From contig JADLHF010000203.1 in NCBI GenBank assembly GCA_020848935.1, positions 1 through 38,419 on the forward strand: a stretch of 38,419 bases of DNA. Reading direction: 5' to 3'. Under the pieces are notes generated by a model, which saw nothing but the letters and a program-made list of their open reading frames with translations, did not search any database and was not told the origin of the DNA. Numbering within the stretch: position 1 is the first letter of the stretch; every line of letters begins with the position of its first letter. Positions 1 through 38,419 of the stretch are shown piece by piece. Position numbers and translations under genes: made by a program. The DNA comes from Acetobacteraceae bacterium. Its GTDB lineage: Bacteria; Pseudomonadota; Alphaproteobacteria; Acetobacterales; Acetobacteraceae.

Positions 1-992
1 ACGGCTACGACGAGCCGGTGACCCTGCGCGGTGCGATGACCATCCTGCCCGATGCCATCGAGGTGGATTTCGCCGGCACCTCCGGCCTGTCGCAGCGCGG
101 CATCAACGTGCCGCCGGCCTACACCCGCGCCTATGCCTGCTTCGGCATCAAGGTGGTGGTGGCGCCGGAAATCCCCAACAACTGGGCCAGCCTCGCCCCG
201 TTCCGCATGACCATCCCGGAGGGCTGCATCCTCAACGCGCCACGCCCCTACCCGGTCAGCGTGCGCCACGTCATCGGCCACCTGATCCCCGACCTGGTGA
301 TGGGCTGCCTGCACCAGGTGGTGCCCGACCGCGTGGCCGCCGAGGGGGCCTCCTGCCTGTGGAACCCGCCGATGCGCGGCGGTGCCAGCGTCTCCGGCCA
401 GGCGCGCGGCAACCGCCCGGTGGTGGCCGATTTCGAGATCATCACCTTCAACTCCGGCGGCACCGGCGCCCGCCGCACGCTGGACGGGCTGGACGCCACC
501 GCCTTCCCCTCCGGCGTGCGGACCATGCCGGTGGAGGCGACCGAGAACGTTTCTCCCCTCGTCTTCTGGCGCAAGGAATTGCGCGAGGGTTCCGGGGGCG
601 CCGGGAAAACCCGTGGCGGCATTGGTCAAATTATGGAAGTCGGCACCAAGGGCGAGCTGGAATATGCGGTCAACGCCACCTTCGACCGCATTGCCAACGC
701 GCCGAAAGGCCGTGACGGCGGTGGCGATGGCGCGCCCGGCGCCGTGCGCCTGAAATCCGGCAAGGTGCTGCGGCCCAAGGGCTTCCAGGTGATCCCCGAC
801 AATGACCGCCTGATCCTGGAACTCCCCGGCGGCGGCGGCATGGGGGAGCCTGCGGCGCGGGACGCAGCCCTGGTCGCCCGCGATGTCCGCGACGGGCTGG
901 TCTCGACCGAAGACGCCCGCACGCACTACAAGGTTGCCATCACGGCCGATGGCACCCTCGATCCGGCGGCCACCGCCAAGCTCAGGAACTGA
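1..992 (+). CDS. Hydantoinase B/oxoprolinase family protein, C-terminal part
   Basis: This is the C-terminal ~330 residues of a HyuB-type subunit; the reading frame is open from base 3 and the start lies outside the window. HyuB proteins pair with HyuA in ATP-dependent opening of hydantoins or 5-oxoproline in the cytosol. The visible part has family features: GGTGARRTLDG, then VEATENVSPLVFWRKELR, a Gly-rich RGGIGQ segment and the late GGGGMG stretch near the C-terminus. It ends four bases before the ATG of an N-acyl-D-amino-acid deacylase, so the two are probably co-transcribed and serve D-amino-acid or hydantoin breakdown. The substrate (hydantoin, N-methylhydantoin or oxoproline) cannot be decided from this fragment. 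Confidence 0.9.
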   Translation, partial: GYDEPVTLRGAMTILPDAIEVDFAGTSGLSQRGINVPPAYTRAYACFGIKVVVAPEIPNNWASLAPFRMTIPEGCILNAPRPYPVSVRHVIGHLIPDLVMGCLHQVVPDRVAAEGASCLWNPPMRGGASVSGQARGNRPVVADFEIITFNSGGTGARRTLDGLDATAFPSGVRTMPVEATENVSPLVFWRKELREGSGGAGKTRGGIGQIMEVGTKGELEYAVNATFDRIANAPKGRDGGGDGAPGAVRLKSGKVLRPKGFQVIPDNDRLILELPGGGGMGEPAARDAALVARDVRDGLVSTEDARTHYKVAITADGTLDPAATAKLRN

Positions 993-996
993 CACG

Positions 997-2451
997 ATGT
1001 CCCTTCGCTGCGACCTCATCCTGCGCGATGCCACCATCTTCGACGGCACCGGCACCGCGCGCACCACCGGCGACATCGCCGTCACCGGCGACCGCATCAC
1101 CGCCGTCGGCGATCTTGGCGGCTACAGCGCCGACCGCGAGGTGATCGCCCCCGGCCGCGCCGTCGCCCCCGGCTTCATCGACGCCCACACCCATGACGAC
1201 CGCGCCGTGCTCTGCGGCCCCGCCTGCATGCTGTGCAAGATGAGCCAGGGCGTCGCCACCGTGGTGGTCGGCAATTGCGGCATCAGCCTCAGCCCGGTGC
1301 GCATGAAGAACCGCCCGATCCCGCCGCTGGACCTGCTCGGCGACGAGTCCTGGTGGACCTTCGACAGTTTCGGCGAATATGCCGACCGGCTGGCGAAGGA
1401 CCCGGCGCCGGTCAACACCTACGCCATGATCGGCCACATGTCGCTGCGCGTCGAAGCGATGAACGGCGACGTGAAGCGGGCGGCGACCGACCGCGAGGCC
1501 GAGCACATGCGCGCCCGCCTCGCCGGCGCCCTGCGCGAGGGCGCCAGCGGCTTCTCCACCGGGCTCTACTACCCGCCGAACATGGAGGCCCCGACCGACG
1601 AGGTGATCGCCGTCGCCCAGGCCTTGCGCGAAGCCGGCGGCATCTACGTCTCCCACATGCGCGACGAGGCCGATCTGGTCCTCGACAGCATCAACGAGAC
1701 CGTGCGCATCGGCGAGGAATCCGGCGTGCCGGTGGTGATCTCCCACCATAAATGCTCGATGCCGGAGAATTTCGGCCGCTCCACCGAGACGCTGGCCCTG
1801 ATCGAGCGCCTGCGCCAGCGCCACAAGGTGGATTTCGACGTCTATCCCTACTACGCCGGCTCCACCGTGCTGATGCCCGACCGGGTGCGCGCCGACGTGC
1901 CGATCAAGATCGCCTGGTCGAACCCGCATCCCGAGGCCGAGGGCAAATTCCTCGCCGACATCGCCCGGCAATGGAACATGGGGCTCAAGGAGGCGGCGCA
2001 GAAACTCCTGCCGGCCGGCGCCATCATGTTCCAGATGGACGAGGCCGACGTGCGCCGCATCATGCAGCATCCGCTGTCGATGATCGGCTCCGACGGCCTG
2101 CCGCATGACACCTTCCCGCATCCCCGCCTGTGGGGCTGCTTTCCGCGCGTGCTCGGCTACTACGCGCGTGAATTGAAGCTGTTCAGCATGGAAACCGCGA
2201 TCCACAAGATGACCGGCCGCGTGGCCGAGGTGTTCGGCATCGCCGACCGCGGCACCATCCGCCCCGGCGCCTTCGCCGACCTGGTGCTGTTCGATCCCGC
2301 GACGGTGAAGGACGCCGCCGATTTCGACCACCCCACGCGGCCCTCGATCGGCATCCTGGAAACCTGGGTCAACGGCCAGTCGGCCTATGTCAACGGCGCC
2401 GGCGCCACCGCGGCGCGGGCAGGGCGGCTGGTGACGCGCGGGCGCGGCTGA
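997..2451 (+). CDS. N-acyl-D-amino-acid deacylase family amidohydrolase
   Basis: This 484-residue metal-dependent amidohydrolase is expected to release D-amino acids from N-acyl derivatives. The ATG at 997 is chosen because the protein then begins with the family's usual small beta-sandwich strand (MSLRCDLILRDATIFDGTG); the longer frame from 883 runs inside the preceding gene. Zinc-site features appear in order: GFIDAHTHDD, the cysteine in VVGNCGIS that marks the D-aminoacylase branch, YVSHMRDEA, VISHHKC and the late Asp in IGSDGLPHD. The length matches the family (about 480-500). It follows the HyuB gene by four bases, which supports a shared operon for D-amino-acid scavenging. The exact acyl and amino-acid preference is unknown. 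Confidence 0.9.
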   Translation: MSLRCDLILRDATIFDGTGTARTTGDIAVTGDRITAVGDLGGYSADREVIAPGRAVAPGFIDAHTHDDRAVLCGPACMLCKMSQGVATVVVGNCGISLSPVRMKNRPIPPLDLLGDESWWTFDSFGEYADRLAKDPAPVNTYAMIGHMSLRVEAMNGDVKRAATDREAEHMRARLAGALREGASGFSTGLYYPPNMEAPTDEVIAVAQALREAGGIYVSHMRDEADLVLDSINETVRIGEESGVPVVISHHKCSMPENFGRSTETLALIERLRQRHKVDFDVYPYYAGSTVLMPDRVRADVPIKIAWSNPHPEAEGKFLADIARQWNMGLKEAAQKLLPAGAIMFQMDEADVRRIMQHPLSMIGSDGLPHDTFPHPRLWGCFPRVLGYYARELKLFSMETAIHKMTGRVAEVFGIADRGTIRPGAFADLVLFDPATVKDAADFDHPTRPSIGILETWVNGQSAYVNGAGATAARAGRLVTRGRG

Positions 2452-2487
2452 GCGGCACGGCACCCGCGCCGTGGCGCCGGTCAGCCG

Positions 2488-3975
2488 GTGATCATGCCGC
2501 CGGCGGCCAGCCAGGCGAATGGGCAACCCGTCGCGCCGCGCGCGGGCGGGGCCGCTTCGGCTGGCGATGCGCCCTGCGGGTGGCGCCGCTGCCTGTCCGG
2601 GGCCGGCGGCGCGCGGGCTCTGGCGGCAGTTTTCCTGCTGTTCGGCACGCTCGCCACCGGGCTGCTCACCTTCATGCTGCCGCCGTTCCAGAGTGCGGAT
2701 GAATTGACGCACATGATGCGCGCGGCCCAGATTGCCGATGGCGTGCTGCTCGGCAGGCGGGTCGTGGTGCGCAATCCCGACGGGTCCAGCAAGATCACCG
2801 CCGGGGGTGACACGGATCCCGCGCTGCTGCTTGCCTACTCGCCGTTCTACGCGGTGCATTTCCACCCCGAGGTCAAGGTCACCCGCGCGATGTGGGACCC
2901 GCCGAGGCGGTGGGGCAGCGAACGCGTCCCCGGCGTGTTTCCCAACACCGCAACCTATCCGCCGATCTTCTACCTGCCTGGCGCCGCGGGTGTGGCGATC
3001 GGGCGCGGATTGGACCTCAATGTGGTGCAGACGCTGTACCTTGCGCGGGCGCTCACCGGCATGGTCGCGGTTGCGGTGGCAAGCGCCGCCATCGCGCTTG
3101 CCGGGGCAGCCGCGGTGTGGCTGTTCGCGCTGATGACCCTGCCGATGTCGCTGTCCCTGGTCGCGACACCGTCCCAGGACGCGCTGTTGCTGTCCTGTGC
3201 CGCCCTTGGCACGGCGCTGGTGCTGCGTCTGTGCCGATCCGCGCCGCGGCGGGAGGCGTCGCTGGCCGGCTTGGTCGCCACACTCTGCCTGGTGACGACC
3301 GCGCGTCCGCCGTATGTCGGGCTGCTGCTGCTGATGTTCGTGCCGGGCGGCGTGACGCTTCGCTGGCGGCTGACCGGCGTGGCGACGATTGGCGCTTGCG
3401 TCGCGGCCTGGTCGGGCCTTGTCGCGGCCACCACGCTGACTGTCGTGGGGGATTTCCGCGGTGCCGACCCGGCGGCGCAGCTTGGCCTGCTGCTGCATGA
3501 CCCGCTGCGCATCGTCGCCATTGCTTACGCCACTCTCACGTCCCATGCGCCGCAGTATCTCGAAAGCTTCATCGGTCGGCTCGGCTGGCTGGATACGCCG
3601 CTGCCGGAATGGTATCGCACTGCGGCACTTGTCGTGTTGGGTGCGGCCCTGCTGTGCGCCGTGCTGGGGCAGCCCAGGGCGGCGGTCGGGGCAGGGGGCA
3701 GGGTGCTGGTGGTGCTCGCCCTGCTTTGCGCCTGTGGCGCCGTTTTCTCAATCCAGTACCTGACCTGGACCCCCGTGGGGTCGCGTCTCGTGGAGGGTGT
3801 GCAGGGGCGCTACTTCCTGCCGCTGGCCATGTTCGCGATCGTCGCCGTGCCGTCGGTCGGCCTGGGGAGGCTGGGGGGGCTGCGGCTTGCCCTGCTCGGC
3901 GGTGTCGCGGCCTTCCCGATCCTGTCGCTCGCCGTCGTCATGCGGACGCTCGTTCTGCGCTACTATCTGGGCTGA
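2488..3975 (+). CDS. DUF2142 family polytopic membrane protein
   Basis: This predicted inner-membrane protein of about 495 residues resembles the DUF2142 family. The early signature MLPPFQSADELTHMMRAAQI matches the conserved P-F-x-x-x-D-E-x-x-H motif found after the first membrane helix. About ten hydrophobic segments follow, with a large extracytoplasmic loop at roughly residues 70-165 that carries the FHPEVKV and PGVFPNTATYPPIFYLPG stretches. DUF2142 proteins are often found near polysaccharide or glycosyltransferase genes and have a GT-C-like arrangement, but no activity is established. The start may be GTG 2488 or ATG 2494; neither has a convincing ribosome site. Base composition is slightly less extreme than in the neighbours. 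Confidence 0.8.
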   Translation: MIMPPAASQANGQPVAPRAGGAASAGDAPCGWRRCLSGAGGARALAAVFLLFGTLATGLLTFMLPPFQSADELTHMMRAAQIADGVLLGRRVVVRNPDGSSKITAGGDTDPALLLAYSPFYAVHFHPEVKVTRAMWDPPRRWGSERVPGVFPNTATYPPIFYLPGAAGVAIGRGLDLNVVQTLYLARALTGMVAVAVASAAIALAGAAAVWLFALMTLPMSLSLVATPSQDALLLSCAALGTALVLRLCRSAPRREASLAGLVATLCLVTTARPPYVGLLLLMFVPGGVTLRWRLTGVATIGACVAAWSGLVAATTLTVVGDFRGADPAAQLGLLLHDPLRIVAIAYATLTSHAPQYLESFIGRLGWLDTPLPEWYRTAALVVLGAALLCAVLGQPRAAVGAGGRVLVVLALLCACGAVFSIQYLTWTPVGSRLVEGVQGRYFLPLAMFAIVAVPSVGLGRLGGLRLALLGGVAAFPILSLAVVMRTLVLRYYLG

Positions 3976-4112
3976 TTGGTGCCGGCACTGCAGGGGGGGC
4001 GTTTTCCGGCTTTTTCGGGAAGGAACGCCCGTCCGCCCGCCGCAACGCCCGCTGCCCCGTCGCGCCGGGCGCCGATATACGCCGGTGGCGCGGACCGGGC
4101 CGATATGGCATT

Positions 4113-4655
4113 ATGGCGCTTGCGCCATCGGAGGGTCTGGCCATCGAGGATTTCGTTCACGCCGCGCTCGCCTTCATCCGCGAGAACCAGGCCTGGGCCG
4201 CGCCGATGGTATTTGCACTGGCGTTCGGGGAATCGCTGGCGGTGATCTCGCTGCTGCTGCCCGCCACCGCCATCCTGTTCGCCGTGTCCGGCCTGCTGGG
4301 CGCCAGCGGCATTCCGTTCTGGCCGTGCTGGGTGGCGGCCGCGGCCGGGGCGGTGCTGGGCGATGCGGTGTCCTACTGGATCGGGTTTCACTTCAAGCAC
4401 CGGCTGCCCGCCATCTGGCCGCTGAGCCGAGCGCCCGACCTGCTGGTGCGCGGCGAGCGCTTCTTTGCCCGCTGGGGCATCGCCGGTGTGTTCGCCGGCC
4501 GTTTCTTCGGCCCGCTGCGCTGCGCGGTGCCGCTGGTGGCCGGCAGTTGCGCCATGCCGCAATTGCCGTTCCAGGTGGCCAATGTCGCCTCGGCCATGGC
4601 CTGGGCCACCGGAATCCTGTCGCCGGGGTTGATCGCCGGGGCCGTCTTTCTCTGA
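4113..4655 (+). CDS. DedA family (SNARE-associated/VTT) membrane protein
   Basis: This 180-residue integral membrane protein has the DedA/VTT domain. The start at ATG 4113 gives the usual short N-terminal helix before the core; the open frame extends further upstream but overlaps the preceding gene's end. The signature appears as E-S-L-x-V-I-S-L-L-L-P (residues ~38-48), a G-x-x-x-G-D-x-x-x-Y-W-I-G block (GAVLGDAVSYWIG) and the F-x-x-R-x-x-G-P-x-R block (FAGRFFGPLRCAVPLVAG). These are the re-entrant loop motifs of the family. DedA proteins act in phospholipid or undecaprenyl-phosphate flipping and membrane homeostasis, and many bacteria carry several copies. No partner gene is visible here. 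Confidence 0.88.
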   Translation: MALAPSEGLAIEDFVHAALAFIRENQAWAAPMVFALAFGESLAVISLLLPATAILFAVSGLLGASGIPFWPCWVAAAAGAVLGDAVSYWIGFHFKHRLPAIWPLSRAPDLLVRGERFFARWGIAGVFAGRFFGPLRCAVPLVAGSCAMPQLPFQVANVASAMAWATGILSPGLIAGAVFL

Positions 4656-4733
4656 CGTGTCACGATGTCACCGCAATCCGTCCACCGCGTCGCCGTGTGG
4701 CCGTGCCATTGTTGCGGAGACCCGGAGGAACCG

Positions 4734-5090
4734 ATGATCCGCATCGCATTGCTGGCCGCCCTCGTCGCGCTGGCGTCCTGCGCGATAGAGCCTGATTACA
4801 ATGACGGGCGCGTCTATGCCCCCCGGCCGGCGCCGTACCCCTATTGGGGGCCAGGCTATGTCGGGCCTGGATATGTCGGACGTGGATATGTCGGGCCTGG
4901 CTATGTCGGGCCTGGGTATTTCGGGCGCGGCCATCGCGGTGGCTATGCGCCGCAGCCCAATCGTGGCGAGGGCCATCGCCCACCGCCCGGACCCGTGCCG
5001 CGCGCCGCGACGCCGCAGCACCAGCGTGGGCCGTACGTTCCCGGCGCCGCCGCGCGCGAGCCGGCGCGGGTGGAGCAGGGCGCCGATTGA
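4734..5090 (+). CDS. Small glycine/proline/tyrosine-rich lipoprotein
   Basis: This 118-residue predicted lipoprotein starts at ATG 4734 behind a good ribosome site (CGGAGGAACC). The first 18 residues form a signal peptide ending in a lipobox (L-A-S-C), so the mature protein would begin at that cysteine and be anchored in a membrane. The rest has no recognised domain. Its centre is a run of five-residue units of the form G-Y-V-G-P/R, then a His/Gln/Pro-rich low-complexity tail. Such proteins are common envelope components of unknown role. It lies between DedA and a truncated exporter, and neither neighbour indicates a function. Confidence 0.7.
   Translation: MIRIALLAALVALASCAIEPDYNDGRVYAPRPAPYPYWGPGYVGPGYVGRGYVGPGYVGPGYFGRGHRGGYAPQPNRGEGHRPPPGPVPRAATPQHQRGPYVPGAAAREPARVEQGAD
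4852..4931 (+). repeat. In-gene 15-base tandem repeat encoding GYVGP-like units
   Basis: About five copies of a 15-base unit run head to tail inside the lipoprotein gene. The consensus is close to GGCTATGTCGGGCCT, with A/C changes in copy three and a final degenerate GGGTATTTCGGGCGC copy. The unit length is a multiple of three, so copy number can change without breaking the frame. Confidence 0.75.
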
Positions 5091-5152
5091 TCGCTTCAGC
5101 CGGGCGACGCGGTTGACGAACCGCGGCAGGACAACAACGCTGTCCCGTTGAT

Positions 5153-5464
5153 ATGGACGCACCCCTCCTGCCGCTGGTCGTCTTTGCCTTTGCCGCGCTG
5201 TTCCAATGGATCAACCCCAAGGCCTGGCTGCTGGCGCTGTCGATTGCCGCCGCCTGGGTGCGCCCGGACGCCCCGGCGATGCCGCAATTGCTGGTGATCG
5301 GCGCGGTGTTCTTCCTGGTGACCCCGCCCAGCTGCATCCCGTGGGCGCTGCTGGGGCAGGGGAGCGCACGCCTGGCCGGGCATGGCCGCGGGCTGCGCGC
5401 CTTCAACATCGCCATGGCGCTGCTGCTCGTTGCCTCGGTGGTGCCGATGGTGCTGGAAGGCTGA
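5153..5464 (+). pseudogene. LysE family exporter, C-terminal half only
   Basis: The 103-residue frame matches only the C-terminal half of a LysE/RhtB-type amino-acid exporter. It opens in the middle of the family at FQWINPKAWLLALS, a hallmark segment, and continues through three hydrophobic helices to the usual end (RAFNIAMALLLVASVVPM). Full-length members have about 200 residues with an N-terminal P-G-P motif helix pair, and nothing like that lies in the 62 bases between the lipoprotein stop and this ATG. An in-frame stop at 5114 blocks any extension. I therefore read it as a remnant left by an N-terminal deletion. A functional half-size transporter cannot be excluded, because the reading frame is intact and the conserved residues are kept. 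Confidence 0.65.
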
Positions 5465-5510
5465 GCCGGCCGGTGCCAGACTGCCGGGACAACCGAGGGG
5501 CACCATCGCC

Positions 5511-6569
5511 ATGGCCACCGTTCTGACCGACACCGGCACCCACGCGGTGCCAACCGCCGGAGGGCTGATGCTGGCCCCGGAGGACGCCGAGCGCATCACC
5601 GGCTGGACGCTGAAGCCCGAGGGCATGTGCCGCGAGGAATTCTGCGTGCCCGTCCCCGCCGGCATGAAACAGGGTACCCACATCGACGTGGCCGCCTTCT
5701 GGCGCCACCTCGGCAACCCCGTGGCATCGGACCGCGCCGGGCAGACCTGGGTGCTCGGCACCGGGCCCGGCGAACGCCAATCCGCCCTGGCCGGGCTCCA
5801 GGCGCCGGAATTCGTGCTGCCCGACCTCGCGGGCAAGCAGCACCGCCTGTCCGACTATCGCGGGCAGAAGGTGTTCCTGACCACCTGGGCGTCCTGGTGA
5901 GGCTGCCGGCTTGACCTGTCCGTGTGGCAGGATTTGCAGGATTGCCTCTTCGACGCCCCCTTCACCGTCATCGCCGTGGCCGAGGAGGGCCGCGGGGCCG
6001 AGCAGGCGCGGCCCTGGATCGAGCAGGCGCGGCCGGCCTATCCCTGTTTGATCGACAGCGACCATCGCGTGTCCGCGCTGTACGGCATGGTCAACGTGCC
6101 GCAATGCGTCTGGATCGACGAGCGGGGCGTGATCGTGCGCCCGCCGGAGACGGCCGGTTCGACCGATCATTTCCGCCGCATGGATTTTTCCACCCGCACC
6201 CTGGCCCCCGAAGACGCCGCCGCCCGCCTGGCCGCCCGCGCCGCCTATCTCGACGCGGTGCGCGCCTGGGTGCGAACCGGCAAGCATGCCCTGCCCGGCG
6301 ATGAGGCGCGCGCCCGCATGCCGGTCATCACCGCCGAGATGGCGCAGGCCGATGCCCTGTTCCGCCTGGCGCTGCATCTGCGCCGCCACGGGCAGGCGGC
6401 CGAGGCGGGCGAGCATTTCGCCGAAGCCAGCCGGCTGCACCCGGACTCCTGGTCGATGTTCCGCGACGCGATGGCCCTGGAACCCTCCGGCCTGGCCGGC
6501 GGGGCGGCGTTCTGGGACCGGGTGAACGCGCTGGGCGACAAGCCCTACTACACGCCGCCGGACCTGTGA
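5511..6569 (+). CDS. ResA-like thioredoxin-fold selenoprotein (WAxxUGC motif), read through TGA 5898
   Basis: Read through a single in-frame TGA at 5898-5900, this is a 352-residue protein with selenocysteine at residue 130. Upstream and downstream segments are in the same frame and form one redoxin domain: residues ~102-125 (QAPEFVLPDLAGKQHRLSDY, then KVFLTTW) before the TGA and GCRLDLSVWQDL, VIAVAEE and NVPQCVWIDERG after it. The junction reads W-A-S-W-U-G-C, where thioredoxin-like relatives have a redox-active Cys. I recall a RefSeq protein family named for a WAxxUGC motif that this fits. The N-terminal ~100 residues are family-specific, and the C-terminal ~140 are helical and TPR-like. 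There is no signal peptide, so a cytosolic thiol or peroxide redox role is likely. Conventional gene calling would split it into two false ORFs. Confidence 0.85.
5898..5931 (+). promoter_or_regulatory. UGA (Sec) codon with candidate bacterial SECIS hairpin
   Basis: Twenty bases after the TGA there is a short hairpin: 5915-5920 (CCTGTC) pairs with 5926-5931 (GGCAGG), giving six pairs including one G-U. The five-base apical loop at 5921-5925 is CGTGT. This fits the bacterial SECIS rules as known: loop 16-37 bases after the UGA, small loop, and a G within its first two bases. An alternative fold pairs 5903-5907 with 5926-5930. The hairpin lies inside coding sequence, as bacterial SECIS elements do, and would bind SelB carrying selenocysteyl-tRNA. 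Confidence 0.7.
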
Positions 6570-6970
6570 CCCGGCGCGGCCGATGCTATTGCGGCGCCGT
6601 CCGCTATGCGGTGGACGGCGACTTTGCCTATGCGCTGAACTGCCACTGCTCCGAATGCCGGCGGGTGACCGGTTCGGCGTTCAAGCCCTTTGCCGGGGTC
6701 GCGCGCAATCGTCTGACGCTGACCGGGGGCGAGGACACGCTGCTGGTGGTCGGAGATGCCGCGGCGAGCCATGATATCCGTTGCGCGCGCTGCGGCTCGC
6801 TGCTGTTCTCGGTGGTGCGCGACGGCGCATACGTCCACGTGGCGCTTGGCACGATGCAGGACGATCCCGGCATCCGCCCCACCGCCCATATCTTCACCGG
6901 CTCCAAGGCGCCATGGTTCACCATCACCGACGACCTGCCGCAATACGAGGGTTTTCCGCCGGCAGGCTGA
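6566..6970 (+). CDS. GFA/CENP-V family zinc protein
   Basis: This 134-residue protein carries the GFA (glutathione-dependent formaldehyde-activating/CENP-V) fold. Two zinc sites are visible: CYCGAVRY (Cys-x-Cys) with CHCSECR, and CARCGSLLFS later in the chain. GFA-domain proteins bind zinc and in some cases glutathione adducts; most members have no proven reaction. The GTG start at 6566 overlaps the stop of the selenoprotein gene (GTGA), which indicates translational coupling. Its co-expression with a thiol-redox enzyme suggests a thiol- or glutathione-linked task, but that is inference. The start codon is fixed by the overlap and by the family's N-terminus. Confidence 0.85.
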   Translation: MTRRGRCYCGAVRYAVDGDFAYALNCHCSECRRVTGSAFKPFAGVARNRLTLTGGEDTLLVVGDAAASHDIRCARCGSLLFSVVRDGAYVHVALGTMQDDPGIRPTAHIFTGSKAPWFTITDDLPQYEGFPPAG

Positions 6971-6997
6971 ACCGAAACCAACGGGAGGAACGCGGCC

Positions 6998-8152
6998 ATG
7001 AAGGTCGGAATGTCGATGAACATGCTCACCAAGCCGGGGCGCAGCGATGCCTCGGTGCTGGCCGACCATCTGCGCCTGGGCGAACTGGCGGAACCGCTCG
7101 GCTTCGACTCGCTGTTCGCGCTGGAGCACCATTTCACCGGCTACGCCATGTCGCCCGACCCGGTGCAGTTGCTGAGCTATTTCGCCGGCAAGACCAGGCG
7201 CATCCACCTCGGCACCTCGGTGATCGTGCTGCCCTGGCACGACCCGGTGCGGGTGGCCGAGCAGATCGCGCTGCTGGACATACTGTGCGGCGGGCGCTGC
7301 CTGTTCGGCTTCGGCCGGGGGGCGGCCAGCACGGAATATGCCGGCTTCCGCATCCCGATGGATGAGGCAAGGCCGCGCTTCGTGGAAGCCGCGCAGATCG
7401 TGATGAAGGCGCTGTCCGAGGAGAGCTTCGAGTACAAAGGAAAATTCTTCGACATCCCGCGCATGTCGATCCGCCCGCGCCCGATCTCCCACCCCGAGCG
7501 GCGTTTCTTCGCCTCCTCGGTCAGCCCGGAATCGGCCGAGATCATGGCCCGGCTCGGCTTCGGCATGCTGGTGATCATGCAGAACGAATGGAACAAGGCC
7601 GCCGCCGACATCCATCGCCACCGCGCCCTGGCCATCGAGATGGGCCACACGCCGCGCCCGCCGGTGGTCTCCACCAACATCTCCATCGCCCCGACGCGGG
7701 CCGAAGCGCGCGACCGGGCCGCCGAGTTCCTCAGCCGCAAATGGGATTCGATCGACGCCCACTACAAGTTCTCCGACGGCCACCTCGCCGGGGTGAAGGG
7801 CTACGAGGCCTATGCCTCGGTCGGGAAAACCTACGCCAAGCTGAAGGACGACAAGCACCGCGCCAAGGCGACCGATTTCTACGTCAGCATCCAGATCACC
7901 GGCACGCCGGAAGACTGCCTGGAACAGATCGCCGAACTCACCCGGCTCACCGGCCTCGACCACCTCACCGCCGAATTCTCCTTCGGCGGCATGCCGGCCG
8001 AGGACGCCGAGGTGAACCTGCGCCTGTTCGCCGACCAGGTGATGCCCACCCTGCAACGCGACCCAGCCTTCCGCGGCGGCGGCGAGCCGCAGGCCCCGAT
8101 GCCCGAGGACCTGCCGGCGAAGGGCGCGAAGGACATCTTCGCGCCGGCCTAG
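6998..8152 (+). CDS. Luciferase-like (LLM class) flavin-dependent oxidoreductase
   Basis: This 384-residue bacterial-luciferase-like monooxygenase should use reduced FMN supplied by a separate reductase. A strong ribosome site (GGGAGGA) precedes ATG 6998. Family features include LGFDSLFALEHHF (the E-H-H segment), RIHLGTSVIVLPWHDPVRVAEQIALLD, GRCLFGFGRGAAS, and a C-terminal GTPEDCLEQI stretch. The usual length for this group is 350-400. It is the last gene of the run beginning at 5511 and faces a convergent gene across a bidirectional terminator-like palindrome. The substrate is unknown; relatives act on alkanes, aldehydes, sulfonates or aromatic compounds. Confidence 0.88.
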   Translation: MKVGMSMNMLTKPGRSDASVLADHLRLGELAEPLGFDSLFALEHHFTGYAMSPDPVQLLSYFAGKTRRIHLGTSVIVLPWHDPVRVAEQIALLDILCGGRCLFGFGRGAASTEYAGFRIPMDEARPRFVEAAQIVMKALSEESFEYKGKFFDIPRMSIRPRPISHPERRFFASSVSPESAEIMARLGFGMLVIMQNEWNKAAADIHRHRALAIEMGHTPRPPVVSTNISIAPTRAEARDRAAEFLSRKWDSIDAHYKFSDGHLAGVKGYEAYASVGKTYAKLKDDKHRAKATDFYVSIQITGTPEDCLEQIAELTRLTGLDHLTAEFSFGGMPAEDAEVNLRLFADQVMPTLQRDPAFRGGGEPQAPMPEDLPAKGAKDIFAPA

Positions 8153-8165
8153 CGGCGAAGGAAGG

Positions 8166-8290
8166 ATGTTCTTTTTTGAAAAAAAGAACCAAAAAAACTT
8201 CATTCATTGGAGAACGTGGCACGAGGGTGCGGCACACGCCAATGAATGAAGTTTTTTTGCTTCTTTTTGTTCACAAAAAGAAGGACTTCT
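8166..8290. repeat. Composite AT-rich palindrome, copy A (bidirectional terminator-like)
   Basis: Three nested inverted repeats are visible. A 22-base near-palindrome (8168-8189, GTTC-T6-G-A7-GAAC) comes first. A perfect 21-base inverted repeat follows (8190-8210 with 8239-8259), whose 13-base stem is flanked by A7 on the left and T7 on the right. The last is a 24-base palindrome (8260-8283, CTTCT5GTTCACA5GAAG). A stem bounded by an A tract and a T tract works as an intrinsic terminator in both directions, and it lies between two convergent genes. Variants recur at 9379, 14735, 22178, 29450 and 33893. Confidence 0.85.
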
Positions 8291-8311
8291 TTCTCCTGGG
8301 ATGATGGACCT

Positions 8312-9295
8312 CTACCTGTTATAGAGCCCCGCCTGCCGCGCCCGCACCTTGATCAGCGAAACCAGCAGTTCCAGTGTCGGCAGCTTCACACCCACCATGT
8401 CCGCCAGTTCCAGCGGCGTGGTGTACAGCGCGTCCACCTCCATCGGCCGCCCCGCCATCAGGTCCTGCAGGATGCTCGGCCGATGGCCCAGCACGCGGTT
8501 GCCCGCCACCACCTTGTCCTGGTCGATCGGCACGTTGCGGCCCATCGCCGCGATCAGGGCGGCGACCTCGGTCATCACCTTGCGCGAGGTGGCGACCAGG
8601 GCCTCCTCGACATGGGTGTCCTTCACCGGGGCGGTGGTCAGCACGCACATCGGCCCTGCCGACAGGTTGAAGCTCAGCTTTTCCCAGATCACGTCGCGGA
8701 TCTCGGGCGCGATATCCAGCCGCAGCGACCCGGCCGCGAAGGCTTTCGCCAACAGGTCGAGCCCGGCATGCGGCCGGCCATCCGGCGAGCCGACCACGCA
8801 GCCGCGCGCTGCCCCTGCGCCCATCTTGATCACCCCGGCCTCCGGCACCGAACTGGCCGGCCAGGCGATGCCACCGATCAGCCGCTGCTGCCCGACGGCG
8901 CGGCGCAGCCCGTCCTCGGGATCGAGCCGCGGCAGGCTGCGGCCATCCAGCGCCCCGCCATGCCCCATGAAATACCACCAGGGGATGCCGTTGGTCAGGA
9001 ACGCCACCGGCGTATCCTCGCGCAGCAGCGGGGCAAGCGCGCCCGCCACGGATGGCAGCGACGGCGCCTTCACCGTCACGATCACCCCGTCCTGCTTGCC
9101 GAGATCGGCCGGATTGTCGCTGGCCGCCACCTTCACGGTGTAGCGCTGGTCCGGCAGTTCCAGCGTCAGCCCATTGGCCTGGATTGCCGCCAGATGCGCG
9201 CCGCGCGCCACCACCGAAACCTCCACGCCGCCCTTGGCCATCGCCGCCGCCAGCCAGCCGCCGATCGCTCCCGGCCCATAGACGCAAATCTTCAC
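8312..9295 (-). CDS. Ketopantoate reductase (ApbA/PanE) family protein
   Basis: This 327-residue NADPH-dependent oxidoreductase belongs to the 2-dehydropantoate 2-reductase family. The GTG at 9295 is chosen because the protein then begins directly with the Rossmann strand and dinucleotide loop (VKICVYGPGAIGGWLAAAM). The frame continues upstream only through a palindromic repeat. The N-terminal domain contains TVKAPSLPSVAGALAPLL, and the C-terminal helical domain contains the catalytic-lysine region EKLSFNLSAGP and the conserved RPSILQDLMAGRPMEVD stretch with its substrate-binding Ser/Glu. A second, distant paralogue is at 36367. Many members away from pantothenate genes reduce other 2-keto acids, so the substrate is left open. 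Confidence 0.87.
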   Translation of the reverse strand: MKICVYGPGAIGGWLAAAMAKGGVEVSVVARGAHLAAIQANGLTLELPDQRYTVKVAASDNPADLGKQDGVIVTVKAPSLPSVAGALAPLLREDTPVAFLTNGIPWWYFMGHGGALDGRSLPRLDPEDGLRRAVGQQRLIGGIAWPASSVPEAGVIKMGAGAARGCVVGSPDGRPHAGLDLLAKAFAAGSLRLDIAPEIRDVIWEKLSFNLSAGPMCVLTTAPVKDTHVEEALVATSRKVMTEVAALIAAMGRNVPIDQDKVVAGNRVLGHRPSILQDLMAGRPMEVDALYTTPLELADMVGVKLPTLELLVSLIKVRARQAGLYNR

Positions 9296-9378
9296 CGCAT
9301 CGCCCCTGTCTGAATCCGGCAATGCTGCACGACCCCCGCGGTCCCGGCAACCGCCTCCCCCCAACCCAAGTGAATGAA

Positions 9379-9442
9379 AGTTTTTGCTTCTTTTTTCAAA
9401 AAGAAGCGCTGTTCTTTTTTGAAAAAAAGAACCAAAAAACTT
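9379..9442. repeat. Composite AT-rich palindrome, copy B, arms in reversed order
   Basis: Two hairpin arms of the same repeat family lie back to back without the central spacer. A CTTCT6CA5GAAG hairpin (9388-9405) is followed after four bases by the GTTC-T6-G-A7-GAAC palindrome (9411-9432). AAGT5G flanks the left side and CA6CTT the right. It sits in the gap between divergent genes (starts at 9295 minus and 9528 plus), so it cannot be a simple 3' terminator for either. Confidence 0.8.
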
Positions 9443-9527
9443 CCATAACTTGCCGGTGTGTGTCGGCTTTGACGTCGCCCCGCCGCCGCCTTTAGGCTGG
9501 CCTTCCAAACCGCGCGCGGAGCCTGCC

Positions 9528-10328
9528 ATGAACGCGATCTCTGATCTCGGCGCCAATGCCGGCCTGAAGGAGCGGCTGCGGTTTCGCGCCGGCGCCTATA
9601 CCGGGCAGACGGCCGGCCTGGCGCGCGGCAATGTCCAGGCCAACCTGGCCATCCTGCCCAAGGCGCTGGCGCATGATTTCCTGCGCTTCGCCCAGGCCAA
9701 TCCGAAGCCCTGCCCGGTGCTGGCGGTATCCGAGCCCGGCGATCCGCACCTGCCCAGCCTGGCGCGCGACCTGGATATCCGCACCGACGTGCCGCGCTAC
9801 CGGGTCTGGCGCCATGGCGAACTGGTGGACGAGCCCATCGACATCTCCGCGGTCTGGCGCGACGACCTGGTGACGTTTGCCATCGGCTGCTCGTTCTCGT
9901 TCGAGGAGGCGCTGGTGGAGGACGGCATCGACGTGCGCCACATCACCTGCGGCAGCAATGTGCCGATGTACCGCACCAGCATCCAGACCACGCCGGCCGG
10001 CGTGTTCCACGGACCGCTGGTGGTCTCCATGCGGCCGCTGAAGCCGGCCGACGCCATCCGCGCCATCCAGATCACGTCGCGCTTTCCCGCGGTGCACGGC
10101 GCTCCGGTGCACATTGGCCTGCCTGGGTCGATTGGCATCGCCGACCTCGCCAAGCCGGATTATGGCGACGCGGTGCCGATCGGCCCCGACGAATTGCCGG
10201 TGTTCTGGGCCTGCGGTGTTACCCCCCAGGCGGTGATCGCCCAGGTGAAGCCGGAATTCTGCATCACCCACGCGCCCGGCAGCATGCTGATCACCGATTT
10301 GCGCAACAGCAACCTCGCCAGCCTGTAG
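9528..10328 (+). CDS. D-glutamate cyclase N-terminal-type / putative hydro-lyase (DUF1445 family)
   Basis: This 266-residue cytosolic protein is of the DUF1445 family, annotated as putative hydro-lyase and corresponding to the N-terminal half of the mitochondrial D-glutamate cyclase DGLUCY. Conserved stretches are [53 protein letters not shown] and [10 protein letters not shown], ending in the family's usual [14 protein letters not shown]. The ATG at 9528 follows a GC-rich stretch with a weak GCGGAGCC ribosome site. Its TAG stop (10326-10328) is followed at once, in the same frame, by a GTG that opens the second cyclase half. The reaction is probably interconversion of D-glutamate and 5-oxo-D-proline, inferred from the eukaryotic enzyme. 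Confidence 0.82.
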
Positions 10329-12519
<2,191 letters not shown>

Positions 12520-12520
12520 C

Positions 12521-13723
12521 ATGCCCGAACTCGCCAAGCGGCTGGGCCGGGTTCGCGTTGCCGCCACTGTCCAGATGACCATCCGCGCCCGCGAATTGCG
12601 CGCGCAGGGCCACAACGTCATCGCGCTGACCATCGGCGAGCCGAACTTCGACAGCCCGAAGCACGCGATAGAGGCGGGCTTCGCGGCGGCGATGAAGGGG
12701 GAGACCAAGTACCCCCCGCAGGATGGCACCCCCGCCCTGAAGCAGGCCGTGCAGCGGAAGTTCAAGCGCGACCATGGCCTGGAGTACGCGCTGGACGAGA
12801 TCATGGTCGGCAATGGCGGCAAGCAGGTGCTGTACAACGCCATCATGGCCACCGTGGATGAGGGCGACGAGGTGATCGTGCCGGCGCCGTACTGGAGCGC
12901 CTATGTGCTGATGACGCGCCTGGTCGGCGGCGAGCCGGTGATCGTCAACTGCGCGCAGAACAACGGCTTCAAGCTGCGCCCCGAGGACCTCGACGCCGCC
13001 ATCACGCCGCGCACGAAACTGGTGATGCTGAACTACCCGAACAACCCGACCGGCGCGGCACCCACCGAGGCCGAGCTTGCCGCGCTCGCCGCCGTGTTGC
13101 GCAAGCACCCCCATGTCTGGGTGATCTGCGACGACATGTACGAACACCTGGTCTATGGCGACTTCAAGCACACCACCCTGGCCCAGGTGGCGCCGGACCT
13201 GAAAGACCGCGTCGTCACCGTCTCCGGCGTGTCCAAGACCTATGCCATGACCGGCTGGCGCGTCGGCTTCGCGGGCGGGCCGAAGGAGCTCATCCGCGCC
13301 ATGGTCAACATGCAGGGCCAGGCCACCGCCGGCGTCTCCACCGTCGGACAGGCCGCCGCCGCCGCGGCACTCGACGGGCCGCAGGATATCGTGGCCGACA
13401 TGAAGGCGCAGTACAACGCGCGGCGCGACATGGTGGTGGCGGCGCTGAACAAGATGCCCGGCATTGCCTGCCACAAGCCGGAAGGCGCGTTCTACGTCTT
13501 CCCCAACATCGCCGGCTGCCTCGGCCGCACCACGCCGGCGGGCAAGAAGATCGAGACCGACGCCGATTTCGCCATGGCCTGCCTGGAGGAAGCCCATGTC
13601 GCCCTGGTCGCCGGCGGCGCCTTCGGCATGTCGCCCTACCTGCGCATCTCCTACGCCACCGACGATGCCAGCCTCGCCGAAGCGATGAAGCGCATGGGGG
13701 CCTTCGTCGCCAGCCTGACATGA
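12521..13723 (+). CDS. Class I/II PLP-dependent aminotransferase, copy 2
   Basis: This 400-residue paralogue of the preceding gene starts at ATG 12521, one base after its stop. The PLP lysine is K239 in SGVSKTYAMTGWRVGFAGG. TIGEPNFDSP, VGNGGKQVLYNA, NYPNNPTGA and YLRISYATDD match the family in the same order. The two copies align end to end, share phrases such as ITPRTK and NNGFKLR, but differ in substrate-pocket segments (PYWSAY here, PCWVSY in copy 1), which suggests different amino-acid preference. It overlaps the following GNAT gene by four bases (ATGA), supporting a three-gene operon. Confidence 0.92.
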   Translation: MPELAKRLGRVRVAATVQMTIRARELRAQGHNVIALTIGEPNFDSPKHAIEAGFAAAMKGETKYPPQDGTPALKQAVQRKFKRDHGLEYALDEIMVGNGGKQVLYNAIMATVDEGDEVIVPAPYWSAYVLMTRLVGGEPVIVNCAQNNGFKLRPEDLDAAITPRTKLVMLNYPNNPTGAAPTEAELAALAAVLRKHPHVWVICDDMYEHLVYGDFKHTTLAQVAPDLKDRVVTVSGVSKTYAMTGWRVGFAGGPKELIRAMVNMQGQATAGVSTVGQAAAAAALDGPQDIVADMKAQYNARRDMVVAALNKMPGIACHKPEGAFYVFPNIAGCLGRTTPAGKKIETDADFAMACLEEAHVALVAGGAFGMSPYLRISYATDDASLAEAMKRMGAFVASLT

Positions 13724-14730
13724 CGCCACCCGCCCTGCGCGCCGGGCGGGACGAGGACGCAGCCGACTTCATCGCCCTGATCGGCGCCTGCTGGGCCGAG
13801 TATCCCGGCTGCGTGATGGACGTGGACGGCGAGGTGCCGGAACTGCGCGCCCTGGCCAGCTACTACGCCGGCCAGGGCGGCGCGCTCTGGGTGGCGGAAC
13901 AGGATGGCCGCGTGGTCGGGATGGTCGGCACCCGCCCACTCGGCGACGATGCCCCCGGGGCGGCGTGGGAAATCTGCAAGATGTACGCCTACCCGGACCA
14001 GCGCGGCTCCGGGCTGGCGCGGACCCTGATCGACACCGCCGAGGAATTCGCCCGCGCCCACGGTGCCACGGCGATGAAGCTGTGGACCGATACCCGCTTC
14101 GACCGCGCGCACCGGTTCTACGAAAACCGCTCCTACCTGCGCGACGGCCCCATCCGCGCGCTGGACGACCTGTCCCGCACGCTGGAGTTCACCTACGCCA
14201 AGCCACTGACCGGGGTGGTGGTGCGGCGCCTGGACGCCGCCGCCGCGGTCTCGGCGATCCCCCGCCTGGCGACGGTGCTGGCGGAATGCGTCAATGCCGG
14301 CGCCGCGGCCGGCTTCCACGCCCCCCTGGCGATCGACCGCGCCCGCGCCACCTGGAAGCGCGCCGCCTCCCAGGCCGCGCTGGGCGAAAAGATCCTCCTC
14401 GCCGCCTGGGCCGACGGCACACTGGTCGGCACCGCCACCCTCGACCTGGATATGCCGGAGACCCAGCGCCACCGCGCCGAACTCCACACCCTGCTGGTCC
14501 TCCCCGCCGCCCGCCGCCGCGGCATCGGCCGCCAATTGTTGCGCGCCGCCGAAACCGCGGCCCTTGGCGCCGGGCGCACCCTGCTGGTGCTCGACACACC
14601 GGCCGGCGGCGACGCCGAGCGCCTCTGGCGGGCCGAAGGCTGGACCGAACGCGGCACCGTGCCCGACTGGTCGCGCACTTCGGACGGGGCGCCGGAAGCG
14701 GCGACGTTTTTCTGGAAGCAGGTTGGATAA
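13720..14730 (+). CDS. Double GNAT-domain N-acetyltransferase
   Basis: This 336-residue protein is made of two GNAT folds in tandem. The first, at residues ~1-160, has the acetyl-CoA loop in PDQRGSGLARTLID and the late RFYENRSYL strand. The second, ~165-336, has PAARRRGIGRQLLRAAE with a full R-x-x-G-x-G pyrophosphate loop. Both loops look competent. GNAT proteins acetylate amines of small molecules or proteins using acetyl-CoA. The start ATG overlaps the stop of the second aminotransferase, so the substrate may be an amine or amino acid made by those enzymes, but this is only context. It ends just before palindrome copy C. Confidence 0.87.
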   Translation: MTPPALRAGRDEDAADFIALIGACWAEYPGCVMDVDGEVPELRALASYYAGQGGALWVAEQDGRVVGMVGTRPLGDDAPGAAWEICKMYAYPDQRGSGLARTLIDTAEEFARAHGATAMKLWTDTRFDRAHRFYENRSYLRDGPIRALDDLSRTLEFTYAKPLTGVVVRRLDAAAAVSAIPRLATVLAECVNAGAAAGFHAPLAIDRARATWKRAASQAALGEKILLAAWADGTLVGTATLDLDMPETQRHRAELHTLLVLPAARRRGIGRQLLRAAETAALGAGRTLLVLDTPAGGDAERLWRAEGWTERGTVPDWSRTSDGAPEAATFFWKQVG

Positions 14731-14734
14731 GAAA

Positions 14735-14866
14735 GCAGCTCTTTTTTGAAAAAAAGAACCAAAAAACTTTCAATCATTTAGCCAATGCGGCACGTTGGCG
14801 CCATCCGATGGAATAGTCACGAAAGTCTTTTTGCTTCTTTTTCTTCAGAAAAAGAAGACTTCCTTC
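14735..14866. repeat. Composite AT-rich palindrome, copy C
   Basis: The left hairpin (about 14739-14759, GCTC-T6-G-A7-GAAC) and right hairpin (14834-14857, CTTCT5CTTCAGA5GAAG) flank a diverged middle. There, CA6CTTTC (14760-14771) pairs imperfectly with GAAAGTCT5G (14821-14833). The element lies between convergent genes, consistent with a bidirectional terminator like copy A. Confidence 0.8.
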
Positions 14867-14892
14867 CTTGCTTTGCGACGATCCACCCCACC

Positions 14893-15324
14893 TCAAAACG
14901 AGGCGCAGCTTTCGCTGATCACCATCCCGACACTTTCCTGGTTGAACATCTGCCGGTAGTCGGCGCGAATTTCCTCGAGCTTCCAGATCGTGGCGGCGTT
15001 GCGCGGCGCTGCGACCTCGATCACCGTCGAGGGTTCCTGGATGATCCGGCCGCCGCTGCGTTGCTGCCACTGGCCGTAGCCTTCGAACACGCTGAATCCC
15101 GAGGGCAAGCGCGGCGTCACCCGTTCGGCGAGGAATGTCCGCCAGGCGGCGTCGTCGATCCGCCCGCCGTCCTTCATGGTGCGGCCGAAATAGAGCCGCG
15201 CCGTGATGCCGGGGTCGCCGTGCAGCGTGGCGCAGCCATCCTCCGCCGGCGGAACGACGACCGACAGTTGCGGCCCACAGGCGGCCAGGCTGGCCAGCAC
15301 AAAAACAATGGAGATCAGCCGCAT
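14893..15324 (-). CDS. DUF3574 domain lipoprotein
   Basis: This 143-residue predicted lipoprotein has a signal peptide ending in a lipobox (L-A-A-C at residues ~12-15), starting from ATG 15324; the frame is open far upstream but those residues lie over the opposite-strand genes. The mature part matches the DUF3574 family: LYFGRTMKDGG, AWRTFLAERVTPRLPSGFSV, EGYGQWQ, EPSTVIEV and the terminal Y-R-Q-M-F-N-Q-E-S-V segment. The function of the family is unknown; it is periplasmic or outer-membrane attached. The gene is single and convergent with the GNAT operon, and it is divergent from the CDGSH gene. Confidence 0.85.
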   Translation of the reverse strand: MRLISIVFVLASLAACGPQLSVVVPPAEDGCATLHGDPGITARLYFGRTMKDGGRIDDAAWRTFLAERVTPRLPSGFSVFEGYGQWQQRSGGRIIQEPSTVIEVAAPRNAATIWKLEEIRADYRQMFNQESVGMVISESCASF

Positions 15325-15420
15325 TCCGGGGCTCCGCAGATCGGCAGTCTGGCGGCGCGAGGCCAGGGCCGTTAGCATCCTGCTCTTCGCCCCTCGGGGC
15401 TTGCAAGCAGGAGCGCCAGC

Positions 15421-15666
15421 ATGTCCGACCAACCCGTTGTCGCCGGCAAGGCACCGATCAAGATCGCCGTCGAGGCCGGCAAGGATTACTGGTGGTGCGC
15501 ATGCGGCAAGTCCGCCAGGCAGCCGTTCTGCGACGGATCGCACAAGGGCGGCAGCTTCTCGCCGATGAAATACACCGCCGAGAAGACCGGCGATGCCTGG
15601 TTCTGCGCCTGCAAGGGCACCGGCAAGACGCCGCTGTGCGACGGCACCCACAAGCAATACGCCTGA
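15421..15666 (+). CDS. Double CDGSH iron-sulfur domain protein
   Basis: This small 81-residue cytosolic protein has two CDGSH [2Fe-2S] motifs of the C-x-C-x2-(S/T)-x3-P-x-C-D-G-(S/T)-H type: CACGKSARQPFCDGSH at ~26-41 and CACKGTGKTPLCDGTH at ~61-76. Each provides the three-Cys, one-His cluster ligation of mitoNEET-like proteins. Bacterial double-CDGSH proteins are thought to act in iron or redox handling. The ATG at 15421 follows a GCAGGAGCG ribosome site. The DapA-like gene starts ten bases after the stop, so the two are probably co-transcribed, though the functional link is not obvious. Confidence 0.93.
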   Translation: MSDQPVVAGKAPIKIAVEAGKDYWWCACGKSARQPFCDGSHKGGSFSPMKYTAEKTGDAWFCACKGTGKTPLCDGTHKQYA

Positions 15667-15675
15667 GCCCGGACG

Positions 15676-16596
15676 ATGGCACTGCTGGACGAATCCGCCG
15701 CGGGCGTCTTCATCATCGCGGTGACCCCGTTCACCGACACCGGCGCGATCGATTTCGCCAGCGCCGACGCGATGGTGGAATTCTACCTCGCCCGCGGCGC
15801 CACCGGGCTGACCATCCTCGGCATGATGGGCGAGGCGCCGAAGCTGTCGGTGGCGGAGTCGGTGGCATTCTCCCGCCACGTCGTGCGGCGCGTGGCCGGG
15901 CGGGTGCCGGTGGTGGTCGGCGTGTCCAGCCCCGGCTTCGCGGCGATGGGCGAACTGGCCCGCGCGGTGATGGACGACGGCGCCGCCGGGGTGATGGTGG
16001 CCCCGGGTGGCGCCCTGCGCACCGACGATGCCGTGCTGCGCTACTGCGGCCAGGTGGCCGAGACGCTGGGCGGCATCCCCTGGGTGCTGCAGGATTTCCC
16101 GCAATCGACCGGCGTGTTCATATCGCCCTCGGTGATCCGGCGGGTGGTGGAAGGCGATCCGTCCTGCGTGATGCTGAAGCACGAGGACTGGCCCGGCCTG
16201 GCAAAGATCTCGACCGTTCGCGAGATGACCGACATCCGGCGCATCTCGATCCTGGTGGGCAATGGCGGCGTCTTCCTGCCGGAGGAACTGCGCCGCGGCG
16301 CCGACGGCGCGATGACCGGCTTCGCCTTCCCCGAGATGATGAGCGGGGTTTACGCCGCCCACCGCGCCGGGGACGAACAACGCGCCAGCGACCTGTTCGA
16401 CGCCTACCTGCCGCTGGCCCGCTACGAACAACAGCCCGGCCCCGGCCTCGGCGTGCGCAAATACCTCCTGCACAAGCGCGGCGCCATCGCCTCGGCCGCC
16501 CAACGGCGCCCGGTGGTGGGGATCGGCCCGCGCGAGATTGCCGAGGTGGAGTTCCTGCTGGCACGCCAGGCGCTGCGGCTGGCGGCGCTGGGGTAG
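15676..16596 (+). CDS. Dihydrodipicolinate synthase (DapA/NAL) family aldolase
   Basis: This 306-residue TIM-barrel class I aldolase is of the DapA/N-acetylneuraminate lyase superfamily. The Schiff-base lysine is K168 in CVMLKHEDWPG. The pyruvate-binding G-x-x-G-E motif is seen as ILGMMGEAPKL. In true DapA a catalytic tyrosine lies in a Y-N-x-P-x-R-T-G segment; here the aligned stretch is VLQDFPQSTGV, without the tyrosine. Lysine biosynthesis is therefore unlikely, and a lyase or dehydratase acting on another keto acid fits better. It follows the CDGSH gene closely. The natural substrate is unknown. Confidence 0.88.
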   Translation: MALLDESAAGVFIIAVTPFTDTGAIDFASADAMVEFYLARGATGLTILGMMGEAPKLSVAESVAFSRHVVRRVAGRVPVVVGVSSPGFAAMGELARAVMDDGAAGVMVAPGGALRTDDAVLRYCGQVAETLGGIPWVLQDFPQSTGVFISPSVIRRVVEGDPSCVMLKHEDWPGLAKISTVREMTDIRRISILVGNGGVFLPEELRRGADGAMTGFAFPEMMSGVYAAHRAGDEQRASDLFDAYLPLARYEQQPGPGLGVRKYLLHKRGAIASAAQRRPVVGIGPREIAEVEFLLARQALRLAALG

Positions 16597-16633
16597 GTGC
16601 TGGCGCCGGGTTGCAACGGCGCGACTGGCATCG

Positions 16634-16918
16634 TCAGTCCGGGCCGGAGAGGCGGCGCGCGCCGTGGAAATGGCGGACGATCAGCACCCGATCGGGCTCC
16701 ACTCGGTAGATGATCAGGTATCGCCCCGCGGAATGGGCACGAAGCTGGTGCCCGATATCCGGTCGCGCGCGACCCACATGCGGCCGCTCGGCGATCCGTC
16801 GCGACGCTGCCTCCGGGCGATCGACGACGGCCAGGGCAGCGGCGGGCCTGTCCCGCGCGATGAACTGCAGGATGTCCGCCAGGTCGGTGGCGGCGCTGGG
16901 CGCGATGACGCGCCGCAT
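16634..16918 (-). CDS. ParE/RelE-family toxin
   Basis: This 94-residue type II toxin candidate has the ParE/RelE fold: an N-terminal IAPSAATDLADILQFIARD helix pair, the middle RIAERPHVGR segment and the C-terminal strands YLIIYRVEPDRVLIVRHFHGAR, which carry basic residues of the active face. ParE-type members block gyrase and RelE-type members cut mRNA; this sequence does not decide which, although neighbouring ParD favours ParE. Its ATG shares one base with the antitoxin stop (TGATG), the usual coupled order antitoxin-toxin. The module probably represses itself through the antitoxin. Confidence 0.85.
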   Translation of the reverse strand: MRRVIAPSAATDLADILQFIARDRPAAALAVVDRPEAASRRIAERPHVGRARPDIGHQLRAHSAGRYLIIYRVEPDRVLIVRHFHGARRLSGPD

Positions 16919-17190
16919 CACTCCGCGGCGCGCGGTTTCCCGATGCGGGCGCGCAAGGCGTCGAACACGATACCGGCCTCGACCGGCTCGCCGCTGGCCA
17001 ATCCTTCAGTGGCGAGGCGACGCAGGGTCTCGACATCGGGTTCCACGGCATCGCGGCCGTCATCCCACAGGGCGAGTGCGGCGGCGACGGCGTCGGATAT
17101 CGATGCATATTCGCCGTTGGCCACCGCCTGGCGCAGTTGCGCGGCGAGGGCGCGGGGCAGGGTGACCGTCAGTTGCTCGCTGTCGCTCAT
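16918..17190 (-). CDS. ParD-like ribbon-helix-helix antitoxin
   Basis: This 90-residue antitoxin starts at ATG 17190; an upstream in-frame extension to 17253 is less likely. The N-terminal QLTVTLPRALAAQLRQAV is a ribbon-helix-helix DNA-binding strand and helix, followed by GEYASISDAVAAALALW, the second helix with the S-x-S-D-A-V pattern typical of the ParD family. The C-terminal acidic/hydrophobic tail would wrap the toxin. It is first in a two-gene minus-strand operon with the toxin. Binding of the complex to its own promoter region, upstream of 17190, is expected. Confidence 0.85.
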   Translation of the reverse strand: MSDSEQLTVTLPRALAAQLRQAVANGEYASISDAVAAALALWDDGRDAVEPDVETLRRLATEGLASGEPVEAGIVFDALRARIGKPRAAE

Positions 17191-17520
17191 GCACCCCAGC
17201 ACAGCACGACGCACGCGCGCGGTGTAGCGAAGCAGGGCGCGGTGCCAGGGCAATCACATATGGCCAAACTGTCGATTTGGTGATGCGGCAAAAGCAGGAA
17301 TCACAAAGAGACGGAGAGACGGAGAGACGGAGAGAAGGATTCCTCTCTGTCTCTCCGTCTCTTTGTGGAGAATTCTTGCTTGCTTACAATGCGGATCACG
17401 GACCGTACGTCAAACGCGATTGCCCTGGGCGCCGCGATGCAGGCGAGACCCCTCGCCCCGCGGCCCCGCGCGGCGCCATGTCGCGCCGCGACGGCACCGC
17501 CTGGGCATGCTGTCCCGAAG
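17191..17520. other. Gene-free stretch between ParD antitoxin and amidohydrolase
   Basis: These 330 bases hold the upstream (promoter) side of the antitoxin gene and the 3' end side of the minus-strand amidohydrolase, with a long purine/pyrimidine palindrome at 17302-17367. No reading frame here shows family features, and no promoter could be picked out with confidence. Confidence 0.6.
17302..17367. repeat. Long GAGA/TCTC inverted repeat with internal 8-base tandem copies
   Basis: A perfect 19-base inverted repeat (17302-17320 with 17349-17367) encloses 28 bases. The left arm side is built from three head-to-tail GGAGAGAC units and the right from CTCTCC/GTCTCT. The arms begin CACAAAGAGACGG and end CCGTCTCTTTGTG. 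The strand asymmetry is extreme (purines left, pyrimidines right). It can form a stable hairpin and lies after the amidohydrolase stop, so a terminator role is possible, but there is no T tract. Confidence 0.8.
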
Positions 17521-18654
17521 TCAGCTGCCGTCATGCCACCACTTGCCGCCCAGCACGATGCCGCGGCAGGCCAGCCGTTGCTTGGACTGCATCTTGAGCC
17601 CCATCACGTCCTCGAACGTGAAGTCGCCCTGTTCCACCTCCAGAACCGTGGCATCGCCCAGCAGCCCCTGGCCCAGCGTGCCGCGATCATCCAGGCGCGC
17701 GGCGCGGGCCGGGTTGATCGTGCTCATGCGCACCACTTCCTTCAGCGATACCCCCATCTCCAGGAATTTCGACATGGTGATCAGCATGTTGTAGGCCGGC
17801 CCGTCGATCGAGGTCAGGTGCACGTCGCTGCTGATGACGTCCGGCGCAAACCCGTTCTTCAGCATCTGCATCGCCGTATCGAAGCCGAAACTGCCGCGGC
17901 CATGGCCGATATCGAAGATCACGCCGCGCGCGCGCGCCTCCAGCACATCCTCGTGAACGCTGCCATCGGGTGCGGCCGGGGAATTCGGCCACGGGCGGAA
18001 GCAGTGGGTCAGGATGTCGCCGGCGCGCAGCAGCCGCATCACCTCGGCCCGCGGCGGCGGCGGCGCGTCCAGGTGCCCCATCAGCGGCAGCCCCAGCCGG
18101 TCGGCCACCTCCAGCGCCATCTGCATCGGCGCGATGCCCAGCGCGCCGGACGTGCCCGCGCCGATGCGCACCTTGATGCCGCAGATCAGGTCGGCCTGTT
18201 CGCGCGCCACGGCCAGGCAGACGCGGGAATTGAGCAGGCGCAGGTCGGAGGACTCGCCAAAACTGACATCCCAGTGCAGCGCGAAGATGCCGGCGAAGGA
18301 CAGGTTGAGGAACGGCACCACGCGCACATGGGCGGGCTCGATCACGTGCTTGCGAAAGCCGTGAATGTTGCCTGGCCCGGCCGAGCCGGCATCGACCAGC
18401 GTGGTGCACCCGCTCCACCTGGCATACTGGTCGGGATCGACGCCCAGCGACGTGCCGCCCCAATAGACATGCGTGTGCAGGTCGATCAGTCCCGGCACCA
18501 CGATCCTGCCGGACACGTCGCGCACATAGCTGGCCTCGCCCAGGTCGCGGCCGATCGCGGCCACGCGGCCATCGGCGAAGGCAATATCCACGGTGTCGTC
18601 GACATTCTGGGCCGGGTCGATCACGCGGCCGCCGCTGAGCAACAGGTCGAACAT
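17521..18654 (-). CDS. Amidohydrolase/deacetylase family metalloenzyme (dihydroorotase-like)
   Basis: This 377-residue zinc-dependent amidohydrolase starts at ATG 18654 behind an excellent ribosome site (GGAGG). Metal-site residues are in order: DLHTHVY (His-x-His), GIKVR with the probable carboxylated lysine, MGHLDAP, ILTHCF and the final Asp in SSDVHLTSIDG. The C-terminal composite strand segment (GDATVLEVEQGDFTF) is typical of the group. Members of this branch were first annotated as dihydroorotases, and characterised ones hydrolyse acylated alpha-hydroxy acids or N-acyl-D-amino acids. The gene is divergent from the class III aminotransferase; a shared control region lies at 18655-18799. 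Confidence 0.86.
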   Translation of the reverse strand: MFDLLLSGGRVIDPAQNVDDTVDIAFADGRVAAIGRDLGEASYVRDVSGRIVVPGLIDLHTHVYWGGTSLGVDPDQYARWSGCTTLVDAGSAGPGNIHGFRKHVIEPAHVRVVPFLNLSFAGIFALHWDVSFGESSDLRLLNSRVCLAVAREQADLICGIKVRIGAGTSGALGIAPMQMALEVADRLGLPLMGHLDAPPPPRAEVMRLLRAGDILTHCFRPWPNSPAAPDGSVHEDVLEARARGVIFDIGHGRGSFGFDTAMQMLKNGFAPDVISSDVHLTSIDGPAYNMLITMSKFLEMGVSLKEVVRMSTINPARAARLDDRGTLGQGLLGDATVLEVEQGDFTFEDVMGLKMQSKQRLACRGIVLGGKWWHDGS

Positions 18655-18799
18655 CACGGTTCCTCCGTTGGGAATTTGATCGTCGTGTCTGGGGAAAATT
18701 CGCGCAACCCCTCCCCAAGCGCAGAAACTGGTCGCAGTATGCCCCACGCACGCTTCCACCCTTGGCCGCGCCCGCCGCGCGCAACCCGCAGGAGCCCCC

Positions 18800-20194
18800 A
18801 TGAGCACCACAGTCGCCGACGATCCCCGCATCAACTCGCGGATCGTCACCGCCTATCGCCAGCGCACCGCCGGCTCGGCCGAGATGTCGCGCCAGGCGCA
18901 GGAGCTGTTCCCCAGCGGCATCACCCACGACGCCCGCAACCTGGACCCCTACGGCATCTATGTCGCCCGCGCCGCCGGGCCGCATAAATGGGATGTCGAT
19001 GGCAACAAGTACATCGACTACTTCGGCGGCCACGGCGCGCTGATCCTCGGCCACAACCACCCCACCGTGCTGGCCGCCATCACCCAGGCGATGACCGAGG
19101 GATCGCAGTTCGGCGCCAGCCATCCGCGCGAGATCGGCTGGGCCAACGCCGTCAAGCGCCTGGTGCCGTCGGCCGAGCGCCTGCGCTTCACCTCCTCGGG
19201 CACCGAGGCCACCCTGATGGCCGTGCGCCTGGCCCGCGCCTTCACCGGCCGCGACACCCTGCTGCGCTTCAAGGGCCATTTCCACGGCTGGCACGACCAC
19301 ATGACGTCGGGCTACTCCAACCACTACGACGGCTCGCCCACCCCCGGCGTGCTGCCCGGCGTGGCGCAGAAATCCATCCTGGTGCCCCCCGGCGATATCG
19401 CCGCCGTGGAAGCGGCGCTGAAGGGCAACCCGGACATCTGCGCCATCATCCTGGAACCCACCGGCTCCAGCTTCGGCCAGGTGCCGCTGAAGAAGGAATT
19501 CGTCCAGGAACTCCGCCGCCTCACCAGCCAATACGGCGCCCTGCTGATCATGGACGAGGTCGTCACCGGCTTCCGCGCCTCGCGCGGCGGCGCCCAGGTG
19601 CTGTGGGGCATCACGCCGGACCTGTCGAGCTGGGCCAAGATCCTGGCCGGCGGCATGCCCGGCGGCTGCGTCACCGGGCGGAAGGACATCCTCGACCTGC
19701 TGGACTTCGCCGCCAGCGCCAAGAGCGGGCGCGAGAAGATCGGCCATCCCGGCACCTTCAACGCCAACCCGGTCTCGGCTGCCGCCGGCATCGCCTGCCT
19801 CACCATCCTGGCCGAGACCGACGCGGTGCAGAAGGCCGCCGACACCGCCGCCAGCCTGCGCGCCGGCCTGAACGACGTGCTGGCCGAAGCCGGGCTGAAA
19901 TGGTCGGTCTACGGCACCTCCTCGGGATTCCACCTGTTCGTGAACCCCAAGGGCCGTGACATCACGCCGCACGGCTTCGACCCGTTCGCCTGCGCAATGG
20001 AGGAGCTGAAGAGCCAGCCCCAGCAGCTCAACAATCGCATGCGCATCGCCCTGCTGGTGAACGGGGTGGACACCAACCCGCGCCTCGGCGGCCTGCTCTC
20101 GGCCACCCACACCGCCCAGGACGTGGCCGATACCGTCACCGCCTGGCGCGAGGCGCTGAAGATGCTGAAGGCCGAAGGCGAACTGCCGGGCTGA
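18800..20194 (+). CDS. Class III PLP-dependent aminotransferase (glutamate-1-semialdehyde aminotransferase-like)
   Basis: This 464-residue class III aminotransferase is most like the GSA-aminomutase branch. The PLP lysine is K280 in SSWAKILAGGMPGG. Other signatures are WDVDGNKYIDYFGGHGALI, TSSGTEATLMAVRLARAFTG (phosphate-binding) and LLIMDEVVTGFR (the Asp that pairs with the PLP ring nitrogen), then GTFNANPVSAAAG. The ATG at 18800 follows GCAGGAG. The ~464-residue length exceeds true HemL (~430), and the location beside an amidohydrolase and an amidase argues for catabolic amino-group transfer rather than tetrapyrrole synthesis. A GC-rich intrinsic terminator follows at 20208, so the amidase may have its own promoter. 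Confidence 0.87.
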   Translation: MSTTVADDPRINSRIVTAYRQRTAGSAEMSRQAQELFPSGITHDARNLDPYGIYVARAAGPHKWDVDGNKYIDYFGGHGALILGHNHPTVLAAITQAMTEGSQFGASHPREIGWANAVKRLVPSAERLRFTSSGTEATLMAVRLARAFTGRDTLLRFKGHFHGWHDHMTSGYSNHYDGSPTPGVLPGVAQKSILVPPGDIAAVEAALKGNPDICAIILEPTGSSFGQVPLKKEFVQELRRLTSQYGALLIMDEVVTGFRASRGGAQVLWGITPDLSSWAKILAGGMPGGCVTGRKDILDLLDFAASAKSGREKIGHPGTFNANPVSAAAGIACLTILAETDAVQKAADTAASLRAGLNDVLAEAGLKWSVYGTSSGFHLFVNPKGRDITPHGFDPFACAMEELKSQPQQLNNRMRIALLVNGVDTNPRLGGLLSATHTAQDVADTVTAWREALKMLKAEGELPG

Positions 20195-20207
20195 GGCGCC
20201 ATGCCAC

Positions 20208-20240
20208 GGGGCCGGGCGGCAACCCCCGGCCCCTTTCGTT
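20208..20240 (+). terminator. Intrinsic terminator after class III aminotransferase
   Basis: A nine-base perfect stem (20208-20216 GGGGCCGGG with 20225-20233 CCCGGCCCC) and an eight-base loop are followed directly by TTTCGTTT. It lies just downstream of the aminotransferase stop and before the amidase start. Confidence 0.8.
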
Positions 20241-20264
20241 TCCGCGCGACGGTGTCTGGAGATT

Positions 20265-21683
20265 ATGATGAACGAAGAAGACCTGGGCTTCCTGCCGGCA
20301 ACCCAGCTGGCGCCGATGATCCGCCAGAAGAAGATCTCGCCGGTCGAGGTGATGGCGACCATCATCAAACGCATCGAGCGGCTGGAGCCGAAGATCAACG
20401 CCATGGCCGCCTTTGGCCCGGAACTGGCCATGGACCGCGCCCGCACCGCCGAGGCGGCGCTGATGAAGGGGGGCAATATCGGCCCGCTGCACGGCCTGCC
20501 GGTGACCATCAAGGATCTCGCCTGGACCGTCGATTTCCCCACCGAAAGCGGCAGCCACACCGCCAAGGGGTTCCAGGCCAAGATCGACAATCCCTTCGTC
20601 GCCCGCCTGCGCGAGGCCGGCGGCATCGTCATCGGCAAGACCACCACCAGCGAGTTCGGCTGGACCGGCGTCTCGCGCTCGCCGCTGACCGGCATCACCA
20701 GCAATCCCTGGAAACAGGGCTACAACGCCGGCGCCTCGTCGGCCGGCGCCGGTGCGGCCGCGGCGGCCGGATACTCGGCCCTGCATCAGGGCAGCGACGG
20801 CGCCGGCTCCATCCGCATGCCGTCGCATTTCTGCGGGCTGTTCGGCCTGAAGCCGACCCATGGCCGGGTGCCGAACCATCCCGTGGGGGCAGGTGACTAC
20901 ACCTCGCATGTCGGCCCGATGACCCGCACGGTGGCCGACGGCGCGCTGATGATGGCGGTGATGTCCGGCCCCCATCCGCTCGACCACACCAGCCAGGAAG
21001 CCTGGCCGGCCGACTACATGGGAAGGCTGGATGACGGGGTGAAAGGCGCCCGCGTGGCCTTCTCGATGGACCTCGGCCACGCCCGCGTCGATCCCGAAGT
21101 GGCCGACCTCGTGCGCCGCGCCGCGGAGAATTTCGCCGCCAATGGCGGGTTCAGCCTGGTTGACGTGAAGCCCGCCTGGGGTCCGGTCGGGGCAACCCTG
21201 ATCCGCGACTTCTGGGCCGCGCACATGACCCGCAACGCGGCGCTGCTGCCCAAGTGGGAAAGCCAGATGGACCCCGGCCTGGTCGCCTGCATCAAGGACG
21301 GCGGCCAGGTCACCATGGCGCAGTACCAGGACATGCGGATGCGCAAGATGCAGTACATCGCCGACATCCACATGTTCTTCGAGGACTGGGACTTCCTGAT
21401 CACCCCCACCGTCTCGGTGCCCGCCTTCCCCGCCGAGCGGCTGATCCCCGAGCACTGGCCGCAGCACCCGTGGGACTGGCTGCAATGGGCCGAGTTCTCC
21501 TACCCGTTCAACATGAGCTGGAACCCCGCCGCCACCGTGCCGGCAGGCTTCACCAAGGACGGCCTGCCGGTCGGCATGCAGATCGTCGGCCGGCGCTTCG
21601 ACGACCTCGGCGTGATGCAGGCGTCGCGCGCCTTCGAGCGCATCCAGCCCTGGGCCGACCGCCGCCCGGCGATGGATTGGTAG
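20265..21683 (+). CDS. Amidase signature family enzyme
   Basis: This 472-residue amidase is related to GatA but is not the tRNA amidotransferase subunit, since no GatB or GatC neighbour is present. The Ser-cisSer-Lys triad is visible as K83 (VTIKDL), S158 in GASSAGAGAAAA and S182 in GSDGAGSIRMP. The glycine-rich signature is alanine-substituted relative to the usual G-G-S-S-G-G, which is a mild deviation. Two ATG codons lie side by side at 20265 and 20268. Amidases of this family release ammonia or amines from carboxamides. It is flanked by an aminotransferase upstream and a TrmO-like gene 17 bases downstream. Confidence 0.9.
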   Translation: MMNEEDLGFLPATQLAPMIRQKKISPVEVMATIIKRIERLEPKINAMAAFGPELAMDRARTAEAALMKGGNIGPLHGLPVTIKDLAWTVDFPTESGSHTAKGFQAKIDNPFVARLREAGGIVIGKTTTSEFGWTGVSRSPLTGITSNPWKQGYNAGASSAGAGAAAAAGYSALHQGSDGAGSIRMPSHFCGLFGLKPTHGRVPNHPVGAGDYTSHVGPMTRTVADGALMMAVMSGPHPLDHTSQEAWPADYMGRLDDGVKGARVAFSMDLGHARVDPEVADLVRRAAENFAANGGFSLVDVKPAWGPVGATLIRDFWAAHMTRNAALLPKWESQMDPGLVACIKDGGQVTMAQYQDMRMRKMQYIADIHMFFEDWDFLITPTVSVPAFPAERLIPEHWPQHPWDWLQWAEFSYPFNMSWNPAATVPAGFTKDGLPVGMQIVGRRFDDLGVMQASRAFERIQPWADRRPAMDW

Positions 21684-21700
21684 GATCGGGGGCCGGTAGC

Positions 21701-22156
21701 ATGGACACGGCGCGCCGGCTGATCGCCACCCCGATCGGCCGGCTGCGCACGCCATGGCAAACCACCACGGAATGCCCGCGCAACGGCCGGCGCGGCGACG
21801 TGCCGCTGTGCACGGTGGAAGTGGACGCGGCCTATGTGCCGGGACTGAAGGACCTGGAAGGCTACGCCCACCTGATCCTGCTCTACTGGCTCGACCAGGC
21901 CGGCACGCCGGAGATGGTGTTCACGCCGCCGAACGACACCATCCCGCGCGGCATGTTCGCCACCCGCACCCCCCGCCGCCCCAACCCGATCGGTCTTTCC
22001 GTCGTCAAGTTCGAAGGGTTTGCCGCACCGGGCGTTCTGAACGTGCGCTATCTCGATTGCGTGGACGGCACGCCGCTGCTCGATATCAAACCATATCTTC
22101 CCAGCACAGATGCGGAGCCGGAGGCGAGCATGGGGTTTCAGAAGCGGAGCCGCTAA
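21701..22156 (+). CDS. trmO: TrmO/TsaA-domain tRNA methyltransferase-like protein
   Basis: This 151-residue protein consists of the TsaA/UPF0066 beta-barrel domain. The signature near the centre (RTPRRPNPIGLSVVK, with the R-P-N-P-I-G core) and the LDCVDGTPLLDIKPYLP segment are the S-adenosylmethionine-binding loops of TrmO, which N6-methylates t6A37 in threonine tRNA. E. coli TrmO is about 235 residues and has a C-terminal extension; this copy has the core only, as short bacterial and archaeal members do. The start ATG 21701 lies 17 bases after the amidase stop. Specificity for tRNA is inferred from the family. Confidence 0.82.
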   Translation: MDTARRLIATPIGRLRTPWQTTTECPRNGRRGDVPLCTVEVDAAYVPGLKDLEGYAHLILLYWLDQAGTPEMVFTPPNDTIPRGMFATRTPRRPNPIGLSVVKFEGFAAPGVLNVRYLDCVDGTPLLDIKPYLPSTDAEPEASMGFQKRSR

Positions 22157-22177
22157 GATGACAGGCTGAAAGCAGGA

Positions 22178-22316
22178 AAGGAAGGCCTTCTTTTTCTGAA
22201 GAAAAAGAAGCAAAAAGACTTTATTCATTATTCATCGCATGGCACTGGCGTACCAACGCACTCCAATGAACAAAAGTTTTTTGGTTCTTTTTTTCAAAAA
22301 AGAACATCCTTCTTTT
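22178..22316. repeat. Composite AT-rich palindrome, copy D
   Basis: The left hairpin 22187-22210 (CTTCT5CTGAAGA5GAAG) and right hairpin 22284-22305 (GTTCT7CA6GAAC) flank a middle in which CA5GACTTTATTCATT pairs partly with AATGAACA4GT6G. The arm order is the reverse of copy A. Both neighbouring genes read rightward, so here it can serve as a 3' terminator for the TrmO-like gene. Confidence 0.8.
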
Positions 22317-22370
22317 CATGTTTGATTCTTGACCAATCCAAATCGCACAACACCCACCAGGCAGGCTGCC

Positions 22371-23102
22371 ATGCCCCAGAACATCTACGACGATGACAGC
22401 TTCTTCTCCGGCTACAGCACGCTCGCCCGCTCGGTGCAGGGGCTGGAGGGCGCCGGCGAGTGGCCGTCGATCCGTGCCATGCTGCCGGACATGGCGGGCC
22501 GGCGCGTGGTCGATCTCGGCTGCGGCTTCGGCTGGTTCTGCCGCTGGGCACGCGAAGCCGGGGCCACCTCGGTGCTCGGCCTCGACCTCTCTGAGAAGAT
22601 GCTGGCCCGCGCCGCGGCGGACACCAGCGACCCGGCGATCTCCTACGCCCGCGCCGATCTCGACCACCTGGCACTGGGGGCAGGGGGCTTCGACCTCGCC
22701 TATTCCTCACTGGCGCTGCACTACCTGGAAACCCTCGACCGGGTGATGGCCTCGGTCCACGCCGCCCTGGCGCCCGGCGGCCACTTCGTCTTTTCGGTGG
22801 AGCACCCGATCTACACCGCCCCTTCGCAACCCCGCTTCGTCACCGCCGAGGACGGGCGCACGATCTGGCCACTCGACTCCTACCTGCGGGAGGGCCGGCG
22901 CGTCACCAACTGGTTCGCCCCGGGCGTGGTGAAGTTCCACCGCACCGTCGGCAGCTACGTCACCGCGCTGCTGGCGGCCGGTTTCACCCTGGCGGCGCTG
23001 GAGGAATGGGGCCCGAGCGACGCCGACCTCGCGGCCCACCCCGTCTGGGCCGTGGAACGCGAGCGCCCCCCCTTCCTGCTGGTGGCGGCGCGGCGCGGAT
23101 AG
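22371..23102 (+). CDS. Class I SAM-dependent methyltransferase
   Basis: This 243-residue soluble methyltransferase has motif I as VVDLGCGFGWFCRWA (residues ~46-60), motif II acidic LGLDLSEKML, DLDHLALGAGGFDLAYSSLALHYL (motif IV) and the late L-A-P-G-G-H-F-V-F-S-V-E-H-P motif. The HPIYTAPSQP stretch and the final ERERPPFLLVAARR are shared with small-molecule methyltransferases of the UbiE-like broad group. ATG 22371 is preferred over 22329 because homologous chains begin with a short QNIYDD-like segment. It stands alone between a palindrome and the GGT-like gene. The substrate is unknown. Confidence 0.87.
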   Translation: MPQNIYDDDSFFSGYSTLARSVQGLEGAGEWPSIRAMLPDMAGRRVVDLGCGFGWFCRWAREAGATSVLGLDLSEKMLARAAADTSDPAISYARADLDHLALGAGGFDLAYSSLALHYLETLDRVMASVHAALAPGGHFVFSVEHPIYTAPSQPRFVTAEDGRTIWPLDSYLREGRRVTNWFAPGVVKFHRTVGSYVTALLAAGFTLAALEEWGPSDADLAAHPVWAVERERPPFLLVAARRG

Positions 23103-23258
23103 TCCGTGCTTCGAGCGGCGAACACGGGGCGATGGCTGCGGGCCACCGCGCCGATGACGACCCCGGCCGCCTTCAACCGAGGGCCATCGACGTTCGCCGG
23201 GGCTTGACGACCGCAGCCCGCCGGGCCGCACAATCGGCCAAAGCAGGAGAGCCCCGCC

Positions 23259-24893
23259 ATGCCCCGCCCCGCCCGCACAATGCCCGTCGCCCGTGCGATG
23301 ATCACCGCCCCGCAGCCCGAGGCGGTGGAGGCCGGCGCGGACATCCTGCGCGCCGGCGGCTCGGCGGTGGATGCCATGCTCGCCTGCGCCTTCACCCAGG
23401 GCGTGGTCGATCCCCTGATGTGCGGCCTCGGCGGCCTCGGCACCATCCAGGTGTTCGACCCCGCCAGCGGCCGCCACCAGATCATCGACGGCATGGGCAC
23501 CTGCCCGGGCGCCGCCACGGCCGAGCTGTGGGCGGAGGATTTCCTCGGCGAATGCCCCGACGGCTTCGGCTTCATCGTCAAAGGCAACGCGAACGAACTC
23601 GGCCGCCGCGCCGTCACCACCCCGGGCATCGTCGCCGCCTTCGCGCTCGCACACCGCCAGTTCGGCCGCCTGCCCTGGTCCGACCTCTTCGCCCCCGCAA
23701 TCCGCGTCGCCCGCGAGGGCTGGCCCGTCCGCCCCCACGTCGCCGGCGTCTTCGCCACCAACGAGGCGCCGTACGGCAGGCTGCCCTACATCGAAAAACT
23801 CCGCCTGACCCCGGACGGCACGCGCCTCTACCTGCGCCCCGACGGCAGCGCGAAGCGCATCGGCGACATCATCCGCAACCCCGACCTCGCCGACACCCTG
23901 GCCGTCCTGGCCCGCGACGGCGCCGAAGCCTTCTACACCGGCGAGATCGCCGCGCGCATCGTCGCCGACCAGAAGGCCCATGGCGGCCTGCTCTCCGCCG
24001 CCGACCTCGCCGGCTTCGCCCCCCGCGTGAACAGCCCGATCACCGTCGCCTATCGCGGCCGCAAGGTGTCAGTCCCGCCGCCCCCCACCGGCGGCATCAC
24101 CATCGCCCAGATCCTGCGCATCCTGGAGCGCTTCGACCTCGCCGCCCTCGGCCACAACACCCCCGAATACATCCGCGTCGTCGCCGAGGCGATGAAGATC
24201 GCCGGCCGCGACAAGGACGAGAACATCGGCGACCCCGACTTCGTCACCCCACCGCTGGCCCGCATGCTGTCCGACGAATGGACCGACGCCCAGGCCGCCC
24301 GCATCCGCCGCGGCGAAAAAGCCTCCCTCACCCGCACCCTCGCCGACGCGCCGCACACCACCACCCTCTCGGCGGTCGATGCCGGCGGCATGGTGGTCTC
24401 CGTCACCCACACCCTGGCCACCCCCTCGGGCGTCATCCCCGAAGGCACCGGCTTCATGATGAACGGCGCGATGAACTGGTACGACCCCCGCCCCGGCCAC
24501 CCCAGCTCCATCGCGCCGGGCAAGCGCCGCTTCTCCACCCTGGCGCCGACCATCGTCTTCGAAAACGACACCCCCGTCATGACCATCGGCGCCCCCGGCG
24601 GCGCCTGGATCGGCATCGCCATCCTCCAGGGCATCGTCAACGTGCTGGATTTCGGCATGACCATGCAGGAGGCCGTCCAGGCCCCCCGCTTCTCCGCCAC
24701 CTCCGACAAGATCGACATCTCCAACCGCATCCCCCGCGCCACCCAGCGCGCGCTGGAAGCGATGGGCTACGAGGTCGTCCGCTCCCCGCTGACCTTCGCC
24801 TTCGCCGGCGTGCACGGCATCACCATGTGGGACGGCGTGCTCGAAGGCGGCGCCGACCCGCAGCGCGACGGCTACCCGGCCGGAGTGGCATGA
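23259..24893 (+). CDS. Gamma-glutamyltransferase family Ntn hydrolase
   Basis: This 544-residue protein belongs to the gamma-glutamyltransferase family, which self-cleaves into two subunits with an N-terminal nucleophile threonine. The predicted nucleophile is T367, at the start of TTTLSAVDAGGMVVSVTHTL. The usual residues after it are T-T-H-F-S-V-V-D, so this is a variant with Thr-Leu. The large-subunit substrate-arginine region is not obvious. GFMMNGAMNWYDPRPGHPSS and FSTLAPTIVF are typical small-subunit blocks. No signal peptide is seen, unlike secreted GGTs, so it is probably cytosolic. Four-base overlap with a CnbZ-like deaminase gene indicates joint expression and amide-bond hydrolysis in a catabolic route, not glutathione salvage. 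Confidence 0.85.
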   Translation: MPRPARTMPVARAMITAPQPEAVEAGADILRAGGSAVDAMLACAFTQGVVDPLMCGLGGLGTIQVFDPASGRHQIIDGMGTCPGAATAELWAEDFLGECPDGFGFIVKGNANELGRRAVTTPGIVAAFALAHRQFGRLPWSDLFAPAIRVAREGWPVRPHVAGVFATNEAPYGRLPYIEKLRLTPDGTRLYLRPDGSAKRIGDIIRNPDLADTLAVLARDGAEAFYTGEIAARIVADQKAHGGLLSAADLAGFAPRVNSPITVAYRGRKVSVPPPPTGGITIAQILRILERFDLAALGHNTPEYIRVVAEAMKIAGRDKDENIGDPDFVTPPLARMLSDEWTDAQAARIRRGEKASLTRTLADAPHTTTLSAVDAGGMVVSVTHTLATPSGVIPEGTGFMMNGAMNWYDPRPGHPSSIAPGKRRFSTLAPTIVFENDTPVMTIGAPGGAWIGIAILQGIVNVLDFGMTMQEAVQAPRFSATSDKIDISNRIPRATQRALEAMGYEVVRSPLTFAFAGVHGITMWDGVLEGGADPQRDGYPAGVA

Positions 24894-25669
24894 CCGTGGC
24901 CAACGTCCTGGACATCCCCGAACGCGGCTTCCGCTTCATCGAAGGCGTGTTCCAGTACTCCGCCGGCATCGCCGCCCTCCCGGGCTTCCGCATCGCGCGC
25001 GCCCGCTTCGCCAACCCCATCCCCCTGCACGAAGGTTTTTCCCGCATCCAAGCCCACCTCGCCGCCCTGAACCTGCCCGCCACCGCCTTCGCCGCCTGCG
25101 AACTCCGCTCCCCCGAACCCTTCTCCGAGCAGGACTTCGTCACCTTCAACCGCGGCTATTTCGGCGTGCTGGAGAAATGGGGCGTCATCATCGGCGGCCT
25201 CAACCCGGTCGCCCGCTCCAACGTCTGTCCGGAGCTGGACAAGCCCGTCGGCCCCAGCTTCCACGCCTTCAGCTACGCCGTCCCCGCCAATACTTCGAAA
25301 GCAGGGGGCGGCGCCCTCCCCAGCTTCGTCATCGCCGGCAGCGGCGAAAGCACCGAGGGAAAGGGCAGCTACCGCGACCACACCATCGCCTGGCGCGACC
25401 TCTCCGCCGCCGGCATGCGCGCCAAGATCCGCCACGTCATGGCCGAAATGGAACGCCGCATGATCGCCCTCGGCTTCGCCTGGCCCGACACCACCGCCAC
25501 CCAGATCTACACCGTCCACGACCTCTTCCCGTATTTCGCCGAGGAAATCGTCGCCCGCGGCGCGGCCCGCCACGGCGCCACCTGGCAATTCTGCCGCCCG
25601 CCGGTGGTGGACCTGGAGTTCGAAGTCGATTGCCGGGGTGTGATGGACGAAATCGTGCTGCCGCAGTGA
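24890..25669 (+). CDS. 2-Aminomuconate deaminase-like protein (CnbZ family)
   Basis: This 259-residue protein resembles the CnbZ family, named for 2-amino-5-chloromuconate deaminase of chloronitrobenzene degradation. Recognisable segments are FIEGVFQYSAGIAALPGF, FAACELRSPEPF, NPVARSNVCPELD, FHAFSYAVP, FVIAGSGES and ATQIYTVHDLFPYFAEEI. The recurring Ser/Lys-less hydrolase core is unlike the amidase-signature fold. ATG 24890 overlaps the GGT-like stop by four bases. The family assignment is from remembered sequence patterns, so function should be read as a deaminase or amidase acting on an aminomuconate-type or similar small molecule. A GC-rich palindrome cluster follows the stop. Confidence 0.65.
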   Translation: MTVANVLDIPERGFRFIEGVFQYSAGIAALPGFRIARARFANPIPLHEGFSRIQAHLAALNLPATAFAACELRSPEPFSEQDFVTFNRGYFGVLEKWGVIIGGLNPVARSNVCPELDKPVGPSFHAFSYAVPANTSKAGGGALPSFVIAGSGESTEGKGSYRDHTIAWRDLSAAGMRAKIRHVMAEMERRMIALGFAWPDTTATQIYTVHDLFPYFAEEIVARGAARHGATWQFCRPPVVDLEFEVDCRGVMDEIVLPQ

Positions 25670-25687
25670 ATAACCACGAAAGGAAGA

Positions 25688-25794
25688 TCAGGGCTCTGCC
25701 CTGAACCCGCTGGGGGCAGCGGCCCCCAGACCCCAATTTGTTCAGGGTGCAGGGGGCTCGGCCCCTTGCCGGGGTCCAGGGGAAAAGCCCCTGG
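25688..25794. repeat. Cluster of GC-rich hairpins between convergent genes
   Basis: Four hairpins follow one another: 25688-25704 (TCAGGGCTCTGCCCTGA), 25710-25729 (CTGGGGGCAGCGGCCCCCAG), 25751-25766 (AGGGGGCTCGGCCCCT) and 25776-25794 (CCAGGGGAAAAGCCCCTGG). They fill the 139 bases between the ends of two convergent genes. Such REP-like GC hairpins are probably transcription barriers or mRNA 3' stabilisers. Confidence 0.75.
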
Positions 25795-25808
25795 CCTTCT
25801 TCCGCCTC

Positions 25809-26663
25809 CTACCGCCCCCGCAAACTCACCCCATTCGGGTACCGCGACTTGTACTCCGCCACCCCGGTCTCCATCGTCACGAACTTCGCCCCCTCCGCCT
25901 TCAGCACCTCGATCATGTGCTCCAGCATGAACATCCGGTGCCCGCGCCCGATCACATGCGGATGGAACGTATAGGTCAGCACCCCCCAGTCGTAATACTT
26001 CTTCATATACTTGAACTCGTTGATGAAGTTCTCGATCACCAGCCGCGCATTCATCCCCCCCGGCAGGATCCCCTGCGGCGAGCGCGAATACTCGAAATGC
26101 GGAAAATCATCGAGCGACCACGAGATCGGCATCTCCACCAGCGCCGTATCCGGCCCGAACTCGAACGGCTCCAGCAGCTCGATCCGGTCCCCCTTGCGCG
26201 CCTGGTACGGAATATAGTCATGCCCCATCATCGAGCTGTCATAGACGAACCCATGCTTCATCAGCAGGTCGATCGACACGTCGGACAGATCCCACGCCGG
26301 CGACCGGTACCCGCGCGGCGCCCGCCCGGTCAGCCGCATGATCGACTCGTTGCCCCGCACCAGCTCCTGCTCCTCCCCCTCGGGCCCCAGCGTCGACGGC
26401 ACCCGATGCGTCCAGCCATGGTTGCCGATCTCGTGCCCCGCCGCATGCACCGCGGCGACGCACGAAGGGTAGCTGTCGATCGTATGCCCCGGAATGAACC
26501 AGGTCGTCGGAATCCGCTGCTCGTTCAGCAGCCGCAGGATGCGCTGCGCCGCCGGGATGCCGAAATCCCCCCGGCTGATCATCGTCGGCGAGGTCTGCCC
26601 GCGCGAGATCGCGGACGAAGTGTTGTCGTGGTCAAATGTCAGGCAGACAAACAGGTCAGCCAT
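25809..26663 (-). CDS. Polysaccharide deacetylase family hydrolase
   Basis: This 284-residue carbohydrate-esterase-4-fold enzyme has motif 1 CLTFDHD (metal Asp), motif 2 GHEIGNHGWTH (H-x3-H metal ligands), the R-S-P motif (YRSPAWD) and the late T-F-H-P-H-V motif. No signal peptide is present, so it acts in the cytoplasm. Cytosolic members of this fold include the allantoinase PuuE and other amide hydrolases rather than cell-wall deacetylases. That fits the surrounding amidohydrolase genes, but the substrate is not shown by the sequence. The gene is divergent from the amidohydrolase pair (control region 26664-26803). Confidence 0.85.
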   Translation of the reverse strand: MADLFVCLTFDHDNTSSAISRGQTSPTMISRGDFGIPAAQRILRLLNEQRIPTTWFIPGHTIDSYPSCVAAVHAAGHEIGNHGWTHRVPSTLGPEGEEQELVRGNESIMRLTGRAPRGYRSPAWDLSDVSIDLLMKHGFVYDSSMMGHDYIPYQARKGDRIELLEPFEFGPDTALVEMPISWSLDDFPHFEYSRSPQGILPGGMNARLVIENFINEFKYMKKYYDWGVLTYTFHPHVIGRGHRMFMLEHMIEVLKAEGAKFVTMETGVAEYKSRYPNGVSLRGR

Positions 26664-26803
26664 GGCGGTACTCCTGATCGAGGCGTGGCGGGAAGAATCG
26701 TGCGCGCAGGATCGGGCGTGCGCCGCGCGCTGTCAAAATGCCGCCTTTCTCGCCCAGGCCGCAGGGTGTAGCCTTTCCGATCCAGGAGGCGTGGAATCCC
26801 AGC

Positions 26804-27907
26804 ATGAGCCAACCGGCCGCCCACATCGCCCAAGGCATCGCCCAAGGCATCGCCGGCGGCATCGACTGCGACGTGCATCCCGCCATCCCCGGCATGGCCG
26901 CCCTGCTGCCCTATCTCGACCCCTATTGGCAGGAGCAGGTCGCGGTCCGCGGCATCGACGGGCTGGACCTGTCGAGCTTCCCACCGCAGATGGCCGCCCA
27001 CGGCCGCGCCGACTGGCGCGACAAGGGCGAAAAGCCCGGCACCTCGCTCGCCCGCCTGCGCGCCGACGCGCTGGACGGCTTCGGCACGCAACTGGCCATC
27101 TGCAACCCGCTCTACGGCGTGCTGGCCATCTACAACGAACACTTCGCCGCCGCCCTCGCCCGCGCCATCAACGCCTGGCTCGCCGCCGAATGGCTCGACC
27201 GCGAATCCCGCCTGCGCGGCTCCATCACGGTGGCCACGCAAAACCCCGAACTCGCCGTGGACGAAATCGAGCGCTGCGCCACCGATCCCCGCTTCGTCCA
27301 GGTCCTCCTGCTCAACCAGGGCGACACCCCGCTGGGCAACCGCCGCTTCTGGCCGATCTACGCCGCCGCCGAGCGCCACGGCCTGTCCATCGGCATCCAC
27401 GCCGGCAGCATTTTCCGCCACGCCACCACCTCGAACGGCTGGCCCTCCTACCACCTGGAGGACTACGCCGCCCACGCCCAGTCCTTCCAGTCCAACCTGC
27501 TCAGCCTCGTCCACGAGGGCGCCTTCACCAGGCACCCCGGCCTCATCTTCGTGATGATCGAAAGCGGCTTCACCTGGCTGCCCACCTTCCTGTGGCGCGC
27601 CAACAAGACCTGGCGCGGCGTGCGCGCCGAAGTCCCCTGGGTCGACCGCCCGCCCAGCGAATACATCCGCGACCACGTCCGCTTCACCCTCCAGCCCACC
27701 GACGCCCCGCCCACCGGTGCGGACATGGCCCGGCTGCTGGCGATGATCGGCCGCGACAACATGCTGCTCTTCTCCACCGACTACCCCCACTGGCAGTTCG
27801 ACGGCGACAACGTCTGGCCCGACGGCTTCTCCAACGCCCTGAAGCGCCGCGTGCTGCGCGACAACCCGATGAACGCCTATCCGAGGTTGAAGGAGGCTCT
27901 GCAATGA
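26804..27907 (+). CDS. Amidohydrolase 2 (ACMSD-like TIM-barrel) family protein, copy 1
   Basis: This 367-residue amidohydrolase-2 enzyme is from the ACMSD/gamma-resorcylate decarboxylase-like superfamily. ATG 26804 follows a ribosome site (AGGAGGCG) by a longish gap. Features are IDCDVHP at the N-terminus (the modified H-x-H position), GLSIGIHAG in the mid barrel, FVMIESGFTWLP, and the terminal metal Asp in LLFSTDYPHWQFD. Family members are metal-dependent decarboxylases or hydrolases of aromatic ring-cleavage products. It overlaps copy 2 by four bases. An N-terminal repeat (Q-G-I-A-Q-G-I-A) is a low-complexity oddity. Confidence 0.87.
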   Translation: MSQPAAHIAQGIAQGIAGGIDCDVHPAIPGMAALLPYLDPYWQEQVAVRGIDGLDLSSFPPQMAAHGRADWRDKGEKPGTSLARLRADALDGFGTQLAICNPLYGVLAIYNEHFAAALARAINAWLAAEWLDRESRLRGSITVATQNPELAVDEIERCATDPRFVQVLLLNQGDTPLGNRRFWPIYAAAERHGLSIGIHAGSIFRHATTSNGWPSYHLEDYAAHAQSFQSNLLSLVHEGAFTRHPGLIFVMIESGFTWLPTFLWRANKTWRGVRAEVPWVDRPPSEYIRDHVRFTLQPTDAPPTGADMARLLAMIGRDNMLLFSTDYPHWQFDGDNVWPDGFSNALKRRVLRDNPMNAYPRLKEALQ

Positions 27908-29022
27908 CCCCCGAAGACGGCCGCATCATCCCCGCCGAAGCCCAGGCCAATGCGTCGCGCGTCAAGCAGAAGGTGATCGACTGCGACGTCCATCACGCCC
28001 TGCGCTCGGGCCGCGACCTGCTGCCCTACATGGCCACCCGCTGGCACGCCCACCTGGAGGAATTCGGCCGCCGCCGCCCGGTGCCGTTCATCGCGTCCTC
28101 CCCCTATCCCAAGACCGCGCCCGCCCTCTCGCGCACCGATTCCTGGCCCCCCAACGGCGGCCCGCCCGGCAGCGACCTCGCCTTCCTCCAGGAACAGCTG
28201 CTCGACCGCTACAACATCGAATACGGCATGCTCCACCTGCTGATGTCCGGCATGGACGAGCGCAACCAGGATTTCGGCAACGCCACCTGCAGCGCCATCA
28301 ACGACTGGCAATACGAGAACTGGACGCAAAAGGACCAGCGGCTCAAGGCCGCCATCGTCGTCCCCGGCGAAGACCCCCCCGCCGCCGTGCGCGAGATCGC
28401 GCGCTGGGCCGGCAACCCCGATTTCGCCCAGGTCAGCATGGTCACCCACGCCATCGAACCCCTGGGCCGGCGCCGCTACTGGCCGATCTACGAAGCCGCC
28501 CAGGCCCACAACCTGCCGATCGGCCTGCACTCCTCCGGCAATAACGGCCACGCCGTGACCGGCACCGGCTGGTGCGGCTTCTATGTCGAGGAACAGCACA
28601 ACGTCGCCCTCTCCCAGCAGCAGCTCGCCATCTCCCTGGTCTGCGAAGGCGTCTTCGAGCGATTCCCGAAGCTGAAGGCCGTCATCATCGAGGCCGGCTA
28701 CGTCTGGGTCCCCTCCGTCGCCTGGCGCCTGGACCAGCACTACAAGCGCATGCACCGCGAAATGCCCCACCTCACCCGCAAGCCCTCGGACTACTTCCGC
28801 AGCCACCTCTGGTACTCCAGCCAGCCCGCCGACGAGCCGGAACGCCCCGAAGACCTGCGCACGGTGCTGGACTGGATCGGCTGGGACCGCCTGCTGTTCT
28901 CCACCGACTATCCGCACTGGGACATGGACAACCCGGAACAGGCCTTCAAACTCCGCCTGTCCGAGGCGGAGCAGAAGATGATCTACAACGAAAACGCCCG
29001 CGCGGTGTACGGGCTCGCCTGA
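27904..29022 (+). CDS. Amidohydrolase 2 family protein, copy 2
   Basis: This 372-residue paralogue of the preceding gene starts at ATG 27904 inside its stop (ATGA). It has IDCDVHHAL near residue 25, FAQVSMVTHAIEPLGRRRYW, LPIGLHSSGN, VIIEAGYVWVPSVAWRLD and RLLFSTDYPHWDMD. The two copies differ enough to have different substrates or to form a hetero-oligomer. It precedes a Rieske protein gene by three bases, so all three genes form one operon. The pair with a Rieske ferredoxin suggests linked oxidation and decarboxylation or hydrolysis of an aromatic or amide, which is inference. Confidence 0.87.
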   Translation: MTPEDGRIIPAEAQANASRVKQKVIDCDVHHALRSGRDLLPYMATRWHAHLEEFGRRRPVPFIASSPYPKTAPALSRTDSWPPNGGPPGSDLAFLQEQLLDRYNIEYGMLHLLMSGMDERNQDFGNATCSAINDWQYENWTQKDQRLKAAIVVPGEDPPAAVREIARWAGNPDFAQVSMVTHAIEPLGRRRYWPIYEAAQAHNLPIGLHSSGNNGHAVTGTGWCGFYVEEQHNVALSQQQLAISLVCEGVFERFPKLKAVIIEAGYVWVPSVAWRLDQHYKRMHREMPHLTRKPSDYFRSHLWYSSQPADEPERPEDLRTVLDWIGWDRLLFSTDYPHWDMDNPEQAFKLRLSEAEQKMIYNENARAVYGLA

Positions 29023-29025
29023 CAA

Positions 29026-29439
29026 ATGCCGCGCCACGTCGTCGCCCCCGTCGCGGACATCCCGCCCGGCACCCGCAAGATCGTCACCATCCGCGGCCGC
29101 GAAATCGGCATCTTCAACCTCGCCGGCGAATTCTTCGCCCTGCTCAACCGCTGCCCCCACCAGGGCGCCGAACTCTGCCGCGGCACCCTGGTCGGCCTGG
29201 CCACCTCGCCGGAACCCGGAGTCTTCGAACTCTCCCGCCGCGGCGAAATGCTCAAATGCCCCTGGCACGGCTGGGAATACGACATCCGCACCGGCCAGTC
29301 CTGGTGCGACCCCAACGATACCAAGGTCCGCGCCTACCCCGTGACCGTCGAACCCGGCGAAACCCTCGCCAAAGGCCCCTTCGTCGCCGAAACATTTCCC
29401 GTCGCTGTCGAGCAGGACTACGTCGTGGTTGACGTGTAG
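29026..29439 (+). CDS. Rieske [2Fe-2S] ferredoxin-like protein
   Basis: This 137-residue protein is a stand-alone Rieske domain. The cluster motifs are C-x-H (NRCPHQGAELCRG) and C-x2-H (LKCPWHGWEYD), with normal spacing. Extra residues at both ends fit small Rieske ferredoxins rather than oxygenase alpha subunits, which would have a catalytic domain of over 200 more residues. It would carry electrons for a partner oxygenase, but no such gene lies nearby. It is three bases downstream of the amidohydrolase pair and probably in the same transcript. It is followed by half-palindrome copy E, which can end transcription. Confidence 0.9.
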   Translation: MPRHVVAPVADIPPGTRKIVTIRGREIGIFNLAGEFFALLNRCPHQGAELCRGTLVGLATSPEPGVFELSRRGEMLKCPWHGWEYDIRTGQSWCDPNDTKVRAYPVTVEPGETLAKGPFVAETFPVAVEQDYVVVDV

Positions 29440-29449
29440 GAAGTCAAGA

Positions 29450-29492
29450 ATCTTCTTTTTGTGAACAAAAAGAAGCAAAAAAACTTTATTCA
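29450..29492. repeat. AT-rich palindrome half-element, copy E
   Basis: A single hairpin (29452-29475, CTTCT5GTGAACA5GAAG, perfect 11-base arms) with the downstream CA7CTTTATTCAC flank of the family is present; the second arm is missing. It starts 12 bases after the Rieske stop, fitting a terminator position. Confidence 0.8.
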
Positions 29493-29512
29493 CAAAGACT
29501 CTTCTCTCCCCC

Positions 29513-29612
29513 CGTTCTTCACGGGGGGAGCCGGAGGGGGGCGGCACCCGCCTCGGCCATGGTCAGCGTCACCGCTTTGGTTCTCCACGGGGGGAGCCGG
29601 AGGGGGGGGCGG
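29513..29612. repeat. Two copies of a G-rich motif before the proline-rich ORF
   Basis: The segment CACGGGGGGAGCCGGAGGGG occurs twice, near 29520 and 29587, each preceded by a GTTCT-type stretch. The intervening 45 bases look unrelated. No gene is supported in 29493-29694. These G-rich runs could form unusual secondary structure, but no function is evident. Confidence 0.55.
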
Positions 29613-29694
29613 ACATCCCCATAACGTTTGCCCGCTCTGACGGCGCAAGAAAAAACTCCTTGCACCACGACTAACATCGCGTTATAACACGTCC

Positions 29695-30234
29695 GTGTCC
29701 GAGAAACCCACCCCGCTGGCCGCCGAGATCGCCTGCCTCCGCACCGCCGTCACGGCGCCCGGGGATCGCGGCCTGCTGCCCAAATCCCTGCGAAACCTGA
29801 TCATCGCCATCCTCACCCGCCTCTTCACCCGCCTGGAACAGGCCATCCTCCTGTGGCAGTCCGGGAACCTGCCCATCCCCCCGGCGCGCGCGCCCAGGAC
29901 CGGCCGCGCCCCCCAACCGCACCAATCCGCCGCGCCCGCCCGCCCGCGCGGCACCGCGTCACCCGCCGCCGCCCGCGCCAATCCGCGCGCGCCCCATCCT
30001 GGCACCGCCCATCAGGGCGCGCCCCATCACCGCCCCCTCCATCAGCGGCCCCTCCAAGAGGGCACCCCGCCCGGGCGTATCGCGCATGCCCCACTCGCGC
30101 CATCCGGCCGCACCGCGCCCCGCGCCATCACCATCCCCCCACCGCCGCACCCGGCACGCGCGCCGCCGCCCATCCGTTTTCGCAGCCCGTGGCCGCAGCC
30201 GCACAGCCATGTCCTGAATATTCCGTGTTCGTAA
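29695..30234 (+). CDS. Hypothetical proline-rich protein with conserved-looking N-terminal helix
   Basis: This 179-residue frame from GTG 29695 is unrecognised. The first ~60 residues look like real protein: a charged start, then a long helix (LRNLIIAILTRLFTRLEQAI) that could be membrane-associated. The remaining two thirds are low-complexity Pro/Ala/Arg/His, with many short repeats such as APH/PLHQRP. The codon pattern in the tail is nearly pure C-rich, so coding status there is weak. I have an impression of similar short proteins in acetic-acid-type bacteria but cannot name a family. It lies alone between repeat copy E and the thiolase-like gene. Confidence 0.45.
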   Translation: MSEKPTPLAAEIACLRTAVTAPGDRGLLPKSLRNLIIAILTRLFTRLEQAILLWQSGNLPIPPARAPRTGRAPQPHQSAAPARPRGTASPAAARANPRAPHPGTAHQGAPHHRPLHQRPLQEGTPPGRIAHAPLAPSGRTAPRAITIPPPPHPARAPPPIRFRSPWPQPHSHVLNIPCS

Positions 30235-30397
30235 TAATTATCGCCAACCAACCCACGCCCCACCAACAGGGCAGCACCCCACATCCTCGCCGCGTGCAGG
30301 GTTGTCTACATTCGCCCAATCGCGCAGACTGCGCCCCGCGCGCTGGCGCTGATGGTGCCTTCGAAACACGCAACTCGAAACGGGGTATGGAAACAGG

Positions 30398-31567
30398 ATG
30401 AGTATCAAGGGCAAGGCCTATATCGCGGGGGCGTTCGAGCACCCCACGCGCAAGGCACCTGACAAGTCGGTCTTCCAGCTGCATGCGGAGTGCGCCGCCG
30501 GCGCGCTGGCCGATGCCGGGCTGACCAAGGATGACGTGGACGGATATTTCTGCGCCGGCGACGCCGCCGGCATGGGTCCGATCAACATCGTCGACTACAT
30601 GAACCTGCGCCTGCGCTACCTCGACAGCACCGATGTCGGCGGCACCTCCTATATCGGCGCCGTCGGCCACGCCGCCGCCGCGATCAACGCCGGCAAGTGC
30701 AACGTGGCGCTGATCACCCTCTCGGGCCGTCCGCGCTCCGAGGGCGTGCAGACCGGCACCGGCCAGCGCCCGGGCAACCCCCAGGTCGGCGACAGCCCGT
30801 GGGAGACGCATTTCTCCCCCGCCACCACCAACGTCTACGGCATGGTGGCCGCGCGCCACATGCACGAATACGGCACCACCAGCGAGCAGCTCGCCTGGAT
30901 CAAGGTGGCCGCCTCGCACCACGCCCAGTGGAACGAGCACGCCATGCTGCGCAACGTGGTCACGGTGGAGGAGGTGGTGAACTCCCCCATGGTCTCCACC
31001 CCGCTGCACCGCCTGGATTGCTGCGTCATCTCCGACGGCGGCGGCGCGCTGGTGGTGGTGAAGCCCGAGATCGCCCGCTCGCTGAAGCGTCCGCTGGTCA
31101 AGGTCATGGGCCATGGCGAAAGCTGGAAGGGCCAGATGGGCGGTGACGTCGATCTCACCTACTCCGGCGCCCGCTGGTCCGGTGCCGCCGCCTTCGCCGA
31201 ATCCGGCGTGAAGCATGCCGACATCAAGTACGCCTCGATCTACGACAGCTTCACCATCACCGTGCTGATGCAGCTCGAAGACCTCGGCTTCTGCGAAAAG
31301 GGCCAGGGCGGCAAGTTCGTCAGCGACGGCAACCTGATCTCCGGCGTCGGCAAGCTGCCGTTCAACACCGATGGCGGCGGGCTGTGCAACAACCACCCGG
31401 CCAACCGCGGCGGCATCACCAAGGTGATCGAGGCCGTGCGCCAGTTGCGCGGCGAAGCCCATCCGAAGGTCCAGGTGCCGAACTGCGACATCGCCCTCGC
31501 CCACGGCACCGGCGGCCTGCTCGGCAGCCGGCACGGTTCCTCCACGCTGATCATGGAAAGGGAGTAG
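30398..31567 (+). CDS. Thiolase-like (SCP-x/acetyl-CoA acetyltransferase family) protein lacking the nucleophilic Cys
   Basis: This 389-residue protein has the thiolase fold of the SCP-x-like branch often labelled acetyl-CoA acetyltransferase. Where true thiolases have the acyl-accepting Cys in a small-residue motif, this chain has S84 in GGTSYIGAVGHAAAAI. The two later catalytic regions remain: CNNHPANRGG and AHGTGG near the C-terminus. It is therefore unlikely to be a classical Cys thiolase, and it may bind or condense acyl-CoA differently or be a non-catalytic partner. The next gene, a DUF35 zinc-ribbon/OB protein, is five bases downstream; such pairs form complexes in other bacteria and archaea. 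Confidence 0.87.
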   Translation: MSIKGKAYIAGAFEHPTRKAPDKSVFQLHAECAAGALADAGLTKDDVDGYFCAGDAAGMGPINIVDYMNLRLRYLDSTDVGGTSYIGAVGHAAAAINAGKCNVALITLSGRPRSEGVQTGTGQRPGNPQVGDSPWETHFSPATTNVYGMVAARHMHEYGTTSEQLAWIKVAASHHAQWNEHAMLRNVVTVEEVVNSPMVSTPLHRLDCCVISDGGGALVVVKPEIARSLKRPLVKVMGHGESWKGQMGGDVDLTYSGARWSGAAAFAESGVKHADIKYASIYDSFTITVLMQLEDLGFCEKGQGGKFVSDGNLISGVGKLPFNTDGGGLCNNHPANRGGITKVIEAVRQLRGEAHPKVQVPNCDIALAHGTGGLLGSRHGSSTLIMERE

Positions 31568-31572
31568 GCACC

Positions 31573-31956
31573 ATGGCCGTCATGGAAGACCGCAAGATGC
31601 CGCCGAACTGCACCAACCCCGAAAGCGACCCGTTCTACGCGGCCGCCGACGAGGGCCGCTTCATGATCCGGCGCTGCACCGCCTGCAAGAAGGCCCACTG
31701 GTACCCCCGCGCCGTCTGCCCGTTCTGCTTCGGGGCCACCGAATGGGAACAGGCCTCCGGCGAAGGCACCATCTACAGCCTCTCCACCATGCTGCGCGCC
31801 AACTTCACCATGGCCTACGTGACGCTGAAGGAAGGCCCGACGATGATGACCAACATCGTCAAGGCCGACCCGGCAACTCTGAAGATCGGCCAGAAGGTGA
31901 AGCTCACCTTCGTCCAGACCGAGGCCAACAAGGTTCCCTGCTTCGAACCCGCCTGA
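31573..31956 (+). CDS. DUF35 zinc-ribbon OB-fold protein
   Basis: This 127-residue protein consists of an N-terminal zinc ribbon (CTACKKAHWYPRAVCPFC, two C-x2-C pairs at ~34-37 and ~48-51) and a C-terminal OB-fold (TIYSLSTMLRANFTMAYVTL onward). Such proteins are the small partners of SCP-x-type thiolases and channel acyl-CoA or hold the thiolase. The start ATG 31573 is five bases after the thiolase-like stop, which fixes the co-transcription. A GC-rich intrinsic terminator follows at 31980. No extra domain is present. Confidence 0.9.
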   Translation: MAVMEDRKMPPNCTNPESDPFYAAADEGRFMIRRCTACKKAHWYPRAVCPFCFGATEWEQASGEGTIYSLSTMLRANFTMAYVTLKEGPTMMTNIVKADPATLKIGQKVKLTFVQTEANKVPCFEPA

Positions 31957-31979
31957 CCTGGCCCACCTGACCAGACCGA

Positions 31980-32015
31980 CCGGGGCATCCCTTGGGGTGC
32001 CCCGGTTTTCGTTTT
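31980..32015 (+). terminator. Intrinsic terminator after thiolase-DUF35 operon
   Basis: A perfect eight-base stem (31980-31987 CCGGGGCA with 31998-32005 TGCCCCGG) with a ten-base loop is followed by TTTTCGTTTT. It ends the thiolase-DUF35 transcript 24 bases after the stop. Confidence 0.85.
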
Positions 32016-32023
32016 CCGCCCGA

Positions 32024-32326
32024 TCAAAGCGGCGCGCGAGCCCTGGCACCATGGCGTATATGGATCACCAGCACCGCTTGTTCAGCCGCGTCGACCCGGT
32101 AGATCACCCGATACACATGGGGTCGCCGTCCGTACAGCACCTGTCGCAACGCGGGCTGCTCCGGCACCGCTGTCCCACGTTCCGGCAACGCGGCCAGGTC
32201 GGCAATCCGCCGCTCCAGCCCGTCGAACCACGCCGCCGCCCGCCCGACATGCCGCGCCAGGATGAAGGCGTGAATTGCCGACAGATCGCGGACCGCCCGC
32301 TCGGTCAGCTCAACGCGAAACGGCAC
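32024..32326 (-). CDS. RelE/ParE-family toxin (module 2)
   Basis: This 100-residue type II toxin candidate starts at GTG 32326 (VPFRVELTERAVRDLSAIHAF). The core shows the L-E-R-R-I-A-D-L-A-A-L-P segment, LRQVLYGRRPHVYRVIYRVD and the late IHIRHGAR strand with basic residues, a pattern of the RelE/ParE toxin superfamily. Its start lies 17 bases inside the upstream antitoxin gene, giving translational coupling. The target (ribosome-dependent mRNA cleavage or gyrase) is not decided by sequence. Longer open frame upstream is a shadow of the antitoxin. Confidence 0.82.
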   Translation of the reverse strand: MPFRVELTERAVRDLSAIHAFILARHVGRAAAWFDGLERRIADLAALPERGTAVPEQPALRQVLYGRRPHVYRVIYRVDAAEQAVLVIHIRHGARARAPL

Positions 32327-32597
32327 GAACCGCGCGCAGCTCCGCGAACACCGCCGCCGCATTCCGCGTCCGTCCGGCGCTGGCGTCTTCCAGCCCCTGC
32401 CGGATGCCTTCCTCGGCACTGGCGCGCGCCGCGACGTCCAGCAGAAGCTGGTACGACTCGGCATCCTGGATCACTGCCGCCGCCTTGCCGTCCACCGTCA
32501 GCACCACTGGCCGCCCCGTGGCGCGCAGATGCGCCAGCACTTCCGGCGCGCGGGTGCGCAGGGTGGACATCGGCTGAATGTCCTTGGTGATATCCAT
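32310..32597 (-). CDS. Phd/YefM-like antitoxin (module 2)
   Basis: This 95-residue antitoxin candidate starts at ATG 32597. The N-terminal part (QPMSTLRTRAPEVLAHLR, then GRPVVLTVDGKAAAVIQDAE) is the Phd/YefM DNA-binding fold with the usual V-x-T-x-x-G-x-x-x-A-V-I pattern, and the C-terminal helices would neutralise the toxin. It is the first gene of a minus-strand pair, with the toxin start overlapping its end. It lies directly downstream of pepT on the same strand (8 bases between them), so transcription from pepT may reach it. Confidence 0.85.
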   Translation of the reverse strand: MDITKDIQPMSTLRTRAPEVLAHLRATGRPVVLTVDGKAAAVIQDAESYQLLLDVAARASAEEGIRQGLEDASAGRTRNAAAVFAELRAVRAVSR

Positions 32598-32605
32598 TCC
32601 TAATC

Positions 32606-33877
32606 CTACCCCCCCGCCGCCAAACGCACCAGCCGATCCGTCAACCGATACGCCAACAGGAACGCCGGCACCGGCAGGCACTCGAAGCGCGAATGGAAGT
32701 TGAACCCGCCGGTGAAATAGTTCGGCGTCGGCACCCCCCGCGCCGACAGCGCCGAGCCATCGGTGCCGCCCCGCAGCGGAAAGATCCGCGGCGCGATCCC
32801 CAGTTCCTTGAACCCACGCTCCATCAGCTCCAGGCAGCGCCGGTCATTGCCCAGGCTCTCGGCGATATTGGCATAGGTATCCTCGATGCCGACCGTCAGC
32901 TTCGCCCGCGGAAACTTCGCCTGCGTCGCCGCGACATGCGCCAGCACCTTCGCCTTGCGCGCCTCCAGCCCCGCGCGTTCGAAGTCGCGCAGATTGATCT
33001 TCACCGTGGCGGTCGCGGAATTGTTGGCCATGGACGTGACGTAGCAATACCCCTCCCGCCCCTCGGTATGCTCCGGCGTATCCAGCGGATCGAACCGGGT
33101 GATCAGGTCGGCGGCCACCAGCACGGGATTGACCATCACCCCCTTGGCGTTGATCGGATGCGCCGTCACCCCCTCGATCTCCACCGTGGCCGCGGCGGCA
33201 TTGAAGGTCTCGAAGATGAATTCCCCCACCTCGCAACTGTCGATCGTATAGGCGAAATCGACGGCGAAGCGCTTCAGGTCCACCACCTTCGCCCCGCGCA
33301 GCCCGATCTCCTCGTCGGGCACGAAGGCCACCACCACCTCGCCATGCGCCGGCCGCTCGCGCATCAGTTGCGCCAGCAGGTCCATCACGATGGTCACCGC
33401 CGCCTTGTTGTCCGCCCCCAGCACGCTGGTCCCGTCGGTCACCAGCAGTTCCTGGTTCACATAGGGCAGGAACTCCGGATGCTCGCCCACCCGCATCCAG
33501 ATATCCTGCCCCGGATTCAGGCAGATATCGCCGCCATCGAAGAACACCCGCCGCGGCTTCACGTCGGGCGACAGGCCGACATCCACCGTATCCACATGGG
33601 CACAGAATCCGATCCGCGGCGCGCCCGCCACCGTCGCCGGCAGCCGCGCGGTCAGGCAGGCATGTTCGTCCAGATGCACGTCACGCAGGCCCATCGCCTC
33701 CAACTCGCCCTTCAGCAGCCGCACCATGTCCCACTGCCCCGGCGTGCTGGGCACGGTGGTGGCCCGCGGATCGCTTTGGCTGGTCACGGCCAGGTAGCGG
33801 AAGAACCGCGCCACCAGCCGTTCGGCCAGCGCCGCATCGTCGCCGGATGGCGCCACGACAGTTCGATTGTTGTTCAT
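32606..33877 (-). CDS. pepT: Peptidase T (M20B tripeptidase)
   Basis: This 423-residue zinc aminotripeptidase removes N-terminal residues from tripeptides in the cytosol. The dinuclear-site segments are in order: FCAHVDTVD (His, Asp), VLGADNKAAV (bridging Asp), FVPDEEIG (catalytic Glu pair), YTIDSCEVGE and the C-terminal NFHSRFE (His). TDGSALSARGVPTPNYFTGG is the substrate-clamp region typical of PepT. ATG 33877 is chosen; a GTG 12 bases upstream is possible. Length agrees with E. coli PepT (about 410). It is separated from the upstream dehydratase by palindrome copy F. Confidence 0.92.
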   Translation of the reverse strand: MNNNRTVVAPSGDDAALAERLVARFFRYLAVTSQSDPRATTVPSTPGQWDMVRLLKGELEAMGLRDVHLDEHACLTARLPATVAGAPRIGFCAHVDTVDVGLSPDVKPRRVFFDGGDICLNPGQDIWMRVGEHPEFLPYVNQELLVTDGTSVLGADNKAAVTIVMDLLAQLMRERPAHGEVVVAFVPDEEIGLRGAKVVDLKRFAVDFAYTIDSCEVGEFIFETFNAAAATVEIEGVTAHPINAKGVMVNPVLVAADLITRFDPLDTPEHTEGREGYCYVTSMANNSATATVKINLRDFERAGLEARKAKVLAHVAATQAKFPRAKLTVGIEDTYANIAESLGNDRRCLELMERGFKELGIAPRIFPLRGGTDGSALSARGVPTPNYFTGGFNFHSRFECLPVPAFLLAYRLTDRLVRLAAGG

Positions 33878-33892
33878 CACGTAGTCCACACT

Positions 33893-33941
33893 CCAACGGA
33901 TAGAAGTTTTTTGGTTCTTTTTTTCAAAAAAGAACATCTTG
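33893..33941. repeat. AT-rich palindrome half-element, copy F
   Basis: Hairpin 33914-33935 (GTTCT7CA6GAAC) with the AAGT6G flank of the family is present; the opposite arm is absent. It lies within the gap between the stop of the enolase-superfamily gene and the pepT start on the minus strand, as a 3' end element of the upstream gene. Confidence 0.8.
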
Positions 33942-33943
33942 CT

Positions 33944-35149
33944 TCAAGCACCAAAAACCTCCGTCTCCGCCTCGATCCTGGCGGGGTCCAGATCCATGCC
34001 CAGCCCCGGCTGGTCGTTGCACCGGATCAGCCCGTCCACGGGATGCACGGGGTGCAGCAGGAAGTGCTGGTGGATGGCGTTCCATTTCTCCAGGTATTCC
34101 TGGTACGGCGTATGGATCGGCGACTGTGCCAGCGAGAAATGGATGCCGGCCGGGGTGGAATGCCCGTGCGGAATCACCACCAGGTCGGCGGCGGTGGCCA
34201 TGGCGGTGATCTTCAGCGTCTCGGACAGCCCGCCGCACCAGTAGATGTCGGGTTGCAGCACATCCAGCGCGCGGGCATCGATGAACCGCTTGAACCCCCA
34301 GCGGGTGTATTCATGCTCCGCCCCCGAGAGGGGAATGTTCGTCTTGTCCTTGATCGCGCGGTAGCTGTCGATGCGGTCGGGCATGGCGCATTCCTCCAGC
34401 CAGCGCGGGCGGTATTCGGCGATCCGCTCGGCGAGTTCGATCACGTAGGGCGCGTTCATCGACTGCCAGCAGTCGAACATGATGTCGTAGTCATCGCCGA
34501 CGGCCGCGCGCACCGTGCGCACCAGTTCGACGTTCTTCTTCATGCCGTCATGCCCGCTCATCGGGCCGTGACGAAAGAACCATTTCTGCGCCTGGTAGCC
34601 CTGTTCCTTGAACGCGATGGCCCGCGCCCGCACCCGCGCCGGATCCTGGACGTCGAAGCCGAGAGTGGAGATGTAGGCCGGCATGGCATCCCGCGTGGGT
34701 CCGCCGAGCAGCTTGCAGACCGGCACGTTCAGCCAGCGGCCCTTGAGGTCCCACAGCGCGCAATCCATCGCTGAGATCGCCAGCATCGCGTCGCCCTGGC
34801 GGCCATGCACCATGATGCGGTGCATCTGGTCCCACAGCATCTCGTGGGCGATCGGGTCCTTCCCCATCACGATGCGGCGCAGGCTGCGCGCGACGATGCT
34901 GCCGACCGCCTCGCTGATCGGCCCGGCGATGCCGCACACGCCGTCATCGGTGTCGATCTGCAGGAAGCAGGCGTCGATCTGGAAGCGGTGGTCGTCGAGC
35001 TGGAGGCCGCCTTCGTTCTCGTCGCGCCGCTGGGTGCCGCGGTATTCCTCGTAGATGTCGATCGGCCGGACCAGGCGGTCTTCCCAAAGGCGCCCTTTCG
35101 TCGCCATCGTGCCGCGCAGCTTGCGGATGCGTATCGCGGTGATCTTCAT
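33944..35149 (-). CDS. Enolase-superfamily acid-sugar dehydratase (rhamnonate dehydratase-like)
   Basis: This 401-residue mandelate racemase/muconate lactonising enzyme subgroup member would dehydrate an acid sugar using Mg2+. Metal ligands are the Asp in MFDCWQS, the Glu in WLEECAMP and the Glu in SGAEHEYT; the general acid/base region is QKWFFRHGP and the late His in IPHGHSTPAG. The overall order, including KLLGGPTRDAM, DVLQPDIYWCGGLSE and QPGLGMDLD, follows E. coli RhmD. L-rhamnonate is the best guess, but related acid sugars are possible. The start at ATG 35149 gives the expected MKITAIRIRKL strand. No sugar transport or aldolase gene adjoins it. Confidence 0.85.
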   Translation of the reverse strand: MKITAIRIRKLRGTMATKGRLWEDRLVRPIDIYEEYRGTQRRDENEGGLQLDDHRFQIDACFLQIDTDDGVCGIAGPISEAVGSIVARSLRRIVMGKDPIAHEMLWDQMHRIMVHGRQGDAMLAISAMDCALWDLKGRWLNVPVCKLLGGPTRDAMPAYISTLGFDVQDPARVRARAIAFKEQGYQAQKWFFRHGPMSGHDGMKKNVELVRTVRAAVGDDYDIMFDCWQSMNAPYVIELAERIAEYRPRWLEECAMPDRIDSYRAIKDKTNIPLSGAEHEYTRWGFKRFIDARALDVLQPDIYWCGGLSETLKITAMATAADLVVIPHGHSTPAGIHFSLAQSPIHTPYQEYLEKWNAIHQHFLLHPVHPVDGLIRCNDQPGLGMDLDPARIEAETEVFGA

Positions 35150-35211
35150 GTCTCGTCCCCCAGCAGTCCCGGGGCGAGCTTACCAACCGGGTGGCGAATT
35201 GGAACGCCGGT

Positions 35212-35445
35212 TCAGTCGTCGCCGCGCCCGGTCATGCGCGCGATCAGCGCATCCTCGGTGGCCGGGTCCGGCGGGCTGAAGCGGCTTCGGCCGAGCAGGG
35301 CGCGAGTCTTGCGCAACTGATCCACGTAGGCGCGGCACATCGAGCACAGGGCCAGGTGCAGCCGCAGGACCAAGCGCGCGCGCAACGGCAATCCACCTTC
35401 GAGCAGGTCCGACGCCAGTTCGGTCACGTCGCGGCACCTGAGCAC
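35212..35445 (-). CDS. Zinc anti-sigma factor (zf-HC2/ZAS-type), soluble
   Basis: This 77-residue protein starts at GTG 35445 after a strong ribosome site (AAGGAGG). The zinc-binding anti-sigma motif H-x3-C-x2-C appears as HLALCSMC at ~30-37, preceded by the C-R-D-x-x-x helix (RCRDVTELASDLLEG) that usually contacts the sigma factor. There is no membrane segment, so it is a cytosolic sensor, as in RsrA/ChrR-type systems. It is divergent from the sigma factor, an unusual arrangement because most pairs are co-transcribed in tandem. Redox, metal or singlet-oxygen control is possible but not shown. Confidence 0.85.
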   Translation of the reverse strand: MLRCRDVTELASDLLEGGLPLRARLVLRLHLALCSMCRAYVDQLRKTRALLGRSRFSPPDPATEDALIARMTGRGDD

Positions 35446-35567
35446 GCCAGCCTCCTTCGCGGACGACGATCATCGCCCCATCACAACTGGACCACCGGCG
35501 GTGCACGGCGTTACACGCGGGTCGGTTATCTGGTACAGCATTGCCGCATGCAGGGGCCGGATCAAGC

Positions 35568-36332
35568 ATGGATGACGGCGTATTCGACAGCCCGGAATTC
35601 CTTGAACGCCTGCGCCGCGGCGAGGAGGCCGCCTATCGCCGCCTGGTTCGGCGCTTCCACGGCATGCTGGTGGGCGTGGCCAGCGGGGTGATCGGCAGCC
35701 GGGCGCAGGCGGAGGAGGTGGTGCAGGACACCTGGATCGCCGTGTTCAACAACATCGGCGGATTCGAGGGCCGATCCTCGCTCGCCTCCTGGATCTACAC
35801 CATCGCGATCAACCGGGCCCGCACCCGCATCGGCCGGGAGCGCCGCACGGTCGCCCTGCCTTCGGTGCTGGACGGATCGCAGGGTGAGGAGCGGGCGGTG
35901 CCGGCCGCGGCATTCCGCGACAACGGCCACTGGGCCGAGGCGCCGCGGCTGTGGGACGAGCTGGACCCCGAGCGCGTGGTCGCCGGCCGCCAGCTCTGGC
36001 AGCACGTGCAGGACGCGATCGAGTTGCTGCCCGCCGGGCAGAGAGCGGTGATCATCCTGCGCGACATGGAGGATCGGCCGGGCGAGGAGATCTGTGCGCT
36101 GTTGCAGATCACGCCGGAGAACCAGCGGGTGATGCTGCACCGGGCACGCGCGCGCATTCGCGCGGCGATCGACCGTGTCACCGCGCCCACGGCAACCGCG
36201 CCGGCGGCGGCGGCATCCCCGCCCGGGCCGCGGCGCGGCGGCGGCATTGCCACCCGCCTGGCCGCCGCCGGCCGGGCGCTGCGCGCGGCATGGGCGGATG
36301 CGGTGGCTTGCACCCGCGCATGGCCGGCGTAG
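35568..36332 (+). CDS. ECF (sigma-70 family) RNA polymerase sigma factor
   Basis: This 254-residue ECF sigma factor has region 2 at ~10-90 (EEVVQDTWIAVFNNIGGFEG with the usual D-x-x-Q-x-x-W pattern; SLASWIYTIAINRARTRIGRERR) and region 4 at ~140-190 (AIELLPAGQRAVIILRDMEDRPGEEICALLQITPENQRVMLHRARARI), whose helix-turn-helix recognises the -35 element. ATG 35568 is preferred over a TTG at 35541. A Pro/Ala-rich tail of about 60 residues follows region 4, unlike minimal ECF proteins. The partner anti-sigma is the divergent gene; the 122-base gap 35446-35567 should hold both promoters. Confidence 0.88.
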   Translation: MDDGVFDSPEFLERLRRGEEAAYRRLVRRFHGMLVGVASGVIGSRAQAEEVVQDTWIAVFNNIGGFEGRSSLASWIYTIAINRARTRIGRERRTVALPSVLDGSQGEERAVPAAAFRDNGHWAEAPRLWDELDPERVVAGRQLWQHVQDAIELLPAGQRAVIILRDMEDRPGEEICALLQITPENQRVMLHRARARIRAAIDRVTAPTATAPAAAASPPGPRRGGGIATRLAAAGRALRAAWADAVACTRAWPA

Positions 36333-36366
36333 TCTGCCGCAAACCGGCGGACAGGAGCGATCGAGC

Positions 36367-37425
36367 ATGAAACCACGCATTGCCTTCATGGGCGCGGGCG
36401 CCGTCGGCGGCTATGTCGGCGGGCACCTGCATCGCATGGGCCACGACGTGACCCTGATCGATGCCTGGCCGGAGCACGTGGCGGCGGTGCGGGCGAACGG
36501 GCTGGTGCTGACCGGCATGACCGAGGCGGAGAACGTCACCGCGCACCCGCCGATCCTGCATCTGACCCAGGTGCAGGACTTCAGCAAGCAGCGGCCGATC
36601 GACATCTGCTTCATCTCGGTGAAGTCGTACGACACCGAATGGGCGGCGATGATGATGCGCCAGTACCTGGCCCCCGGCGGCTACATGGTGTCCTTGCAGA
36701 ATTGCATCAACGAGGAACGTATCGCCAACATCGTCGGCTGGGGCAGGGTGCTAGGCTGCATTGCCGCCGCCATCTCGGTGGACATGTTCGAGGCCGGGCA
36801 TATCCGCCGCACCGTGCCGAAAGGCGGCGCCAACCACACGGTGTTCCGCGTCGGCGAGGTGCATGGCCGCGTCACCGCGCGTGCCGAGGCGATCGCGGAG
36901 ATGATCGCCGGCATCGACAGCGTGAAGGTCACCACCAATCTGTGGGGTGAGCGCTGGTCGAAGCTGTGCCTGAACGGCATGCGCAACGGCGTCTCGGCCG
37001 CCACCGGGTTGGGCGGCAACGAGATCGACCAGCATGATGCCATCCGCCGCTTCTCCATCCGTCTTGGCGGCGAGGCGGTGCGCATCGGCCAGGCGCTGGG
37101 CTACCAGCTGGAGAATATCGGCAAGCTGCCGCCGGAGAAGCTGGCGCTGGCCAGCGAGGGCGATGTGGGCGCGCTGGCCGAGGTGGAGGCGCTGATGCTC
37201 GCCGGCACCAATGCGGCGGCGCGCAGCAATCTGCAGCGCCCGTCGATGGGGCAGGACATGCTGAAGGGCCGGCGCACCGAGATCGCCTTCATGAACGGCT
37301 TCGTGGCCGAGAAGGGGGCGGAGATCGGCCGCCCGGCCGGCGCGCATGTGCGGTTGACCGAGCTGGTGCAGGCGATCGAGCGCGGCGAGAAGCAGCCGGA
37401 CCCGGCGCATCTGATGACACCGTGA
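36367..37425 (+). CDS. Ketopantoate reductase (ApbA/PanE) family protein, copy 2
   Basis: This 352-residue 2-dehydropantoate 2-reductase-family enzyme starts with the Rossmann loop MGAGAVGGYVGGHLHRMGHD. ISVKSYDTEWAAMMMRQYL corresponds to the NADPH domain end and WSKLCLNGMRNGVSA to the catalytic-lysine region. The C-terminal RPSMGQDMLKGRRTEIAFMNG is the family's substrate-site motif (Ser and Glu). It is longer than the copy at 8312 and only distantly similar, so it may act on a different keto acid. It overlaps the next gene by four bases (GTGA). It follows the sigma factor by 34 bases and may be read through from it. Confidence 0.87.
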   Translation: MKPRIAFMGAGAVGGYVGGHLHRMGHDVTLIDAWPEHVAAVRANGLVLTGMTEAENVTAHPPILHLTQVQDFSKQRPIDICFISVKSYDTEWAAMMMRQYLAPGGYMVSLQNCINEERIANIVGWGRVLGCIAAAISVDMFEAGHIRRTVPKGGANHTVFRVGEVHGRVTARAEAIAEMIAGIDSVKVTTNLWGERWSKLCLNGMRNGVSAATGLGGNEIDQHDAIRRFSIRLGGEAVRIGQALGYQLENIGKLPPEKLALASEGDVGALAEVEALMLAGTNAAARSNLQRPSMGQDMLKGRRTEIAFMNGFVAEKGAEIGRPAGAHVRLTELVQAIERGEKQPDPAHLMTP

Positions 37426-38419
37426 GCGCGACGGCGCCGGCGGGCGAGGGCATCGCGGTCCACGGCCCCTATCCGCGCCGCGCGCTGATCGACCTGTTGA
37501 ACGATGCCGCTGCTGGCACGGGTCCGCGCCACGCCGGCAGCATCGCCACCGGGCTGGCGCAGACCATCGCCCTGCCGGCCCCGCCCACCGGACGGCACAT
37601 GCTGGCGCGCCTGACGCTGAGCGAGTATCCGCCGGACGGGCACTGGGACGCGCCGGATTTCGCCACCGTCACGCCGTGGACCTGCGTGTTCGAGGACGTC
37701 ACGCTGTTCGGCGACGGCGGCATCGTGCTGGCCGGCGGCGCGGTGGTGCAGGACACGCTGGCGCATTGCGAGCCCGGCCGGCAGTGGTTCGCCGACCAGC
37801 CGGACGGGGTTTCGCTGTTCAGCGCCGGCGCGCCTGAGCGCCTGGAGGGGCGTTGGCTGAGCCTGCTGGGCGGCGGGCACTGGAATTTCTATCACTGGAT
37901 GGTCGATGGAATCGGCCGGCTGGCGGCCGCCGATGCCGCGCTGCTGGCGCGGTGCCGCGGCGTGCTGGTGCCGGCCAGCCCGGTGGCGGTGGCCGCCGAG
38001 ACCCTGGCGCGCAGCGGCGTCCTGCGCGCGCGGGAGGTGCGGATGGTGGGGCCGCAGGATGTGTTCCAGTGCGACCGGCTGGTGGTGCCCTGGGCGATGG
38101 CGGCGATGTTCCAGCCGCATCCGCGGTTGGTCTCCTGGCTGGCCGCCCTGGTCCCGCCGGGCGCGCTTGGTCCACGGCGGCGGCTGTATATCGACCGGCG
38201 CGGCGCCAGCAACCGCGTGCTGGCCAATGAAGGCGAGGTGATCGCCGCGCTCGCCCGCTTCGGGGTGGAGGCGGTGGCGCTGGAGGGGTTGGGCCTGGCG
38301 GGACAGGCGGCGCTGTTCGCCGACGCCGAACTGGTGGTGGCGCCGCACGGCGCGGGGCTCGTCAACCTGGTGTTCGCGCCGCGCGACTGCCGCATCGTGG
38401 AGTTGCTGTCCGACGCCTA
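37422..38419 (+). CDS. Glycosyltransferase family 61 protein, N-terminal part (cut by window end)
   Basis: The frame from GTG 37422 stays open to the end of the window, 332 residues without a stop. The GT61/DUF563 signature is clear: NFYHWMVDGIGRL at ~155, the R-R-L-Y-I-D-R-R-G-A-S-N-R segment and the C-terminal APHGAGLVNLVFAPRDCRIVELL. Such enzymes transfer sugars during capsule, LPS or glycoprotein assembly in the cytosol. The start overlaps the stop of the reductase gene. The first ~140 residues are poorly conserved, so the exact start is less certain. A continuing polysaccharide cluster beyond the window is possible. Confidence 0.88.
   Translation, partial: MSATAPAGEGIAVHGPYPRRALIDLLNDAAAGTGPRHAGSIATGLAQTIALPAPPTGRHMLARLTLSEYPPDGHWDAPDFATVTPWTCVFEDVTLFGDGGIVLAGGAVVQDTLAHCEPGRQWFADQPDGVSLFSAGAPERLEGRWLSLLGGGHWNFYHWMVDGIGRLAAADAALLARCRGVLVPASPVAVAAETLARSGVLRAREVRMVGPQDVFQCDRLVVPWAMAAMFQPHPRLVSWLAALVPPGALGPRRRLYIDRRGASNRVLANEGEVIAALARFGVEAVALEGLGLAGQAALFADAELVVAPHGAGLVNLVFAPRDCRIVELLSDA

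Follow-up and report, generated by a model that had tools for sequence, protein, structure and literature searches.

Selenoproteins of a 'Prx-like (UGC-containing)' kind, assigned to pfam00578, were listed in 2008 and found to be commoner in non-marine than in marine samples (PMC2398784). The UGC-containing kind was listed again in a 2022 review (PMC9312934) and stands in Table 1 of a 2026 review with the status predicted (PMC13188914). The closest profile is the NCBIfam model NF041054, WAxxUGC_long, which describes a 'ResA-like WAxxUGC motif-containing protein'; we found no literature naming WAxxUGC, NF041054 or a ResA-like selenoprotein. This kind of protein is already known from sequence predictions, and the gene described here, located on a stretch of 38,419 nucleotides (hereafter the window) of an Acetobacteraceae bacterium (assembly GCA_020848935.1, contig JADLHF010000203.1), is a further member. 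The full explanation that we favour, to which we give a probability of about 0.93, is that of a 352-residue selenoprotein in which a hairpin and SelB would decode UGA codon 130, within a ResA/TlpA-like U-G-C redox centre.

On the forward strand, positions 5511-6569 form a single frame of 352 residues with a final TGA stop and, at codon 130 (5898-5900), an in-frame TGA, around which the residues read W126-A-S-W-U130-G-C132. A Shine-Dalgarno-like GAGGGG was recognised by eye at 5495-5500 (+), 10 bases 5' of the ATG. Translation with table 11 splits the gene into two frames, 5382-5900 and 5922-6569, and annotation would ordinarily turn such a gene into two broken hypothetical ones. The original prediction had regarded the same-frame halves 5511-5897 and 5901-6569, separated only by the TGA, as one protein, which is confirmed, as the matches to both Pfam AhpC-TSA (the best domain match, 56 bits for a cut-off of 26, residues 95-209) and WAxxUGC_long span the TGA. 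The bacterial redox family to which it had pointed proved to be NF041054, matched with an E value of 2e-87 over model positions 8-350 of 354 and residues 21-348. With C substituted for U, the window protein itself scores 293.8 bits (287.1 in a six-frame search) and so falls 6 bits short of the cut-off, set at 300, and this cut-off is passed in 1 of the 200 family-sample genomes and 6 of the 385 class-sample genomes. Because this branch scores a few bits too low for NF041054, such genes are possibly under-annotated in Acetobacteraceae and other Alphaproteobacteria. Translation, profile matches and alignment together delimit the coding sequence, and the split-looking gene is almost certainly one protein whose internal stop is read as selenocysteine.

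Three domains can be delimited in this protein. The N-terminal one (5511-5780, +; residues ~1-90), outlined with AlphaFold2, contains Cys40 and Cys45, which all 14 proteins of alignment A1 share, a Cys-form relative among them. It is followed by a ResA/TlpA-like thioredoxin-fold domain (5793-6140, +; residues 95-210), defined by Pfam, PDB alignment and Foldseek, and by a C-terminal helical domain (6207-6536, +; residues ~233-342), weakly TPR-like (TPR_2, 19.6 bits for a cut-off of 27). U/C130, Cys132 and Pro197, which we take to occupy the cis-proline position of thioredoxins, are also invariant in A1. A sequence search of the PDB gave 31 distinct sequences at an E value of 0.01 or better, of ResA-, TlpA- or DsbE-like type, the best being 3kcm (E 5.8e-17). 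In the PDB alignment, residue 130 is matched to the first Cys of C-x-x-C and Cys132 to the second, a one-residue gap being needed. The best AlphaFold2 model, built with 13 sequences, has a mean pLDDT of 86.6 and a pTM of 0.87, the other four averaging about 70-72, and shows a strand-rich N-terminal domain, the thioredoxin-fold domain and C-terminal helices; it is poor past the active site, with a mean pLDDT of 60 for residues 131-140 versus 78 for residues 121-130. Among the 50 PDB matches listed by Foldseek, almost all are ResA, TlpA, DsbE, StoA or other thioredoxin-like proteins, one domain being matched.

The protein is predicted to be a thiol-disulfide oxidoreductase with a U-x-C centre, Sec130 attacking and Cys132 resolving. 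The U-G-C centre would correspond to C-x-x-C minus one intervening residue. Sec130 would attack a substrate disulfide (or a peroxide), and Cys132 (codon 5904-5906, +), which its invariance in A1 and the PDB alignment designate as the probable resolving Cys, would resolve the intermediate into an intramolecular selenenylsulfide, which a cellular thiol system would then reduce. C-G-C in thioredoxin is known to mimic a disulfide isomerase. By eye, the N-terminus has no hydrophobic stretch and no evident signal peptide or membrane anchor; because no signal peptide is evident, the site of action is probably the cytoplasm.

The main functional rival is that the selenoprotein would act like a peroxiredoxin and mainly reduce peroxide instead of exchanging thiols and disulfides. 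PxxxTxxC/U, the peroxidatic motif of peroxiredoxins, is absent by eye, and the nearest solved sequences and folds are of the ResA, TlpA and DsbE types, with Sec taking the place of the first Cys in their C-x-x-C. These results argue against peroxide as the main substrate, even though Pfam AhpC-TSA is the top domain match and the 2008 survey classed the kind as Prx-like (PMC2398784). We consider this alternative unlikely, yet serious enough to be kept in mind beside thiol-disulfide exchange.

The codon itself was compared between relatives. Of 50 fetched loci covering codon 130, the window included, 49 have TGA at the site, representing 45 distinct coding sequences, and one has TGC (Cys); TAA or TAG occurs at the site in none of the 50. 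The single Cys form (L034, genome G145) reads W-A-S-W-C-G-C, and its protein is 40% identical to that of the window. The TGA was expected to lie at the position of a redox-active Cys, which is borne out both by the C-x-x-C alignment and by the TGC of L034, and homologues, TGA in 49 loci and Cys in one, were found to contain no other sense codon at this position. Since the same TGA is present in 44 further distinct coding sequences, a single-base sequencing error can for practical purposes be discounted.

Sampling at increasing distance gave the same picture. In the family sample of 200 genomes, the NF041054 search gave a strong match (E 2e-59 or better) in 14, of which 13, counting the window's own genome, have exactly one TGA, the locus without a stop being L034; weaker matches (E 3e-16 or worse), which span the thioredoxin domain only, were left out of these counts. 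The class sample yielded 25 matches (E 1e-30) in 22 of 385 genomes, own genome included, with TGA in every one, and the phylum sample of 398 genomes yielded two matches only, both already counted. A scan of named genomes added 13 loci, of which 12 span codon 130, all with TGA; the remaining one, L066 of Rhodopila sp. RYN_443, begins 3' of the site. L066 has an in-frame TAA further downstream and L083 (G509) an extra TAG 39 codons upstream of its TGA; in each case the copy may be decaying or the sequence erroneous. Three genomes of other families (G289, G321 and G424) each have two diverged gene copies (L067 and L090, L068 and L088, L087 and L089, respectively), every copy with its own TGA in a U-G-C motif. 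One carrier, Rhodopila globiformis DSM 161 (L063), is cultured, which makes both the incorporation and the chemistry of the uncommon U-x-C centre testable.

Selection was compared on either side of the codon. Between the window and six relatives, omega ranges from 0.13 to 0.37 before the TGA and from 0.12 to 0.42 after it, so that purifying selection 3' of the TGA is about as strong as 5' of it.

Selenocysteine at residue 130 had been said to demand SelA, SelB, SelC and SelD in the host. The corresponding genes are all present in the window's genome (4.6 Mb, 301 contigs, 95.2% complete): selA (552.4 bits, cut-off 268), selB (338.5 bits, cut-off 242), selD (291.8 bits, cut-off 125) and a tRNA-Sec (92-base model match of 81.1 bits, cut-off 47), for which ARAGORN agrees and gives the anticodon TCA. 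The selD match (L051, G000:C118) lies within a 721-residue open frame and is possibly fused to another domain. A tRNA-Sec gene nested in selB has been reported for Alphaproteobacteria (PMC8124441); ARAGORN detected none inside the selB locus L001, the own-genome gene being located on another contig. In the own genome and in three other sampled genomes of the genus, selA and selB are on separate contigs.

The gene is found together with the machinery. selA is over its cut-off in 63 of the 200 family-sample genomes and in all 13 carriers, and in 56 of the 385 class-sample genomes and all 22 carriers; the naive hypergeometric P values of this association, which ignore relatedness, are 1e-7 (family) and 6e-21 (class). 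Of the 34 distinct carriers, 33 have a selB match above the cut-off, the exception being G165, where selB is absent at an E value of 1e-65. Neither selA nor selB was detected in G145, the 66% complete genome of the Cys form, or in G111 and G150, which belong to carrier genera and lack the gene itself. The draft genome of carrier G167 has two different selB genes (G167:C1004 and G167:C355).

An alternative reading takes the TGA for a genuine stop; the gene would then be a pseudogene, or would encode a short protein and a second one restarted downstream, for example at the GTG at 5922. The two frames given by table 11 are what this reading would predict; the TGA is however identical in 45 distinct coding sequences and never replaced by TAA or TAG, purifying selection acts on both sides of it, termination would sever the thioredoxin domain at its active site, and the carriers all lie within the selA genomes, which makes a true stop very improbable. 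That UGA is reassigned or non-specifically read through as Trp or Cys in this lineage, for which no support was found, is less probable still, as TGA is an ordinary stop for 15 of 26 long window frames (hand-picked from the frame list), CCA is the anticodon of the tRNA-Trp detected in the own genome, a dedicated tRNA-Sec with TCA is present, and the sole relative without TGA contains Cys there, not Trp. We therefore rejected a pseudogene, a sequencing error and a reassigned UGA, the conserved TGA, the selection and the machinery arguing against them. None of the outcomes named beforehand as contrary to selenocysteine at residue 130 (a genome lacking the machinery, homologues with another sense codon, a misread TGC or TGT) occurred, which supports this reading. 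From the frame, the conserved TGA, the machinery, the co-occurrence and the hairpin described below, all established by computation, we infer that selenocysteine is incorporated at codon 130 (5898-5900, +).

A SECIS-like apical hairpin was identified at 5916-5930 (+), with a stem 5916-5920/5926-5930 and a loop CGUGU at 5921-5925, a sixth pair, 5915-5931, being present in the window sequence. An unguided consensus fold of 40 distinct 54-base stretches consists of this one hairpin (columns 19-23/29-33). A longer fold (5899-5948, +), in which 5899-5903 and 5944-5948 pair below the hairpin, is seen in the window sequence only, the lower stem being missing from the consensus fold. Standard pairs occupy 197 of 200 pair cells (98.5%) in alignment A4, which comprises all 40 sequences. 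Alignment A2 (34 sequences) had omitted six of the 40 distinct stretches, on account of the DNA pattern or a nearby upstream stop; the result held, with 98.8% of paired cells. Two pairs show compensating changes, from G-C to C-G in two rows and from C-G to U-A in three. None of 500 column shuffles matches the real paired percentage or covariation score, while 42 of the 500 also give two compensated pairs. When the pairing is slid by +3, three compensated pairs are obtained, yet only 45.5% of the cells are paired.

The loop is mostly CGUGU and its first G is invariant. Its valine codon is GTG in 42 of 44 sequences, the strongest synonymous conservation among 168 columns (z -8.2, rows being treated as independent). 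Taken as a block, the ten codons 3' of the TGA show no excess conservation over the rest (P 0.14); the loci of this block test were selected by a DNA pattern that fixes the first codons, whereas single-codon scoring used no pattern. The Cys form L034 has lost the GTGT, the corresponding stretch being CCCGACTGGCAG.

Comparison with the published bSECIS model gave a less specific result. The model specifies a loop of 3-9 nt, a stem of 4-16 bp, a G in loop positions 1-2, a distance of 16-37 nt from the UGA and an energy of -7.5 or lower (PMC13188914). The window falls within it, with a loop of 5 nt, a stem of 6 bp, 20 nt from the UGA and -12.4 kcal/mol, this energy being that of a 42-base segment, which alone passes the -7.5 limit, as the hairpin by itself has -6.6 kcal/mol. 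In our own implementation, 37 of 45 distinct sequences pass; because 41% of synonymous recodings pass too, a pass is weak when taken alone. A search of the window against Rfam matched no family. By itself, the SECIS evidence is moderate. In the mechanism that we propose, SelB bound to the hairpin 5916-5930 would deliver Sec-tRNA to UGA codon 130, allowing the ribosome to continue, with SelA, SelB, SelD and tRNA-Sec supplied from other loci of the same genome.

As judged by eye from frame lists, a LysE-like gene, the selenoprotein gene and a ketopantoate-reductase-like gene recur together in the genus (window, L060, partly L058). A shared operon across relatives was not found; because the neighbours differ at L063, L064 and L065, the neighbourhood does not indicate a function. 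Just upstream of the selenoprotein gene, the LysE-like exporter gene (5153-5464) has 103 residues, about 96 in-frame residues fewer than the 199-residue L060 version, which could reflect either a true deletion or a collapse during assembly. Elsewhere in the window, AT-rich self-complementary repeats of ~35-60 bases occur as direct and inverted copies in a GC-rich background, at 8161-8294, 9381-9451, 14731-14868, 22182-22318, 29441-29494 and 33889-33945, and resemble terminators or small mobile hairpins. Two adjoining aminotransferase-like genes at 11314-13723 are 72% identical at the DNA level along stretches of 300 and 171 bases and probably result from a tandem duplication, and 15-base tandem repeats lie at 4833-4937, within a small lipoprotein-like frame.

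The gene also bears on the upkeep of the Sec trait. In a 2006 survey, Sec-decoding Alphaproteobacteria are described as having selA-selB-selC operons with the adjacent formate dehydrogenase gene fdhA as the only selenoprotein gene (PMC1794560), and selenoproteins besides FdhA have been proposed as possibly maintaining the trait (PMC13188914). Among the 34 carriers, 10 encode an FdhA that exceeds the TIGR01553 cut-off and is interrupted by one TGA, and G167 encodes one free of stops; 6 yield just weaker partial matches, and 17, including all four genomes of the window's genus (drafts), have no match at an E value of 1e-50. The best FdhA match of the own genome (112.8 bits) has no stop and reads C-H-A-P-T at what we take to be the expected Sec site of FdhA. 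The UGC protein is the only Sec client identified in the own genome by a search that covered FdhA and this family. As the four genomes contain no Sec-FdhA match, the trait appears to be kept in the genus without a detected Sec-FdhA. We tentatively propose, at somewhat less than even odds, that this freshwater-type genus keeps the whole Sec trait, its selA and selB lying on separate contigs, without Sec-FdhA, the UGC thioredoxin-like protein being its sole or main client. If true, a thiol enzyme, and not FdhA, would sustain the 21st amino acid in a lineage whose sole selenoprotein was believed to be FdhA. This branch, in which carriers without Sec-FdhA still retain selA and selB, provides a test of what keeps Sec decoding, and a modest new angle on its retention in the lineage.

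Finally, the window protein can be set against the systems that it resembles. With FdhA, the usual selenoprotein of Alphaproteobacteria, it would share UGA and SECIS decoding by the same machinery, the two enzymes being unrelated. With ResA, TlpA and DsbE it shares the thioredoxin fold and a nucleophile in the same position; these have C-x-x-C, whereas the window protein has U-x-C and additional N- and C-terminal domains. A membrane anchor or an export signal is expected of ResA and TlpA proteins. Its likeness to the UGC-containing Prx-like/TlpA family, judged by domain and motif, lies in a thioredoxin fold of the pfam00578 type and a single Sec within UGC, the tables devoted to that family giving no domain layout (PMC2398784, PMC9312934, PMC13188914). 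NF041054 comes closest, with a shared WAxxUGC motif (WASWUGC here) and near full-length coverage; two loci of other families, scoring 486 and 494 bits, read W-A-P-Y-U-G-C-S, whereas the window protein reads W-A-S-W-U-G-C-R.
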